Source of the DNA: an uncultured Cytophagales bacterium
GTDB lineage: Bacteria > Bacteroidota > Bacteroidia > Cytophagales > UBA9547
Direction: 5' to 3'
NCBI GenBank assembly: GCA_945957555.1
Contig: CAMFLX010000010.1
Coordinates: forward strand, 1-64,000
Length of the DNA: 64,000 nt
Shown: piece by piece, positions 1 through 64,000 of the stretch
How positions within the stretch are numbered: position 1 is the stretch's first letter
Layout of the letters: every line of letters begins with the position of its first letter
Notes under the pieces: model-generated
The model's database searches: none
Told to the model about the DNA's origin: nothing
The model's input: the letters and a program-made list of their open reading frames with translations, nothing else
Program-made: the position numbers and the translations under genes

Positions 1-160
1 GCCCACAGTGCGTCGGCTCATAAACAATTCCTTATCCCGAATTCAGGTTATTTTATGTTCTCATTATACGATTTGAGTATCTAATGAGAAGATTTTAAGA
101 AACAATTTAGACCTGCCAACAAAAAAATTAAATAAACGAGATAATATAGTGACACAAAAA

Positions 161-185
161 AGTCCAAGTGGATTACACTTGGACT
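161..185. terminator. Rho-independent terminator
   Basis: A perfect 10-bp stem (161-170 with 176-185) and a 5-base loop, with A-runs on the left and T-runs on the right, so it can work in both directions. It lies about 50 bases past the stop of the minus-strand gene at 233-682 and most likely ends that transcript. Nothing else is recognisable in 1-160. Confidence 0.75.
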
Positions 186-232
186 TTTGTATTAATGCTG
201 AATTTCTTTAGTTGAAAGGTTTGTGGCAGGCA

Positions 233-682
233 CTATTGTGCTTCAACCTCGTTGATCACCAATTCTTGAAGGCTCTCTGCCAATACTTCTTCGTTACCGT
301 CTCTATAGAGAATGATCGCAGGGTTTTCTTCGTCTTCGCTGATGTCAAAAAGTAACATACCTCCATTGCCCATTTCAGCATAGCTACTTGGCTTGTAAGT
401 AAGGCCTAGCAAACCAAAAGGCAACCACTCTCCGTTTTCTACCCGGTCCAGGCATTCATCGTCCATAAAGTAGTCACAGATTTGCATCAAGGCACTTTCA
501 TTGCTGTTCAGGTAGGCTTCGGCTTCTTCATCGCTCATACCTTCCATCTTGTCTACTAGCTCATCGTGTTCGTCTTCGATCTGCATCCAATCGATTACAT
601 GCAAAGTCTCTTCTTCGTCAAAAAGATTGATCAATAGTGCTTTGTCAAGCAATGGTGCAATTGTTTCTTTTAATGTCTCCAT
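233..682 (-). CDS. Small acidic protein, possibly SUKH (SMI1/KNR4)-like
   Basis: A 149-residue, very acidic soluble protein with no signal peptide or membrane segment. The C-terminal third (a Gly/Met-rich turn, then LLFDI, an acidic stretch, AIILYRDG and ESLQELV) recalls the end of SMI1/KNR4 (SUKH) domains, where a glycine-rich turn precedes two strands and a final helix. SUKH proteins are often toxin-immunity or regulatory proteins, but no toxin gene lies beside it. The assignment is by eye and weak; the gene itself is well supported, with an ATG start, its own terminator and a candidate promoter. Confidence 0.75.
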   Translation of the reverse strand: METLKETIAPLLDKALLINLFDEEETLHVIDWMQIEDEHDELVDKMEGMSDEEAEAYLNSNESALMQICDYFMDDECLDRVENGEWLPFGLLGLTYKPSSYAEMGNGGMLLFDISEDEENPAIILYRDGNEEVLAESLQELVINEVEAQ

Positions 683-812
683 GATTTTTTACGTTTTACC
701 TACTTTGGAGCTTTTGAGGATACAGTAGTTTTATCAAAATGTGCGCTAAGGTATCTGCTGAAGGGTCTCGAGTTTGTGTAGGGTTTATTGATTAAAAAGT
801 GATTTTATAATT

Positions 813-843
813 CAAATATATTCCACAAAGGCAAAACATGCAA
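813..843 (-). promoter_or_regulatory. Candidate Bacteroidota-type promoter
   Basis: On the minus strand TATATTTG (813-820) matches the Bacteroidota -7 consensus TANNTTTG, and a TTG (841-843) sits 20 bases upstream as a -33 element. It would drive the gene at 233-682 with a leader of roughly 120 bases. In AT-rich DNA such matches occur by chance. Confidence 0.4.
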
Positions 844-903
844 GAAGCCGATGTGTTTAAATTGTTAAGAGTTTACGAAATTGAAAGGCAGTTGAAGCTT
901 TTA

Positions 904-947
904 AAACAAAGCCCCCCGCTGGTCTCATTCAGTGGGGAGCTTTGTTT
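904..947 (-). terminator. Terminator of the ABC/OmpA operon
   Basis: An 18-base inverted repeat (904-921 with 930-947) with two mismatches, a GC-rich core and an 8-base loop. On the minus strand the stem runs into TTTGTTTTAA. It lies 18 bases past the stop of the ATPase gene at 965 and should end the five-gene operon that starts near 6014. Confidence 0.75.
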
Positions 948-964
948 TTATAAACATACGCTGT

Positions 965-1765
965 CTACAGCTTATACTTCATATTGGCCACTAGCTCAAT
1001 GAACTGCTTGTCGAGTCTAATGTCGCTGCGCCAAGCGAGGCCCAGATGGACAAGGTCTATCATTTCGGTGATGGTAGCGCCTTGCTGACCTTGCTGGTTG
1101 GCAATGATCCATGCGGTGTCTGAGATGGCCAAACAGCTCTCAATATCATGGCTCACGATGATCAAAGTGTTATGCTCATGCAACAAAGATACTTTGAGCA
1201 AAAGATCTGTGACCTTGTCGATCATGAGGGCGTCAAGACCAGAAAAAGGCTCGTCAAATAGTAAAAACTTATTGCCAGTAAGCACTTGTTGTATGATACT
1301 TACTCGTTGCCTCTGTCCACCGGAGAGTTGCTGCGGGTATTTGTTCAAATGTTGCTCGAGGTCAAACAACTTTGCATGCTCGTGTATGATGGTCTTCTTC
1401 TCTTCTTCTGTATGCGGCTTTTCACAATTGTCCAAGCCCAGTTTCAAATTGGAAAATATGCTTCTGTGGTTGAATAATATGTAGTTCTGGGGGATGATGC
1501 CTACCTCTCCCGCTTGTACGGGATGTAAGTCTTCTCCTATGAGCACCTTGCCTGTGGTAGGCTTGTTGAGGCCTGAAAGGATTTTAAAGAGCTGCGTCTT
1601 TCCTATGCCACTACGACCGATTAATGAGATCACCTGACCTTGGTTTAAATTGGGTCTGGTGATGTTTTGGATCTCTAAGTTAATGTCTCTCAAGATATGG
1701 TTTTCGCCATATTTGAGATTGATATTTTCTGCTTTGAGGAGTACCTTCTCTCTTGTGAATTCCAT
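965..1765 (-). CDS. ABC transporter ATPase, SsuB/TauB-like
   Basis: A 266-residue ABC ATPase that would power import through the permease encoded just upstream. Walker A GRSGIGKT is at residues 50-57, the signature LSGGQ at 147-151, Walker B FLLFDE at 167-172, and the switch-histidine motif IIVSHD follows. Length and order fit the nitrate/sulfonate/taurine importer ATPases. Its ATG shares one base with the permease stop at 1765, so the two are translationally coupled. The substrate is unknown, because the binding protein of this operon is an unusual OmpA fusion. Confidence 0.9.
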   Translation of the reverse strand: MEFTREKVLLKAENINLKYGENHILRDINLEIQNITRPNLNQGQVISLIGRSGIGKTQLFKILSGLNKPTTGKVLIGEDLHPVQAGEVGIIPQNYILFNHRSIFSNLKLGLDNCEKPHTEEEKKTIIHEHAKLFDLEQHLNKYPQQLSGGQRQRVSIIQQVLTGNKFLLFDEPFSGLDALMIDKVTDLLLKVSLLHEHNTLIIVSHDIESCLAISDTAWIIANQQGQQGATITEMIDLVHLGLAWRSDIRLDKQFIELVANMKYKL

Positions 1766-2538
1766 TATCTTACGTTGATTTTGGTGTAGGGAAATAACCA
1801 GTGTCTTGCTTTGCCCAACAGGTAATCAAACAGAACGCCTATCATGAATATGATGAATAATACTGCGAATACATTGGCCATGTTGATGTATTTGCTCGAC
1901 TTGATGAGCATGGTACCAAGCCCCCCTTCTGACATGGAAAGCCCTTCTACCATGGTGATCATCATCCAAGCAATGGCAAAGTTTTGTCTGAGTACTTCTA
2001 GCACTTGATCCAACTTGCCTATAATTACGACTTCGAGCAGTGTTCGCCAGTTGCTCATGCGCAGTGTTTTACACAACTCGTATTCTTGTGTGTTGATCGC
2101 CGCAATGACAGAAAGGAATGAAGTCACAAAAAAGGGAACGATACCAAAGATCAAAAGGCTGATCTTGAGCTGATGGCCGTCATGTGTATAGAGCGTAAAC
2201 ACAAAGATTAGACCTGTGAGGGTGAGATATCTGCACTTGACCATGAAATCTGCCAAGGGCTTGAACACTGGTACCAGAGACATGTAGCTTACTACTAAGG
2301 CGATGAACAATGAAATACTCATGCCCTGCAGGGTAAGTCCTAGACTTGCGAAAAAGTCGTCGAAGAATGAGGGAGAAACAACTGTAGCAAAAATAGCCGA
2401 TAAGACTTTGGTAGGGGTAGGTAATAACTCTCCACCCAAGATTTGCCAAAAGCCTAATGCAATGGCCAATTGTACCACTACAAGGGTTACTACGGTTTTA
2501 CTATCTACGATCTGTAGGGGTGTAAATATTTTTTTCAT
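1765..2538 (-). CDS. ABC transporter permease, SsuC/TauC-like
   Basis: A 257-residue inner-membrane permease with about six hydrophobic segments and the cytoplasmic EAA-type coupling loop (EYELCKTLRMSNW, around residues 150-165) that docks on the ATPase. It resembles the BPD_transp_1 permeases of nitrate, sulfonate and taurine importers. The gene lies between the OmpA-fused binding protein and the ATPase, all on one strand. A strong hairpin separates it from the binding-protein gene, which may make the permease less abundant than the binding protein. Confidence 0.88.
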   Translation of the reverse strand: MKKIFTPLQIVDSKTVVTLVVVQLAIALGFWQILGGELLPTPTKVLSAIFATVVSPSFFDDFFASLGLTLQGMSISLFIALVVSYMSLVPVFKPLADFMVKCRYLTLTGLIFVFTLYTHDGHQLKISLLIFGIVPFFVTSFLSVIAAINTQEYELCKTLRMSNWRTLLEVVIIGKLDQVLEVLRQNFAIAWMMITMVEGLSMSEGGLGTMLIKSSKYINMANVFAVLFIIFMIGVLFDYLLGKARHWLFPYTKINVR

Positions 2539-2546
2539 GTATAATG

Positions 2547-2570
2547 AAGAAGGGCTTTGCAGCCCTTCTT
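2547..2570 (-). promoter_or_regulatory. Intra-operon hairpin after the binding-protein gene
   Basis: A perfect 10-bp stem (2547-2556 with 2561-2570) and a 4-base loop in the short gap between the stop of the OmpA-fused binding protein (2576) and the permease start (2538). The T-run is on the plus strand; on the transcribed minus strand the stem is followed by CATTATACATG. It therefore looks more like an mRNA 3'-end stabiliser or attenuator than a full terminator for this operon. Confidence 0.6.
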
Positions 2571-2575
2571 GTTTT

Positions 2576-4339
2576 TTATTCTCCTAACACGATTTCCACA
2601 CGCCTATTGTGGGCTTTACCCGCAGCGGTAGCATTGTCAGCAATTGGTTTGGATTGACCATAACCTTTTACTTCTACCCTGCTCTCTACAAGTCCTTTGC
2701 TCAAAAGGTAGTTTTTTACAGAATTGGCACGCTCTTCAGAAAGCACTTGGTTTTTGGTTGCATCACCCACATTATCTGTATGGCCATATACACCTACTTT
2801 CAAGCCTTCTGCTACTACGGCACTTTTCAGGATTTCATCTAACAAATTATAAGAGCCTGATTTGATCACGGAGCTTCCTGACTCAAACTCAATTTGATAT
2901 GACTTAGAAGAAACTTCTGAAGTGATCTTGTCTGAATACTTGGTTACCAAAGCGGTACCTTCTAACAGCTCTGGGTGGTTTGCCACTACTGTAGCCAAGA
3001 ACGATTTATCAACTACTTTTTGGTAAGCTGGATACGTTGGGATCAACTCTGGGTACATTTTAGAAAGGATGTCACCAAAGGTAGCGTATACGATTTTGTA
3101 TCTATCGATACCGTCTTTGCCCATACCAAAAGTATTTGCCGCATCAGCCAAGTTGAAGGCCATAGAACCACCTAGCTCTACGTCTTTACCTTGAACGTCT
3201 TTTTCTGTCACGCCATTGTAGTATTTCAACCAATAAGCTCCGTCTTGCTCAGCATATACTTTTGCAGAGATTTTAGCAGCAAACTCTTTTGCTTGGCTGA
3301 ATGACCTTACTTGGTCACCTGCTTGTGCCAAGCTCATGATCAAGTTTTCAATGTCTGTTCTGTGGTCATAAGCAAACTTCTTGATCGTGATCGTGATGTT
3401 TGGCATTTGGGTAGAGTATTGTTTGGTAGAAGCGATGTTGATCAAACCTCCTTTTTGTTTAGCGATGTTTACGTCGCCAGGGGTCCAAGTGGCCACGGCA
3501 TCTACACCTACTGATGTTTCTGTGCTTGTCTTTTTACCATCTATGATGGTCTTTCTGTTTTCTTTGTAGCCTGCGATGTATTTGTTACAAGCATCCAAGA
3601 AATCATTAGCAGCGATCAAGTTGATAGCATCTTTGTCGTAAGTCGTTTCATCAGGGTTTACCTTGAGGCTGTTATCACCCGCCCACTTCAACAAGATGTT
3701 CATGTCGCCATCTCTCATTACGCAAGAGACTGTTTTGCCTAATGCGCTCTTAGGGTCTGTTTTCCATTCTGGAGGTCCCATTAGTTTATCCTCTCCATAA
3801 GACTTACCCATAGCGTAAAATGCTATCGGTTGGTAGTCTGGGCCTAGTGGCTCAAGCTCTTTAGTCAATGCAGAGAAGAATGCTGGCATACCATCGCCCA
3901 TATATGAAGCGAAAACACCTGGTGTGTTTGCATTGTCTTTGTAGTCTTTGGCAAACTTCACTATATCTGCTATGGACTTGTTACAGTCATCCTGTCTTTT
4001 GATCTCTACTTGTAGTTTTGAGTTGTCGAACAGTGAGCCTTTGGTAGTGTTGGCACCGCCGTTGGCATACATGAGTGGGAACTGAGAGTTCCAAGCCATG
4101 ATTTCCCATACGATCTTAGTACCGCCGTTTACAGATACTTCTTCTGTAGGAAGATTTAAAAATGTAGCATTGCCTTTCAATGATGCCTCTGGTGCATCGG
4201 GCAGCATTACTTTACCGATTTCGGTTGCTTGTTTAGCATCTTGAGGTCTTTTGTCCCACCAAAATATTTTGGCCGCAAACGCAGCACCTATGCCTAAAGC
4301 AATGAGAAGAATTTTTCCAGATGGTTTTATGGTAGCCAT
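2576..4339 (-). CDS. Periplasmic solute-binding domain fused to OmpA peptidoglycan-binding domain
   Basis: A 587-residue protein. Residues 8-28 form an uncleaved-looking membrane anchor (no lipobox). About 40-430 resemble a type 2 periplasmic binding protein of the phosphate/nitrate/sulfonate class. About 470-587 form an OmpA-like domain, with the peptidoglycan-contact Asp in TDN and Arg in NRRVEI. The protein could tether a binding domain between inner membrane and peptidoglycan, directly serving the permease and ATPase downstream. Such fusions are annotated in Bacteroidota as phosphate ABC substrate-binding/OmpA family proteins; the actual ligand is not evident. The ATG start is 8 bases after the stop of the gene at 4348. 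Confidence 0.85.
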   Translation of the reverse strand: MATIKPSGKILLIALGIGAAFAAKIFWWDKRPQDAKQATEIGKVMLPDAPEASLKGNATFLNLPTEEVSVNGGTKIVWEIMAWNSQFPLMYANGGANTTKGSLFDNSKLQVEIKRQDDCNKSIADIVKFAKDYKDNANTPGVFASYMGDGMPAFFSALTKELEPLGPDYQPIAFYAMGKSYGEDKLMGPPEWKTDPKSALGKTVSCVMRDGDMNILLKWAGDNSLKVNPDETTYDKDAINLIAANDFLDACNKYIAGYKENRKTIIDGKKTSTETSVGVDAVATWTPGDVNIAKQKGGLINIASTKQYSTQMPNITITIKKFAYDHRTDIENLIMSLAQAGDQVRSFSQAKEFAAKISAKVYAEQDGAYWLKYYNGVTEKDVQGKDVELGGSMAFNLADAANTFGMGKDGIDRYKIVYATFGDILSKMYPELIPTYPAYQKVVDKSFLATVVANHPELLEGTALVTKYSDKITSEVSSKSYQIEFESGSSVIKSGSYNLLDEILKSAVVAEGLKVGVYGHTDNVGDATKNQVLSEERANSVKNYLLSKGLVESRVEVKGYGQSKPIADNATAAGKAHNRRVEIVLGE

Positions 4340-4347
4340 TGTTTGAA

Positions 4348-5331
4348 TTAATTTAATAAATTGTTATAATAATCAGTATTAACTTTTCCGATGTTATTAG
4401 TGCTCTGAGGAGCAACAGTCTTGGTGTTTTCCAGTCTCAGTTCTGTTTCTGGATTAAACTGCTCCAACATTTTCAAGCCTTGGAGTTCGTATGTGGCGTT
4501 GTTCAAATCTATAGATTTCATGAAATCCGAAGAGTAGGTGATTGCCTTCTTCATATTTGCCAGTTTGTTGGCGATATCGTCTTTGAGGTATTCCATAGAC
4601 TGCTCCACGAGCATTTTCTTTTCAGGGTCTCCTTCAAATATCTTGAGAGCCGAGCTCAGGGCCTTGTTGCCAGAGGTCACAGACTTGTACAGGTCTTTTT
4701 TGAGCTCCAGCTCATTTTTGGCATCTTCTATAAGGTACGCACTGTTTTTGTGTACCTTGGTCAGGTATTCGCTGATCTTGGCCAAACTGTCGTGAATAGG
4801 CGTAAGTTGTTTGATATATTCCTCAATCCTTGCGATTTGTCTGGTAGCGTTGCCTAGTTCGGGCATCATATTGTTTTGCTGTGCAGCGGTAGCTTTGAGC
4901 ATGAGGTGATTCTTCTCTTTCTCCTTCTCGGCAATCTTCATGGCGATTTTCTCCTTCTGCCCGTCTACGTTTACAGACTGGTCGTACAGTTTAGAGCGTT
5001 GTTTTTCCATGTCTTGAATATAGTCTTCTGCTATGATGAATGGGTCGAGCTCGATGACGATACCTACGAGCTTTTTCATGAGCATCTCATAGAGGTAATA
5101 TAGGCTCAAACGCAGCTTTCTATGGGTGATACAATACAAGAATGCGCCTAATGCTACGCAGGCGATACCGAAATTAACAGTATTCCATACTATGGTAGTG
5201 AGGATGGGAATCACGTAATAGGCGATGAGAGCGGCTACGCCAATGCCAAAGACAACTCCGAATTTACCTCCGGGTCTATTCCAAAAGGACTTTAACTGCT
5301 CTTGGTTGCTGGGTATTAAACTGTCTGTCAT
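4348..5331 (-). CDS. Membrane-anchored coiled-coil protein, PspA-like in shape
   Basis: A 327-residue protein with two hydrophobic segments near residues 24-50 and 53-68, followed by long charged heptad-like helices rich in Lys and Glu (about 100-290) and a polar C-terminal tail. Family not recognised. The layout recalls PspA/IM30-type helical proteins attached to the membrane, but no diagnostic motif is seen. It is second in the ABC operon, 5 bases after the coiled-coil gene before it and 8 bases before the OmpA-fused binding protein, so a scaffold or membrane-stress role for the transporter is plausible. That role is inference. Confidence 0.75.
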   Translation of the reverse strand: MTDSLIPSNQEQLKSFWNRPGGKFGVVFGIGVAALIAYYVIPILTTIVWNTVNFGIACVALGAFLYCITHRKLRLSLYYLYEMLMKKLVGIVIELDPFIIAEDYIQDMEKQRSKLYDQSVNVDGQKEKIAMKIAEKEKEKNHLMLKATAAQQNNMMPELGNATRQIARIEEYIKQLTPIHDSLAKISEYLTKVHKNSAYLIEDAKNELELKKDLYKSVTSGNKALSSALKIFEGDPEKKMLVEQSMEYLKDDIANKLANMKKAITYSSDFMKSIDLNNATYELQGLKMLEQFNPETELRLENTKTVAPQSTNNIGKVNTDYYNNLLN

Positions 5332-5336
5332 GTGGA

Positions 5337-6014
5337 TTATAATGTTGAATTAAATTTATCTGAATCGCCTTTCATTTTTGAAAGTATGGCATTGAAAGCT
5401 TGTAAGTAGCCATTTTTACTGGAATCTATCTTTTGCTTTTGTTCTACTACTTCTTTTTTGAGTTGCTCTATGGTTACTTGAGCGTCGGTAATTTCCTTGG
5501 TAAGCTTTTGGATGAGTTGCGAGTTTTCAACAATCTTGCCTTCTAGCTGCTTTACATTGTTTTCTTTAGCAATGATGTCTTGGTTGGCCTTGTTATCGAT
5601 TACGCTTGAGAACTTTTGCTTGTCTTGCTCTAGGATTTGTACATAGTGGTCAACACTGGCTACCAATTTTTGTTTGGTGAGCCCTTGGATACTTAAGCTC
5701 CCAAAGGTTGCCGCGATTCTTGCTCTTTCGTCTGGAATGTGGGCCTCTAGGGTATCCATCATTTTCCAGAACTCAAAGTAGTCTACACCCGACATGTTGT
5801 TGTCAGACAAGAGTTTGTCGAAATGTTTTTCGAATTTGTCAAAGTCTTCTTTGCTGATGCTTTGCTGTGGGGCAATTGTGGGCCTTACCGAGGCTGGGTT
5901 ACTGGATGCGGTGGGATTACTTGGCGTGACTGTTGCTGGGTTTTGAGCAGTATTTGAGTTTTGTGGTTCGTCAAATTCGACGAACAGCCCTAAAGTTTTC
6001 TTTAAAAATGACAT
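5337..6014 (-). CDS. Coiled-coil protein of the ABC/OmpA operon
   Basis: About 225 residues from the ATG at 6014 (MSFLKK); a GTG 18 bases further up is less likely. Residues 18-55 are a low-complexity Asn/Pro/Ser/Thr/Ala linker. Then comes a helical region with a motif-like stretch KEDFDKFEKHFDKLL, and about 130-200 form a coiled coil. There is no signal peptide or membrane segment, so it is probably cytoplasmic. It is the first gene of the operon and likely works with the membrane-anchored coiled-coil protein after it. Function unknown. Confidence 0.75.
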   Translation of the reverse strand: MSFLKKTLGLFVEFDEPQNSNTAQNPATVTPSNPTASSNPASVRPTIAPQQSISKEDFDKFEKHFDKLLSDNNMSGVDYFEFWKMMDTLEAHIPDERARIAATFGSLSIQGLTKQKLVASVDHYVQILEQDKQKFSSVIDNKANQDIIAKENNVKQLEGKIVENSQLIQKLTKEITDAQVTIEQLKKEVVEQKQKIDSSKNGYLQAFNAILSKMKGDSDKFNSTL

Positions 6015-6219
6015 TGGCGTAATTATGTACACCCAAATTTATAAATTATTTCACAATATTATATGTAAGTGTAAGAGAATTTTGACTTATGGGCAGTCGC
6101 GCACAAAAGCGGTGGGATTTATTGTATTATTACATTAACGATTAGCATAATAGAGATGCTAAATATAGGCTCTGCTCTGCAGAATTTGCCTCCCTCTAGG
6201 ATTTACCATAAAAATAAAT

Positions 6220-6239
6220 GGTTGTACGGCTGATCAACC
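6220..6239 (-). terminator. Weak hairpin after the pigment operon
   Basis: A 5-bp stem (GGTTG/CAACC) with a 10-base loop, about 77 bases past the stop at 6316, followed on the minus strand by an A/T-rich ATTTATTTTTA. It is the only terminator-like element I see at this end of the pigment cluster. The rest of 6033-6315 has a short TTAGCAT dyad (6142-6162) and nothing recognisable as a gene. Confidence 0.3.
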
Positions 6240-6315
6240 TTTTGTTTATAAGAGCGGGGAGATTGGATAACCTGTGCTCTTTTATCATACATCACCTCAA
6301 CATAAAAGGAATTTG

Positions 6316-7842
6316 TCATGTTTGGGAAACTTGCTTAATCTTATTGACCAAGTATTCCATCCCTAGTAATTCGGAGCAAGTTTTTACTGCCGATACAGTG
6401 ACTCCATATACACCGTGCATGTGTAGGTTTTGACCTGTGAGCAATAAATTGGTGATCTTTGTTCTTGGGGTAAAAAAAGATTTTAATGGATTGTTGAAGT
6501 CTTTGAGACCGCCGTAAAGGTTGCCATCGCCATTGCCAATATAGTCTCTCACCGTGAGCGGAGTAGCTGCATAGTAACTTTCTATAAGCTCACGAATATT
6601 GGGTATTTTCTTTTCTAAGAGATCCAAGAGTTTCTCAGCCTTATCTTTTTTGAAGGCTTCATATTCGGCACCCCGCTCTGCTTTTTGGGCAATAGTGTTG
6701 TAGCTATCTGCCCACTGCGCTACTTCTTCATAGCGCATGTAGGACATCAGCGAAATCCCTGAGGCATATTTGTCATCAGTAGAACAGGCCTGATAAAACA
6801 AAGCGTAAGAGCTGGGCCAATTTTCTTCTTTATAATGTACTTGTTCCCATACATCCCCAGTTTGGTAGTGGTAAACATTGCTGTTTTTGTAAAGTAAGGC
6901 ATTTTTCTTAAGTACGATATTGAGAATAAATACGGAAATCGTACTTTCTATGCTATTGACTCTGTTTCTGTAGATAGGCCTGATCTTGGGAGAATGTACC
7001 ATCTTGAGTAATTCTTTGGGATCGATATTGGAGATAAAGTTTTTGCCTTTGATGATCTGGCCATCTTTGAGGCGGACGGCTTCCGCTAACTCATCGTTGG
7101 TAATGATCTCGACTACATGTGCGTATTTATAGATTTTGCCACCGTTTTTTTTGATGGAATTGGCCAAGATATTGGCGATCTGCGAACTTCCGTTGATCAA
7201 CTTATAAGAACTTACGATGTAGCTATTGACCACCAAGGCATGTACGTATAGGGGAGATTTGTCGCCAACACCTGCATATAAGATATTGGTAGCCGCGAGC
7301 ACATTTTGTAATCTTTTGTTTGATGTGAGCTGCTCGAAATATTCCTTAGCACTGAGGGAGAGCTGCTCGGTACCGTTGATGAGGTCTTCACCGTACTCTA
7401 GATTGTAAAGTGGAAAATTGGAGCAGATCCTGACCATGTCGTTTGCATATTGCTCTATGGCCTTGCGGTCTTCGGGAAAATCGGCAATGAGGACTTTCTT
7501 AAAGTTTTCATAACCCATACCATAGTAATACTTTTTGGTTTCGTCGCCAAAGCTGATCTCCTCAAAACCTAAGTCATCCATTCGCTTGAGTTTGAGTTTA
7601 TCCATAAGGCCAAAGTACTTGAAATACTGGTACAGCGGCTGGCCTTGTTCGAGACCTCCTATGTAGTGTACGCCGCTGTCAAAGATGCATTTGTCCCTGA
7701 CATAGATCTGTAAGGAACCGCCGATTTGGTTGTTTTTTTCGAGGATGCATACCTTATAACCTTCGTCGCTCAGAATTTTACCACAAAGAAGTCCTCCAAG
7801 ACCACTTCCAATAATTACGGCATCGTATATGTTTTCTTCCAA
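6316..7842 (-). CDS. FAD-dependent oxidoreductase, phytoene-desaturase/retinol-saturase-like
   Basis: A 508-residue flavoprotein with an N-terminal dinucleotide-binding motif GSGLGGLLCGK (about residues 12-22) and ILEKNNQIGGS, the pattern of CrtI-like desaturases and carotenoid isomerases. The C-terminus keeps the LLLTGQNLHMHGVYGVT FAD-closing motif. In flexirubin clusters such enzymes are thought to act on the polyene or its aromatic head; the exact reaction is not settled. It starts 2 bases after the exporter stop, apparently with TTG, since no in-frame ATG exists nearby. It is the last gene of the cluster. Confidence 0.85.
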   Translation of the reverse strand: MEENIYDAVIIGSGLGGLLCGKILSDEGYKVCILEKNNQIGGSLQIYVRDKCIFDSGVHYIGGLEQGQPLYQYFKYFGLMDKLKLKRMDDLGFEEISFGDETKKYYYGMGYENFKKVLIADFPEDRKAIEQYANDMVRICSNFPLYNLEYGEDLINGTEQLSLSAKEYFEQLTSNKRLQNVLAATNILYAGVGDKSPLYVHALVVNSYIVSSYKLINGSSQIANILANSIKKNGGKIYKYAHVVEIITNDELAEAVRLKDGQIIKGKNFISNIDPKELLKMVHSPKIRPIYRNRVNSIESTISVFILNIVLKKNALLYKNSNVYHYQTGDVWEQVHYKEENWPSSYALFYQACSTDDKYASGISLMSYMRYEEVAQWADSYNTIAQKAERGAEYEAFKKDKAEKLLDLLEKKIPNIRELIESYYAATPLTVRDYIGNGDGNLYGGLKDFNNPLKSFFTPRTKITNLLLTGQNLHMHGVYGVTVSAVKTCSELLGMEYLVNKIKQVSQT

Positions 7843-7844
7843 TG

Positions 7845-10800
7845 TTATTTTTTTATGATTTGGTATATAATGTTAGATGAATACTTCGTTTGGTCAATGA
7901 TATGAATGTCCACTTTTTGATCCGCAAGTGCACTTATCAGAAAAGCAGAAGAAAGAAACTGCAATTGACCATGTTTTTTGATATTGAAGCCCATCACTCG
8001 GGTTGAAAAAAATTCTGTAAGCTGGGTTAGTTGATGTTTTTTCTGCTGTGAGCTGTCACCATCACGGATCAGAAGTATTCCACTGGGCTTCAAAGCTGCA
8101 ATACATTTTTTGATCAAACTTATTTGGAGCTCGGCAGGCATGTAGTGAAGAATGTCCATCATGACTATGGCGTCGGCATCTTCGTATGCAAAGTATGTAG
8201 CGTCAGCAGCCACAAAGGAGATTTGGGGTGTTTTTAAATAATGATGGTTGGCTACATCTATCTTTGTATGGTCGTAATCCAAGCCCAAGATTTCGCGATT
8301 TTCAGACTTGGCAGCTAAGAAATAGGCCATAAAACCATAGCCACAACCGATGTCTATGATTTTACCTTGTTTGGGCAATAGCTCATCAAACAGATGATAG
8401 AAGTTTTCAAGCCTTACTTTGATCCTGAAGTACCATTCCAATACTGGTCCTTTGTAGATATAACCAGAGAGTATTTTGTAGAAGAATATTTCAGGCTGCT
8501 GATGCTCTTTCAGGATTTGATGCTCCTGTCTGTAATAGCGGGTCATCTCCTTGGCATGATCTTGATAGCTCCTCTCCATCTTAGCATCATAGTTTTGCCG
8601 AGGAAGTACCTTTAGCGTCATGGGGAATCTGTTGAGGACCAAATCTCCCTTGCGGATACCTTCTCCAGTACCGTGTAATAGTATGGGTACTATATCCAAT
8701 TGCAGTTTTTCTGCCAAAAAGAAAGCTCCTTTATGAAATCTCCTGATTTCCCCGTCTTCGGTACGTGTACCTTCGGGAAATATAGCAATGGAATAACCCT
8801 CGGCCATCTTTTCCTTGACATAGTCTAAACTGCCTTCTGCACCATCGTCAGCGTTATAGAAACCTACCAGCCTTACCAGCTTTCCAAATATTGGCGAGTT
8901 CCAAACCCAACTGTTGGTAATGATGAGGATTTTGGGGCTAAAAGCTATAAGTAATAAGATGTCTAAAAACGACTGATGGTTGGCAATGACCAAAGCAGGT
9001 TTAGTGAGGTCTTCTCGTGCGTCATTGATGATCCGCTTTTTAACTACAAATACCATCCAAAGTAGTGAACGTACATAGAGCATCATCACATACCGAATAC
9101 CATATATCAGTGATTTGTTTTTCTTTTGTCGGAATAAGACCAATAGCACCCATGCCACTGCAGTGAGTATCAGGCTACCTAGCGTGAAATAGAAGTATAC
9201 CCAAATCGTTCTGGAGACATTGCTGACTGTAAGTGGTGCAAGCCCTTTTTCCGTCCTTTTGGTGATGGTAATCCTGTACAAGAAAGGTATAAGTGTATAG
9301 GAAATGATCAAGACACATAAAATACCTACTACCGACACCAAAGCTATGGATTTTAAAGCAGGATGTTGTGCAAAAATCAACGAGCCCATTCCTATGAGTG
9401 TGGTAAGGGAGGAAAGAAACACTGAGTTCTTGTAGGATTGTAAGTTGTTTTTGCCTTCTTTATATTTCTTTTCGAGACCATCTACAAAAAAGATGGAATA
9501 GTCGTCGCCAATCCCAAAAATAAATGTGGAGATGATGATGTTTACAATATTGAACCGAATGTCTGTAATACCCATAATGCCCAAGATCCAGAACCAACTA
9601 ATGACCATGGGTACATATGCGATGAGGGTGAGTTCTAATCTACCAAAAGACAACCAAAGAATGAGAAATACCAATAGTGAAGAAGTCCACTGGATTTGGT
9701 TGAAGTCGTCTTTGACCACCAGCATGAGTTTGTTGTAGAAATACTGCTTGTCGAGCAGGTAGCTTTCATCATTAGTATTCAGCAGGCTTACCAAGTGATG
9801 GTCTTTCCCGGCAGGGACCCTGATCGTTGCTAAAACTGCGACTTTGTCGGCACCTTCAAGTACGTATTCCTTTAAAATATTCTTCTTAAGGAAATGGATG
9901 TCGTTATCTGAGAATGTCGTATATGGGTATTTTAAAAATGTATAAAACTGGGCAAAGGCCTGTGCTTTAAAACCCAACTTCAAGGCTTCTGCCTCTACGA
10001 GTTTTTCGACAAGGCCGATCTTTTGTGGTGTCCAAAAAGTGTTCCAACGAGTCAGCTTTTGTTTTTGTATTTCTATAGAAGGCAGTAGTGCTCCTATATT
10101 GGAATAAGAGGATATGAGTCCTTTGTTTTTTAAAGAATCGAGTTTGTGTGCCCCTCTTTCACTATTGGCAAGGGCACTGTTTAGGTCTTTGCCTTTGAAT
10201 ATGAAATACAGGTTACGTTCTTTCCCTTGTTCTGTCTCAAAGAAGTGATTTTCTGCTTTGCGGAGATCCTCCGTCATGAAATTCATCTTGGAGAGGTCAT
10301 CTTCAAAAAACACACTGCCTGCAAACCATGCTAAAATCACTGTAAGAACGACCACTAGCAGCACAAAAAGTTTGCTACGTTCTGGCTTGATCTGGATGAT
10401 ACGTTCTAACCAAGAAAGTTTAAAAGAGCTTTGGTTTCCAGAACTACTCACGGCCCCTAGCTTTGCTTTTACGAGTAAGTGCGGCAAAAATACAAGGGAG
10501 AATAGTGCTGCACCGATCAAACTCAGTCCGGAAAAAAGGCCGAAATCGTATAGGATCTCTGATTGAACAAATAGAAGACTTAAAAATGCACCTATTGTGG
10601 AAATACTTCCGATTAATAGAGGTGTGCTCACTTCTTCGATTACTTCACGGATTGACCGAGAATGCATGTAGTGTGTTACGATATGAAAAGCATAGTCTAT
10701 GGCAATACCCAATACTACGGCTCCTGATCCTAAAGCCAATACAGAGACTTTTCCTTTTATAAAATGGATGGAGGCTAGGGAAAACATCATACCAAATGCG

Positions 10801-11708
10801 GCAGGACTGAGTACCAAAATTGGTATTGAAAAATTTCTATAAAATAGGTACAACAACAGGATGATCAGGACCAAGGCAACGTTTACTGTAATAATGATGT
10901 CTTTCTTGATCTGTTTGGCGTTGCATAGGGCTACGGCCGCAGCACCAAAGTGTTGTCCTTGGGCTTTGGACATATATTTATTGTTGAGATCTTTAATGAT
11001 CTCTTCGATGCCTTCAACCAAAGGCTGGTTTTTAGGGGTATCGTTGGAGGCGTATGTATGAGAGACGAGTATGTAAAGATTCTTAAGGTCCTTGGAATAA
11101 ATATAGCCGTCGTTTAGTTGGAAATTGCCATTGGTTTGCAGGGTTTGAAACTTGGAGAGCCCCATAGCTGAGATGTTCAGCGGGTCTTTCATGGTGATAC
11201 TCTTCAATACTATACTCGCTGGAGAGATGAGGCGATGATAGCTGCTTTCGAGTACTCTAGCTACTCCTTGTGGGTTGATCATGGAGTCGATTCTCGCATA
11301 ATCCTTTTCCTCTAAATAATAGGGTATGTTTCTATAAACCAAGTCATAGACTTGTTGGATTTGCTCATCAGGTACTCTAAAGTTGATCTCCCTGATCAGA
11401 GGTTTTAGGTCTTTTCTTTGAGAAAGTTTCTCGAAAAATTCTGTAGCATACAGTTTTGGAGCTTCTTCGTCGGTACTGTCTTTGAGCTCTATGCGTATGA
11501 TGAGCTTGTCGAGAATCTTGGTGCTGTTCACCGCCTCTTGGTAGCCTCGATTTTCTCGATCGTCAGGCAGCATTTTGGAGATGTCTTCTTCAAACGATAC
11601 TTGCGACGCGAAATAGGAAATAAATAATACAGTTAACAATAAACTCAGCCAGAGCCTTGTGCTACTTTTCGCAATCCATTGGTAAATGTGTAAAAATATA
11701 TGAGCCAA
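7845..11708 (-). CDS. MMPL exporter fused to PlsC-type acyltransferase and SAM methyltransferase
   Basis: A 1287-residue three-part protein. Residues about 1-870 form an RND/MMPL transporter (first membrane segment near 17-38, two later clusters of about five segments each, extracytoplasmic loops between). About 895-1080 form an acyltransferase with NHQSFLD (near 908) and PEGTR (near 979). About 1100-1287 form a class I methyltransferase with DIGCGYGF (near 1119). In aryl-polyene clusters the MMPL protein (ApeM) is thought to move the pigment lipid to the outer membrane. The fusion suggests acylation, methylation and export are coupled. TTG is the only sensible start. Confidence 0.9.
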   Translation of the reverse strand: MAHIFLHIYQWIAKSSTRLWLSLLLTVLFISYFASQVSFEEDISKMLPDDRENRGYQEAVNSTKILDKLIIRIELKDSTDEEAPKLYATEFFEKLSQRKDLKPLIREINFRVPDEQIQQVYDLVYRNIPYYLEEKDYARIDSMINPQGVARVLESSYHRLISPASIVLKSITMKDPLNISAMGLSKFQTLQTNGNFQLNDGYIYSKDLKNLYILVSHTYASNDTPKNQPLVEGIEEIIKDLNNKYMSKAQGQHFGAAAVALCNAKQIKKDIIITVNVALVLIILLLYLFYRNFSIPILVLSPAAFGMMFSLASIHFIKGKVSVLALGSGAVVLGIAIDYAFHIVTHYMHSRSIREVIEEVSTPLLIGSISTIGAFLSLLFVQSEILYDFGLFSGLSLIGAALFSLVFLPHLLVKAKLGAVSSSGNQSSFKLSWLERIIQIKPERSKLFVLLVVVLTVILAWFAGSVFFEDDLSKMNFMTEDLRKAENHFFETEQGKERNLYFIFKGKDLNSALANSERGAHKLDSLKNKGLISSYSNIGALLPSIEIQKQKLTRWNTFWTPQKIGLVEKLVEAEALKLGFKAQAFAQFYTFLKYPYTTFSDNDIHFLKKNILKEYVLEGADKVAVLATIRVPAGKDHHLVSLLNTNDESYLLDKQYFYNKLMLVVKDDFNQIQWTSSLLVFLILWLSFGRLELTLIAYVPMVISWFWILGIMGITDIRFNIVNIIISTFIFGIGDDYSIFFVDGLEKKYKEGKNNLQSYKNSVFLSSLTTLIGMGSLIFAQHPALKSIALVSVVGILCVLIISYTLIPFLYRITITKRTEKGLAPLTVSNVSRTIWVYFYFTLGSLILTAVAWVLLVLFRQKKNKSLIYGIRYVMMLYVRSLLWMVFVVKKRIINDAREDLTKPALVIANHQSFLDILLLIAFSPKILIITNSWVWNSPIFGKLVRLVGFYNADDGAEGSLDYVKEKMAEGYSIAIFPEGTRTEDGEIRRFHKGAFFLAEKLQLDIVPILLHGTGEGIRKGDLVLNRFPMTLKVLPRQNYDAKMERSYQDHAKEMTRYYRQEHQILKEHQQPEIFFYKILSGYIYKGPVLEWYFRIKVRLENFYHLFDELLPKQGKIIDIGCGYGFMAYFLAAKSENREILGLDYDHTKIDVANHHYLKTPQISFVAADATYFAYEDADAIVMMDILHYMPAELQISLIKKCIAALKPSGILLIRDGDSSQQKKHQLTQLTEFFSTRVMGFNIKKHGQLQFLSSAFLISALADQKVDIHIIDQTKYSSNIIYQIIKK

Positions 11709-11756
11709 ATTATTAATGATGTATTGACAAAACTCCCAAATGTATACTTTTGACCT

Positions 11757-12932
11757 CTATATTCTCCTTGTTATTCTTAAAATGGCCCAAGAGCTCACAA
11801 AGGCAAATACGCCTGCTGCTATCGCAAACAATATGGCTCCCAATAAGTACTGTACCATAAATTGATGCACAAGTGCAAGAGATATTTCTTTGGAAAACTG
11901 CAAAGATATAGGATTCCCCAATGCCAAAGCACCAGTTACATAACTTATATATAACAATATGGGCAACATGGGTGGAATGCTGATATTGGATGCCAATAAG
12001 ACCAAGGCTTTATTAAGTTTTAAGATATGGGCTACACCAAAGGCAACGAGCATTTGTATGCCCCACAAAGGAACGATCCCCATGAAAACGCCAAAACCTA
12101 TGGATGAAGCCTTCTTTTCTATGGAATCATCAGTACTGAGGAGCTCTTGTACTTTTTTTTTAAAGCCTTTTTTTTTAGAGCTTCGAAAAAACATCAAAGG
12201 TCTATACCAAAGGAATGCCAAGATGACCAATACGGTGTTCAAGATGGTGATTCTTGTGAAATCCTTGAATGGCCTAAAGTGACTTACTCTATCCTTTGCT
12301 GGTGGATAATATATACTGATAGGCATGGCCAATACTTCAAGACCTGCCCAAGCACCTCTTACGATGACCTCTATCTCAAATTCGAACTTGCGCGTAAAAA
12401 AATGTAGCTCATTTAGAGGAGTTAGGGGGTAGAGCCTATAGCCAGACTGTGTATCTGGTAGTTTAATACCCGTTTCAACGTGGTACCAAAAACTTGAAAA
12501 CTTGTTTCCAAAGCTGCTCTTGGACGGGATACCTGCTCCTGCTTGTCCCATATTTCTATCGCCGATGATGATGGCCTCTGGGTGCTGCTCTATTTGCGCC
12601 AAAAACAGAGGTAGATCATAGGCAAAATGCTGGCCATCGGAATCTATGGTAATGGCGTATCTATAGCCTTTATCTAAAGCATATGCAAAACCCGTACGTA
12701 GGGCCTTGCCTTTGCCCCTGTTTAGGGGATGGTTTACGATCTCAATGCCGACTATTGTGGCAAGAATTTCGGGTGTATTGTCAGTACTACCATCATTGAC
12801 CACAATGATATTGGTGGTATAAGAAAGACAGTCTTCAATAACCTGTTTGATGGTTTTTTGATTGTTGTAAGTAGGTATAAGCACACAACATCTGTACTTT
12901 TCAAATTCGGTATGGATTTCTGGGTTTATCAA
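11757..12932 (-). CDS. Family 2 glycosyltransferase with C-terminal DUF2062 membrane domain
   Basis: A 391-residue protein. Residues about 13-220 are a GT2 domain (CVLIPTYNN, VVNDGSTDNT, DSDGQH as the DxD region); residues about 265-391 are a DUF2062 domain with several membrane segments (GFGVFMGIVPLWG). Aryl-polyene clusters carry an equivalent gene (ApeJ) proposed to decorate or anchor the pigment. The apparent start is TTG. A 256-bp gap upstream, unlike the tight packing elsewhere, suggests a separate promoter for this gene and the two after it; a -7-like TACTTTTG lies at 12987-12994 on the minus strand, without a matching -33. Confidence 0.85.
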   Translation of the reverse strand: MINPEIHTEFEKYRCCVLIPTYNNQKTIKQVIEDCLSYTTNIIVVNDGSTDNTPEILATIVGIEIVNHPLNRGKGKALRTGFAYALDKGYRYAITIDSDGQHFAYDLPLFLAQIEQHPEAIIIGDRNMGQAGAGIPSKSSFGNKFSSFWYHVETGIKLPDTQSGYRLYPLTPLNELHFFTRKFEFEIEVIVRGAWAGLEVLAMPISIYYPPAKDRVSHFRPFKDFTRITILNTVLVILAFLWYRPLMFFRSSKKKGFKKKVQELLSTDDSIEKKASSIGFGVFMGIVPLWGIQMLVAFGVAHILKLNKALVLLASNISIPPMLPILLYISYVTGALALGNPISLQFSKEISLALVHQFMVQYLLGAILFAIAAGVFAFVSSWAILRITRRI

Positions 12933-13188
12933 TATGAATGTATATAAATGCTAATTTCTAATTTTTGTGTATTCATGAGTCTGTTTCAAAAGTAGGTAAT
13001 TTCAAGTAAGGATTGTATCTGCAAAACGTACTGTTTTCACTCAGTCAATAATACAACCCCACACTGCAAAAATAGTTTTTTATTGGGATTTTATTAAATA
13101 ATGATGCAAATCAAAAACAATACGGTGGATGAATTATTATAGTCTATTCGAATAAATTCATATCTAAGCTACTGAGTTCGACAACTGT

Positions 13189-13560
13189 TCACGATATGTT
13201 TTTCACCTTTTCGAACTTCCCCGAGAACTTAGTAATCGTATTTCCAACATTGGTCATAGTTGCTGTGGCACCTACTTCATCATCAGTTTGCGACTTGATC
13301 GTGATTTCTAGTGAAATCTCAGGATCAAGATTGGGGTCCATCAATGCTAAAAACTTAATGTTGTCCGCTTTCCTTAGTCGCAAAGTCTGTCTTGTTGCTT
13401 GCTCTAATACCTTGGTGATAATTTGTGTTTGACAGGCTCCTGGCAATATGGGCATGCCAGGAAAATGTCCTTTGAAAATCTCATGGGCAACATCTACTTT
13501 GATCTGGGCAGTAATGCGATCATCTGCTAAGGAGAGAAGGTTTACCGTGCAATAGTCCAT
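13189..13560 (-). CDS. 3-hydroxyacyl-ACP dehydratase, hotdog fold (ApeI/FabZ-like)
   Basis: A 123-residue hotdog protein with the FabA/FabZ active-site stretch GHFPGMPILPGA (catalytic His, about residues 30-41). It is predicted to dehydrate 3-hydroxyacyl-ACP intermediates to build the conjugated polyene, like ApeI. A second, more divergent dehydratase is at 20311-20742. The gene begins 6 bases after the lipoprotein stop. It is short for FabZ (about 145 residues) but the fold appears complete. Confidence 0.82.
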   Translation of the reverse strand: MDYCTVNLLSLADDRITAQIKVDVAHEIFKGHFPGMPILPGACQTQIITKVLEQATRQTLRLRKADNIKFLALMDPNLDPEISLEITIKSQTDDEVGATATMTNVGNTITKFSGKFEKVKNIS

Positions 13561-13566
13561 AGTTTG

Positions 13567-14211
13567 TTATTTGAGCGTCTCTAATTCAATTAAAAGTTTA
13601 AAATTATAATGTTTGATCGCGATACGTTGTGCTTTACCTTCAGTAAAATTGGAATAGGTTATTTGGTTTTTCAGCTTTCTGGTATGCTGTATGGTCTTTT
13701 GTGATTGGAGGATCTTTTGTTCCTGGTCAGTCAAGAAGTAAATATGATCCTGACCGTAATCATAACGCAACATTTTGGGCTTTCCCAAAAGTGTAGTCAT
13801 ATCTTGGCGGTTTGTGAGTCGCATTTTGTCCCATACTACGAGTTGCCTAATGTCGTCTTGCAAGGTCTTGAGTACGCCTTTGATGTTAAGTTGGGGAATC
13901 GCATCTTTGACAAGAAAGGTATCTTTGTAAATTTCTATGTCAAAAAACTTGAGACCTACCTGTGAGAGGAAAGTGGCCTTGAGGGTGTCTGCAGCTTTAG
14001 ATTTGAGAATGAGGATGCCTCCAATGGTTTTGCCATAAGTCTCCACGTGGGTCTTAAACAAATATAAACTGTCGCCTTGTTGAAAATAGGGACTTCGCAA
14101 GGAGTCAGTGCTACTGTCTTGTGTCATTTGTACTTTTGGAATTCTATGACTACAAGCTGTTATGGAGCTTAATACCAGTATCAGGAAACTATTTAACCAC
14201 AAATTCGGCAT
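13567..14211 (-). CDS. Outer-membrane lipoprotein of the pigment cluster (ApeN-like)
   Basis: A 214-residue protein with a lipoprotein signal peptide ending in a SITAC lipobox (Cys near residue 20). No catalytic motif is visible; the remainder looks beta-rich. Position next to the LolA-like gene matches aryl-polyene clusters, where LolA-like ApeL and lipoprotein ApeN (DUF3261-type) are thought to receive the pigment at the outer membrane. I assign it by context and signal peptide. The start overlaps the end of the LolA-like gene by 23 bases, indicating coupling. Confidence 0.75.
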   Translation of the reverse strand: MPNLWLNSFLILVLSSITACSHRIPKVQMTQDSSTDSLRSPYFQQGDSLYLFKTHVETYGKTIGGILILKSKAADTLKATFLSQVGLKFFDIEIYKDTFLVKDAIPQLNIKGVLKTLQDDIRQLVVWDKMRLTNRQDMTTLLGKPKMLRYDYGQDHIYFLTDQEQKILQSQKTIQHTRKLKNQITYSNFTEGKAQRIAIKHYNFKLLIELETLK

Positions 14212-14839
14212 CGGTCATGGGGCTATTGGTTTGTTTATTGCTAAAAGTCATGTGGGTATAGTCTCCCGACTTTTCTGTCATTTCGAGCTTGTTTACGGTA
14301 TAGTCTTTTTTGCTGATATAGATTTTGATCTGTTTCAAATAATCTTTAAAGACATCTGAGATCGGCTCTAACTCCAGCAAATACTGTTGGCTATTTTCCA
14401 GATATTTCACTTTATAATCCTTGTTGTTGAACAAGTTGCCCTGCACGGCGTCGATCATGGTCTGATTAATGAACTTAAAGATTTTATTTGACTTGGCGTC
14501 GAACTTGGTCACCTTGCCGTTGTCTTTAATATACACTTTGCCTTTTACAAAAGCAATGATGTAGCTCATGGGTTTGGTATACTCAAGACGCATCATATCG
14601 GTAATCTTGTATTTCAAGTAGCCATTGGACATGAGCTTTTGTGCCATAAAGCTTAGGTACTTTTCTTGCACAAAATCCGACTTTAAAGTTTTGTAGGTCT
14701 TATTGGTAGCGTTCATTTTTGTTTTGAAACCCTCTACGTCTTTCATAGGTGTATAGTCATTTGTTTGGGCAAGCATCAGTGTGATGTTACAAAGCCAAAA
14801 ACCGAAGGCAAGCATGTATTTGTGGATTGATCTTGTCAT
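14189..14839 (-). CDS. LolA-like periplasmic carrier (ApeL-like)
   Basis: A 216-residue secreted protein: signal peptide (residues 1 to about 25, ending MLAQ), then an outer-membrane lipoprotein carrier fold (DFVQEKYLSFM, GYLKYKITDMMRLEYTKP, KKDYTVNKLEM). LolA-fold proteins shield lipids in transit through the periplasm, and in aryl-polyene clusters ApeL is thought to carry the pigment or its lipid anchor. The correct ATG is at 14839, overlapping the stop of the deacetylase gene as ATGA; an open frame further upstream runs inside that gene and is not used. Confidence 0.85.
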   Translation of the reverse strand: MTRSIHKYMLAFGFWLCNITLMLAQTNDYTPMKDVEGFKTKMNATNKTYKTLKSDFVQEKYLSFMAQKLMSNGYLKYKITDMMRLEYTKPMSYIIAFVKGKVYIKDNGKVTKFDAKSNKIFKFINQTMIDAVQGNLFNNKDYKVKYLENSQQYLLELEPISDVFKDYLKQIKIYISKKDYTVNKLEMTEKSGDYTHMTFSNKQTNSPMTDAEFVVK

Positions 14840-15612
14840 TTTGTTAATTCCAATTTCAGTGTTTCTAGAGCGTCGTGGGAAAATCCCTTTTGTGCAGTTC
14901 TTTGCAAAAATGTGTCCAATACCTGAGGCGTAATGGGTATGGTATCGTGAAACAATATAATATCCCCTGCTTGTATATTGTTTGAAATACGTATCAAAAT
15001 CTTCTCGGGGTCGATGAGTACCGTATCTAATGATCGTTTGCTCCAACCTATGATCTTAAGATTCATAGCTTTGGCAGCCGCTACGATGGTAGGGTTGGTA
15101 ACTCCAAAAGGAGGCCTGAAAAGTTTTAGAGAGGTTATTCCTAGTTCTGTTAAAGCGTTTTCGGTCTGTGAAAGTTCTTTTTTTACATAGACCAGGGGTA
15201 GGTTCGTGAATTTGATTTCATGGGAAAATGTATGATTGCCGATGAGGTGTCCTTCTGCGACAATTTGTTTTATAATATGTGGGTGCTCCAAAATTTTCCT
15301 GCCGATACAAAAGAAGACCGCTTTTGCTTGGTGTTTTTTAAGGATCTCCAAAATTTGGAGTGTATACACCGGGTCTGGCCCATCGTCGAAGCTTAGTAAT
15401 ATTTCGGACTTGGAAGTTCTTAATTTCGAGATATTGCTGCCAAAAAAACCTAGCGCAATATGAAATGCGCCTAATGCCACTAGCCCAGCCCATAGTAAAA
15501 ACAGAAGAATGTATATGTAAAAAAAGCGCTCGTCTTGAATAGCCAAGTACAATGTACCAGCGGCTAAAGCCACAAATATCGCTGATATGGTCTTGAACTT
15601 AAACACTGGCAA
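14836..15612 (-). CDS. Polysaccharide deacetylase (NodB) family, membrane-anchored
   Basis: A 258-residue protein with two hydrophobic segments at the N-terminus (about 8-26 and 29-52), then a NodB domain with FDDGPD (about residue 71), the metal-binding NHTFSH motif, and RPPFG. Active-site residues look intact, so it is probably a working carbohydrate-esterase-family-4 deacetylase facing the periplasm. Its role in pigment assembly is unclear; removing an acetyl or acyl group from an anchor sugar is one option. It overlaps the previous ketosynthase-like gene by 14 bases. The start is TTG at 15612 or GTG at 15606. Confidence 0.85.
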   Translation of the reverse strand: MPVFKFKTISAIFVALAAGTLYLAIQDERFFYIYILLFLLWAGLVALGAFHIALGFFGSNISKLRTSKSEILLSFDDGPDPVYTLQILEILKKHQAKAVFFCIGRKILEHPHIIKQIVAEGHLIGNHTFSHEIKFTNLPLVYVKKELSQTENALTELGITSLKLFRPPFGVTNPTIVAAAKAMNLKIIGWSKRSLDTVLIDPEKILIRISNNIQAGDIILFHDTIPITPQVLDTFLQRTAQKGFSHDALETLKLELTK

Positions 15613-16633
15613 GTAGAGCTAAAGAGTGGTATTTACCTTTGTTTTGGTTATAGATCAAAATCTTTCGAGGCCTAGTGGGAGCCATACGGTCGATTTTGAG
15701 GTAATGAGCGGGGACGCTCCCGTATTTAAGGATATTTGCCCCCAAAAAATAGGCGAATGAAGATGCGGTGAAGTATTCTCCTGTAAGATGTTTATAGGTG
15801 ATGATGCTTGAATGAGGCAAAATTTGATACACAGGTGTGTAAGCTTGAGGTTCCTCTTCACTCTCCCCGGAAATGAGCACATCGATATCCTCTATATTAG
15901 ACTGAGCTTCTTGCAAAAAGCTCAGTACAAGATCTTGTATGGTTTCTCCTGTGCTTAGTTTGAAGACTAGTTTAAAGGCTAAAATTGCCGCATAACTGTG
16001 CTCCGTCATTGTTTCGGAAATTACTGCAAAGCAGGCTCCTTCCCCAGTGATCGTAGTTCCAGTATTAGGGTTGATCCATAGTCCCATGTTTTGGGTTACT
16101 TCGCGGATCATGGGGATCATCTCGTCGGTACTGCCGACCAATATGTTTTTGGCGTCACCATCTTTAAGCATGAGTATGCTTTCCAAAAGAGCCGACTCGA
16201 AAGAAAAATACCTGTTTGAAAAGGTATTATTGGTGCGATTGCACTTGAGTGTCATCGCTATTTGCCCACTGATGGTGTTATGCGTAGAGAATATGAAGGC
16301 TGTTGGTGAGAGGTTTTCTTCTTGGTTTTCGATAACGGAAAGTAAAAACTTTTCGGAATCTTCTAAACACCCCAACCCTGTACCTGTAATGATGGCCTCA
16401 GGCATATCTAGTCCTGCATCTTGTAGACTTTTTTGTGCAGTAAGTATCGAAAACTTCAAGATCCTACTGAGCCTTCTCAGTGCTATAGGACTAAAGTGGA
16501 TTTTGTAGTCTGGCTCTATGCATTTGAAATGCTCTGAATCATTTTTTTCTAACAATACCTGTATGCCCTGCTCCAAGGTGGGTTGAGCAGAAATACATGA
16601 GATGCCGTTGATATAGATAGTTCCCGTTAACAT
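15599..16633 (-). CDS. Degenerate ketosynthase, chain-length-factor-like (ApeC-like)
   Basis: A 344-residue thiolase-fold protein related to beta-ketoacyl-ACP synthases (ALRRLSRILKF, GTGLGCLEDSEKFL, NILVGSTDEM). The catalytic Cys is missing: by my alignment the ACSSA of its neighbour becomes SFESA here, and the HGTGT histidine motif is also lost. It is shorter than the usual 400 residues. This fits a chain-length factor that pairs with the active ketosynthase encoded just before it (16627-17832), whose stop overlaps this start by 7 bases. Heterodimeric KS-CLF pairs are established for aryl-polyene synthesis. Confidence 0.82.
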   Translation of the reverse strand: MLTGTIYINGISCISAQPTLEQGIQVLLEKNDSEHFKCIEPDYKIHFSPIALRRLSRILKFSILTAQKSLQDAGLDMPEAIITGTGLGCLEDSEKFLLSVIENQEENLSPTAFIFSTHNTISGQIAMTLKCNRTNNTFSNRYFSFESALLESILMLKDGDAKNILVGSTDEMIPMIREVTQNMGLWINPNTGTTITGEGACFAVISETMTEHSYAAILAFKLVFKLSTGETIQDLVLSFLQEAQSNIEDIDVLISGESEEEPQAYTPVYQILPHSSIITYKHLTGEYFTASSFAYFLGANILKYGSVPAHYLKIDRMAPTRPRKILIYNQNKGKYHSLALLASV

Positions 16634-17832
16634 CTTGCAAAGATCACCGATGAATTGTTACCGCCAAAGCCAAATGAATTGGATAGGACGTGATCTACTT
16701 TTTGGTTTTTCAATAGAACTGTTTGAGGGCTGATATTTACCTCTTCCATTTTTTCTTGAAAATTAAGGTTGGGTAGCAACAAATGTTCCTGGATAGCCAA
16801 GATAGAGAAGATAGCTTCTATGCCTCCTGATGCCGCTAGGGTATGACCTGTTGCAGATTTGGTGGAGCTAAAGGGTGGAACTTTGCCCTGAAAGAGTCTT
16901 TGCATGGCTATGCTTTCTGAGAGGTCGTTATTTACCGTACCTGTACCGTGGGTATTGATGTAATCTATTGCTTCTGTGCTGAGTAAGCTTTTGTCAAGAG
17001 CTTGTTTCATAGACATATAGGCACCTTCGCCTTCGGGAGAAGAAGCCGTCTGATGGTAGGCATCACAAGCGTTGCCATAACCTTTGACTTCTGCCAACGG
17101 CTTTTTGGGATACCTTGCGATCAAGTCTTCAGACTCCAAAACAAGATAACCTGCACCTTCACCAAGGTTAAGCCCCTTTCTGTTCTTGTCAAACGGTTGT
17201 GAGGGTGTATCAGAGAGGATCATCAAGGCATTAAAGCCATTGATGGTGAAGCGAGAATAAGCGTCGGTACCCCCCACGATAACTCTTTCAAATCCACCAT
17301 GCTTGATTAACCTTACCCCATGGATAAGTGCATTGAGTGCGGAAGAACAGGCTGTACTGGTGGTCGCGATATACGCTTCTATTTGAAGTAGCTCGGCGAT
17401 CTGTTCGGTGTGATTTCCACAGTCGTGGGTTTTGGCAAGTGCCAGGCGAGCACTTGGTTTGTCCTTAAGAAAGTCTTGATAGAAAATCTCTCCTTGATCC
17501 ATACCTCCTACACTGGTGGCAGAAACCACCGCCGATCGCGCTTTTGTATGATGCCATTGTGCCATATGAGCTGCTTCTTGTGCTGCAACCATGGCCAAAA
17601 GTGCAGTTCTTGAATGGGTTTTACCACCTTTGAGCCTTTCAAGCTTTTCAAGAAGTGCTTCGTTGCTAAGTTTTACCTCTCCCCCAGGTAGGTTTTCGGC
17701 ATGTTTCGTACTTAGTAAGGTAATTTTGTCAATACCAGAGCTGCTGTTCTGTAAGTTGGCCAATGTCTCTGTGATCCCATCTCCCAGTGCGGAAATGATT
17801 CCCATGCCTGTGATATATACACGGATGGACAT
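16627..17832 (-). CDS. Beta-ketoacyl-ACP synthase, catalytic (ApeO-like)
   Basis: A 401-residue FabF-type ketosynthase. The Cys nucleophile is in TACSSALNAL, and the two histidines lie in NTHGTGT and SATGHTLAASG. It extends the polyene chain with malonyl-ACP. Its gene follows an acyl carrier protein by 10 bases and overlaps the degenerate partner at 15599-16633, which argues that the two proteins form a heterodimer. It has an ATG start and full family length. Confidence 0.9.
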   Translation of the reverse strand: MSIRVYITGMGIISALGDGITETLANLQNSSSGIDKITLLSTKHAENLPGGEVKLSNEALLEKLERLKGGKTHSRTALLAMVAAQEAAHMAQWHHTKARSAVVSATSVGGMDQGEIFYQDFLKDKPSARLALAKTHDCGNHTEQIAELLQIEAYIATTSTACSSALNALIHGVRLIKHGGFERVIVGGTDAYSRFTINGFNALMILSDTPSQPFDKNRKGLNLGEGAGYLVLESEDLIARYPKKPLAEVKGYGNACDAYHQTASSPEGEGAYMSMKQALDKSLLSTEAIDYINTHGTGTVNNDLSESIAMQRLFQGKVPPFSSTKSATGHTLAASGGIEAIFSILAIQEHLLLPNLNFQEKMEEVNISPQTVLLKNQKVDHVLSNSFGFGGNNSSVIFARC

Positions 17833-17842
17833 GGAGTACAGG

Positions 17843-18100
17843 TTATTTGTTTTGGTTTTTGTGAATAAACTCTGCCATGGATTTTATAGAATGAAAGACT
17901 TCGCGACCTTCTTCTGCCTTGGCGATTTTCAAACCATAGTTTCTCTGTAAGAGCACTATAAGTTCTAGAGAGTCAATAGAGTCCAGTCCAAGACCTTCTA
18001 CAAAGAGAGGTGCATTTTCATCAATATCGCTTGGGCTTAAATCCTGAAGATTCAGTTGCTCAATGATCTCTTTCTTCAGTTTGTTAATTAATTCTTGCAT
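17843..18100 (-). CDS. Acyl carrier protein
   Basis: An 85-residue acidic carrier protein with the phosphopantetheine attachment Ser in GLGLDSIDSLEL (about residue 41). It carries growing polyene intermediates for the ketosynthases on either side. Its ATG overlaps the TAA of the gene before it by one base. The phosphopantetheinyl transferase of the same cluster (27931-28329) presumably activates it. A second carrier protein is at 22768-23028, as in other aryl-polyene clusters (ApeE/ApeF). Confidence 0.9.
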   Translation of the reverse strand: MQELINKLKKEIIEQLNLQDLSPSDIDENAPLFVEGLGLDSIDSLELIVLLQRNYGLKIAKAEEGREVFHSIKSMAEFIHKNQNK

Positions 18101-18756
18101 TATAGATCTTTATAAAAAATTTGCTTTAACGTTTCTTCTTCAAAATTAGAAAACTTTTCATTCATATCCCTTTTCTGCAGGCATTCTTCTTTTTCAATGA
18201 CCAACATTATCGAACGATATTGGTCACGGTTCTGAAATTCTGTCCAAGTGCATAGACATGCCATCACCTGCTCTTGTTCGAATATATTTTGTATGAAAGA
18301 ACAGATTTCTACGCTATCGGGCGCTTCCATAGCGAAACTATAGTTTTCGCCTTTGAACTTGTTTCTAATACATATTTCTCCCAAAACAATGTTGGGCAGT
18401 GTATATACAAAAATTGCTGGACTTGGAAAGAAGTCTGTTGGCTGGCCTATAGTGGCTTGAAATTTTTGGTCTGTGTCCAAAGAACCACTTGCTCCATATA
18501 AGACCACTCCAATGTCTTCACTCTTATAATACTGTTTGAGATCCAAAGATTTCAGTACGAGTTCCGATGCCAAAAAACCTAGCTTTGAAGGCGCATCCAT
18601 TTTATAAAACTTAGGGTAGTCTATACCCAATGATTTATAAATCGCTAATGTATCTTCGTCAAAACTGGACCTTGGTATCGTAGCCAAGACATCTTTTCCG
18701 TCCACTTGTATGTGACTTGGGCTGATGTGGCTATATGTTGAGATCTTCAGTTTCAT
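18100..18756 (-). CDS. Truncated ketosynthase-like protein without active-site Cys
   Basis: A 218-residue protein with the N-terminal half of a thiolase/ketosynthase fold: FYKMDAPSKLGFLASELVLKSL matches the region where ketosynthases have a KMD.. helix, and DIGVVLYGASGSLDTD matches the following strand. There is no Cys at the nucleophile position (FAMEAPDS) and no C-terminal half with the two histidines. It overlaps the active ketosynthase gene before it by 4 bases, so it may be that enzyme's non-catalytic partner. It could also be a decayed paralogue, but the intact frame and coupling argue against decay. Confidence 0.7.
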   Translation of the reverse strand: MKLKISTYSHISPSHIQVDGKDVLATIPRSSFDEDTLAIYKSLGIDYPKFYKMDAPSKLGFLASELVLKSLDLKQYYKSEDIGVVLYGASGSLDTDQKFQATIGQPTDFFPSPAIFVYTLPNIVLGEICIRNKFKGENYSFAMEAPDSVEICSFIQNIFEQEQVMACLCTWTEFQNRDQYRSIMLVIEKEECLQKRDMNEKFSNFEEETLKQIFYKDL

Positions 18757-19874
18757 GCTTTGGTAATGATCAGTGCAGCATTGCCTCCTCCAAATCCTGA
18801 AGCGGTTTTCAATGCGGTATGAATAGGTCCATCTGTGGTTTTCTGAATCACATGCAGTGGCACAGAAACTCCTAAGTGCTCAAAACCCAATGAATGGATG
18901 AATTTGTTTTGTTTGATGCATTGTGCTGTAATACAGCTTTCTAGTACACCAGCGGCACCCAATGTATGGCCAAAGTATCCTTTGAAGCTGTTCAGCGGCA
19001 CCTCACTCAGTTTTTCTGTTTGAAACGCCAAGGCTTCCATTTCATCGTTATATGGGGTAGCGGTTCCGTGTGCAGAAATATAATCAATCTGTTGGGGGCT
19101 TATCCCTGCATTTGCCAAAGATCTTTTGATGGCTAGGGAGAGCCCTTCGCCTGTGCGTGAGGGACCAGAGAGGTGGTTGGCATCGTTGGCGCTTGCGCCT
19201 GCACTCAATCGTACATTGCCGCTTTCTTCTAAGGAGATTACCATACTCACACAGGCTTCGCCTATGTTCAGACCCGTTCTGTTTTTGTCGAATGGCTTGC
19301 ATGGTGTCAAGCTGAGTGCCTGAAAGGAGCTAAAGCCCGCAAGTACGAAATCTGAGAGTATATCAACGCCACAAACGACTACTCGTTTGTATCTTTTTGA
19401 ATGCAAGACTTGCATACTGAACAAAAGTGCTTGCACACCTGATATGCAGGCATTGGAAACGACAATTGGTTTATTGGGATTTCCCAGGTACGTGCTTACC
19501 ATTTCTGCCATCTTACCTAGGCGCACCCTGCTTTGGTCAAACTGCTTGGTATGGAGCAGATCTATATTTCCTTTGGTGGTTGAAAAAACCAATAGGGTAT
19601 CGCTGGATTTAAGATCCAGATCTGCCTTTTGGGCCACTTGCTTGACGGATAGAATGCATAACTGTTCTGCAAATGTGAAATTGCCTAAAAGGCTTAATTC
19701 GTCTGAGAAGGCAAGCTGCAGTTTCTCTCGGTCAATCTTTGCAGCTATATATGGACCAATGGTAGGGTGAATATGCTCAGCTAGGCCCGAATGGCCTTGA
19801 CAAAGGGTATCGAAGTTTTCAGCGGTGCCAAAACCTAAGGGTGAAATGATATGATCTGCAATGAGGTATGCCAA
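18753..19874 (-). CDS. Beta-ketoacyl-ACP synthase, catalytic
   Basis: A 373-residue ketosynthase with the nucleophile in SNACISGVQAL and the histidines in SAHGTATPYND and KGYFGHTLGAAG. It is slightly shorter than FabF but has all three catalytic residues. It likely runs part of the polyene elongation with the partner protein encoded after it. Only a TTG start is available (19874), 5 bases after the thioesterase stop. This is the second of three active ketosynthases in the cluster. Confidence 0.88.
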   Translation of the reverse strand: MAYLIADHIISPLGFGTAENFDTLCQGHSGLAEHIHPTIGPYIAAKIDREKLQLAFSDELSLLGNFTFAEQLCILSVKQVAQKADLDLKSSDTLLVFSTTKGNIDLLHTKQFDQSRVRLGKMAEMVSTYLGNPNKPIVVSNACISGVQALLFSMQVLHSKRYKRVVVCGVDILSDFVLAGFSSFQALSLTPCKPFDKNRTGLNIGEACVSMVISLEESGNVRLSAGASANDANHLSGPSRTGEGLSLAIKRSLANAGISPQQIDYISAHGTATPYNDEMEALAFQTEKLSEVPLNSFKGYFGHTLGAAGVLESCITAQCIKQNKFIHSLGFEHLGVSVPLHVIQKTTDGPIHTALKTASGFGGGNAALIITKA

Positions 19875-19879
19875 TGTTT

Positions 19880-20305
19880 CTATTTCAAGCCATGCTTAAT
19901 TTTCCATTGTTCAAAAAAATCGGGAACAGTGATGTATAATTGTTGGTTTTCCGCTTCCAAAAAAACTTGTATAGTTTCCCCAACTGCGACCAAAGCCATG
20001 TCTTCTGCTCTATAGATCTCGTATTTAAAGATCAGTTTTGCGGCTTCGGTATCCACGTAGGTAGCTCTGATGAGTGCATGCTCTCCATATTTCAAAGGCT
20101 TCTTATAGTCGCATGTTACTTTAACAATAGGTGTGACATAGCCAGCACCAAATACGTCAAGATAGTGTAAGCCATATTTAAGCCCAAAGGCTTCTCTGGC
20201 ATCTTCAAAATACCTCACATAGTGTCCATGCCATACGATTCTCAGTGAGTCTACTTCACTGAATTTCACGGCAATGGTAACTTCTGCTGTAAGTGTTTGA
20301 TTCAT
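19880..20305 (-). CDS. Acyl-CoA/ACP thioesterase, 4-hydroxybenzoyl-CoA thioesterase type (ApeK-like)
   Basis: A 141-residue hotdog protein with the YbgC/4HBT-type active-site stretch FSEVDSLRIVWHGHYVRYFEDARE, with the Asp replaced or shifted relative to the usual DTDxxGHV pattern. It probably releases or proof-reads acyl chains from the carrier proteins, matching ApeK. It lies between the dehydratase and ketosynthase genes, 5 bases from each. Confident as family, moderate as to substrate. Confidence 0.85.
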   Translation of the reverse strand: MNQTLTAEVTIAVKFSEVDSLRIVWHGHYVRYFEDAREAFGLKYGLHYLDVFGAGYVTPIVKVTCDYKKPLKYGEHALIRATYVDTEAAKLIFKYEIYRAEDMALVAVGETIQVFLEAENQQLYITVPDFFEQWKIKHGLK

Positions 20306-20310
20306 TTGTT

Positions 20311-20742
20311 TTACTGGGGCTCGTTTTTTTGCAACACTATTTTCATTTCACAAGAGGCAATAGTTTCGTTGTCAACCGCTACGTTGGCTTTGATTAAAGT
20401 TACTCCAAATACTTCTTGAAGTACTTCCACCTTGGTAATCAATACTTGTCCCACTAGGGGTAATGTTTTGATTTCTAAATTTTTGATGGCACCAATAAAC
20501 CCTGGCGGTACGGGTTCGTTTTTTAAAGAAAACTGGTAGCCGACCCCTGCAGCTGCTGTTTGAGCCATGTTTTCGATCAGTGCAGGTTCTGTGAGGAATC
20601 CATTTTCGACAAAGATATTGTCTGGTTTGATCTCGAACGATGTGGTTGTAGAGGTGAAGTCGGAATCTATCAAGCCAGAGACCATTACAAATGGTGCTCT
20701 TTGTGGGATCAATGTGGTGATTTTGTCTGCTCCTATGATCAT
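20311..20742 (-). CDS. 3-hydroxyacyl-ACP dehydratase (ApeP-like)
   Basis: About 143 residues from the ATG at 20742; a TTG at 20751 would add three. A divergent FabZ-like hotdog protein with PQRAPFVMVS near the start and an active-site helix ENMAQTAAAGVGY; the usual HFPG histidine is not seen at its place. This matches ApeP, the second dehydratase of aryl-polyene clusters, which probably works with ApeI (here 13189-13560). It follows the methyltransferase stop directly. Confidence 0.8.
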   Translation of the reverse strand: MIIGADKITTLIPQRAPFVMVSGLIDSDFTSTTTSFEIKPDNIFVENGFLTEPALIENMAQTAAAGVGYQFSLKNEPVPPGFIGAIKNLEIKTLPLVGQVLITKVEVLQEVFGVTLIKANVAVDNETIASCEMKIVLQKNEPQ

Positions 20743-20743
20743 C

Positions 20744-21817
20744 TCAGGCAAGTTTACATTTCAAAACTGTGTGACTGATCCCAACACCGTCTACGTCATC
20801 TACTATTTTCAAACCTGCATTTTCCACACATTTGATGAAAATGTCTGACTGGTACATTTGGCTGTTGCCGTTGGCTATACAGGTAAAATACAAAGAGGTC
20901 TGCTGCAAGCTAAACGCCGCAGCTTCATATTTCTGTCTGTCCCAAAAGGTTTCCATGATGAATACTGAGGTGTTTGCTGACATGACAGCTCTTACTTTTT
21001 TAAGGATGAAAGTGATCTCGTCTTCAGAGAAACAGTCGAGAAATTGACTCATCCAGATCACGTCATAGCCTTCCGGTAATTTTGAATCGGGATGTAGGAT
21101 ATTCAAGGGATGTGTACTGATCCTGTTTTCCAAACCACGCTTGGCGATTTCTACCTTCGCCATTCCTACTTGTTGGGGCAAATCCGCAATAGTCACCTGA
21201 ACGTCTTTGTTATAGTTGGTACAGCTGATGGACCATTTACCCGTATTGCCACCGATGTCCAAGATCTTCTTTGGGCTTTCTGCAAATACTATGGGCAGCA
21301 CTTTGTGAAATGAGGTATCGGAGTAGAAATGATCGAATTTAAACCAACTTTCTTGTGCTTTGGAGGGTAAGCTGGATAGCGCTTGGTACACGGTGTCCCA
21401 TTGGTCTCCAAAAACCTTAAGTCCTACGGGTTTAGATTGCTCTATGGATTCCTTTAAATAAAAGAATCCTTCGTAGTTCACATCGTGAACGAAGTCCATG
21501 TTGGCAATGGTCATAGGGTCGTTGAGTATGAAACTCCCTGTTTTGGTAATGCTGTATTTGTTGTCTTTCCAGAGTATCAATCCTATGCCCAAGCCTGCCT
21601 CTACCAGTACCCTGATACCATAAGGTTTCAGTTGTGGCAACTGCGCTTTGAGGGTACCAAAGTCCAAACCCTCTGTGCCAGATTTTTCTATGACTTTTAA
21701 AATTCCCAAGTCCCTCAAAGCTTTTGATGCCTGAAACACAAAGGGGGCAAATGCGATCTTTTGTGCTTCAAATTTTGCGTCTATTGCTGAGAGTTTTTCG
21801 TTTTCGTAAAAATTCAT
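20744..21817 (-). CDS. SAM-dependent methyltransferase, O-methyltransferase family 2 type
   Basis: A 357-residue enzyme with an N-terminal helical dimerisation domain and a C-terminal Rossmann methyltransferase domain (ILDIGGNTGKW near residue 180, DVIWMSQFLDCF for the later motif). It probably methylates the aromatic head or a hydroxyl of the pigment; flexirubins often have a ring methyl group. The substrate is inferred from context. Standard family length, ATG start. Confidence 0.85.
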   Translation of the reverse strand: MNFYENEKLSAIDAKFEAQKIAFAPFVFQASKALRDLGILKVIEKSGTEGLDFGTLKAQLPQLKPYGIRVLVEAGLGIGLILWKDNKYSITKTGSFILNDPMTIANMDFVHDVNYEGFFYLKESIEQSKPVGLKVFGDQWDTVYQALSSLPSKAQESWFKFDHFYSDTSFHKVLPIVFAESPKKILDIGGNTGKWSISCTNYNKDVQVTIADLPQQVGMAKVEIAKRGLENRISTHPLNILHPDSKLPEGYDVIWMSQFLDCFSEDEITFILKKVRAVMSANTSVFIMETFWDRQKYEAAAFSLQQTSLYFTCIANGNSQMYQSDIFIKCVENAGLKIVDDVDGVGISHTVLKCKLA

Positions 21818-21866
21818 GCTTTTTCTCTTCTGTTAAGTTCTTTCCGCTTGGGGGAAAATATCATTT

Positions 21867-22763
21867 TTATGCTTTTGCCCAAAAGTCAAAATAGTTGAAC
21901 CATTGGTAGGGGTATTCTTTTACTTTGTTTTCAACGGCCTTTGCGTACTCTTTCACTGCTTCGTTGAGCTGTGCTCTTGCATTCCCCTTGCTAGGATCTA
22001 TGAGGAACTTTTTGGGTTCTGTAGCATAGAAATGGTAGTGCTTGTTGCTTTCTTTGATGGCAAACACATAAGTTACGGGCACCTTCATAGAGAAAACAAG
22101 TGACATGGGGCCAATGGGAAACGGCGCTTCTTGGCCTAGGAAATCTACCATGACAGTTTTGTTTCCCTTGAGATACCTGTCGCCGTGGATACAAACCAAC
22201 TCTTTTCTTTCCAATGCGGCAGAGATTTCATAAATATGGGAAATATCGTCTTTGATCGCTATGACATTGAGTTTACTGCGCTCCTTCATGGATTCCAAGT
22301 AGCTCTTGATTTTTTGGTGTTCTGCATCCATCATTACGACATTTACCTTGGCCTTGATCCTGGTGAGTAAATGCCCTGCAACTTCCCAGTTACCAACATG
22401 TGCACTTAACAAAATGCCGCCTTCTCCTGCGGCAGCTATGCTATGTAAATGTTCTTCTCCCTCAAAAGTATAGGTAAAGGTATTTGGAATGTGGGCCATG
22501 ACGATAAAACGGTCTAACAGGCACTTGCCAAAAACAAAATAGCTCTTATAGATACCCGTGATGGCTCTGAAGTTGTTGAAGCCGATCCTATACCTGAGGA
22601 ATTTATAAACTTGTTGTGTAGACTTGAACGAAAACAGACAAAAGTAGCCTGCTACAAATCGTAAAATGAAATAGGCCGACGAGACCCCAAAGGATTTGAG
22701 TACAAATACAAAAATCTTGTACCCAAGCAGGCTTCCCTTGGATTTGCCCGTCCATTCTGCCAT
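21867..22763 (-). CDS. Lysophospholipid acyltransferase, LpxL/HtrB family (ApeD-like)
   Basis: A 298-residue acyltransferase with the His-x4-Glu-type motif SAHVGNWE (about residue 125) and CIHGDRY; a hydrophobic stretch near residues 25-45 would place it at the inner membrane. LpxL-family proteins in aryl-polyene clusters are proposed to join the polyene acid to a lipid or aromatic anchor. It is 4 bases after the carrier-protein stop. It is one of two acyltransferase domains in the cluster, the other being inside the MMPL fusion. Confidence 0.85.
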   Translation of the reverse strand: MAEWTGKSKGSLLGYKIFVFVLKSFGVSSAYFILRFVAGYFCLFSFKSTQQVYKFLRYRIGFNNFRAITGIYKSYFVFGKCLLDRFIVMAHIPNTFTYTFEGEEHLHSIAAAGEGGILLSAHVGNWEVAGHLLTRIKAKVNVVMMDAEHQKIKSYLESMKERSKLNVIAIKDDISHIYEISAALERKELVCIHGDRYLKGNKTVMVDFLGQEAPFPIGPMSLVFSMKVPVTYVFAIKESNKHYHFYATEPKKFLIDPSKGNARAQLNEAVKEYAKAVENKVKEYPYQWFNYFDFWAKA

Positions 22764-22767
22764 GATG

Positions 22768-23028
22768 CTATTTCTTCTCGTTTACTTTGGTGATGATGTA
22801 ATCGCAAAAATCTTTGAAGGTTACCATGCCTACAAAATCTTCTCCTTTGACTTTGAATCCAAAGGTACTTTCGATCACCACTACAAGGTCTACATAATCA
22901 AGACTATCGAGGTCTAGTGCGTCTTTCAGTACGGCATCTGGGCCTAGCACTGCTTCATCTACTTCAAACTCTTCGACTAGAAACTTCTTGATTTCGGAGA
23001 TAATTTCTTCATTTGTCATTACTTGCAT
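22768..23028 (-). CDS. Acyl carrier protein (second)
   Basis: An 86-residue carrier protein from the ATG at 23028 (MQVMTNEE); an ATG at 23019 is equally possible. The modified Ser is in ALDLDSLDYVDL (about residue 42). It is distinct in sequence from the carrier at 17843-18100 and may serve starter loading or early elongation with the ketosynthase encoded just before it. It begins right after that gene's stop (23031). Confidence 0.9.
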   Translation of the reverse strand: MQVMTNEEIISEIKKFLVEEFEVDEAVLGPDAVLKDALDLDSLDYVDLVVVIESTFGFKVKGEDFVGMVTFKDFCDYIITKVNEKK

Positions 23029-23030
23029 AA

Positions 23031-24260
23031 TCAATTAAAATTCTTGTACTTTTTTATAATTAAAGAGGAATTGGTGCCTCCAAATCCAAAAGAATTGGAA
23101 AGAAAGATGTCTATGTTTTTCTCCACTGTTTTGGTGGCAATGTTTAACTTTTCAGAATCCTCGTCGGGGGTTTCAAAGTTGATGTTTGGTGCCACAAAAG
23201 AATTTTGCATCATGAGTGTGGAATACACGATTTCACTGGCGCCTGCCATCCAACATTCGTGACCTGTCATGGATTTGGTGGAGCTCACCAAGGGTCCATT
23301 TTCACCAAAGACTTCGGTCATTGCTTTGGCCTCGCAGGCATCGCCTACAGGTGTTGAGGTGGCGTGTGCATTGATGTAGTCGATATCTGTAGCTTTCAAA
23401 CCAGCGTCGTTCAAGCAATTTATCAAAGAACGCATAGGACCGTCTACATTAGGCTGAATGATATGGTTGCCACTAGAGGAAAAGCCATACCCCACAATTT
23501 CTGCAATGATTGGGGCACCTCTTTTGATCGCAGACTCATAGCTTTCTATAATCACAGTTGCTGCTCCGCCACTAGGTACGAGCCCGTCACGATCTTTATC
23601 AAAGGGCCTTGATGCTTTTTCTGGCTCGTTCTCTCTGATAGAGAAGGCACTCAGGCCATCGAAACTACCCATAACGTATGGATTGACCTCTTGGGCTCCG
23701 CCACAGATGATGGCTTTCTGCAAGCCGTGTTTAATGAGGAAATATCCTAAACCAATGGAGTGCGAGCCACTGGCGCAGGCCGCACTTACAGTGAGATTAA
23801 TGCCCTTGAGTTTGAATATAGTGGCCAAGTTCATGGTCACGGTAGAGTTCATAGACTGGAAAATCAATCCAGAACCCAGTAACGTATTGTCAAGTTTTAC
23901 GCGTGCCAAATCGGTAGACTCGATCACGGCTTTGGCGGAGCTGTCGTTGCCAAACAGGATACCGACCTCGTTATTTACGAGATAGTCTTCGTCTATTTTG
24001 GCGTTGGCAAGTGCTTCTATGGTAGACATATAGGCATATTCTCCTTCTTGGGCCATACCCACACGCATTCTTCTATCAAGCAGGCCTTTGAGGTTGGGGG
24101 TAGGTACTGTGCCTGAAAGTGCAGACCTAAAACCTAGTGGTTTTCTTTCGGCATCGAATCTGATCCCCGATTTCCCGTTGTATAATGAGTCTCTTACCTC
24201 GTCTAGGTTGGTGCCTATACAAGAGTAAATGCCCAGCCCTGTGATTACTACTCTATTCAT
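23031..24260 (-). CDS. Beta-ketoacyl-ACP synthase, catalytic (ApeR-like)
   Basis: A 409-residue FabF-type ketosynthase with Cys in SAACASGSHSIGL, His in NAHATSTPVGD and MTGHECWMAGAS. Note HATST rather than HGTGT at the first histidine motif. It likely performs the first or a specialised condensation on the aromatic starter, as ApeR does. It sits between ketoreductase and carrier-protein genes with 12- and 2-base gaps, so it is part of the same transcript. Confidence 0.9.
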   Translation of the reverse strand: MNRVVITGLGIYSCIGTNLDEVRDSLYNGKSGIRFDAERKPLGFRSALSGTVPTPNLKGLLDRRMRVGMAQEGEYAYMSTIEALANAKIDEDYLVNNEVGILFGNDSSAKAVIESTDLARVKLDNTLLGSGLIFQSMNSTVTMNLATIFKLKGINLTVSAACASGSHSIGLGYFLIKHGLQKAIICGGAQEVNPYVMGSFDGLSAFSIRENEPEKASRPFDKDRDGLVPSGGAATVIIESYESAIKRGAPIIAEIVGYGFSSSGNHIIQPNVDGPMRSLINCLNDAGLKATDIDYINAHATSTPVGDACEAKAMTEVFGENGPLVSSTKSMTGHECWMAGASEIVYSTLMMQNSFVAPNINFETPDEDSEKLNIATKTVEKNIDIFLSNSFGFGGTNSSLIIKKYKNFN

Positions 24261-24272
24261 ATGTATGTCTTC

Positions 24273-25001
24273 TTATGAATATAACCCACCGTTTATGTTA
24301 ATGACCTCTCCCGTAATATATGATGATTTTTCAGAGGCTATAAATGCCACCAATTCGGCAACTTCTTTGGCTTCACCAAACCTGTTGAGCGGAATTAGTT
24401 TTTTGAGCTCGTCTTCTTTAAGATCTTGTGTCATCTCTGTCTTGATAAATCCAGGGGCAATGGCATTCACGGTTACGCCTCTTCTCCCTACTTCCTGAGC
24501 CAATGCTTTAGTAGCACCAATCGTGCCAGCCTTGGCCGCCGAATAGTTTACCTGACCTGGTAAACCTTTTAGCCCAGACAAAGATACAATATTTATGACT
24601 CTTCCGTATTTCTTCACAAGCATTGGACTTATGACATGTTTGGTAACATTGTAGAACCCGCCTAAGTTGGTGTCCAATACCGAATCCCAATCTTCAGAAC
24701 CCATCATGATGAGCAGGGTGTCTTTTCTGATTCCAGCGTTATTTACCAAAATCTGAATGGGCGTTTCCTTGTTTGCCTCGATCCAGTGGCCTAAGATCCG
24801 ATCGGTTTCTTCTCGATTGGCAACATCAAACTTCAACAAAGCGCCTTGACCACCTTGCTCTTTGATCATATGTAGGGTCCTATTGGCTTCTTCATCGTTA
24901 GATCTATAATTGATCAAGACAAAGTTTCCTTCACTGGCCAACTTAAGAGCAATTTCTCTACCAATTCCTCTGGCTCCTCCAGTAACTAACGCGTATCTCA
25001 T
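24273..25001 (-). CDS. 3-oxoacyl-ACP reductase, FabG-like (ApeQ-like)
   Basis: A 242-residue short-chain dehydrogenase with the NADPH motif TGGARGIG (residues 7-14), NNAG, the catalytic Ser region VSLSGLKG and YSAAK, and the C-terminal SSYITGEVININGG typical of FabG. It reduces the keto group in each elongation cycle. ATG start, normal length. It follows the ammonia-lyase gene by 22 bases. Confidence 0.93.
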   Translation of the reverse strand: MRYALVTGGARGIGREIALKLASEGNFVLINYRSNDEEANRTLHMIKEQGGQGALLKFDVANREETDRILGHWIEANKETPIQILVNNAGIRKDTLLIMMGSEDWDSVLDTNLGGFYNVTKHVISPMLVKKYGRVINIVSLSGLKGLPGQVNYSAAKAGTIGATKALAQEVGRRGVTVNAIAPGFIKTEMTQDLKEDELKKLIPLNRFGEAKEVAELVAFIASEKSSYITGEVININGGLYS

Positions 25002-25023
25002 TATAATGGAAATATTTTCAAAA

Positions 25024-26553
25024 TTATATTAAGTTTTTGAAATTCAGAAGAAAGTTTTTGATCCTCCTGATTTCTTCATAGCGGACATTGTCTTCAATAA
25101 ATGGTGTAAAGACGTCACTAAGCAAGTCGTAAAAGTGTTGATTGGAAGCAGATAATTTGCCGTTGATTTCCAAGATCGCAACCGCTTGAGAGATGGCCAT
25201 CATTTGTATCGCTAGTACTTCCAAGGTATTGTCAATCACTTTTTTGCAAAGCAAAGCACTGTTGGTACCCATGCTTACCATGTCTTGATTGTCGTTGTTA
25301 TTTGGTATACTATGCACATACATTGGAAACGACAGGGTTTGGTTTTCGGCCACAGTAGATGTTGCGGTGAACTGCACGCCTTGAATGCCAAAGTTAAGCC
25401 CTAGGGCCCCTCTGTTCATAAAGGGGGGGAATTTACCATTCAAGTGACTATTCATTAAATAATTGAGCTGCCGCTCTGCCAACATACTAAGCTTGGTGAT
25501 GGCGATTTTGAGTTTGTCCATTTCCAATGAGACATAGTCGCCATGGAAATTGCCCCCATGATATACATGTTGTTCCTCGTGGTTGATGACAGGGTTGTCA
25601 TTCACAGAGTTGAGCTCATTTTCCAGAATGGTCTTTGCAGACGTTATGGTGTCATGTATGGGACCAAGAATTTGCGGTACGCATCTTATGGAGTAATACT
25701 CTTGAACTTTGTCGGTAAAGACGATCTCTTCAGTCTTTTTATAGAGGTGGTCTTCTCTTTTTCTGATCAGCTGGCTCCCTTCGAGTTTTTTTCTAATCTC
25801 TGCAGCGATATAGTTTTGACCACTATGGCGCTTTACACTATTGAGTCCTTCAGAGAAGTAGTCGTTATATGATGCTATAAGCTCGTTGATTAGCGCAGAG
25901 GAGGTAACCGAAAGATCCAAAAGATTTTCTGCGTGCATGAGGTTGAGTAAGCCGATGCCCGTCATGACGGAGGTGCCATTCATGATGGCTAAACCTTCTC
26001 TTAGGTGGATCTGGATGGGACTCAGGCCTAATTGTTTGAAAACAGTAGCAGTTTCTTGTTCTTTGCCTTGGTATATAGCCTTGCCTTCACCAATGAGGCA
26101 TAAGGCTAGATGGGCCAACTGTACAAGGTCTCCACTGGCACCTACTCCGCCATGCTCGTATATGACTGGGGTGACGTGGAGATTAATAAGGTCTTTCAAC
26201 AGAAGCACCACGCTCTCATGTACTCCAGATTTGGCTAGCAACAAGGTTTGCAGTCTTGCCAACATGGCTGCCCTTACATACAAAGGAGGTAATGGATTTC
26301 CTGATCCGGAACAGTGGCTTCTGATCAAGTTGTACTGGAGTTTTATCCGGTCTTCATCGCTGATCTTGTATTGTGCCATAGGGCCAAAACCAGTGTTGAT
26401 ACCATAGATGACTTTGTCTTTGGAGTAAGTTTGTAAAAAGTTGTAATTGGCATTGACATTTTTCAGGACCTCATCGGCGATTTCCACTTGTTGGTGATGC
26501 AACAATATGGCCTTACAATCTTCTAGTGTCAACGGTTCTGTGGTAATTATCAT
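25024..26553 (-). CDS. Tyrosine ammonia-lyase of flexirubin type
   Basis: 509 residues from the ATG at 26553 (MIITTEP); an upstream TTG is less likely. A member of the MIO aromatic ammonia-lyase family: the self-cyclising ASG is in GGVGASGDLVQLAHL (about residue 140). The selectivity loop reads NLIRSHCSGSG, which, from memory, matches the Flavobacterium johnsoniae tyrosine ammonia-lyase of its flexirubin cluster rather than the HL pair of Rhodobacter enzyme. The product, 4-coumarate, would be the aromatic starter of the pigment. No hut genes are nearby, so histidine degradation is unlikely. Confidence 0.9.
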   Translation of the reverse strand: MIITTEPLTLEDCKAILLHHQQVEIADEVLKNVNANYNFLQTYSKDKVIYGINTGFGPMAQYKISDEDRIKLQYNLIRSHCSGSGNPLPPLYVRAAMLARLQTLLLAKSGVHESVVLLLKDLINLHVTPVIYEHGGVGASGDLVQLAHLALCLIGEGKAIYQGKEQETATVFKQLGLSPIQIHLREGLAIMNGTSVMTGIGLLNLMHAENLLDLSVTSSALINELIASYNDYFSEGLNSVKRHSGQNYIAAEIRKKLEGSQLIRKREDHLYKKTEEIVFTDKVQEYYSIRCVPQILGPIHDTITSAKTILENELNSVNDNPVINHEEQHVYHGGNFHGDYVSLEMDKLKIAITKLSMLAERQLNYLMNSHLNGKFPPFMNRGALGLNFGIQGVQFTATSTVAENQTLSFPMYVHSIPNNNDNQDMVSMGTNSALLCKKVIDNTLEVLAIQMMAISQAVAILEINGKLSASNQHFYDLLSDVFTPFIEDNVRYEEIRRIKNFLLNFKNLI

Positions 26554-26629
26554 ATGATCAAATCGGCGCAAATTTAATAATGTTATTGGAGACTCTTAGT
26601 GAAAAAAATATTTTTCGATGTCCAATACG

Positions 26630-27925
26630 TTAAAATTGCCGGTCCTTAAGCCTCTTGTCAATAAAATCTACTGGTTTTCTGAAGCTGATACTCAACTTCC
26701 ATTTTTCTATTTCTTCTAAAGTCTTGAAAACAATAGTGGGTGCCACCCTTATAGTTGCCCTAAAGTGGTCTTTGATTTTTTTTTCAGTATCAGCGTTTTG
26801 TTCTTTGGAGTAAACATATACGGTGAGGTCGTCGAGGCCCATTTCATCTATACATACCTCGGTAATGAAACTCTGCACTTCTTTGAGGCTACGGAGCACT
26901 TCGCTGATGGCAGGGGGATAGAGCGTAGTGCCTTTATACTTGATCATTTGCTGTTTTCTGCCCAGTATAGGGCCTAGGCGGGGGCTGTTTTTGCCACAGG
27001 TGCAAGGTCTGTGGACTACAAAACTGATATCACCTGTTTTGAAACGCAACAAAGGCATGCCTTCTACACCCAAAGTGGTAATTACAAGCTCACCAACGGT
27101 GCCTTTTGGTACAGTGTTGCCTTCGTCGTCGAGGCATTCTACAAAAATCAAGTCTTCATTGATATGCCCACCGCAGCCTTCGTCGCATTCGGTAAAGGCC
27201 GTGGCCATTTCTGTGGAGGCATAGGTGGAATAGAGCTTCAGTGGCCATTTGTGCAGGATTGTGGCACCAAGGGTATTGTAACTAAAGTCTTCGTTTCTGA
27301 TGGGCTCACCTATACAGATGATCTTGGCAATGGATGATTCGGTGTAATTGATCCCGTTTTTCTCAGCGTACTCGAGCATTTTAAGTACAAATGAAGGTAC
27401 GGCGATCAAAACAGTGGGCTTAAATCTTTTAATGTTTTGCCACTGGATTTCGGGTACGCCTGGTCCGACCCTGATCAGGCTGGCGCCGATCTTTCTGAGA
27501 CCCAGATAGTAGGCCGTACCTGCCATGAACATTTTGTCCAAAGTGGTGGTGATCTGTACGGTATCGTTACTGTTAATGCCTGCAGTGCTGAGTGCCAGGT
27601 ATTCATTGTGAGCTAAGCGGTCGAGATCACCATCGGTGAGATAAAAGGCTACGGGCTCGCCTAGTGTACCAGAAGTAGTTACAATGTCGATGACTTGGTT
27701 CTTGGGTACGCAGAGGAAGTCATCGTTGTACGCATGTAGGTCTTCTTTGGAGGTAAAAGGGAGTTTTTGAAAGTCTTCCAGACTGTGAATAGTTGTAGCA
27801 TCTATTTGGTACTTCTGGAAAATGCGTGCATAGTATGCTGAATGTTCCGCAAGGTACTTGATTTGATTCCTGATGGGTATGCTGAGTTCCAATACTTCTT
27901 CCATGGCTTCTTTGTTTTGAATCAT
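26630..27925 (-). CDS. Aryl-AMP/CoA ligase, phenylacetate-CoA ligase-like
   Basis: A 431-residue adenylate-forming enzyme of the PaaK group, with TTSGTLGEP as the nucleotide-binding loop (about residue 85), YASTEMA, and a CTCGKNSPRLGPILGR segment whose cysteines may bind zinc. It probably activates 4-coumarate from the lyase encoded next and loads it on a carrier protein (role of ApeH). It lies 76 bases before the lyase gene and 5 bases after the phosphopantetheinyl transferase. Confidence 0.88.
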   Translation of the reverse strand: MIQNKEAMEEVLELSIPIRNQIKYLAEHSAYYARIFQKYQIDATTIHSLEDFQKLPFTSKEDLHAYNDDFLCVPKNQVIDIVTTSGTLGEPVAFYLTDGDLDRLAHNEYLALSTAGINSNDTVQITTTLDKMFMAGTAYYLGLRKIGASLIRVGPGVPEIQWQNIKRFKPTVLIAVPSFVLKMLEYAEKNGINYTESSIAKIICIGEPIRNEDFSYNTLGATILHKWPLKLYSTYASTEMATAFTECDEGCGGHINEDLIFVECLDDEGNTVPKGTVGELVITTLGVEGMPLLRFKTGDISFVVHRPCTCGKNSPRLGPILGRKQQMIKYKGTTLYPPAISEVLRSLKEVQSFITEVCIDEMGLDDLTVYVYSKEQNADTEKKIKDHFRATIRVAPTIVFKTLEEIEKWKLSISFRKPVDFIDKRLKDRQF

Positions 27926-27930
27926 CTTTT

Positions 27931-28329
27931 CTAAAATGGGCTTTGTACCACTTTTTCCAAAATGACCACGGCAACCGATTGGTTGTTGCTGTGTGACAAA
28001 CTTACAATGACTTGTGGCAAAGTCGCAAATCTTTCCAAGATCATATTTTTTACTTTTTCGGAATACAGGAAACAGGGTTTGCCTTTATCGTCGTTCACTA
28101 TTTCTAGTTCGTTGAAATCGTATTCAAAGGTAATACCTGTACCCAATGCTTTTACAAAGGCTTCTTTGGCCGCAAAGCGCGCCGCAAAGCTTTCGTAGGG
28201 ATTTTTTTTATGTTCACAATCGCTTATTTCTCGTGCGGAAAAGACCAAATTTTTGAAGGCATCTCCTTTTTGTACTTTTTTTTGTACCCTTTCTATGTCT
28301 ACAATATCTATGCCTAAGCCTAAAATCAT
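27931..28329 (-). CDS. Holo-ACP synthase (4'-phosphopantetheinyl transferase), AcpS type
   Basis: A 132-residue AcpS-type enzyme with the metal-binding Asp in GLGIDIVDIERV (residue 8) and the FAAKEAFVKALGTG motif. It transfers phosphopantetheine to the carrier proteins at 17843 and 22768. Its ATG overlaps the TGA of the gene before it (ATGA). It may be the cluster's own activating enzyme rather than the housekeeping AcpS, but no other copy is visible in the window to compare. Confidence 0.92.
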   Translation of the reverse strand: MILGLGIDIVDIERVQKKVQKGDAFKNLVFSAREISDCEHKKNPYESFAARFAAKEAFVKALGTGITFEYDFNELEIVNDDKGKPCFLYSEKVKNMILERFATLPQVIVSLSHSNNQSVAVVILEKVVQSPF

Positions 28330-30008
28330 TTCTTCTCTTTATGTTCTCGGATCATTTCTTCGATTTCTGTCTTAAAGCCTATCTTGGGCAACTGCTTGCT
28401 GAGTGCCTTTTGTAGTTGTGCGAGTGCCAGCTCTTTTTGGCCATGCTTGAGGTAGTATTGCCCCAAGAGATAGTGGGTTTCATAGTACTCTGGGTTGGCG
28501 CTTTCGTAGCGCTTGAGCTCGGCAGCGGAAAGTTCTTTTTCGAACTTAGAAGAGGTCAACACTTTGGTGGTCTTCCTGTAGTATTGAAATTCTACAAAGT
28601 TGCTACTATACAACATGGTGTCTGGGGCTATGAGCAGCTGTGGCTCGAAGGTAACTTTATGGGTATAGTCTTTGGGATTTGCAAAGACCTTATTGAGGTC
28701 ATAGGCTACATAAGTTCCTAACTGAAAGGGATTACTAGAGACCCACATCACTCTTTTTTCTGGGCTAAAGATCACCGAATGGTGTGCAATGAGCTGATTA
28801 AGGGCACTTTCGTTGCCTAGGCCTATGTTTGCTCCTCCCTTGCCGCTTTGGTCTCGGAGTACGGTGGCTACACTAGGTGCCGCAAACTTGTTGTTGTCGG
28901 GCAGGAGCTCAAGAAGCCTCTCATATCTATACTTAGAGGCACCTTGCTCACGGCCTTGTATATTGGTACTGTCGTGTTCAAATACGGATGCTTGAAAATG
29001 ATTGGTGCATAAAATCTTGTCATTGAAGCTAGACTCGTACAGCGCTGTTTTGGTGGTGGATTTTTCTATGATGGCTGCTCTTCTGTCTTTGGCAGAGCCG
29101 ATCATGAAAGATTCTGACACAAAGGACTGGTATTTTTGTGCGATCTGGTAGGCCTCTGCTATGGTGGAGGCATGCTGTAGGATGTCCCGAGCGATGATGG
29201 ATACAGGTGTAGCACTACCCGTGGGGATGGTGGACTTGGCGGAGTTTAAGGTAATGCTTAGACCTTCGGCATTCATGCCCGAAGTTACACCGACCATACC
29301 GCCCCAGGTCACCATCATGAACTTGTGGCCTTGCTTGGGGTTGACAAAGAAAATGATCTTGTCCTCTGCAAACTTATCGCCTACATAGAAGTCAAAGTTT
29401 CTGCCTAGTAGTAGGCTGCTGTCTTGGGTGGCGCTATTCCAGAGCCCAAAGGAGGTACAACCTACAAAGTTCATGTTTTGCATCATGTGCCCAATATCGT
29501 GCGCGCCATGGTAGTTGAGTATGCGCTGGTAGGCGGGGCCTAGATAGGTGTATTTGTCTGAAAAAGACTTAGAAACACCATAAATCTCATCTTTATAGGC
29601 TTGAGGAATGTGTTTGTCCATGTCACGGTTGAACCAGGCGATCATGTATTTAAGGAAGCTTTGATAAAAGCTCGAAGGAATGAGCTCATCGATCTGTTCC
29701 TTGAAAGCGATCTCTTGCTTTTCCATGAGGTCTTTGGTGAGCAGGCCGTTTACATAGCCTCTTTCGTAGTCGTCACCTTCTACATAGAGCTCATAGAGGC
29801 CATATTTGTTCTTTTTAAGCCAGTTTTGGCCGCAGATTCTAAGTGAATCGTGCAGTACGGTTACCTTGAGATTCTCATACTGGGCTATATTGGTGATTTT
29901 GGGCTCGGTAAGCTTTACTCTATAGATAAACCAAGCACAGAAGAGCAGGATCAGTACCAAAAGGCTGAATAGGATCTTGTATCTTTTCTTTTTGAGGATG
30001 GCGGCCAT
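28326..30008 (-). CDS. C45-type N-terminal-nucleophile hydrolase/acyltransferase with TPR tail
   Basis: A 560-residue protein. An N-terminal membrane anchor (about 10-30) is followed by an acyl-CoA:6-aminopenicillanate acyltransferase-like (peptidase C45) domain, whose predicted nucleophile Cys is in GCTSFGLWN near residue 183 with GRNFDF after it. A short TPR-like repeat lies near 505-545. Family members cleave or form amide and ester bonds. Such genes recur in flexirubin clusters; joining polyene acid to the resorcinol is possible but unproven. It heads the cluster, about 120 bases from the S24 repressor gene. Confidence 0.85.
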   Translation of the reverse strand: MAAILKKKRYKILFSLLVLILLFCAWFIYRVKLTEPKITNIAQYENLKVTVLHDSLRICGQNWLKKNKYGLYELYVEGDDYERGYVNGLLTKDLMEKQEIAFKEQIDELIPSSFYQSFLKYMIAWFNRDMDKHIPQAYKDEIYGVSKSFSDKYTYLGPAYQRILNYHGAHDIGHMMQNMNFVGCTSFGLWNSATQDSSLLLGRNFDFYVGDKFAEDKIIFFVNPKQGHKFMMVTWGGMVGVTSGMNAEGLSITLNSAKSTIPTGSATPVSIIARDILQHASTIAEAYQIAQKYQSFVSESFMIGSAKDRRAAIIEKSTTKTALYESSFNDKILCTNHFQASVFEHDSTNIQGREQGASKYRYERLLELLPDNNKFAAPSVATVLRDQSGKGGANIGLGNESALNQLIAHHSVIFSPEKRVMWVSSNPFQLGTYVAYDLNKVFANPKDYTHKVTFEPQLLIAPDTMLYSSNFVEFQYYRKTTKVLTSSKFEKELSAAELKRYESANPEYYETHYLLGQYYLKHGQKELALAQLQKALSKQLPKIGFKTEIEEMIREHKEKK

Positions 30009-30130
30009 CGGTGAATATTCCTTTTTAAATTACCGCAAGTTACAAAAAATGGAGAGGCGCGACCAATTGTGTTGGAATTATAAATATGATAAGGGAATAT
30101 TGGACGAGGCTTGGGTCAAGTACACAAGCC

Positions 30131-30907
30131 CTATGGCTTGATCAATTTCTCCCCCAGTTCCTCTACTTTTACGAGCAGTCGCTCATCCATCACATGGACT
30201 AAGTTTTCATTTGGGTCAAACGACAGGTGACAATGGTATTCCCAGAGCTCAATAATATCTGCTAATTTCTTAGTATATGGATGGTAGGATCTGTTGTCAG
30301 AGATGAGCAGCAGCTCGTCGGAGATTTCTGACTTACGGTAGAGCCTTTTATAAACAATGCCTTCGTCTTTGGTCATGACCACATAGGTCTTCCCATTTTT
30401 GACATCATTGATAGCCTCGATATATTTCCCTACTATTACCGAGCCTTTCTTGTGAGGAGGCATGGAGTCTCCTTCGATTTCAAAAGCCCTAAAGGTACCT
30501 ACTGTGGCCAAAGGAATACTAAATCTACGTAACTTAGTGATGAATTCTGGATCTGAATAGCCTGCCAGATAGCCCGCCTTGGCCTTCACAGGAACAAACT
30601 CTATGTTTTCTTTCTGTTTTTCGTTGACTGTAACGGTCAGGACTCTGAGCCCGCCCATCTGCAGGGTATGGATTTTGTCCTTGAGTAAGTCGTGGTCTAT
30701 CTTGCTAAGGTCTTTGGTGAAAAAATCATGAATATTCACCCCAAAGAGCTGGTTAATCTTTAAGAGAAATTCAGGATCTGGGTCTTGTGTGTACTCGTAA
30801 TTTTTGTAAACATTTCTACTGTATCCAAGCATATTCGCTAATTGCTCCTGACTTAGGCCTTTTTGAACACGTAGATACACTAAATTTTTTTTATGAAACA
30901 ATTCCAT
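30131..30907 (-). CDS. Self-cleaving S24 (LexA/CI-type) repressor
   Basis: 258 residues from the ATG at 30907; a TTG six bases up is less likely. Residues about 6-60 form a Cro/CI helix-turn-helix (LSQEQLANMLGYSRNVYKNYE). About 100-235 are an S24 autoprotease with an Ala-Gly cleavage site in AKAGYLAG, the Ser in GDSM (about residue 144) and the Lys in VYKRLY (about 186). This is the plan of LexA and phage CI: RecA-stimulated self-cleavage relieves repression. It is divergent from dinB-dnaE across a 108-bp gap with two identical dyads, so it probably represses both itself and the polymerases. No phage genes lie nearby. Confidence 0.9.
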   Translation of the reverse strand: MELFHKKNLVYLRVQKGLSQEQLANMLGYSRNVYKNYEYTQDPDPEFLLKINQLFGVNIHDFFTKDLSKIDHDLLKDKIHTLQMGGLRVLTVTVNEKQKENIEFVPVKAKAGYLAGYSDPEFITKLRRFSIPLATVGTFRAFEIEGDSMPPHKKGSVIVGKYIEAINDVKNGKTYVVMTKDEGIVYKRLYRKSEISDELLLISDNRSYHPYTKKLADIIELWEYHCHLSFDPNENLVHVMDERLLVKVEELGEKLIKP

Positions 30908-30934
30908 TGACAATGCGATTTATTCTTCTTTAAT

Positions 30935-30976
30935 TTGTCGTTATACAAGACAAATAATTGTCCAAATATAAGACAA
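30935..30976. promoter_or_regulatory. Two operator dyads for the S24 repressor, with overlapping -7 box
   Basis: Two copies of TTGTC-N9-GACAA (30935-30953 and 30958-30976), 23 bp apart centre to centre, in the gap between the repressor gene and dinB. In the minus direction TATATTTG (30963-30970), a -7 consensus match, lies inside the second dyad. A TTG on that strand is 17 or 20 bases upstream (30988-30993). Binding would block the repressor's own promoter; the dinB promoter was not identified but must be in the same 108 bp. Confidence 0.8.
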
Positions 30977-31015
30977 TTTATTTATTTCAACAACACAGTA
31001 TTAAAACCAAATTTT

Positions 31016-32161
31016 ATGACACGCTCCATCCTCCACCTCGATCTGGATTCTTTCTTTGTCTCCGTGGAAAGACTCAAAAACCCCAAACTCAATGGCATTC
31101 CTCTCATTATAGGAGGCAGCAGTAACAGGGGCGTCGTAGCCTCATGTAGTTATGAGACACGCGCTTTTGGGGTTCACTCAGCCATGCCCATGCGCTTGGC
31201 CAAAAGGCTTTGCCCTGATGCGGTAGTTATTTCTGGTGACATGGAAAACTATAGTGTACACTCCAACTTGGTCACCGAGGTAATCAAAGATCAATCACCC
31301 TGTTATGAAAAATCTAGCATTGATGAATTCTATCTTGACCTTACGGGCATGGACAAGTTCTTTGGTTGCTACAGCTGGGCCAAGGAACTACGTCAAAAAA
31401 TCATAAAAGATACAGGACTGCCCATTTCTATGGCTTTATCGGTGAATAAACTGATTAGTAAAATGGGCACAGGAGAGATCAAACCCAATGGGCAAAAGGA
31501 GATCGCTGCAGGAACGGAGCGAAACTTCATAGCGCCCATGTCTGTAAAGAAGATACCAATGGTGGGAGAGAAGACCACAACTCAACTATACAGTATGGGC
31601 GTAAAGACGATCAAGACGCTCCGGGAGGTACCTCCGAAACTTTTGGAGCGGGAGTTTGGTAAAAACGGGATGATCTTGTGGAACAAAGCCAACGCCATAG
31701 ACGAAACGCCTGTGGAACCTTATCACGAGCAGAAATCCTTGTCTACTGAACGCACCTTCTTTGAAGATACTACGGATGTGCAGTTTCTAAAGGCTAAGCT
31801 GGTGCACATGACAGAGAGCTTGGCCTTTGACCTGCGCAAGATGCAGAAACTCACCGCTTGTGTAACGGTGAAGATCAGGTATTCCGACTTTCAGACCTTC
31901 ACGATCCAGAAACAGGTGCACTACACGGCCAATGACCAAATGTTGCTACAGGTGGTCAAAGAACTGTTTGAGAGGCTGTACGACCGCCGGGTGCTGGTAC
32001 GTATGGTAGGGATCAGGTTCAGCAACTTGGTACAAGGTAGTCCGCAGATTGCTTTGTTTGATGATACGGTAGAAAATGTGAGCCTATGTCAGGCCATGGA
32101 CAAGATTCGAAACAAGTTTGGAAACGAGGCAGTGCAAAGGGCTATAGGGCTTGATAAATAA
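31016..32161 (+). CDS. dinB: Y-family DNA polymerase IV
   Basis: 381 residues from the ATG at 31016 (MTRSILHLDLDSFF); a longer frame starting at 30935 would run through the operators and is not likely. The catalytic residues are kept: DLDSFF near residue 8, SYETRAFGVHSAMP, and SSIDEFYLDLTG for the acidic pair. It is therefore an active polymerase, unlike ImuB. A C-terminal PQIALFDD (about 342-349) looks like a sliding-clamp-binding motif. It forms a damage-inducible unit with the dnaE gene 6 bases downstream. Confidence 0.93.
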   Translation: MTRSILHLDLDSFFVSVERLKNPKLNGIPLIIGGSSNRGVVASCSYETRAFGVHSAMPMRLAKRLCPDAVVISGDMENYSVHSNLVTEVIKDQSPCYEKSSIDEFYLDLTGMDKFFGCYSWAKELRQKIIKDTGLPISMALSVNKLISKMGTGEIKPNGQKEIAAGTERNFIAPMSVKKIPMVGEKTTTQLYSMGVKTIKTLREVPPKLLEREFGKNGMILWNKANAIDETPVEPYHEQKSLSTERTFFEDTTDVQFLKAKLVHMTESLAFDLRKMQKLTACVTVKIRYSDFQTFTIQKQVHYTANDQMLLQVVKELFERLYDRRVLVRMVGIRFSNLVQGSPQIALFDDTVENVSLCQAMDKIRNKFGNEAVQRAIGLDK

Positions 32162-32167
32162 TAGGGT

Positions 32168-35128
32168 ATGTATCTTAATTGCCAAAGTCAGTTCAGCCTC
32201 AGATATGGCACCATTGCACCACAGGATCTACCCAAGCTTGCTAAAGCTCAAGGGTATTTCAGCCTTGTGCTTACAGATATCAACAATACTTGTGGCTTTT
32301 TCGATTTCTACAAATCTTGCCTCAAGGAAGATCTCAAACCTATCTTGGGCATTGAGTTTCGCAAAGAAGACCATACACCTTTGTATATAGCCATTGCCAA
32401 AAACAATGCAGGACTGTATGAAATCAATCATTTCTTGAGCGAATATCTGCTTAAAAATGCGCCCCTTCCCTCCTTGCCACCCGCTTTTGAGAACGCCTAT
32501 GTGATATATCGCCTACCTTGGGGTGTTCCAGAAACGCTTAGGGACAACGAGTTTATAGGTATTGCTTCCTATGAAGTGAACAAATTATTCACTTCGCCTT
32601 GGCGCAAACATATCAACAAACTTTTGGCTTTGAATTCTGTAGTATTTGCCGACCCTGAAGGGTATAAAACCCATAAGTTACTCAGGGCCATAGACCAAAA
32701 CGTGCTATTAGATAGACTTGACCAAAGATTTGTGGCACATGCCTCTGCTTGTTTTCAGAGTCCTAATGTTTTAGAAAAGCAATATGAACTGTACCCGGAG
32801 TTGCTTCAAAACACAGAACAACTGATGGACAGTTGTCACATCCGTCTAAATACGGAGCATAACAAAAACCTCCAAAAGTTCACTTTCAGCAAACAGGACG
32901 ATATCAATCTTTTGGAAAAGCTTGCTATAGAAGGGATGGTCTATCGCTATGGCACAAACAATAAGGAAGCATTGAGTAGGGTAAAAAAGGAGCTAAAGGT
33001 GATTGCCGATCTGGGTTTTCTGACTTATTTCTTGATCACTTATGATATAGTGCGGTATGCCCAAAGCAAGGGCTACTACCATGTAGGCAGGGGCAGTGGC
33101 GCGAACTCTATTGTAGCCTACTGTCTTAAAATCACCGATGTGGATCCGATTTCCTTAGATCTTTATTTTGAAAGATTCATTAACCCTCACAGGGCTAGCC
33201 CCCCCGATTTTGACCTAGACTTCAGTTGGGATGAACGTGACGACATCATAGATTATATCTTTAAGCGCTATGGATCGGAGCATGTGGCGCTGATAGCGAC
33301 CTTTACCACTTTTCAAAGTTCATCGATCATCCGAGAGTTGGGCAAAGTCTATGGCCTACCCAAGGCCGACATCGACCAGATGCTGGACGAACCCGACAAA
33401 AGCAAACACCATGCACTCGCTCCTGAAATCTTTACGCAGGGAGAAAAGATGGTAGAGCTACCCAATCACTTGGGTATACATGCGGGGGGCATGCTCATTA
33501 CCGATGAACCTATCTGTAACTATGTAGGCATGCAAATGATGCCCAAAGGTTTTGCCATAGCACACATGGACATGCATGTAGCCGAGGAAAACGGTTTCTT
33601 TAAGTTTGACATTCTGAGCCAAAGGGGGCTGGGCCATATCAAGGAAACACTGGCTCACATACGCAAGAACCATCAAGTTTCCATAGATATTCATAGGGTT
33701 GAAGAATTTAAGAAAGATCCCAACATCAATCTCAAACTCAGCCAAGCACAGACCATTGGTTGCTTTTATATAGAATCTCCTGCCATGCGGGGACTCATTA
33801 CCAAACTGCGATGCGAAGATTTTAAAACGCTGGTCGCCGCAAGCTCCATCATAAGGCCAGGTGTAGCCAAAAGTGGTATGATGCGCGAGTACATTTATCG
33901 ATACCACAATCCAGATAAGTTCGAATACATCCATCCCAAGTTTAAGGAAATCCTCTCTGAAACCAACGGGGTGATGGTCTATCAAGAGGACGTGATCAAA
34001 GTGGCGCATTATTTTGCAGGCTTGGACTTAGGCGAAGCTGATATCCTACGAAGGACCATGAGCGGAAAAAGCCGTGGCAAAATGGTACTTGAACGAGTTC
34101 GTGACAAGTTTTTCAACAACTGTAAGGAACTGGGCTACTCTTTTGAGATCACCTACGAGGTTTGGCGGCAGATTGAAAGCTTTTCGGGTTATTCTTTTTG
34201 CAAGGCACATTCGGCCAGCTATGCTGTGGAGAGCTACCAAAGTTTGTTTTTAAAGACCTATTACCCTCTAGAATTCATGGTGGGTGTGATCAATAACTTT
34301 GGAGGATTCTACAATACAGAATTGTATGTGCACGAGGCACGGGTTTGTGGAGCAAGCATTGAAGCCCCCTGTGTGAATACCAGCGACTACCTCACTAATA
34401 TCAGTGGCAAAACCATTTGTTTAGGCTTTGTACACTTGAAATCTTTGGAAATGAATTTGGCACAGACTATCGTGCAAGAGCGCAAAGAAAAGGGTGCTTA
34501 CAAGAACTTGGAAGATTTTATCAAACGGACGCAGATCGGCAAGGAACAGCTCTGTACCCTCATTCGTATAGACGCTTTGCGTTTTACGGGCAAAACCAAA
34601 CAGCAACTCCTTTGGGAAAAGAACCAGTTTCTGCTTACCAGCAAAAAAGAAACTCCCAAATCTTTATCATTATTTGAACAGAGCGATACGGAACACTACG
34701 AACTCCCTCCTTTGGAAACTGAAGAACTTGAAGACATCCACGACCAGATCGAACTCTTGGGTTTTCCTTTGCGCTCCCCTTTTGACTTGCTCAAGACCAG
34801 TTTTAGAGGCGACATCCTTACCAAGGACATGGTCGCCAAGATTGGAGAAACCGCGCGTATGGTGGGCTATTTTGTAGCGCAAAAAAACTTACGCACCTCC
34901 AAGGGGCAGCCCATGGCTTTTGGGACTTGGGTAGATGTAGAGGGACGTTTCTTTGACAGTGTACACTTCCCAAATTCCTTGGCGATGTATCCTTTTCGGG
35001 GAACGGGCTGCTATCTCATGAAAGGCAAGATCGTAGAGGATTTTGGGTTTCCGAGCCTAGAGGTGGACAAAATGGCCAAGCTGGAATGGAGGGAACTGAA
35101 AGAATATAAATCTTCTGAAATACTTTAA
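32168..35128 (+). CDS. dnaE2: Short DnaE-type DNA polymerase III alpha, error-prone (ImuC/DnaE2-like)
   Basis: A 986-residue C-family polymerase: N-terminal PHP domain (about 1-200), catalytic palm with PDFDLDF (about residue 346), finger and helix-hairpin-helix regions, and an OB fold near the C-terminus. It is 150-200 residues shorter than replicative DnaE and close to ImuC/DnaE2. A KSLSLFEQ stretch near residue 830 may be a clamp-binding site. Location behind dinB and an S24 repressor argues for translesion synthesis under damage control. The gene symbol is by role; whether a separate replicative dnaE exists cannot be seen here. Confidence 0.88.
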   Translation: MYLNCQSQFSLRYGTIAPQDLPKLAKAQGYFSLVLTDINNTCGFFDFYKSCLKEDLKPILGIEFRKEDHTPLYIAIAKNNAGLYEINHFLSEYLLKNAPLPSLPPAFENAYVIYRLPWGVPETLRDNEFIGIASYEVNKLFTSPWRKHINKLLALNSVVFADPEGYKTHKLLRAIDQNVLLDRLDQRFVAHASACFQSPNVLEKQYELYPELLQNTEQLMDSCHIRLNTEHNKNLQKFTFSKQDDINLLEKLAIEGMVYRYGTNNKEALSRVKKELKVIADLGFLTYFLITYDIVRYAQSKGYYHVGRGSGANSIVAYCLKITDVDPISLDLYFERFINPHRASPPDFDLDFSWDERDDIIDYIFKRYGSEHVALIATFTTFQSSSIIRELGKVYGLPKADIDQMLDEPDKSKHHALAPEIFTQGEKMVELPNHLGIHAGGMLITDEPICNYVGMQMMPKGFAIAHMDMHVAEENGFFKFDILSQRGLGHIKETLAHIRKNHQVSIDIHRVEEFKKDPNINLKLSQAQTIGCFYIESPAMRGLITKLRCEDFKTLVAASSIIRPGVAKSGMMREYIYRYHNPDKFEYIHPKFKEILSETNGVMVYQEDVIKVAHYFAGLDLGEADILRRTMSGKSRGKMVLERVRDKFFNNCKELGYSFEITYEVWRQIESFSGYSFCKAHSASYAVESYQSLFLKTYYPLEFMVGVINNFGGFYNTELYVHEARVCGASIEAPCVNTSDYLTNISGKTICLGFVHLKSLEMNLAQTIVQERKEKGAYKNLEDFIKRTQIGKEQLCTLIRIDALRFTGKTKQQLLWEKNQFLLTSKKETPKSLSLFEQSDTEHYELPPLETEELEDIHDQIELLGFPLRSPFDLLKTSFRGDILTKDMVAKIGETARMVGYFVAQKNLRTSKGQPMAFGTWVDVEGRFFDSVHFPNSLAMYPFRGTGCYLMKGKIVEDFGFPSLEVDKMAKLEWRELKEYKSSEIL

Positions 35129-35262
35129 TGCTGGTCTTTTGCTTTTGAAAAAGTTGTGGGTTTTCATGCCAAAGCTTTATCATGTCTTGGGATATTTGGT
35201 CTATTTTTCCATACGTTCAGCAGTCATGAGGTTTAATGGTAACATGCTGTCATTGGAAATGA

Positions 35263-36090
35263 TCAATTTGTTTTCGTGTCTTTTTTCTCGTAATAATGGT
35301 ATTGTATATCATATTTGCCATTGTTTAGGTTTTTAACCAAGCCATTGTGGTTGAAATGATATGTTTGCACAATCTTTTCCTTTAAGTGGGACTTAGTGCC
35401 TATTTTAATGAAATCAATATGAATGGAGTCTAGTCTTGTTTTTGATCTATAAAACGTCTCAAGACCTCTTTCGTGAACAATACCCGCTTTGGATTTCTGC
35501 TCCGAATAAATTTTTGAGGGGATAATGCTAGTGTCATTATATAGAATTTGTTTGTGTTCATACACACAATACAAGTCTTTATATATGATACGATGTATTT
35601 TGGTGATCCTGTTAAGGTGGTCAAACCAATAGAAGGAAGTACCGCCATAAGAGTTTTTCTCTCTTTCCAGCTTAGAATGGATTTTTAATAATTTGTTGGC
35701 ATTTTCATAGTGATAATTTACATTCCAGTCGTAACAAGACATTATTTTTTGTTTTGCTAAGTATCCCGAAGTATCAAAATAAAGTTTTTCTGATGGAGTC
35801 ATAAACCCAAGCAGAGATTTATGCATACCATGATCTATGGCTTTGATTTTACCTAGTGTGAATATTTGTCCTTTTTTATAATCTGAGAAATCTTCTTTAA
35901 GGGTAGTGCTTACTATGACGGAATCATGGTCTTGAATAAAGGATTTGGGATGTAAAATTAATATGTCATAGTTAAGGGTACAATAATCTAGGTTTTGAAC
36001 ACTTGCTTTTCGTTGTTGTCTGGGGCAACAAGATTGAAAAGCAAGTGCAATAATGCAGAAGTAAATAAATGTTTTTCCTTTTACTTCCAC
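35263..36090 (-). CDS. Lipoprotein of unknown function
   Basis: A 275-residue protein with a signal peptide and lipobox LAFQSC (Cys near residue 21). The body is rich in Tyr, His and Lys, with repeated strand-like YxxxNxLLKI, FYWFDHLNRITK and YHFNHNGLVKN segments that recall RHS/MORN-like repeats. No family recognised. The start appears to be GTG at 36090, overlapping the stop of tex by 10 bases, so it may be translated from the tex message. The 134 bp between it and dnaE hold no clear terminator. Confidence 0.7.
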   Translation of the reverse strand: MEVKGKTFIYFCIIALAFQSCCPRQQRKASVQNLDYCTLNYDILILHPKSFIQDHDSVIVSTTLKEDFSDYKKGQIFTLGKIKAIDHGMHKSLLGFMTPSEKLYFDTSGYLAKQKIMSCYDWNVNYHYENANKLLKIHSKLEREKNSYGGTSFYWFDHLNRITKIHRIIYKDLYCVYEHKQILYNDTSIIPSKIYSEQKSKAGIVHERGLETFYRSKTRLDSIHIDFIKIGTKSHLKEKIVQTYHFNHNGLVKNLNNGKYDIQYHYYEKKDTKTN

Positions 36091-38324
36091 AAACCCTTCA
36101 ACTTCTGCAGTTTTGCTTGGAGGTCGCCTTCGGGCTCTTGTTCTTTGGCTTTTTGGCCTCCTGCACTTTTCCCTTTGTCTTTGCTTTGGGTATTGCCTCC
36201 ATTTTCCTTCATGGTAAGGGCAATCCGTTTTCTGTTAATGTCTACCTCTGTTACGGTAACCATGACCTTTTGCGATACTTTCAAGACTTCGGCAGGATTG
36301 CTGATGAACTTGTCGGTGATCTGGCTCACGTGTACGAGACCGTCTTGGTGTACGCCGATGTCTACAAAGGCGCCAAAAGCGGTGAGGTTGGTTACAATGC
36401 CTGGGAGTTTCATGCCCACGCGCAGGTCTTCCATGTGGTTTACGCCTTCTTGGAAACTAAAAGCTTCAAAGGCTTCGCGAGGGTCGCGACCAGGCTTGGC
36501 CAGCTCGTTCACGATGTCGTTGAGCGTTGGCAGACCGATAGATTCAGTGACATAATTTTGAGTCTTGATCTTGCGGCGTAGCTCGGCGTCTTTCATGAGG
36601 TCGGCTACGGTACAGCCCAGATCCTTTGCCATTTTTTCCACAATATGATACGCCTCAGGGTGAACCGCACTACAGTCAAGCGGATTTTTGGCGCCACGGA
36701 TTCTCAAGAAACCTGCGGCTTGCTCAAATGCCTTGTCGCCAAGTCTAGACACCTTTTTGAGTTCAGCCCTTGAGCTGAATGCTCCGTTGTTGTTTCTGTA
36801 TTCCACAATGTTCTGTGCGAGGGATTCACCCAAGCCAGATACATACGAAAGCAATTGTTTACTGGCGGTGTTGAGCTCCACCCCCACGTTGTTTACCGAA
36901 CTTATCACTACGTCGTCGAGCGAGTGTTGGAGTTTGTTCTGGTCCACATCGTGCTGATATTGGCCTACGCCTATAGACTTAGGATCTACCTTTACGAGTT
37001 CTGCCAACGGATCCATAAGCCTACGGCCAATGGATACGGCACCTCTTACAGTGATGTCTTTGTCAGGGAACTCTTCTCTGGCCACGTCAGAGGCAGAGTA
37101 GATGGAGGCGCCGCTTTCGTTGACCATCACGATCTGTACGTTAGCGAGCTTGAGGGATTTTACAAACTCTTCTGTTTCCCTACCTGCGGTACCATTACCT
37201 ATAGCTATGGCCTCAACCTTGTATTTTTCTACTGCATATTTGATCGTTGCAGCAGCTTCTGATACCTTTCTTTGTGGTTCGTGTGGATATATGGTGTCGT
37301 TTTCGAGCAGTTTCCCCTGTTTGTCTAGGATAACGGCCTTACAGCCTGTTCTGAAACCAGGATCTAGCGCCAATACCGTCTTTTCGCCCAAGGCTGGTGC
37401 CATGAGGAGTTGACGTGCATTGTCTGCAAATACCCTGATGGCTTCTTCATCTGCCTTTTCTTTGGTGCTGATGCGCACCTCAGTTTCTATGGAAGGTCTG
37501 AGGAGTCTTTTGTAAGAATCTTTCACGGCCAGTTTCACTTGCTCAGCGGCTTCGTTTCTGCCCTTTACAAACTGATTTTCTAGTAGCGTAACTGCCTCAT
37601 CTTCTTCTGGAAGCATATCAAGGAGCAAGAAACCTTCTTTCTCGGCACGCCTCATGGCGAGTACTCTATGCGATGGTGCCGTCTTAATGGGCTCTGACCA
37701 CTCAAAATAATCTTTGTATTTCTGTGCTTCTTCCTTTTTAGATTCGATTACTTTGGTGGTGATGGTACCTTTTTCAAGGAATAGGGTTCTGATCTTGGTT
37801 CTGGCATCTTTATCTTCACTCACCCACTCTGCTATGATGTCTCTGGCACCTGCCAATGCCTCTTCGGTATTGTTTACACCTTTTTCCGCATCTATGAACT
37901 TATCAGCTTCAGCAAATACATCAAACCTATCTTGTGAGAAGAGCTGTGTAGCTAGTGGCTCTAGTCCTTTTTCTTTAGCTACGCTGGCGCGGGTCTTGCG
38001 CTTTGGTTTGTAAGGCAGGTACAAATCTTCGAGCTCAGTGATCGTAAGGGCGTCGTTTATTTTCTTTTCGAGTTCGTCGGTAAGCTTGCCTTGGTCTTTG
38101 ATTGACTTAAGGATGCTCTCGCGACGTTTGTCGAGTTCGCGTAGTTGTGCGATACGATCTCTGATAGCAGCTACTTGTACTTCGTCGAGACTACCCGTTG
38201 CTTCCTTCCGGTATCTAGATATAAAAGGAACAGTGGCGCCTTCGTCTAGAAGTTCCAAGGTGGCTTCTACTTGTTTGTTGCTCACAGATAGCTCTTTGGC
38301 TACGATTTGAATATGAGAAAGCAT
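36081..38324 (-). CDS. tex: Transcription accessory protein Tex
   Basis: 747 residues from the ATG at 38324 (MLSHIQI); the open frame continues further upstream through a repeat but is not needed. Tex layout: N-terminal helical domain, YqgF/RNase H-like domain (LALDPGFRTGCKAVILD near 320-340), helix-hairpin-helix motifs (YVSGLGESLAQNIVEYRN), and a C-terminal S1 RNA-binding domain (VGMKLPGIVTNLTAFGAFVDIGVHQDGLVH). It binds nucleic acid and acts in transcription or RNA quality control. A Lys/Gln-rich tail follows the S1 domain. Confidence 0.95.
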   Translation of the reverse strand: MLSHIQIVAKELSVSNKQVEATLELLDEGATVPFISRYRKEATGSLDEVQVAAIRDRIAQLRELDKRRESILKSIKDQGKLTDELEKKINDALTITELEDLYLPYKPKRKTRASVAKEKGLEPLATQLFSQDRFDVFAEADKFIDAEKGVNNTEEALAGARDIIAEWVSEDKDARTKIRTLFLEKGTITTKVIESKKEEAQKYKDYFEWSEPIKTAPSHRVLAMRRAEKEGFLLLDMLPEEDEAVTLLENQFVKGRNEAAEQVKLAVKDSYKRLLRPSIETEVRISTKEKADEEAIRVFADNARQLLMAPALGEKTVLALDPGFRTGCKAVILDKQGKLLENDTIYPHEPQRKVSEAAATIKYAVEKYKVEAIAIGNGTAGRETEEFVKSLKLANVQIVMVNESGASIYSASDVAREEFPDKDITVRGAVSIGRRLMDPLAELVKVDPKSIGVGQYQHDVDQNKLQHSLDDVVISSVNNVGVELNTASKQLLSYVSGLGESLAQNIVEYRNNNGAFSSRAELKKVSRLGDKAFEQAAGFLRIRGAKNPLDCSAVHPEAYHIVEKMAKDLGCTVADLMKDAELRRKIKTQNYVTESIGLPTLNDIVNELAKPGRDPREAFEAFSFQEGVNHMEDLRVGMKLPGIVTNLTAFGAFVDIGVHQDGLVHVSQITDKFISNPAEVLKVSQKVMVTVTEVDINRKRIALTMKENGGNTQSKDKGKSAGGQKAKEQEPEGDLQAKLQKLKGLWK

Positions 38325-38362
38325 GTTATTTTTTAAGACTTTAATTTCAGACTTTAGACATA

Positions 38363-38380
38363 AGACACAAGAGTCAAGAC
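38363..38380. repeat. Short intergenic repeat shared with the murD 3' end
   Basis: AGACACAAGAGTCAAGA (38363-38379), upstream of tex, recurs base for base at 63750-63766 at the end of murD. It belongs to a simple (A/C)AAGA(C/G)(T/A)C-like word family. No four-helix-bundle gene adjoins this copy. Confidence 0.7.
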
Positions 38381-38486
38381 GCAAGAACTGGTTTTACTGC
38401 CAGTCCCTTACTTTTCTTGTGCATAAGGACTTCAAAGATAAAAGTATTGTGGTGGATTTGGAAGGAAGAGGCGGAAATCTTTGTGA

Positions 38487-39041
38487 CTAACTCACCCGCA
38501 TACCCAATGCTTTCCCCGCACGTCTATAACAAAGTTGCACCAGTCCGGTAGGATACGCCTGACTAGAGACAAGTTGGAGCCTGAGCTCTGGTCGGCCATC
38601 AGGAAAGAGTCTGATACCTGTGCCAAGTAGGGTAGGGATCACCGAAATGGTGAGATTGTCTACCAGATCTTCCTTTAAAAGTTGTGTGATCACTTCTGCA
38701 CCACCATCGCAGTAGATGTCTTTGCCTTCTTGCTGCCGAATCTTGGCGATGAGGTCTTTGACATGTCCGTTGTAAAACTCCACATGCTCGGTATGGCCTG
38801 ATAGACTGCTTGAAAGTACATAACAACTATGTTTGTAAGGCCAATCAATCCCGAAAGATAAAACTTTTTCATAGGTTTTTCTGCCAATGATCACCGTGTC
38901 TACGGTCTCATTGAACTTTGCATAACCGTAGTCTTCGGGAGGATTGTCTACCATGGCTAAAAAACCGAGATCTCCGTCTTCCTTGGCAATGTAGCCATCG
39001 AGACTCATGGCTATGAAGAGATTTACTTGTCTTTGACTCAT
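38487..39041 (-). CDS. Dihydrofolate-reductase-like (RibD C-terminal domain) protein
   Basis: A 184-residue protein of the RibD-C/DHFR-like family: FIAMSLDGYIAKEDGDLGFL at the start, TVIIGRKTYEKVL for the NADPH region, and IYCDGGAEVITQLL later. Stand-alone members are reductases of unknown substrate, often called YyaP/YwjB-like. Its ATG overlaps the stop of the glycosyltransferase gene as ATGA. Standard length; no pathway partner in the neighbourhood. Confidence 0.88.
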   Translation of the reverse strand: MSQRQVNLFIAMSLDGYIAKEDGDLGFLAMVDNPPEDYGYAKFNETVDTVIIGRKTYEKVLSFGIDWPYKHSCYVLSSSLSGHTEHVEFYNGHVKDLIAKIRQQEGKDIYCDGGAEVITQLLKEDLVDNLTISVIPTLLGTGIRLFPDGRPELRLQLVSSQAYPTGLVQLCYRRAGKALGMRVS

Positions 39042-40264
39042 ATTGATTTGATAGATGTATATATTTCGTTGTATCTTTTGATGCCTTCTTGAAGTGAATA
39101 ATATTTGAAAGCACCTTCTCTGATCTCAACAGGATTCAAATTTAACAATTCGGGGATTTTGTCCACCACGCTTTGTAGGGAGATTTCCGAAAAATCATGA
39201 ATATAGATACCACATTGGGTGTCGTTCATAATCGGTTCCACATCGCCTATGCCCGTATTGCAGATCAAGGGGATGCCGCAGCCCATGATTTCGCCCATCT
39301 TGGTCGGAGAGCTGGCCTTTTTAGAAAAGGAAGGTCTTACAAAAAACATGGAAAGATCACTAGCGGCGATTAAAGCAGGCATTTCTGCCCTTTTTCCTGC
39401 CTTAAGGACCACATCCTTAGGGTCTAACTGTGCTTGTGCTAAATAAGAACTTACCTCAGTAGCCGAATGAGTGCTGACGAGTAACAGTTTGGCTTGAGGG
39501 AAGGAAACCTTTATTCTTTTAAAGAGTTGCAACATTTCATCGGCCATATACCAAGTGCCCAAGGAACCTACATAGCTAATTACTAGATCATTACTTGCAA
39601 CACCTAGTTGAGTCCTGGTCTTGGCTTTATCTTGAGGGTCTTGAATGTTGAAATGTTCCAAGTCGGCGCAGCAAGGGATCACTTTGATCTTGTTCTCAGC
39701 AATGTTGGGGAGCGATGACCAGGACAGGATCTCGTTTTTTGCGCTATGAGTGAGGCTGATAATTCTATGACTCTCGCTGATGAATGCAAGCTCCTTTCTT
39801 TTGAAATATTGGTAGATGTTTTGGAAAATGAAGTTACAGGTATCCCAGATTTTTCCTTCTACACGCTCATCGGCCCAGAAGCCACGCATGTCGAAGATGA
39901 ATGGAATGTTCTGTTTCCGTTTCAGAGAAAGTGCGACCAATGAGGTAATGTAACTCCTGCAATGCAGGAAATCGAAATGTTCCTTTTGATGTAAACGCTT
40001 GCAAGTACTGTGAAGTATCCATAGATCTTTGAGGGTGGAAAGTACTGGGGGTTTTTTGGTATAGCTTAAGGGATGCCACGTAATATTGCTTCCCTTGAGT
40101 TTTGCATGGATAATGTCTTTGTTTTGTAGGTATGCCTCTTGTTTCTCGAAACTCATCAAATGAATCACATGGCCTAATTGGGCAAGACCAAGAAGATAAG
40201 GTAAGACTTGCGACTGTCCGAGGGGGTCTGTCATGCCGTCGTAAGAGAGATAAAGAACTTTCAT
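39038..40264 (-). CDS. Glycosyltransferase family 4
   Basis: A 408-residue GT-B glycosyltransferase: N-terminal acceptor domain (MKVLYLSYDGMTDPLGQSQV), C-terminal donor domain with ISYVGSLGTWYMADEM and the GIPLICNTGIGDVE nucleotide-sugar site; the E-x7-E pattern is weakly kept (SFSKKASSPTKMGE). It probably builds a surface polysaccharide or exopolysaccharide together with the asparagine-synthetase-like protein and mannose isomerase encoded before it. Acceptor unknown. Confidence 0.88.
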   Translation of the reverse strand: MKVLYLSYDGMTDPLGQSQVLPYLLGLAQLGHVIHLMSFEKQEAYLQNKDIIHAKLKGSNITWHPLSYTKKPPVLSTLKDLWILHSTCKRLHQKEHFDFLHCRSYITSLVALSLKRKQNIPFIFDMRGFWADERVEGKIWDTCNFIFQNIYQYFKRKELAFISESHRIISLTHSAKNEILSWSSLPNIAENKIKVIPCCADLEHFNIQDPQDKAKTRTQLGVASNDLVISYVGSLGTWYMADEMLQLFKRIKVSFPQAKLLLVSTHSATEVSSYLAQAQLDPKDVVLKAGKRAEMPALIAASDLSMFFVRPSFSKKASSPTKMGEIMGCGIPLICNTGIGDVEPIMNDTQCGIYIHDFSEISLQSVVDKIPELLNLNPVEIREGAFKYYSLQEGIKRYNEIYTSIKSI

Positions 40265-40289
40265 GCCTAGAGTGTTTGTGCTGGTTTTG

Positions 40290-42122
40290 TTAAAGTTCCT
40301 CTTTGAGCCACTTGTGTAGTAGAATCAGCGCCCAGATCTGTTGGATCTTGTAGGGTTTGCTTGGGTATGCTTCAAGTACATTTGTTACTGCTTTATAATC
40401 CACAAGTCCGCAATCTCTAATCGTTTTTTCGTTTAAATAATCCTGTTTGAGATAGGCCAAGTCTTTATTGAGCCAAGTATCCAAGGGGATTGTAAAGCCC
40501 CATTTTGGCCTATCCATCAGCTCTTTTGGAATGTACTTATATAATACCTTTTTGAGTAGATATTTATCAGTATTGCCATTCTTCTTGAGTTTGGGGTCGA
40601 GATTCAGAGCAAATTCTGCAATCCTATAATCCAAAAGCGGTTCCCGGGCTTCCAAGGAATGATGCATGCTGGCACGATCCATTTTAACCAGAAGATCATC
40701 TTTTAAATACACTTCTGCATCAAAAATCGCTTGCCGCTCTAGGGCAGACAATTGCCTTGCAACACTACTAGACAACACAGGGGCCGTATACTTTTGATGG
40801 TTCAAGAGCAAGCCGTGCAGCTCTTTGTTGGAAAAATAGCCGTTTTCTTTGGCATGGAGATGACTGATCATGGTCTCATCCGATTCAAAGTCTAGGAGCT
40901 CTGCAACTCTCTTATATCTGGGATTCAGTAGCGCCAAAGTCTTGGAAAACAGCTTTCTGTTGTGTTTTATAAGCGGATTTTGGAGTCTTCTGGCCCAAGT
41001 ATAGGCGCCATAGCCATAGAAAAACTCATCGCCTCCATCACCAGTGAGCACCACCTTAACTTCTTTGCTGGCCAAGTGGCATACGGCCAGTGAAGGTAGC
41101 ATCGACTGATCGGCATAGGGTTCGTCGTAGATATCAAAGATGTTGTCTATGTTTTGAAATACTTCTTTTTCGGTAATGATCCATTCTTGATGGTCAGTAC
41201 TGATATGTTCGGCTACCCTTTTGGCATGTTTGGACTCATCGAACTTGCCGTCTTTAAAACCAATGGTAAAGCTTTTGATCTTACCTTGGTGGTGTTGGCT
41301 GGCTAGCGCGGTAACGAGACTGGAATCGACCCCACCACTTAAAAAGACACCCACGGGTACATCGGCGATCAACCGGTATTTGACAGAACTATGCAGTAAC
41401 TTTTCCAGCTCATCACTTGCTTCTTGTTCATTGGAAATGACCTCAGCTTTGATTTTGTCTTCGATAGACCAATATCGTTCTATTTGCAGGCTTTCTTTAA
41501 AGATTCCCATACTGCCGGATGGGAACTTATGAATTTCCCTGTAAATGGAGTGTGGTTCTGGAATATAGCCCAGATGTAGAAATTCTGATACCGCGGTTTC
41601 GTTTACAGAAAGACGACTTTTTACAAAGGGGATTTGCTTCAATGCCTTGAGTTCGGACGCAAAAGCAAATACACCACTTTGATGAAACCAAAAGAGTGGT
41701 TTTACGCCTATGCGATCCCTGAAAAGATAGAGCGTTTCCGCTCTAAGATCCAAAATTGTGTAGGCAAACATGCCATTGAGCAAGTTTACATGGTCTTTTC
41801 CAAGCTGGATGAACAGTTCTAGGATAACTTCGGTGTCGGAAAGCGTGCGACACTTGAGGTTATATTGTTCTCGAAGTTCTTGGTAGTTATAGATTTCTCC
41901 ATTAAACACAATCACGTAGTTGCCACAGTTGGAAACAAAGGGTTGATTGGATTCTGGCCTTAAGTCTATAATACTGAGCCTTGTATGACAGAGGTGGAAG
42001 CCCTTGTACGAGTAGAATCCATGTGCGTCGGGGCCTCTATGTTTGAGTGCTACGACCATTGCTGCCAAACCAGAAGAATCGATTTGCGCATTCACATCAA
42101 AATAGCCAGCGATTCCGCACAT
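40290..42122 (-). CDS. asnB: Asparagine synthetase (glutamine-hydrolysing)
   Basis: A 610-residue enzyme. The N-terminal class II glutaminase domain starts MCGIAGYFD with nucleophile Cys2 and RLSIIDL; the synthetase domain has the pyrophosphatase loop SGGVDSS. Family length and motifs are complete. AsnB paralogues of this type often sit in polysaccharide clusters, where they amidate sugar acids rather than make asparagine; the neighbouring glycosyltransferase supports that option. The two uses cannot be separated from sequence alone. Confidence 0.9.
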   Translation of the reverse strand: MCGIAGYFDVNAQIDSSGLAAMVVALKHRGPDAHGFYSYKGFHLCHTRLSIIDLRPESNQPFVSNCGNYVIVFNGEIYNYQELREQYNLKCRTLSDTEVILELFIQLGKDHVNLLNGMFAYTILDLRAETLYLFRDRIGVKPLFWFHQSGVFAFASELKALKQIPFVKSRLSVNETAVSEFLHLGYIPEPHSIYREIHKFPSGSMGIFKESLQIERYWSIEDKIKAEVISNEQEASDELEKLLHSSVKYRLIADVPVGVFLSGGVDSSLVTALASQHHQGKIKSFTIGFKDGKFDESKHAKRVAEHISTDHQEWIITEKEVFQNIDNIFDIYDEPYADQSMLPSLAVCHLASKEVKVVLTGDGGDEFFYGYGAYTWARRLQNPLIKHNRKLFSKTLALLNPRYKRVAELLDFESDETMISHLHAKENGYFSNKELHGLLLNHQKYTAPVLSSSVARQLSALERQAIFDAEVYLKDDLLVKMDRASMHHSLEAREPLLDYRIAEFALNLDPKLKKNGNTDKYLLKKVLYKYIPKELMDRPKWGFTIPLDTWLNKDLAYLKQDYLNEKTIRDCGLVDYKAVTNVLEAYPSKPYKIQQIWALILLHKWLKEEL

Positions 42123-42173
42123 GGATAAAAGTATTGTTTAAAATCTTATGGAAAAATTCTTGGTGCTGAAATG

Positions 42174-43154
42174 TTAAGGCACAAAGGTTTCTAGGAACTT
42201 GCAGTTGCCTTGTGGCACTACTTTTACATGATTAATCACCGCTGGTAAAAGTATAGAGTCTCCTTTTTTGAGGTCTATGATACCATGGTCTGTTTCTACT
42301 GTGGCAGCCCCTTCAAAACAGATATAAATCACAAAGCTGTCGATGTTGCTGTAGTCGTTTTGCATTGGCTTGTCTATCTCAAAAAGTTGCGTTTTGAAAT
42401 AGGGACATTGCACTAGCTCCACTGCTTCGTTAGACTTTGGTGTATATTTGGTTTTGTAGTCCCCATAAAACTTATAGTCAATGGCATCCAAAGCCTGCTC
42501 GGTATGTAACTCGCGCAGATTACCCTTATCGTCTTTTCTGTCAAAGTCGTAGATTCTGTAGGTAATGTCTGAAGTTTGTTGGATTTCAGCCAAGCAAACA
42601 CCTTTGCCAATATAGTGTACCCTACCTGCGGGCAAGAAGAACACGTCGCCTACACTTACATTTTCATAGTTTAATATCTGCTCCAGCGATTTGTTTTCCA
42701 GATGTTTAAGATAAGTTTCTTTATCCATTTCTCTGTTAAAACCACTGTTGAGTTTTGCACCTTTGTCCGCTTCAAACACGTACCACATTTCTGTTTTCCC
42801 TAGTGAGTTGTGGCGTTTCATGCCTAATTCATCATCGGGATGTACCTGAATGGAAAGATCATCGTTAGCGTCAATAAACTTGATGAGTAAAGGAAACTCT
42901 TCACCACTTTTTTCAAATACTTTTTTGCCTACCAGTTGTTCTTTATAGGTTTGGATGAGCTCCACCAGATTTTTACCCGCTAACGCGCCATTCTTCACTA
43001 CCGAAATATTGCCTTTAACGCCTGAAATCTCCCAAGTTTCTCCGCAATTAGGAAGATTTCCATAATCTTTTCCTAAAACAGTCTTGATCTTATTGCCTCC
43101 CCAAATCTTGTCTTTGTATTGTGTTTGGAACACTAAAGGATATAATCCACTCAT
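42174..43154 (-). CDS. manA: Mannose-6-phosphate isomerase, class I
   Basis: 326 residues from the ATG at 43154 (MSGLYPL); a TTG nine bases up is less likely. A cupin-fold isomerase with IWGGNKI near the start, the zinc ligands in SIQVHPDDE and the LPAGRVHYIGKG motif. It interconverts fructose-6-phosphate and mannose-6-phosphate, feeding mannose-derived sugar nucleotides. It is short compared with E. coli ManA, as is normal for the Firmicutes/Bacteroidota type. It is divergent from thymidine kinase. Confidence 0.92.
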   Translation of the reverse strand: MSGLYPLVFQTQYKDKIWGGNKIKTVLGKDYGNLPNCGETWEISGVKGNISVVKNGALAGKNLVELIQTYKEQLVGKKVFEKSGEEFPLLIKFIDANDDLSIQVHPDDELGMKRHNSLGKTEMWYVFEADKGAKLNSGFNREMDKETYLKHLENKSLEQILNYENVSVGDVFFLPAGRVHYIGKGVCLAEIQQTSDITYRIYDFDRKDDKGNLRELHTEQALDAIDYKFYGDYKTKYTPKSNEAVELVQCPYFKTQLFEIDKPMQNDYSNIDSFVIYICFEGAATVETDHGIIDLKKGDSILLPAVINHVKVVPQGNCKFLETFVP

Positions 43155-43263
43155 TTTCTTCAATTTTTTTAATAAGGCAAGTTAATAGAATATCATATAA
43201 ATTAAAAAAAATGCTCGTCAGAGCAGAAAAATTAAGGAAATTGCCCTATGTTTATCATTTAGT

Positions 43264-43839
43264 ATGTACACGGAATATCACAATTTAAATTCGGGCTATG
43301 TAGAGGTCATCTGTGGTCCCATGTTTTGCGGAAAAACGGAGGAGCTGATTCGTAGGGTAAAAAGAGCAATGATTTCCCAACAAAATGTGATTATCTTTAA
43401 ACCCAAGATCGACGATAGGTATCACCCTGAAAACGTGGTGTCTCACAATGAAGTTGCAGTAAAAGCCATTGCTATCAATGACATAGAGGAGATTCATCAA
43501 TATTTGAAGCATCATTCTGTTATTGCTATAGATGAAGCCCAGTTCTTTTCCGAAAAAACGGTTGAGATTTGTAATGAATTGGCTAATAAAGGTAAACGTG
43601 TTATCGTGGCTGGACTCGATAAGGATTCATTTGGGAAGCCTTTTGGTGTAATGCCTAACCTGATGGCAGTATCCGACTTTGTGACCAAGCTACATTCTAT
43701 TTGTGTGGTTTGTGGCCGACTGGCCTCCTATACGTTCCGCAAAACACAAAACAAAGATCTTGTAATGGTAGGTACTCACGAAACGTACGAAGCAAGATGT
43801 CGTAAATGTTATTTCGAAGGACAGTACAATATTTTTTGA
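43264..43839 (+). CDS. tdk: Thymidine kinase
   Basis: A 191-residue type II thymidine kinase: P-loop GPMFCGKT (residues 18-25), Walker B-like AIDEAQFF, the lasso-forming zinc site with CVVCGR and CRKCYF. It salvages thymidine to dTMP in the cytosol. Full family length, ATG start; divergent from manA with a 109-bp gap between the starts. Confidence 0.95.
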   Translation: MYTEYHNLNSGYVEVICGPMFCGKTEELIRRVKRAMISQQNVIIFKPKIDDRYHPENVVSHNEVAVKAIAINDIEEIHQYLKHHSVIAIDEAQFFSEKTVEICNELANKGKRVIVAGLDKDSFGKPFGVMPNLMAVSDFVTKLHSICVVCGRLASYTFRKTQNKDLVMVGTHETYEARCRKCYFEGQYNIF

Positions 43840-43868
43840 ATAATATAGTTATAGTATTGGTTATCATT

Positions 43869-43876
43869 TAAATTTG
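43869..43876 (+). promoter_or_regulatory. Candidate -7 box for porZ
   Basis: TAAATTTG matches the Bacteroidota -7 consensus TANNTTTG and lies 29 bases before the porZ ATG. No TTG at the usual -33 distance is seen, so support is limited. Confidence 0.35.
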
Positions 43877-43905
43877 TATCACGAACATTCTTTCTAAAAA
43901 ACAAA

Positions 43906-46227
43906 ATGAAGAAGACATTAGTAATTTATTTCCTTGTCCTATCCTTTCTTACAACCTTATCTCAGGAGATCCCAATTGGAACTTGGAGGGGGCATTTTGC
44001 ATCGAGATTGGCCACCTGTGGGGCTGTTGCTGGTGATTATATTTATGTAGGTTGTGAGATGGGTATGTATTCTTATAATATAAAAACAGGTGAATATAAA
44101 ACTTTCATTAAATCTGGAAGTGATGGTATATCCTCTTATGAAGTGGATCAAATTGCCTATGATCAAGCCTCTGGGAATCTTATTATTGCATATGATGATG
44201 GTAATATTGATTTCTTTAAAGATGGTATTTTCTCAAATTTACCAGATTTTTTCAACTACGATTTCTCTGGCTCCAAAACAACCAATCATATTAATATCAA
44301 TAACGGGATAGCTTATCTCTCTACAGATGCAGGTTTGCTCTTGGTTGATATCAATAAGAAAGAAGTCAAAGAAACATATGCATATATTGGCGCTAATGCA
44401 TCATTGGTATCGGTTAATAGTTCTTTGATTCGTAATGATTCCTTGTTTATCGCTACTAACAGTGGTGTGATGGTGGGTTCGCTTTCACCTACTGTTAATT
44501 TAAAGAATTTTAATAGATGGTATACTTATCCTTCTGGTCAATCAAATGTTGCTGCAAAATCTGTGGTAGAATTTGGAAACAATATTTATGCAATTATAAA
44601 CTCAAAGACATTAACAAGGCAGGGTAAAGAGTTTGTCATCAAACCAGAAATGGCTTATGTTGAAACAGACTTAGAGAGGCTACAAGTGATTGGTGACTCA
44701 ATGTTCTTTGAGTTTACCAATAAGTGTAGAATTGTCGATAAACAGTTAAATATAAAAAGAGAAATTGTAAGTAACTGGATTAAAGTAATACTTGTAGTCG
44801 CAAATCAATATTATTTGGTTACGGGAAGGAATGGATTATTAAGCAATGGCCTATCTGTGAATAAATCCTTTATGCCATCATCGCCCAATTCCAATTATAC
44901 AGCTAGGGTTAAGTTTTATGACAAAAAGGTTTTTGTTGCACCAGGGTCGATGACGCCAACAAGTATCGATTTTGGTGCTCCCGAAGGACTTAATAGAGGG
45001 TTTTATATGTTTGATAATTACAAGTGGACCACTATACTTCCAGCTGAAGAAGGGAGACCAAACTTTAACGTGGTTTATGATTTGCATTTGAAAGAAGATA
45101 CTTTGTTTGGCGCGTCCTATAACGGATTTATGAAGTTTGACTATAAAACCATGAAGGGGAGGTTATACGCCGATTCAAATAGCAACTTGAATTCTATAGG
45201 AGCAGGTGTGGATTTATATATGGTTTCAGGTATCGATGAAAACTCAAAAGGAGAGGTATTTGTGTCGCAAGCGTTGAGAAAGTCGGGTGACTATTCATTC
45301 TTTAAGGCAAGTCCAATGGTTGCAAGCAATTCTTTCCAAGTATACTATCAAGACAAAGACAATGGTAGGCTTACCCGTCGGATTATGATAGATAACAATG
45401 ATTATCAATGGTTGCTTCCCTTCCAATTTTTATGGGATGGTAATAATTTCTATGGTAATGGAATTACTGTATATAATGAAAAGGCCTCTGGAACCAAGTA
45501 TCGCGTATTAACTGCCGATGATGGTAGAGGGAAGCTTACCAATAAGCAGGTGAACTGTCTTACAAAAACTAAAAATGATGAGGTTTGGTTAGGGACTGAC
45601 AATGGAGTCTGTATAATCGATGATCCAACAAAAATATTTACAAGTAGCTATATTCCTGATGCTAGACTACCAGTATACGATTCAAGGGCTTTATTGAGAA
45701 ATAAAATAGTAAATGTAATTACCGTGGATGCCGCTAATAGAAAATGGATTTCTACCAGCGGTGATGGAGCGTGGTTGTTTAGCGCCAATGGTGATAGCCT
45801 GATTCATCAGTTTAATACTAAAAACAGCCCTTTGCCTTCTGATCAGATTTATGATATTGGGGTGAATCCAGAAAATGGTGAAGTATTTTTTGCAACAGAC
45901 AAGGGTATGGTGTCTTTTAGGTCTGATGCAAGTGAGCCCAATCTTTCAGTTGATGACAAGATATATACAGTTAAGGCTTTTCCCAATCCTGTATATTCAG
46001 ACTTTGATGGTACAGTAGGTATTTCTGGTTTAGGTCCAAATGCAATAGTTAAGATCACTGATATTACTGGCAAATTGGTTTATGAAACAAGAGCTAATGG
46101 CGGAATGGCTACTTGGAACGCAAGAGATCAAAATGGTAGTAAGGTAAAAACTGGCATTTACATAGTATTTAGTGCTACGGCAGATGGCGAAGTCGGGATT
46201 GTTACTAAAATCGCTGTAATCAACTAA
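43906..46227 (+). CDS. porZ: Type IX secretion system protein PorZ
   Basis: A 773-residue secreted protein: signal peptide (about 1-19), two beta-propeller domains (repeats such as IAYLSTDAGLLLVD, EVWLGTDNGVCIID and KWISTSGDGAWLF), and a C-terminal sorting-type domain from about 690 (KAFPNPVYSDF ... GIYIV). Length and order match Porphyromonas PorZ (about 776), a surface component of the attachment complex that delivers A-LPS to T9SS cargo. The organism should thus use type IX secretion. It is followed by recO on the same strand. Confidence 0.88.
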   Translation: MKKTLVIYFLVLSFLTTLSQEIPIGTWRGHFASRLATCGAVAGDYIYVGCEMGMYSYNIKTGEYKTFIKSGSDGISSYEVDQIAYDQASGNLIIAYDDGNIDFFKDGIFSNLPDFFNYDFSGSKTTNHININNGIAYLSTDAGLLLVDINKKEVKETYAYIGANASLVSVNSSLIRNDSLFIATNSGVMVGSLSPTVNLKNFNRWYTYPSGQSNVAAKSVVEFGNNIYAIINSKTLTRQGKEFVIKPEMAYVETDLERLQVIGDSMFFEFTNKCRIVDKQLNIKREIVSNWIKVILVVANQYYLVTGRNGLLSNGLSVNKSFMPSSPNSNYTARVKFYDKKVFVAPGSMTPTSIDFGAPEGLNRGFYMFDNYKWTTILPAEEGRPNFNVVYDLHLKEDTLFGASYNGFMKFDYKTMKGRLYADSNSNLNSIGAGVDLYMVSGIDENSKGEVFVSQALRKSGDYSFFKASPMVASNSFQVYYQDKDNGRLTRRIMIDNNDYQWLLPFQFLWDGNNFYGNGITVYNEKASGTKYRVLTADDGRGKLTNKQVNCLTKTKNDEVWLGTDNGVCIIDDPTKIFTSSYIPDARLPVYDSRALLRNKIVNVITVDAANRKWISTSGDGAWLFSANGDSLIHQFNTKNSPLPSDQIYDIGVNPENGEVFFATDKGMVSFRSDASEPNLSVDDKIYTVKAFPNPVYSDFDGTVGISGLGPNAIVKITDITGKLVYETRANGGMATWNARDQNGSKVKTGIYIVFSATADGEVGIVTKIAVIN

Positions 46228-46229
46228 TG

Positions 46230-46309
46230 ATCAGCTGATGCTTTTATTCTCATTTACAAGCCTCAGCTGATTTAATCAAAACTTTATAAATCCTTTTACA
46301 GGGATTTTT
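46230..46309 (+). terminator. Hairpins between porZ and recO
   Basis: Two structures lie in this short gap: a long-loop stem ATCAGCTGA/TCAGCTGAT (46230-46238 with 46263-46271) followed by TTTAA, and a 6-bp stem AAATCC/GGATTT (46288-46293 with 46302-46307) running into Ts just before the recO start. Either could end or attenuate the porZ transcript. Neither is strong. Confidence 0.4.
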
Positions 46310-46311
46310 CT

Positions 46312-46989
46312 ATGATTGCGAAAACAAGAGGCATTGCTTTAAGTTTTGTTAAATATGGTGATACCTCCATTATCTCAAAGATATATACTGAAAAGTTTGG
46401 AATACAAACTTATATCGTGAATGGAGTCCGGTCTAAGAAGTCAAAGACTAAGATAAGTCTTTTTCAGCCCCTTACACTTTTGGAAATGGTGGCCTATCAC
46501 AAGGAGAATTCTGGTATTCAGCGCATCACTGAGTTAAAATGTTTCTATCCTTATATATCTATTCCGCATCAACAACAGAAAATTGTCATTTCGTTTTTTA
46601 TTCAAGAATTCCTTTCCAAATTACTTAGAAGCGAGCAGGCAAATGAGGGTTTGTTTGAATTTTTATCTGATTCATTTAAAGTATTTGATATGCTGGAGCA
46701 GCATTTTCAGAATTTTCATTTGCAATTTATTTTAAAGATATCAGACCATCTGGGGTTTTCTATAGGCAGTACAGCTGAGATGTTAGGCCATATAGGTAAA
46801 GTGCATGCATCTAAGGAAGAGCTTGAAAACGTGGACAGGCTTATCAATGAATCTTATGATACGTATTTGCCACTCAACGTTTTACAAAGGCGTGAAATCT
46901 TAAAAGATGTTCTTAAATACTACTCTTTGAATTATGAAGGTATTAATGATCTCCAATCCTTGGAAGTAATTAAGGATATATTGGATTGA
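46312..46989 (+). CDS. recO: DNA repair protein RecO
   Basis: A 225-residue protein with the RecO N-terminal OB fold (KTRGIALSFVKYGDTSIISKIYTEKFG, then VNGVRSKKSK) and the helical C-terminal domain. RecO loads RecA onto SSB-coated DNA in the RecFOR pathway. No zinc Cys cluster is visible, as in many Bacteroidota members. ATG start; converges with the ABC permease gene, whose stop is 2 bases away. Confidence 0.9.
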   Translation: MIAKTRGIALSFVKYGDTSIISKIYTEKFGIQTYIVNGVRSKKSKTKISLFQPLTLLEMVAYHKENSGIQRITELKCFYPYISIPHQQQKIVISFFIQEFLSKLLRSEQANEGLFEFLSDSFKVFDMLEQHFQNFHLQFILKISDHLGFSIGSTAEMLGHIGKVHASKEELENVDRLINESYDTYLPLNVLQRREILKDVLKYYSLNYEGINDLQSLEVIKDILD

Positions 46990-46990
46990 G

Positions 46991-48280
46991 TTAGTTTTTT
47001 GCCCAATTTAAAATCTCCTTCCAGCTGGCACTGTTTCCATAGTTCAGGATTCCTGCTTTAAATATTTTTCCAGACAGATATACAATTAGAACAATAGCAA
47101 CAAGCATTGCCATACACGATGCTATAAACTCACCGGAGTGCATCTCGTCAGTGACTATTTTGATTGGGGCAATTACTGGAGAAGTAAGTGGGAAAATCGC
47201 AAGAAACTTTGACCAAATGTGATGTGGGTTTTCTGCCACAAACTGTATGAATACTATTGAAATGGCTAAGGGAGCCGTAACAGGCATGATGAAGAGCTGA
47301 GTTTCGGCATCTTGGTCCACGGCTGCGCCTATGGCTGCAAACATGGCTGAATATAAGAGATACCCAAGTATGAAATATAAAAATATGCCAGGAAGAATGG
47401 TTTCTATGGATATTCCAGAGATGGAACTGACAATATAATTCATTTCCCATGCTTGATCCACATCTTTTATGTGGAGGATGGTCTCTTGTATGTGCTGGTT
47501 AGAGAATTTGTCCAACTCAAAATGTGTATAAAGTGGGTAAAGTAGTGATGCTGTAAGCAAGATCCACACAGAAAACTGAATGAGGCCAAGAATGGAGCCT
47601 CCGACTATTTTGGCAAACATGAGCTCCCAAGGCTTCATGGCGACCAAAATTACCTCGACCACTCTATTGGTTTTTTCTTCCATTACATTTCTCATGACTT
47701 GCACACTATAAGAAAATGTAAAATAATAGATCACAATGGCCGCAACGAGCCCTATAACCATTTGTGCGGCATTTTGACCACTCGTATTTAGTGGGATGGT
47801 TTTGTAGGAAAATGTTTGGCTAAACTTTTTGATCTCCTCATCGTTGTAGACGATCTTAAGATGTTTTAGTTTCAAAAGCGTCACCAAATCACCATCGATT
47901 TGTTTTTTGATTTTAGGGGAAAGATTTGTTTTAGGATAAATCAGTACTTGCTCTTTTTCAAGATCACTTGGAATAACGATGAAAATATCATGTCTACTAT
48001 TGATAAACTCAGAAAGAAGAAAATTAACATCCCTATCAGATGGGGCAGGCATATAGTTGAAGCTTTCATTCTTGGGGAGCTCTTTTATAGGCAATGTACC
48101 TTTGGGGTCTTGCCATACTTCGATTACTTTGGCCGATGCTGTTTTCATATTGAGCCCAACAGGTACCGTGATCATAATGGTAAAGACTAAAGGCCCCATT
48201 AATGATAGAATCCAAAACCATCTTTTGGATAGTCTGTTTTTAAGGTCTTTTAATATCACTTTTTGGATCTTACTCATCAT
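46991..48280 (-). CDS. ABC-2 type exporter permease, NatB-like
   Basis: A 429-residue membrane protein: first membrane segment about 22-44, a large extracytoplasmic domain (about 45-170), then five more hydrophobic segments in the C-terminal half. The order matches NatB/YhaP-type ABC-2 permeases. It pairs with the ATPase encoded immediately before it, whose stop overlaps this start by up to 11 bases. The substrate is unknown; NatAB homologues export sodium or antimicrobial compounds. Confidence 0.88.
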   Translation of the reverse strand: MMSKIQKVILKDLKNRLSKRWFWILSLMGPLVFTIMITVPVGLNMKTASAKVIEVWQDPKGTLPIKELPKNESFNYMPAPSDRDVNFLLSEFINSRHDIFIVIPSDLEKEQVLIYPKTNLSPKIKKQIDGDLVTLLKLKHLKIVYNDEEIKKFSQTFSYKTIPLNTSGQNAAQMVIGLVAAIVIYYFTFSYSVQVMRNVMEEKTNRVVEVILVAMKPWELMFAKIVGGSILGLIQFSVWILLTASLLYPLYTHFELDKFSNQHIQETILHIKDVDQAWEMNYIVSSISGISIETILPGIFLYFILGYLLYSAMFAAIGAAVDQDAETQLFIMPVTAPLAISIVFIQFVAENPHHIWSKFLAIFPLTSPVIAPIKIVTDEMHSGEFIASCMAMLVAIVLIVYLSGKIFKAGILNYGNSASWKEILNWAKN

Positions 48281-49166
48281 TAAAATTTCTGTTCATCTGA
48301 ATAAATACATCTTCTAGGGTTTCGATATGTGGGTTGATGGCTATGATTTCTTTGGAGTTGCCAAGCAGTCGTTGCACAATTTGATTCACAGTGCCTGTTG
48401 AGTTGATGACATACTCGTATCCATTGACTATTTGCTTTTTTGCTAATAACTCAGTTTCACTAAATTCAAACTCTGTTGTTAGCTGAATTTTCAACACATT
48501 GGTATCATGCATAATACTCTTCTTAGGTCCTTTGGCAAGTATTTGCCCCTTTCTTAAGAATAAAAAGCTTTTGCAAAGATCCTCAAAGGTGTCCATCCTA
48601 TGCGTTGACATCAGAATAGTGGTTCCATTTTCTGAAAGGCTTACGATTTCCTTTTTAATGACTTGTGAGTTCATGGGGTCAAGGCCAGAGAAAGGTTCGT
48701 CTAGTATTAAGATTTTGGGATGATGTACCGTTGCTGCTAGAAGTTGTACCTTTTGTTGCATTCCCTTTGAAAAACTGCCCACTGGTTTGCTCAAATCAAA
48801 ATCTATCTCTAGATCAACAATTTTTTGGTTCACAAAAGCTGTGGCGTCTTTTTTAGAAATGTTTTTTAGCGAAGCCAAAAACAAAACACAGTCTATGGCT
48901 GCCATTTTTTTATATAAGCCTCTTTCTTCTGGTAAATAACCAATGTTGTTTAAAACAAGCTCATTGCTCAAACGGGTTCCATCAAGGGTAATATTGCCAC
49001 TACTAGGGTTTATAATGCCTGTTATGATGCGGAGCAATGTGGTTTTCCCAGCTCCATTAGCTCCCAATATACCTAGGACATCTCCAGAACTAACATCAAA
49101 ACTGATATCTTGGAGTGCTGTAAAATCTTTATACTTTTTGTTGAGACCCGATACGGATATGTTCAA
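48270..49166 (-). CDS. ABC exporter ATPase, NatA-like
   Basis: A 298-residue ABC ATPase: Walker A GANGAGKT (about residues 35-42), a divergent signature FSKGMQQK in place of LSGGQ, Walker B ILILDEP, and a C-terminal DUF4162-type extension. This signature is common in the NatA/YhaQ exporter group. It is the first gene of the two-gene exporter operon. Confidence 0.92.
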   Translation of the reverse strand: MNISVSGLNKKYKDFTALQDISFDVSSGDVLGILGANGAGKTTLLRIITGIINPSSGNITLDGTRLSNELVLNNIGYLPEERGLYKKMAAIDCVLFLASLKNISKKDATAFVNQKIVDLEIDFDLSKPVGSFSKGMQQKVQLLAATVHHPKILILDEPFSGLDPMNSQVIKKEIVSLSENGTTILMSTHRMDTFEDLCKSFLFLRKGQILAKGPKKSIMHDTNVLKIQLTTEFEFSETELLAKKQIVNGYEYVINSTGTVNQIVQRLLGNSKEIIAINPHIETLEDVFIQMNRNFNDE

Positions 49167-49313
49167 TTTTTATAATTTATGTAGCGAGGCAAAATTATCT
49201 TAAATTTTTAACATTCGTGAATCCTGCAACATTATAATTTAGATTTTGTTATTAATAGTCAAATACTTTATTCATTTTTTACGTATATTTAAAATATCCA
49301 AAATTTTAAGACA

Positions 49314-50024
49314 ATGAATACGCTCTCAGAAACCTGGTTTGTAGAAGGGTATATAGATTTTGAATTAAAGAAGTATACACTCTTGGCTTATTTGCAAAAG
49401 GTAAATGCTTTGTTTAACGAACATAAGTTGTACCCTCAGTTAAGTGATTTGATCACACACTACGAGAATCTTATAAAACTGAAGGAAGGAAAACAAAGAC
49501 TTAAAGATAATTTTCCCAAAAAGCTAACAGGGGTACAACTAGAGCAATTACGTTTGCTCTACGAAGAAATTGTTCAAGATGATGAAATGATGGAGGAACT
49601 TCAAAACATCATCATGTTCTCAATTGAAAAAATGTCAAAAACTATTGAATCTGGTCGTGATTTATACAATACTGTAGAAGAGAAAATAGAAATCATTCCC
49701 GTTGGTATTCAACCGTTGGACGTGAGTACCGGATATTTTTTCTTGAGTAGTAGCACAGCCAAGAGTACTACCGTATACCAATACCAACTTACCATTTTCG
49801 AAAACTCAAACGACACCTACCGTGGGCTTCTGACCAATCACTTGTTTTCACACAAAAGAGACCTGACAAATACCTATGAGAGCATTAAGCTGGACTTGAT
49901 TAGGAGTAGCAAAGGGCATGAATTACCTGCTGTGTATGCTATTGAAGCCAAATTGGATTATCCAGAGCAGGAAACTCTTTTGCCAATCGCAAAGAGGAGA
50001 TTGATTAGGCATGTGAGTATTTGA
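49314..50024 (+). CDS. Conserved-looking protein of unknown function
   Basis: A 236-residue soluble protein. The N-terminal part (about 1-125) is helical and charged; the C-terminal part has strands around VGIQPLDVSTGYFFLSSS and HLFSHKRDLTNTYESIK. No signal peptide or membrane segment. Family not recognised. It lies alone between the exporter operon and the PorP/SprF gene on the plus strand, with an ATG start. Confidence 0.75.
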   Translation: MNTLSETWFVEGYIDFELKKYTLLAYLQKVNALFNEHKLYPQLSDLITHYENLIKLKEGKQRLKDNFPKKLTGVQLEQLRLLYEEIVQDDEMMEELQNIIMFSIEKMSKTIESGRDLYNTVEEKIEIIPVGIQPLDVSTGYFFLSSSTAKSTTVYQYQLTIFENSNDTYRGLLTNHLFSHKRDLTNTYESIKLDLIRSSKGHELPAVYAIEAKLDYPEQETLLPIAKRRLIRHVSI

Positions 50025-50060
50025 GGGGTAATTTTTCTGGTATTTTAGCGTTTGAAGCTG

Positions 50061-50068
50061 TATATTTG
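50061..50068 (+). promoter_or_regulatory. Candidate -7 box for the PorP/SprF gene
   Basis: TATATTTG matches TANNTTTG and lies 21 bases before the TTG start at 50090. It supports that start, but no -33 TTG at normal spacing is seen. Confidence 0.35.
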
Positions 50069-50089
50069 ATGTATTAATCGATTACCAGC

Positions 50090-51217
50090 TTGTTTTTCAT
50101 TCGCTGTTTTATATTCCTAGTATGTCCCCTTAGCTTGTGTCGTCCGATGCTTGCTCAAGATTATCATTATACGCAAAATTATAACTTCATTAGCCAAGAA
50201 AACCCAGCTCACATAGGTAACTTTGACTATGATCATTTAGACAGAAAATACAGGTCACTTTTTCTATACAGAAATCAATGGCGATCCATTAAAAGCCCTT
50301 ATGTAGGTAGAAATACACCATTTGAAACGTACCGTATGAGTATTGATGGGGTCTTTCATGTGCCAGCATTGTTAAAGGCTAACTATTTGGGTGTAGGACT
50401 TAATGTTTTGAGAGAGTCTGCGGGGGACCTTAACCTTACAAACCAAAAGGTGGAAGTGCCTGTTTCCATCAATATTAAGATGGACGAGAGAAGATTTTCT
50501 TATTTATCTTTTGGAGTTTCACCTTCTTTTACCCAAAAAAGTATAGAATTACAAAGCGCCTATTATGATAATCAATGGAATGGTAAAAATTTTGACCCGA
50601 GTCTTCCAACAGGTGAGCGTTCCATAGCTGACAAATTTTCTTTTTTTGACCTCAGTGCTGGTATTATGTATCGAAATTTGAATCTATTTGAGAAGTTGAA
50701 TTATGGGGTAGGTTTTGCTGTGAACAATTTAACAGAGCCTAGGGCTAATTTTGTAGAAACTGGTAATCCTCTAAAAAGAAGGTTTGCGTTGCACACTTCA
50801 GGACGTTATTTGTTAAAGCCATCTCGGAACCTGTACTATTATAGCCACTTTTGGATGCAGGGTGAGCTAAAAGAGTTTAATTTGGTGACTTACAAAACGG
50901 TTGGAAGTGTGGATTATAACAATACCTTCTCTTATTTAGGACTTGGTCTAAGGCTTGTAGGGGGCTTGAGTACTGTGAGTAATGATGCACTGAGTTTACA
51001 TTTCATTCAAGATTACAAAGATTTTAGGTTTTCACTAAGCTATGATCTTAACTTTTCAAGTTTGAGGAAAGCTTCTGGGGTAAAAGGTGGGTTAGAAATC
51101 GGAATACTTTTCTATGCACTACGTAATAAGTCTCATAAAAAAGTTCCCCAAGGTTATAGATATGGAAAGACCGATTGTCCTCCTCACATGAAGCCAAAGG
51201 ACTTGGACTTTGATTAA
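50090..51217 (+). CDS. PorP/SprF family type IX secretion outer-membrane protein
   Basis: A 375-residue protein with a signal peptide ending in MLAQ (about residue 23), then DYHYTQNYNFISQENPAHIG, the typical PorP/SprF opening, and alternating beta strands to the C-terminus (outer-membrane barrel). Family members help secrete or anchor particular T9SS cargo such as SprB-like adhesins; no cargo gene is adjacent. The start is TTG at 50090; the first ATG in frame is inside the signal peptide and would destroy it. Confidence 0.85.
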   Translation: MFFIRCFIFLVCPLSLCRPMLAQDYHYTQNYNFISQENPAHIGNFDYDHLDRKYRSLFLYRNQWRSIKSPYVGRNTPFETYRMSIDGVFHVPALLKANYLGVGLNVLRESAGDLNLTNQKVEVPVSINIKMDERRFSYLSFGVSPSFTQKSIELQSAYYDNQWNGKNFDPSLPTGERSIADKFSFFDLSAGIMYRNLNLFEKLNYGVGFAVNNLTEPRANFVETGNPLKRRFALHTSGRYLLKPSRNLYYYSHFWMQGELKEFNLVTYKTVGSVDYNNTFSYLGLGLRLVGGLSTVSNDALSLHFIQDYKDFRFSLSYDLNFSSLRKASGVKGGLEIGILFYALRNKSHKKVPQGYRYGKTDCPPHMKPKDLDFD

Positions 51218-51301
51218 TTTTTTCTTAAATTGAGAACTGTTTCTATTTTTAAACGTTAACAGAACTATAGGCCAAACGCCTTATATTTAAATTTTGCGGT
51301 C

Positions 51302-51601
51302 ATGGTACGATATGATTTTAACAAAGCTTTAATGATCACTAAAGAACAGCTTCATAAAGTTGTTTTTTCTACAAGGGATGCTCTGATGGACGATTTGGAC
51401 AAGGTGAAAAGAAAATTAAGCTTAGATAAGTCTGAAAAGTTGGGGAATAATTATAAGTCTAAAGTTAAGATTTATTTTACAACAGAGAAGGATGAACTTT
51501 TGTTTGTAGAAACAACAGTTTGGAGCGTGAATTTGGATAATATTTCGTTGAAAGCGGGGGCTACTATACCCATTCATTCTATTGTAAATATTGAATATTA
51601 A
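51302..51601 (+). CDS. Small protein of unknown function
   Basis: A 99-residue basic protein: an N-terminal helical half (KEQLHKVVFSTRDALMDDLDKVKRK) and a C-terminal half with three strand-like pieces ending in TIPIHSIVNIEY. No known domain recognised, no signal peptide. ATG start; a convergent-gene terminator follows directly. Confidence 0.7.
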   Translation: MVRYDFNKALMITKEQLHKVVFSTRDALMDDLDKVKRKLSLDKSEKLGNNYKSKVKIYFTTEKDELLFVETTVWSVNLDNISLKAGATIPIHSIVNIEY

Positions 51602-51607
51602 ATATAG

Positions 51608-51623
51608 GGGGATCGCAATCCCC
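51608..51623. terminator. Terminator between convergent genes
   Basis: A 6-bp GC-rich stem GGGGAT/ATCCCC with a 4-base loop, followed by TTATTCTTT on the plus strand and preceded by A/T-rich sequence. It sits exactly between the stops of the plus-strand gene ending at 51601 and the minus-strand gene ending at 51624. Confidence 0.6.
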
Positions 51624-52292
51624 TTATTCTTTGTAATTGATGTGTTTTCCGCGAGTGCCTCTAAGCCTTTCCCAAAAGCTTTCTCTTTCTAGTATACTTA
51701 CAAATTTCGGGTCAAATGCCAAAGTGTCATTGATAGGTGGTAATGTTAAATTACGAAGTTGCTTTGGATCTATCATATCATACACAATAGGAATACAAGG
51801 CATGTTATTCATTCTTTTTTTGATAAATCTCTTCAATAGCTTTGTCTGGATATGATCTGTTGCTAGTGCGACCTTTTTGAATCCTAGCTCTTTGGCCATT
51901 TTAGCACTGTACCATAGGTTTTCTGTACTATGCTGGGCCTTAGTTTCTGCAAATGTATGTTCTTTGGGTATGCCCATAGAGTCTGCAACGAGTTTCATAG
52001 CCAAGCCTTCAAAGTATGGCGTATATACTGCTGAACCAGAAAATATGATGTTTTTGGCAATGCCCTTGTCATATAAATATTTTGCCCAATGGATCCTTGC
52101 AATCATGACTTGCCTTAAGCTTGAAGAGTCATTGTATGGAGAACCAGGGACAATGATAGCATCAAATGGAGCCAAACTTTTCGCTTTTTTAAACTCTTTT
52201 GTGGTATATCTTGTACCTCTGCCACATGAACTCAAGGTTATAGCTGAGAAACAAACCAATAACCATACTCCAATACTCTTATTCGTTTTCAA
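51624..52292 (-). CDS. YdcF/SanA-like (DUF218) lipoprotein
   Basis: A 222-residue protein with a lipoprotein signal peptide (TLSSC, Cys near residue 23) and a DUF218 domain: FDAIIVPGSPYND, IARIHWAKYLYDKGIAKNIIFSGSAVYTP, and LATDHIQTK. DUF218 proteins (SanA, YdcF) are linked to envelope barrier functions; their chemistry is not established. The start appears to be TTG at 52292. Confidence 0.85.
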   Translation of the reverse strand: MKTNKSIGVWLLVCFSAITLSSCGRGTRYTTKEFKKAKSLAPFDAIIVPGSPYNDSSSLRQVMIARIHWAKYLYDKGIAKNIIFSGSAVYTPYFEGLAMKLVADSMGIPKEHTFAETKAQHSTENLWYSAKMAKELGFKKVALATDHIQTKLLKRFIKKRMNNMPCIPIVYDMIDPKQLRNLTLPPINDTLAFDPKFVSILERESFWERLRGTRGKHINYKE

Positions 52293-52517
52293 TGGTAAGA
52301 ATCTATTTGCGGTAAAGATAATTATAAGGATGAAAATTCCACGATTTTAAGTCGACTTCAAATAAGACTTGATTTAGCCCCACAAAGAAACTGTCGTGAT
52401 TCCAATATTATTGTATGTTTAAAAATAAATTTTAGATAATGGTAAAACGACTTAACATCACCAATATCTTTGAAATGAATGATTCCTGTTTAAGAATTTA
52501 CTACAGACATTTGATCC

Positions 52518-52551
52518 TCTGAGTAAGCTAAGTTTTCTCAGCTTATTCAGA
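52518..52551. repeat. Inverted repeat in a 363-bp gap
   Basis: A 12-bp stem with one mismatch (52518-52529 with 52540-52551) and a 10-base loop, without a T-run. It is the only structured element in 52293-52655, which otherwise shows no gene. It could be an mRNA hairpin or a protein site. Confidence 0.5.
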
Positions 52552-52655
52552 AGATCTTAAGTGCTATGAGGTTCCTAAATCTTGCACAAGTCAACATGGG
52601 ATGACAGTGAAATTTTATTAAATTTGAAATACAAAATTTTCAAATAAACAATAGT

Positions 52656-53051
52656 ATGCCAAACATTGCCTTTAAACTCATCGAAAGCTACGGTCCTGCG
52701 CTTGACAATTTAGACAAGTTGACTGCGGTTCAAAAAAAACAACTGGTGATCTGCGCCAAACTATACGGCGAAATGGTAATTGACGAAACTAATGTTGAAG
52801 ACTTTTTCTCTGATGAAATTGATGCAGATTTCTATCATGTTGTTGATGTAGACACAAATGAAATTATTTTCGACTTTTGGAACTATGGAGTAGACTCAGG
52901 CACTCTCTTTGTTCATAACACTTCCAACTATGCAGGTTTTGAAATGATACAATTTTCCATTGACCATATTGAAACCAACAAATACAATAAACATTTGCCC
53001 GAAGGATTTGATGAAATATTAAATGATGCTTTCAGTAACGCAGACAAATAA
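52656..53051 (+). CDS. Small acidic protein of unknown function
   Basis: A 131-residue acidic protein with no signal peptide: an N-terminal helical part (IAFKLIESYGPALDNLDKL) and a strand-rich part (FYHVVDVDTNEIIFDFWNYG, VHNTSNYAGFEMIQF). Its size, acidity and strand pattern resemble single-domain immunity proteins of polymorphic toxins, but no family is recognised and no toxin is adjacent. It lies in an AT-rich stretch with the next unknown gene. Confidence 0.65.
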   Translation: MPNIAFKLIESYGPALDNLDKLTAVQKKQLVICAKLYGEMVIDETNVEDFFSDEIDADFYHVVDVDTNEIIFDFWNYGVDSGTLFVHNTSNYAGFEMIQFSIDHIETNKYNKHLPEGFDEILNDAFSNADK

Positions 53052-53158
53052 CCAGACCTTTCCATTAGAAATTATAGGTAGTTGGCTTATCCGTTAGAAG
53101 ATTTTAAGTTTATTAATGGTATATGAGCATACTCCTATGAAAAAACGAAATAGAAAAT

Positions 53159-53860
53159 ATGATATTCACAATACATACAAAGACCCTGGAAAATCTTACG
53201 ATTGGTCAGGCTTTGCATTTGATTGAAGAGTACATGAATATTTTTGGCTCTTTTTTAAAGAAGGATGAATGGTATTTACCAAGAAAGCAAAAAATCTTGC
53301 TTTCCGAGAAATCTTCCCTTAGCATCCCTCTTGTCAAAAAAAATATTTCAGATAAAAAACCTTATTATAAGGGTAAAGTGTTGGATGAAAATACCGTTGA
53401 TGATTTTGGATATACTGGCTTTGTATATTCTTCAACAAATTATGAAAAAGAATTTTGTATAAACTTTGATATTGATGGGCCAAAAGGAAAAGGCTATATC
53501 TACTTTGACTTTTGGGAATCGTACGGAAAGTTTCCAGAAAAGGATTATGTTCTGGCTCTCATGGAATTTGTAAGTGAGAGGATGGTCGTGAAATATATGG
53601 AAATATTTGACATTAATTTTTGTTATAAGACCCTTGACGTCCGCAAAGGAAGGGATTTTCCAGTAGGCTGGATGTTTTATGTTGACAAGGAGTATGATAC
53701 AAGTGTTATACCTAATAACTATGAAGTTATACCCTTGGGTAAGGGAAATGTGGTTATGGTCACAAATGAGATATTTGATGCGAATAATGAAATCCATAGG
53801 CATAGGGCACAAACCTTGCTTGAAGAGTTACGAAATAAAAACTTTTATAAGGTTAAATAA
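53159..53860 (+). CDS. Protein of unknown function, possibly immunity-like
   Basis: A 233-residue soluble protein, rich in Lys, Tyr and Phe. A middle part with strands (YTGFVYSSTNYEKEFCINF, GYIYFDFWESYG) is followed by a helix (VLALMEFVSERMVVKYMEIF), a GWMFYV strand motif, and a helical end (HRHRAQTLLEELR). The shape recalls Imm-type proteins with a GWxxY-like strand, yet I cannot name the family. ATG start; a run of non-coding repeats follows. Confidence 0.65.
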   Translation: MIFTIHTKTLENLTIGQALHLIEEYMNIFGSFLKKDEWYLPRKQKILLSEKSSLSIPLVKKNISDKKPYYKGKVLDENTVDDFGYTGFVYSSTNYEKEFCINFDIDGPKGKGYIYFDFWESYGKFPEKDYVLALMEFVSERMVVKYMEIFDINFCYKTLDVRKGRDFPVGWMFYVDKEYDTSVIPNNYEVIPLGKGNVVMVTNEIFDANNEIHRHRAQTLLEELRNKNFYKVK

Positions 53861-53957
53861 CACAGGTAAATTTTATTGTTGTGGCATATTGGTTCATACT
53901 TGCCACAAGATTATATGGTATATTAAATCTCAGTATCCAATTCTAAAATCTTTCAAA

Positions 53958-54256
53958 ATACCATCACTCCAATATCGGACTGGTATATAAAACTTTTTTT
54001 AGGCCTTAGTTCAATGTTGGAGCACCCATCTAAAAACTTTTCTAAGTACTATTCCAACATTGGAGTGCTATGTAAAAAAAATTTTAGGTACCACTCCACA
54101 AAATTGCATACCCTATCAAAAACTTTTTAGGTACTAGTCCGATATTAGAGTAGCCTACTAAAAGCTTTTTCAGGTGCCACTCCAACATTGGAGTATCCTA
54201 TAAAAAAATCATTGAAGCACTATTCTCAAGCCACACTATATCTTACCAAAAAATTA
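53958..54256. repeat. About seven degenerate 43-bp tandem repeats with internal dyads
   Basis: Unit starts near 53958, 54001, 54044, 54086, 54129, 54172 and 54215, spaced 42-43 bp. Each unit reads roughly AGGTACCACTCCAACATTGG, then AGTACCCTAT and AAAAACTTTTT. The best copy has a perfect 7-bp dyad ACTCCAA-CA-TTGGAGT (54179-54194); others keep parts of it. The first and last copies are the most decayed. There are no spacers between units, so this is not a CRISPR array. Confidence 0.85.
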
Positions 54257-54619
54257 AATGATGAAATGTAAAGAAAACAAGTCCCTTAACAGATATTTAA
54301 TTACTGATCCCCAATAGTATCATGTATTGTAACCTGTTAAAGGCTTAACAAATACCTTTTTATTCCTTATTGGTTTTCAAAGTCATATACTTATTTCTTG
54401 AAAGTGCCTGTTATCATTTTCTATGAAGACTTTGCTTTAATACTGATACTAGGTCTACAATTTTTCCCACATTCTACCACAAGAGTTGTAATGTTAAATT
54501 TTTGAATCCAAAACATCCATTTTACGGCCTTTTGAGGGGAAGGTCAATTGCTTTGCTTGTCTGTGAAAATGGTCTTTTTGATATGTTTTTGAGGTGCTAA
54601 AAAGCATTATGTAAAAAAG

Positions 54620-54634
54620 TGGGAGAAAGTGGGA
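54620..54634 (+). promoter_or_regulatory. MraZ-binding boxes
   Basis: Two direct TGGGA repeats (54620-54624 and 54630-54634) with 10-bp period, within GTGGGAGAAAGTGGGAGAAA. E. coli MraZ binds TGGGN direct repeats at this same spacing upstream of its own operon. They lie where a -33 element would be expected relative to the -7 box, so MraZ binding should repress. Confidence 0.75.
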
Positions 54635-54654
54635 GAAATTTCCAAAGTTCTCCA

Positions 54655-54662
54655 TATATTTG
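54655..54662 (+). promoter_or_regulatory. -7 box of the mraZ promoter
   Basis: TATATTTG matches TANNTTTG 42 bases before the mraZ ATG. No -33 TTG is present at normal spacing; the MraZ boxes occupy that place. Confidence 0.5.
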
Positions 54663-54704
54663 TAACAGCGTTTATTGCGATAGGTATATATTATTGAGTA
54701 ACGG

Positions 54705-55160
54705 ATGGCTTACTTTTCAGGTGAATATGATTGTTCGGTGGATGCCAAAGGCAGGATGTTAATCCCGTCTAAGGTAAAAAGCCGCTTGCCTGAGGGGTAC
54801 TCACAGTCCATTTATGTCGTGAAAAGTACAGATCCTTGTTTGGTTATCTATTCCACACCAGAGTGGGAGAAAGTGGCGGGCAAGGTAACTTCACTGAACG
54901 AGTTTGATGAAAATACCGCATTTATTCAAAGGAATTTCTTGCGCAACAGTATAGAAGTGGAGCTGGATAGTCTTGGTAGATTTCTGATCCCCAAAAAGTT
55001 GCTCGACTATGCAGGCTTAGGCAAAGACGCCATATTGGTGGGTTTAGGCAATCGTCTAGAGCTTTGGGAGCCGACCAAGTACGAACAATATTTAGCGAAC
55101 GACCCCAAGGAGTTTGCACAACTGTTAAAAAAACATTTAGGATCAGGTAAAGATGAATAA
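54705..55160 (+). CDS. mraZ: Transcriptional regulator MraZ
   Basis: A 151-residue protein with two AbrB-like MraZ repeats (YDCSVDAKGRMLIPSKVK near 8-25 and VELDSLGRFLIPKKLLDYAG near 84-103). MraZ forms ring-shaped oligomers and represses the division and wall cluster through the boxes just upstream. The stop overlaps the rsmH start by 8 bases. Standard length. Confidence 0.95.
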   Translation: MAYFSGEYDCSVDAKGRMLIPSKVKSRLPEGYSQSIYVVKSTDPCLVIYSTPEWEKVAGKVTSLNEFDENTAFIQRNFLRNSIEVELDSLGRFLIPKKLLDYAGLGKDAILVGLGNRLELWEPTKYEQYLANDPKEFAQLLKKHLGSGKDE

Positions 55161-56082
55161 CACTACGTACCATACGCCCGTCATGCTTCAGGAATGCATT
55201 GCAGGCCTAAACATGAAGGCCGACGGTATTTACGTGGACGTAACCTTTGGTGGAGGGGGGCATACCAAAGAAATGCTCAAGCACCTTGTTTCGGGCCATC
55301 TGTACGCATTTGACCAAGATCCTGATGCTGTGGCTAACGCGGAAGCAATTCAGTCTAGTAACTTGACTTTTGTTGCGGCCAACTTCAGGCACTTGAAAAA
55401 GTATTTGCGGCTACATGGGGTGACTCAGGTAGATGGTATTCTGGCAGACCTTGGTGTTTCGTCGCATCAGTTTGATACCGCCGATCGCGGATTTTCCATT
55501 CGCTTTAATGGTGATTTGGATATGCGCATGAACCCCAATGCGGGGAGTTCTGCAAAGGACGTGATCAATGAATATTCGCAAAACGATCTTCACCGCATAT
55601 TTGGTGAGTATGGTGAAGTGCATAATGCAAAAACGCTGGCTGCTAAAATAGTGAGCATGCGTACCAATAACACTATAGAAACGGTAACGAAGCTTTTGGA
55701 CATATTGCGACCACTAGCGCCAAGAAGGGAAGAGAATAAATATTTTGCACAGGTGTTTCAGGCCTTGCGCATAGAGGTAAACGAAGAGCTGAAAGTGATA
55801 GAGGAGTTCTTGAGCCAAACACCCGAGGTGTTGAAACCAGGGGGTAGGTTGGTGGTCATGAGCTATCACTCATTGGAAGATAGATTGGTGAAAAATTTCA
55901 TAGCTAAGGGGAAGTTTCACGGAGACGTGGAAAAAGACCTATATGGCAATGAAATAAAACCATTGCAGGCAGTGAATAGGAAAATCACGGTGCCTAGTGA
56001 TGAGGAGATTGCACGTAACAGCAGAGCCAGAAGTGCCAAACTGCGGATTGCAGAAAAAATATTGAGTACCAAAAAATCCTAA
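55153..56082 (+). CDS. rsmH: 16S rRNA (cytosine-1402-N4)-methyltransferase
   Basis: A 309-residue SAM methyltransferase: HTPVMLQECI near the start, the SAM loop VDVTFGGGGHTKEML (about 29-43), GILADLGVSSHQFD, and RLVVMSYHSLEDRLVK near the end. It modifies C1402 of 16S rRNA; its place after mraZ is the conserved order. ATG at 55153 lies inside the mraZ end. Confidence 0.96.
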   Translation: MNNTTYHTPVMLQECIAGLNMKADGIYVDVTFGGGGHTKEMLKHLVSGHLYAFDQDPDAVANAEAIQSSNLTFVAANFRHLKKYLRLHGVTQVDGILADLGVSSHQFDTADRGFSIRFNGDLDMRMNPNAGSSAKDVINEYSQNDLHRIFGEYGEVHNAKTLAAKIVSMRTNNTIETVTKLLDILRPLAPRREENKYFAQVFQALRIEVNEELKVIEEFLSQTPEVLKPGGRLVVMSYHSLEDRLVKNFIAKGKFHGDVEKDLYGNEIKPLQAVNRKITVPSDEEIARNSRARSAKLRIAEKILSTKKS

Positions 56083-56125
56083 AGCCATTTAAAGCTTTGG
56101 GTTTTGAGCATTCGAAAATTTAAGA

Positions 56126-56539
56126 ATGGGAAATACGTTTAGAGCCAAGGAAGAGAATCCTAAAAAACAGGAAGAGAAACCTTCAAGACCGAAGGGTGAT
56201 TCGCTGTTTTCGAAGATTGACAAGATCTTGCGCCTCGACAAGTATTTTGATGATGGCTTGCCCATAGAACAATTGCCCAAAGTGTTTTTCACTTTCGGGA
56301 TGATCCTGTTATACATAGCCAACACGCACTATGCTGAGAAAACGGTACGCAAGATTGAAAAACTGAAGGCTGAGGTGGAAGACCTTAGGGCGGATTACAC
56401 CACGCTGAAATCGAGCTACATGTTTGAAAGCAAGCAGTCTGAAGTAGCCAAGAAGGTTGCGCACTTGGGCCTGGAGGAAAGTAATTATCCGCCCTTCAAG
56501 CTAGAAGTGACAAGGGAAATGATAGAGAAGTTGCCGTAG
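56126..56539 (+). CDS. ftsL: FtsL-like division protein
   Basis: A 137-residue bitopic membrane protein: charged N-terminal cytoplasmic part (1 to about 53), one membrane segment (about 54-70, VFFTFGMILLYIA), then a periplasmic coiled coil. This layout, with position between rsmH and ftsI, identifies the Bacteroidota FtsL equivalent, which recruits FtsI/FtsW with FtsB. Sequence similarity to FtsL is low in general, so the call rests on architecture and synteny. Confidence 0.85.
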   Translation: MGNTFRAKEENPKKQEEKPSRPKGDSLFSKIDKILRLDKYFDDGLPIEQLPKVFFTFGMILLYIANTHYAEKTVRKIEKLKAEVEDLRADYTTLKSSYMFESKQSEVAKKVAHLGLEESNYPPFKLEVTREMIEKLP

Positions 56540-56542
56540 AGA

Positions 56543-56665
56543 GTGTTACGGTTGACGTGTAACGTGATAGGTAAGGCGGATTCTGAAGCGTAATAAAGGT
56601 AATAAGCTAAAGAGAATATCGAGGTTAAGATGAATACGTAACACGTAGGATGTCACACCTCACAC
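56543..56665. repeat. Inverted-repeat element without a gene, between ftsL and ftsI
   Basis: Left arm about 56543-56569 and right arm about 56635-56665 are imperfect inverted copies, sharing GTGT..GGT.TGAC and GTGT(A/T)ACGT words. The left arm contains ACGTGTAACGTG, which differs by one base from the ACGTGTAATGTG in the arm before the four-helix-bundle gene at 61929. The roughly 65 bases between the arms code for nothing evident. It looks like an empty or deleted relative of the cassettes further down the cluster. Confidence 0.65.
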
Positions 56666-56672
56666 ATAAAAA

Positions 56673-58772
56673 ATGAACATTAAAAAATCCATATTGCTCA
56701 GAGTGAGGTTGGCGTTCCTAGGAATGCTCCTATTCTCCTTATTGGTGATTTGGCAGATTTTCAATATTCAGACTTTTGAAGGCAGCAAATGGCGCAAAAT
56801 GGTGGAGGATGTGACCTTCAAGTACATGCCAGTGAAAGCCACACGTGGTAATATTTATTCTGACAACGGGAGTTTGTTGGCGACTTCCTTGCCTTTTTAT
56901 AAGATGACAATAGATCCTACAGTAGCTTCTGATGAAGATTTCAATGCAGGGATCGACAGTTTGGCCATGATGTGCTCTCGTTTTTTTGGAGAACGCTCTG
57001 AGAGGGATTATAAAGCCAAGATCAAACAGTATCGCAAGGAAAACAAGCGGTATCTGGTTATTAGCAGAAAGATGCTCAATTTCCAACAGAAAAAGAAATT
57101 GGAAAAATGGCCACTGGTACGGCTAGGAAGGCTTAAGGGGGGAATTGTTTTTGAGAAAATGGACAAGAGGTACCTACCTTTTGGCCAGTTGTGTTATAGA
57201 ACGGTAGGTTTTGTAAACGAAGACAACAGGGGTGTCGGACTGGAAATGAGTTATAACTCAAGACTTGGCGGCCAAGACGGTAAAACCTTGTTTCAGAAAA
57301 TGGCAGGGAATAACTGGAAACCTCTACACGATGAAGAGGAGGTAAAACCCGTGTTGGGCTATGATATCCAAACAACGATTGACATCAATCTGCAAGACGT
57401 AGCAGAAGATGCGCTTAATAGGCACTTGGAGCGCCATGATGCAGATTATGGCTGTGTGGTGCTCATGGAAGTAGCCACTGGGGAGATCAAAGCTATTGCC
57501 AATTTGGGGAAACTAGCGCAAGGAAGATACATTGAAGATTATAACTATGCGGTGGGTGCCCAAGGCTTGACAGATCCAGGATCTACCTTTAAGTTGGCTT
57601 CGTTGATGGCGCTCTTTGAAGATAAGAATATAGACGTGACTGATAGTGTATTTGTGGGTAATGGCGAGCTGAAGTTTCATGACAAAGTCATGAAAGACAG
57701 CAAACCACATCCGCGTAAATATTTGACGATCAAAGAGGTTTTTTCTAAATCTTCCAATGTAGGGGTTTCAAAGCTTATCTTCGATCATTTTGGGAAGAAT
57801 CCTAAGAAATATGTGGAATTGCTTCAGAGCTTTCATTTGAACGATCCCATAGATTTTCAAATGAAGGGTGAGGCCAAGCCCTACATTAAGGATACAGAGG
57901 ACAGTACTTGGAGTTATTTGTCACTGCCTTGGATGTCCATAGGTTATGAAATGGGTATGTCGCCGCTGATTATGTTGAATTTTTACAACGCAGTGGCCAA
58001 CAATGGTAAAATGATCAAGCCCATCATCGTGAAAAAGGTATGGAGTGGAGATCATGTAGTGGAAGAATATCATACAGAAGTGGTGGATGATCAAATCTGC
58101 TCTATGGAAACCATTGAAAAACTTAAGGAGTGTTTGGTGGCTGTGGTAGAGCATGGTACTGCAGACAACATTTTTACAGAAAACTACAGCATAGCAGGAA
58201 AGACGGGTACAGCACAGAAGATCAAAAACGGTCAGTATACCAAAAGCTATTATACTTCTTTCTGCGGGTTTTTCCCTGCAGACAAGCCCAAGTATAGCTG
58301 CATAGTGGTCATCGACAATCCTAAAGGATTCTCACAGTATGGTGCTGATGTTGCGGCGCCAGTGTTTAGGGAAATTGCGGATAAGGTGTATTCGCAGGAC
58401 TACGAGATGCATAAAAACCTCAAATTGGAGCCAGAGCTGGTGAAGAGTGGAGAGTTTCCCTTGCTTAGGGCAGGGCAAAAGGATGAGTTGCAGTACCTCT
58501 GTAATATGTTTGGGATTTCCAATCACTATGAGGGTGATGAGGACTGGGTAGCGGCACATCCTGTAAACAACGCCATCATTTGGCAGAGCAGGAAGATTAT
58601 TGAAAATCTTGTGCCCAATGTTACAGGTATGAGTTTGAGAGATGCCTTGTATGTATTGGAAAACGCAGGACTCAAAGTGAGGTTTGAAGGCCGTGGCAGG
58701 GTTGATTCGCAATCGTTGAGTCCAGGGACAAGGTTTTACAAGGGTAGTAGCATTTATTTGAGATTGAGTTGA
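56673..58772 (+). CDS. ftsI: Division transpeptidase, class B penicillin-binding protein with PASTA domain
   Basis: A 699-residue protein: membrane segment about 10-32, PBP dimer domain (about 50-220), transpeptidase domain with STFK (nucleophile Ser, about residue 305), SSN, and KTGT (about 511), and a C-terminal PASTA domain (VPNVTGMSLRDALYVLENAGL). It cross-links septal peptidoglycan. PASTA on FtsI is common in Bacteroidota. Its TGA overlaps the murE TTG. Confidence 0.95.
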   Translation: MNIKKSILLRVRLAFLGMLLFSLLVIWQIFNIQTFEGSKWRKMVEDVTFKYMPVKATRGNIYSDNGSLLATSLPFYKMTIDPTVASDEDFNAGIDSLAMMCSRFFGERSERDYKAKIKQYRKENKRYLVISRKMLNFQQKKKLEKWPLVRLGRLKGGIVFEKMDKRYLPFGQLCYRTVGFVNEDNRGVGLEMSYNSRLGGQDGKTLFQKMAGNNWKPLHDEEEVKPVLGYDIQTTIDINLQDVAEDALNRHLERHDADYGCVVLMEVATGEIKAIANLGKLAQGRYIEDYNYAVGAQGLTDPGSTFKLASLMALFEDKNIDVTDSVFVGNGELKFHDKVMKDSKPHPRKYLTIKEVFSKSSNVGVSKLIFDHFGKNPKKYVELLQSFHLNDPIDFQMKGEAKPYIKDTEDSTWSYLSLPWMSIGYEMGMSPLIMLNFYNAVANNGKMIKPIIVKKVWSGDHVVEEYHTEVVDDQICSMETIEKLKECLVAVVEHGTADNIFTENYSIAGKTGTAQKIKNGQYTKSYYTSFCGFFPADKPKYSCIVVIDNPKGFSQYGADVAAPVFREIADKVYSQDYEMHKNLKLEPELVKSGEFPLLRAGQKDELQYLCNMFGISNHYEGDEDWVAAHPVNNAIIWQSRKIIENLVPNVTGMSLRDALYVLENAGLKVRFEGRGRVDSQSLSPGTRFYKGSSIYLRLS

Positions 58773-60241
58773 AGACATTAAAGGACATATTGACCTCGAT
58801 AAAGCCAATAGAAGTTATTGGTGATACGAGTATTGCTGTAAAAGACATACAGTTCGACAGCCGCAAGGTGACCGAGGGGTCTATGTTTGTGGCTACCGTA
58901 GGCACACATGTGAATGGTCATGATTTCATAGCTAAAGCCGTGGCATTGGGTGCCAAGTCTGTGGTGTGTGAACGATTGCCTGCGGATTCTTTCGTAGGAG
59001 TGAGTTTTGTAGTAGTTGAAAATTCTGCAAAGGCTTTAGGCTTCTTGGCAGCATCATTTTTTGGCAATCCTTCTGAGAAGCTCAAAATCATTGCGGTAAC
59101 AGGTACTAATGGAAAGACTACCACTGCAACGCTTTTATTCAAACTATTCAGAATGTTGGGTTATAGTTCTGGCTTACTGTCTACCGTTGAAAACAAAATC
59201 AACGATGAGGTAATCCCTGCTACACATACCACTCCTGATGCGGTGGCGATGAACCAACTTATGGCCAAAATGGTCGAGAAGGGTTGCACACATTGCTTTA
59301 TGGAAGCTAGTTCTCATGCAATAGTGCAAGAACGCTTGGCAGGAATCAAGATCGATGGCGCTATTTTTACCAACATCAGTCACGATCATTTGGACTACCA
59401 CGGTACTTTTGACAACTACATCGCCGCAAAGAAGAAGTTGTTTGACGAATTGCCTGCTACTGCTTTTTCACTCATCAATGCTGATGATAAAAGGAAGAAG
59501 GTAATGGTGCAGAATTCTGTATCACAAGTGCATACGTTTGGCTTGAGAATCCCTTCCGATTTCAAAGGGAAAGTTTTAGCTAATACTTTACAAGGCATAG
59601 AAATGGATATCAATGGTCAACAGGCATGGTTCCAGTTGATCGGAGATTTCAACGCCTACAATATTTTGGGCATTTATGGTGCTGCGATATTATTGGGTGA
59701 AGACAAGACTGAAGTTCTGACGGCTCTCTCAGCGATTACTCCAGCATCGGGGCGCTTTGAACAGATTCATTCCAAAAATGGCATTACGGCTATTGTGGAT
59801 TATGCACATACACCTGATGCAGTTAAAAATGTACTGGAGACACTTCAAGAGTTCCGAAAGACCAAGACAAAGATCATCACAGTGATTGGCTGTGGAGGGG
59901 ATAGGGACAGGACGAAAAGGCCCTTGATGGCAGAGATAGCTTGTAAACTCAGTGATAAAGTCATTTTGACCTCAGACAATCCAAGGTCAGAAGAACCACA
60001 AATGATCATAAATGAAATGATGCAAGGGGTGGGGCCTGTGAACTACAAAAAGTCATTGTCGATCTTGGACAGAAAGGAAGCGATCAAAACGGCAGTATCC
60101 TTTGCTGAGGAAGGCGATATCCTTTTGATAGCAGGCAAAGGCCACGAAGACTACCAAGAAATCAAAGGCGTGAAATATCCTTTTGACGATCGGGTGGTGG
60201 TGAAGGAAATGTTTGAACTCTTTTATAATGATGAATTATAA
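58769..60241 (+). CDS. murE: UDP-MurNAc-tripeptide synthetase
   Basis: A 490-residue Mur ligase: FDSRKVTEGSMFVA near residue 30, ATP loop GTNGKTTT (about 112-119), and the DNPRSEEP motif (about 408) whose DNPR is diagnostic of meso-diaminopimelate addition. The start is TTG at 58769, overlapping the ftsI stop (TTGA), and no ATG is available. The last codons and stop (GAA TTA TAA) are part of an 18-bp inverted-repeat arm of the following cassette. Confidence 0.95.
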   Translation: MKTLKDILTSIKPIEVIGDTSIAVKDIQFDSRKVTEGSMFVATVGTHVNGHDFIAKAVALGAKSVVCERLPADSFVGVSFVVVENSAKALGFLAASFFGNPSEKLKIIAVTGTNGKTTTATLLFKLFRMLGYSSGLLSTVENKINDEVIPATHTTPDAVAMNQLMAKMVEKGCTHCFMEASSHAIVQERLAGIKIDGAIFTNISHDHLDYHGTFDNYIAAKKKLFDELPATAFSLINADDKRKKVMVQNSVSQVHTFGLRIPSDFKGKVLANTLQGIEMDINGQQAWFQLIGDFNAYNILGIYGAAILLGEDKTEVLTALSAITPASGRFEQIHSKNGITAIVDYAHTPDAVKNVLETLQEFRKTKTKIITVIGCGGDRDRTKRPLMAEIACKLSDKVILTSDNPRSEEPQMIINEMMQGVGPVNYKKSLSILDRKEAIKTAVSFAEEGDILLIAGKGHEDYQEIKGVKYPFDDRVVVKEMFELFYNDEL

Positions 60242-60638
60242 ATTTTAAATTATAAATGAAGGAGAATCCTATACTCGATAAGACCTTTGAATTTGCTTTA
60301 AGCACTATAGGACTTTACAAATTCATGGTTGAAAAGAACGAATATGTTCTTTCAAAACAGGTATTGAGGAGCGGAACGAGTATCGGGGCAAACGTTGAAG
60401 AAGCTATTGCTGCGATATCAAAAGGGGAGTTTATCGCAAAAATGTCAATTGCCAATAAAGAAGCCAGAGAAACGAGATATTGGCTGAGGCTTTTAGAAAA
60501 AAGCGAACTGGTTAAGATTGATGTAAACAGGGAATTGAAAGAAGTTACTGATATAGTCAACATTCTGACTAAAATCATAAAAACTTCTCAAGATAATTTA
60601 GAAAACAAGAATTGAAAAACATTTAAAATTTATAATTC
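60233..60638 (+). mobile_element. Candidate four-helix-bundle cassette 1 (between murE and mraY)
   Basis: Perfect 18-bp inverted repeats, GAATTATAAATTTTAAAT at 60233-60250 and its complement at 60621-60638, bracket the gene at 60256-60615. Beyond them TTATAA words continue the symmetry imperfectly. The left arm contains the murE stop. The gene reads in the operon direction and leaves mraY intact 25 bases further on. Arms and frame are seen directly; that this unit moved is inference. Confidence 0.6.
60256..60615 (+). CDS. Four-helix-bundle protein, 23S rRNA intervening-sequence (S23) family, copy 1
   Basis: A 119-residue helical protein with the family pattern: an N-terminal helix, then SKQVLRSGTSIGANVEEAIAA (equivalent of QxxRAxxSIxxNIAEG), KMSIANKEARETRYWLRLL, and a final helix. 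The family is named from proteins encoded inside spacers of fragmented 23S rRNA genes and shares its fold with Avd of diversity-generating retroelements. It is the most divergent of the three copies here. Start 14 bases after the murE stop. Function of the family is not established. Confidence 0.9.
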   Translation: MKENPILDKTFEFALSTIGLYKFMVEKNEYVLSKQVLRSGTSIGANVEEAIAAISKGEFIAKMSIANKEARETRYWLRLLEKSELVKIDVNRELKEVTDIVNILTKIIKTSQDNLENKN

Positions 60639-60662
60639 AACACTTATAATTATTTAAAAAGC

Positions 60663-61889
60663 ATGTTGTATTACTTATTCGAATATTTGGACAAACATTA
60701 TGACTTCGTAGGAGCTGGCTTGTTCAAGTATATTTCTTTCAGGGCATTCATGGCAGTGATTTTATCACTTATCATTGGTGCAATCTTTGGCAAAAAGCTC
60801 ATCAGTTACTTGCAAAAACAACAGATCGGTGAGTCTATCAGGGATTTGGGCTTACAAGGCCAAATGGAAAAAAAGGGCACACCGACTATGGGCGGTCTTA
60901 TTATCATTGGGTCTATCTTAATCCCTGTATTATTGTTTGCTAAAATCACTAACATATATATTGTGATCTTGGTTGTGACAGTGATCTGGCTAGGTCTGAT
61001 TGGCTTTTTGGATGATTACATCAAAGTGTTTAAGAAAAACAAAGAAGGCCTTGCTGGTAGGTTTAAAATCGCCGGTCAGATCATCATAGGGGTTTTTGTA
61101 GGCTTATCACTTTATTTCAATAAGCATGTCTTGGTAAGAGAGCCACTACCGCCATCCAAACAAAAAATGGAGATGGTAAACGGTGTTTCAGTCTTGAAGA
61201 CTTATGTGAATGTAAAATCTACCGCTACTACTATTCCATTTGTAAAGGATAATGAGTTTGACTATAAACATTTGGTGAAGTGGTTCGGTATGGAGGATTA
61301 CTTATGGGCTGTATATACACTCATTGTGATTTTCATCATTACTTCAGTGTCAAATGGTGCTAATATTACCGATGGCATAGATGGACTTGCTGCGGGTACC
61401 TCGGCAATCATAGGAATTGTCATTGCTATTTTTGCTTATGTATCAGGGAATACCATATTCTCCAACTATTTGAACATCATGTACATTCCACACTCGGGTG
61501 AACTGGTGATTTTCTGTGCGGCTTTTGTTGGTGCTTGTATAGGGTTCCTTTGGTATAATACATATCCCGCACAGGTTTTTATGGGCGATACTGGGAGTTT
61601 AATGTTAGGAGGAACCATTGCTACGCTCTGTCTCTGTGTGAGGAAGGAATTGTTGATTCCCTTGTTATGTGGAATTTTTCTGATAGAAAATCTATCAGTG
61701 GTCATACAGGTATCTTATTTTAAGTATACCAAAAAGAAATATGGTGAAGGTAGACGCATTTTTAAAATGTCTCCACTGCACCATCATTATCAAAAGTCAG
61801 GGTATGCTGAGCCCAAAATCGTTACCAGGTTTTGGATCATCGGGATTCTCTTGGCAGTAGTAACATTGTTGACATTGAAAATTAGATAA
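60663..61889 (+). CDS. mraY: Phospho-MurNAc-pentapeptide transferase
   Basis: A 408-residue membrane enzyme with about ten hydrophobic segments, [17 protein letters not shown] and [12 protein letters not shown] (catalytic acidic residues), and a C-terminal [11 protein letters not shown] motif. It makes lipid I. It is longer than E. coli MraY (360) because of a loop after the fourth segment (about 155-205), usual in Bacteroidota. ATG at 60663. Confidence 0.96.
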
Positions 61890-61900
61890 ATAATTAAGTT

Positions 61901-62379
61901 GTACGTGTAATGTGTTAAGTGTAACGAAATGCAGGATTTCAGAAAGTTGAAAGTTTGGGAGAAAAGTCATCAGTTTACTCTTGATGTTTACAAGATCACC
62001 AAGGATTTCCCAAAGGATGAACTATATGGACTTGTTTCTCAAATGAGGAGGGCAGCTTCTTCGATAGCACTTAACATCGCCGAAGCAACAGGTAGGATGT
62101 CTGATGCTGAAAATATGCGATTTTTTGTAATCGCTCTGGGTTCGGTTCAAGAAAGTAGCTATTGTTTGATTCTAGCGAAAGACCTTGAATATATTTCAGT
62201 AGAGGAATGTAATATGCTTAATGACGATTTAGAGCACGTGAAGGCAATGCTCTTGAAAATGGTAAATATTTTAAAAGAAAGAATAAGCTCTGAAAAAGAG
62301 AAAACAAAATGACCCAAAAGTCAAAAAATATTGAAGAAACGAAAAAGGTCACACGTACTACGTCACACGTATCACATTT
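61901..62379 (+). mobile_element. Candidate four-helix-bundle cassette 2 (between mraY and murD)
   Basis: The left arm (61901-61925, GTACGTGTAATGTGTTAAGT onwards) and right arm (62348-62379) are imperfect inverted copies sharing TACGTGT and GTGT(A/G)AC words. They bracket the gene at 61929-62312. The right arm lies inside the murD reading frame and codes for its N-terminal extension. The word family is the same as in the gene-less element at 56543-56665. Confidence 0.55.
61929..62312 (+). CDS. Four-helix-bundle protein, S23 family, copy 2
   Basis: A 127-residue protein, classic family member: FRKLKVWEKSHQFTLDVY at the start, YGLVSQMRRAASSIALNIAEATGR in the middle, and a helical end rich in Glu and Lys. 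It resembles the partial copy at 63771 more than copy 1. Its TGA overlaps the murD ATG (ATGA at 62309-62312), so murD translation is now coupled to this gene. Confidence 0.93.
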   Translation: MQDFRKLKVWEKSHQFTLDVYKITKDFPKDELYGLVSQMRRAASSIALNIAEATGRMSDAENMRFFVIALGSVQESSYCLILAKDLEYISVEECNMLNDDLEHVKAMLLKMVNILKERISSEKEKTK

Positions 62380-63769
62380 AGTCATTCTTGGTGCTGGTGA
62401 AAGCGGAACAGGGACAGCGCTCTTGGCAAAAGCCATGGGTTTTGATGTTTTTGTTTCAGATATGGGTGCGATTGCTGATAAGTATAAAAAAATACTTGAG
62501 GACAATGGTATTGCCTATGAAGAAGGTCAGCATACGGAAGCTAAAATATTAAACGCCGATGAGGTTGTGAAAAGTCCTGGGATCCCAGACAAGGCACCGA
62601 TCATTCAAGCTTTAAAAAAGAAAAAGATCAAGGCGGTTTCCGAAATTGAATTTGCAGGCAGATACACCGCTGCGAAAAAGGTGTGTATTACAGGGACTAA
62701 TGGTAAAACCACTACGACCCTATTGGTATATCATATTCTCAAAAAAGCAGGTTTCAATGCGAAACTGGCAGGGAATATTGGAGAGAGCTTTGCTAAACAA
62801 GTTTTAGAGGAGAGTCAAGACAGCAACTCAACACCCAACACTCAAAACTCAGAACTTATCTACGTACTAGAATTGAGTTCTTTCCAATTGGATGGGATGT
62901 TTAAGTTCAAAGCTGATATCGGGATATTGACGAACATTACGCCAGATCATTTGGATAGGTATGACTACAAAATCGATAAGTACGTGGCTAGTAAGTTTCG
63001 GATCATTCAAAACATGGACGAAAACTGCACCTTTATCTACGGTATTGATTCGGAGTTGATTGAAAACAATTTGTTTGATGTAGATACCGATGCAGAAGAA
63101 CTGCCCTTCAGTATCTATCCAGACGAGTTTGATGGAGCTTGTGGTGATGAAGAGGGTATAACAATTCAAATTGGAGAAAAGGAATACTTGATCGATTTGA
63201 AAAAATCAGTGTTGAAAGGACAGCACAATCTTTACAATACTATGGCAGCGTCATTAGCAGCTATCAAGTTAGGGGTAGACGTGAAGACGATAGAAGCTGC
63301 TTTGGCCGACTTTCAGAACGCTGACCATCGTATGCAGTTGGTGGCAGAGATTGATGGGGTGAAATACATCAATGACAGCAAAGCCACCAATGTAGACAGT
63401 GCTTGGTATGCTTTGGATGCTTACAAAGAGCCGATCGTTTGGATTGCTGGTGGTACTGACAAAGGTAATGACTATAAAGCATTGTTTGATGTTGTAAAAG
63501 GCAAGGTGAAAGCCTTGGTTTGTATGACTAAAGATAGTGAAAAATTGGAAAAAGCTTTTAAAGGTTTAATCCCAATTATCAAAAAGTCCGAAGATGTGAA
63601 AGAAACAGTACAGTTGTGTGCAGATCTGGCAGAAAAGGGGGACATAGTTTTACTTTCTCCATGTTGTGCAAGCTTCGATCTTTTCAAGAACTACGAAGAC
63701 AGAGGGAAGCAGTTTGCTGCGGCAGTTTTAGAATTAGATACAAGAGTCAAGACACAAGAGTCAAGATAA
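62309..63769 (+). CDS. murD: UDP-MurNAc-alanine-D-glutamate ligase
   Basis: A 486-residue Mur ligase: LVILGAGESGTG (normally at the very N-terminus, here from about residue 24), ATP loop GTNGKTTTT (about 130), VLELSSFQLDGM, and NDSKATNVDSAWYAL near 355. It is about 40 residues longer than I expect for the family (about 445). The surplus is an N-terminal extension, an insertion just before YVLELSSFQ, and a C-terminal tail, and each corresponds to repeat-like DNA. The catalytic core is intact. Confidence 0.95.
   Translation: MTQKSKNIEETKKVTRTTSHVSHLVILGAGESGTGTALLAKAMGFDVFVSDMGAIADKYKKILEDNGIAYEEGQHTEAKILNADEVVKSPGIPDKAPIIQALKKKKIKAVSEIEFAGRYTAAKKVCITGTNGKTTTTLLVYHILKKAGFNAKLAGNIGESFAKQVLEESQDSNSTPNTQNSELIYVLELSSFQLDGMFKFKADIGILTNITPDHLDRYDYKIDKYVASKFRIIQNMDENCTFIYGIDSELIENNLFDVDTDAEELPFSIYPDEFDGACGDEEGITIQIGEKEYLIDLKKSVLKGQHNLYNTMAASLAAIKLGVDVKTIEAALADFQNADHRMQLVAEIDGVKYINDSKATNVDSAWYALDAYKEPIVWIAGGTDKGNDYKALFDVVKGKVKALVCMTKDSEKLEKAFKGLIPIIKKSEDVKETVQLCADLAEKGDIVLLSPCCASFDLFKNYEDRGKQFAAAVLELDTRVKTQESR
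62812..62855 (+). repeat. Repeat-like insertion inside murD
   Basis: A purine/CA-rich simple stretch (GAGTCAAGACA, then ACTCAACACCCAACACTC and so on) encoding about 15 Ser/Asn/Thr/Gln-rich residues. It shares the 11-base word GAGTCAAGACA with the repeat at the murD end (63744-63754). It lies in frame in a surface loop position between GESFAKQV and VLELSSFQ, where other MurD proteins have only a short link. Confidence 0.55.
63741..63766 (+). repeat. Repeat at the murD 3' end, left flank of cassette 3
   Basis: Two tandem copies of CAAGAGTCAAGA separated by CA, coding for the MurD tail (TRVKTQESR). The inner 17 bases equal those upstream of tex at 38363-38379. The next gene starts 5 bases later; the matching right flank, if any, is past the window. 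Confidence 0.7.
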
Positions 63770-63770
63770 G

Positions 63771-64000
63771 ATGGGGCATAATTTTAAACAACTCAAAGTA
63801 TGGCAAATAGTAATGGATCATGTGGTGAAGATCTATAATGAAGCACAGTGTTTGCCAGAAAAGGAGAAGTTTGGATTATATGCTCAGCTCACTCGATCTG
63901 CGGTTTCAATAGCTTCGAACATAGCTGAAGGTTCTGGAAGAAAAACTGATAAGGACTTTGGTAATTTTTTGAATATGGCTTTGGCATCAGCATTTGAAAA
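63771..64000 (+). CDS. Four-helix-bundle protein, S23 family, copy 3 (cut by the window end)
   Basis: The first 76 residues of a third family member: FKQLKVWQIVMDHVVKIY, YAQLTRSAVSIASNIAEGSGR, DFGNFLNMALASAFE. The ATG lies one base past the murD TAA. It is close to copy 2 in the LKVW and SIASNIAEGSGR motifs. The frame is open to the end of the window; ftsW would be expected next in the cluster. Confidence 0.92.
   Translation, partial: MGHNFKQLKVWQIVMDHVVKIYNEAQCLPEKEKFGLYAQLTRSAVSIASNIAEGSGRKTDKDFGNFLNMALASAFE

Follow-up and report, generated by a model that had tools for sequence, protein, structure and literature searches.

Probable replacement of the murD start by a heptad-framed FHB cassette in an uncultured Cytophagales bacterium

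In the stretch of DNA analysed here (the window: 64,000 nucleotides, positions 1 to 64,000 of contig CAMFLX010000010.1 of an uncultured Cytophagales bacterium), the start of murD was most probably replaced by insertion of a cassette that carries a gene for a four-helix-bundle protein (FHB; PF05635 / 23S_rRNA_IVP) between two heptad arrays, an N-terminal extension of MurD coming in part from the right array; we put the probability of this reading, in which the cassette is one of five in the operon and belongs to a widespread class, at roughly 85%. The genome has six FHB genes, five of which lie in this operon, one between each of murE, mraY, murD, ftsW, murG and murC (Table 1). The locus would be a concrete case of an inserted element that captures an essential gene's start codon, adding residues to the gene product while the predicted fold is unbroken.

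Table 1. Features of the murE-murD part of the operon, in positions of the window
Feature	Position	Strand	Evidence
Cassette 1 left heptad array (AATTATA type), reaches into murE end	60221..60257	+	lag-7 21/28; inverted partner 60621-60651
FHB1 gene (23S_rRNA_IVP / four helix bundle)	60256..60615	+	PF05635 E=4e-22; TIGR02436 5e-27
Cassette 1 right array	60621..60659	+	inverted partner of left array
mraY	60663..61889	+	TIGR00445 E=1e-100
Cassette 2 left heptad array	61896..61926	+	period 7; five G at exact 7-nt spacing
FHB2 gene, intact, 127 aa	61929..62312	+	PF05635 E=3.7e-38
murD	62309..63769	+	TIGR01087 E=4.7e-111
murD start codon, ATGA overlap with FHB2 stop	62309..62311	+	ORF positions
23 codons ahead of LVIL (MTQKSKNIEETKKVTRTTSHVSH)	62309..62377	+	MurD alignment; pLDDT <50 for residues 1-17
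Cassette 2 right heptad array, translated as VTRTTSHVSHL	62348..62380	+	period 7 P 2e-4; ~17 other genome copies
Heptad array inside murD (ACTCAAC type), encodes SNSTPNTQNS loop	62821..62865	+	lag-7 21/28; loop in alignment; pLDDT 54, residues 171-180
Cassette 3 left heptad array (CAAGAGT/CAAGACA), forms MurD C-terminus DTRVKTQESR	63738..63768	+	heptad array; word family dispersed in genome
FHB3 gene	63771..64000 in window, to 64136 of contig	+	PF05635 E=3.8e-24, in-window part

Origin of the MurD N-terminus

The murD product scored 372 bits against TIGR01087 (cut-off 212) in a profile search and was modelled by AlphaFold with a pTM of 0.84 and an intact fold; its identity as MurD is clear. 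A preliminary description of this DNA had counted about 23 extra residues before the motif LVILGAGESG and an ATG overlapping the FHB stop as ATGA, and both observations held: the MurD of the nearest relative, G004, which is 73% identical and begins MKRLVILGAGESG, has three residues (MKR) before LVIL, other aligned relatives mostly have three to four, and the FHB2 stop TGA (62310-62312) is overlapped by the murD ATG. The in-frame open stretch begins only five codons upstream of this ATG, and it holds no other ATG, GTG or TTG before LVIL (62378), so that no standard internal murD start is available.

Comparison with G004 also bears on the proposal that the insertion had replaced the original start, which it supports. 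G004 has no FHB gene anywhere in the cluster, its MurD begins MKRLVIL, and its gaps are compact: 52 nt between mraY and murD against 419 here, 10 against 400 between murD and ftsW, and 14 against 416 between ftsW and murG. This nearest empty site is from a genome outside the genus. An FHB gene in the mraY-murD slot was found in one of 88 sampled loci, the present one. In the comparison of MurD N-termini, which the preliminary description had advised, the FHB-free G004 lacks the extension. In Mucilaginibacter flavus (L087), where no FHB gene occupies the slot, MurD begins with an unrelated N-terminus from a different heptad array, which indicates that arrays alone can rebuild an N-terminus. Judged from these alignments, the start of murD was replaced, although its original start could have been lost in an event separate from the insertion.

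The DNA just before LVIL had been attributed to the inverted right arm of cassette 2. This is correct from 62348 onward (GTCACACGTACTACGTCACACGTATCACA, 62348-62376), where period, dispersal and a modest inversion agree. The first 13 extra codons (62309-62347) lie between the FHB2 stop and the right arm and do not belong to it; the arm supplies the last ~10. Both arms of cassette 2 have a 7-nt period (left P 4e-4, right P 2e-4), and in the left arm G recurs at 61898, 61905, 61912, 61919 and 61926. Their inverted similarity is modest but above chance by the shuffle-based P values (0.004 against mononucleotide and 0.011 against dinucleotide shuffles), and among 675 other pieces of 80 nt none equals it. 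Scored more strictly, cassette 2 taken singly narrowly misses the 95th percentile of the cross-pair controls (21 versus 22), so the case rests on period and dispersal besides inversion. A degenerate pattern of the right arm had 21 genome matches at ~18 places, compared with none for the reversed-pattern control; the right arm thus belongs to a dispersed repeat family, and the MurD N-terminus contains dispersed repeat DNA. That the extension is instead native MurD sequence that drifted, resembling an arm by chance, is hardly credible: the length of the MurD N-terminus does vary in Pedobacter and Mucilaginibacter and the inverted similarity by itself is modest, but drift would leave to coincidence the period in both arms, the ~17 dispersed copies with none in the control, the compact site in G004 and the same outcome at MurG, which here has a TTG start and an array-encoded N-terminus (MEERNKNTVSDKRSTENGQLKTDHCRLIISGGG versus MAIKVIISGGG).

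In the AlphaFold model residues 1-17 (pLDDT <50) and 171-180 (~54) are poorly predicted and the remainder well predicted; these two segments are the array-rich stretches, and the second, the SNSTPNTQNS loop, has an array without an FHB gene. The extension therefore probably amounts, in the model, to some 20 extra disordered residues on an otherwise normal, intact fold.

Insertion and initiation at murD

We propose that the junction between mraY and murD received a cassette composed of a left heptad array, an FHB gene and an inverted right heptad array, and that murD lost its own ATG in the process, by removal or displacement. The frame running back from the LVIL codons through the right array would then have reached the ATG at 62309, which became the present start. 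Between the arms there is only the FHB ORF, which exceeds the curated cut-offs clearly (PF05635, 130.4 versus 33.8 bits; TIGR02436, 125.1 versus 24 bits), and no transposase gene, which sets cassette 2 apart from an insertion sequence. Such an outcome appears unusual for the class, since read-through of the right array is rare: the N-terminus of the next gene is read from it in only two of 87 clear cases, plus MurD (a third flagged locus, L285, is ambiguous), and the downstream gene starts after the array in 75 of 87. The notion that the right array usually becomes the next N-terminus was accordingly rejected. The Cas4 protein of Anabaena sp. 90 has its start within the right array of an FHB element.

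Initiation at 62309 could occur by termination-reinitiation from FHB2, by a direct start at an A-rich, open site, or by both. The preliminary description had MurD synthesis depend on ribosomes that have finished the FHB gene. Under such strict coupling, termination on FHB2 followed by reinitiation would be the sole source of MurD, and the cassette would be indispensable, with an addiction-like hold on an essential gene. Overlaps of the ATGA type couple translation in those bacteria and archaea where this has been tested (PMC6728339), and the overlap here is of that type; among the 16 cluster starts computed, however, that of murD is the richest in A (0.65) and by prediction the least paired (0.66 unpaired). 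It has A at -3, -6, -12 and -13, positions discussed as initiation determinants in Flavobacterium johnsoniae (PMC6847099) and favouring independent initiation in Bacteroidota, and few FHB loci have an ATGA overlap with the following gene (4 of 164 in all). Strict coupling is therefore rather unlikely, and a mixture of reinitiation and direct initiation is most likely.

The cassettes might alternatively act as intervening sequences in mRNA, their arms pairing and RNase III excising the FHB segment as in 23S rRNA, so that the mur messages would be separated. The Coxiella 23S IVS is an established case of an FHB/S23p ORF with excision by RNase III (PMC4990558), and the RNA of cassette 3 is predicted to form a long stem with its two arms paired at the base (z -7.9), but no folding with closing arms was seen for cassette 2 (z -1.3), where a cut in the right arm would moreover sever the murD start. 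G.U and A.C mismatches between arms are equally frequent over 76 cassettes (96:95), so that selection for RNA pairing is not visible. We regard excision as improbable, more so than strict coupling.

FHB cassettes and heptad arrays as a class

Beyond the window the contig continues with FHB3, ftsW, FHB4, murG, FHB5 and murC (63771-67385; L037 7772-11386). Among themselves the five operon FHBs share 18-46% identity, against 51-61% with FHBs of other genomes; being closer to FHBs elsewhere than to one another, they were most likely acquired separately, as far as protein identities can tell, and tandem duplication was ruled out as their origin on the same figures. Between murC and ftsQ (L037 12751-12863) lies an inverted pair that is heptad-like but has no FHB gene, either an empty cassette or a remnant. 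Elsewhere in the order, two or three FHB cassettes lie ~1.7-2.3 kb apart (L168-L173), and one genome of the same family has a ~600 nt heptad tract of GTAATGT and ATTCATA types downstream of murD (L041 12984-13603).

In the set of 164 FHB loci the gene is typically flanked by degenerate 7-nt repeats in inverted arrays, most of which have four to five units (98 of 142 arrays). In 86 of 122 loci, nearly all from the order, a locus's own inverted flanks exceeded the 95th percentile of cross-pairs, compared with eight in the mirror control. The flanks of these 122 loci match themselves at lags 7, 14 and 21 (z 31/25, 15/19 and 16/12), and the FHB gene bodies of the same set have no lag-7 peak; the weight of the statistics is reduced by non-independent clades and by reliance on shuffles for P values. 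The arrays have a common stranded consensus, A-G-T-w-n-(not G)-n, from which the cassette 2 heptads (ACGTGTG type) deviate (percentiles 52 and 4). Held-out Bacteroidota reproduced both the period (z 10.9) and the consensus (profile 3.33 versus 1.67 +- 0.28). Cyanobacterial plasmids reproduced the period (z 16.4) and the inversion but do not share the common AGT consensus. On such plasmids FHB genes are interleaved in operons between cas6 and cas4 or cas10 and cmr3 (L268, L274, L281). Heptad words are more alike in similar FHBs: at >=65% identity, in different contexts, the mean likeness is 0.747 (15 pairs, few clades), compared with 0.459 overall and 0.732 between the two arms of one element.

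Within this genome, the word family of cassette 3 has 82 matches versus none in the control and the AGT heptad family 48 versus three; a control pattern of period 8 gave no usable contrast, since it is also matched by tracts of the AGTT tetramer. Of 35 distinct sampled repeat places (three off-target or cut), 29 are not within an ORF of 100 aa, and for 10 an inverted partner lies no more than 700 nt away. One solitary array of the cassette 3 family stands at 38342-38392 of the window, upstream of a Tex-like gene, with no FHB gene nearby.

The solved structures 2gsc and 2rld, both of FHB relatives, contain five chains each, and a homopentamer was described for XCC0516 (PMC4990558). Pentameric relatives, together with arrays of about five units, invite a binding model, and the analogy suggests that FHB proteins may bind heptad arrays. 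More specifically, a five-fold FHB ring might recognise about five 7-nt repeats, each lineage having its own word, inverted at gene ends and also present in solitary arrays genome-wide; we offer this tentatively, as possible but somewhat against the odds. If true, repeats and proteins would make up one genome-wide system. It would account for the surplus of heptameric repeats long noted in bacteria, for which reports give no established cause (PMC4692102), and would now and then rewrite the termini of essential proteins, MurD and MurG among them. The wider pattern connects the FHB family with a class of heptad repeats, and makes heptad arrays a candidate target for a very common bacterial family of unknown function.

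Comparison with known systems

The 23S rRNA IVS of Coxiella and Leptospira, with its S23p/FHB ORF (PF05635), has the same protein family and inverted ends, and in Coxiella GACAGAT heptamers lie directly before the S23p ORF (PMC4990558). The present cassettes differ in lying in mRNA operons, cassette 2 between mraY and murD, with no Rfam family in the region and no rRNA family in L037 or L054, and in having degenerate heptad arrays as arms, with no sign of RNA-stem selection. The Avd model of diversity-generating retroelements gave a weak NCBIfam match (NF033474, 23.9 bits against a cut-off of 80), well outside that family. FHB genes were absent from the phage records.

Intergenic heptameric repeats, namely STRR of cyanobacteria, TAACTGA of Beggiatoaceae and GGGNATC of Xanthomonas and Nostoc, are likewise 7 nt long, dispersed and intergenic. 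On the FHB heptad profile TAACTGA (reverse complement) and CCCCAGT reach the 95th-96th percentile, the Xanthomonas and Coxiella heptads only the 71st-73rd. Our literature search found no paper tying intergenic heptameric repeats to FHB genes or inverted pairs, and none linking FHB genes to heptad arrays in general.

In the REP/REPIN-RAYT systems the protein genes are few and are flanked by inverted copies of a short genome-dispersed repeat. FHB genes likewise stand between inverted copies of a dispersed short repeat, but with no Y1 transposase or other nuclease, and with heptad arrays rather than palindromic hairpins as arms. The Coxiella IVS heptamers were already published; what is new here is the clustering of five of six FHB genes in the mur operon and the heptad-framed FHB class.
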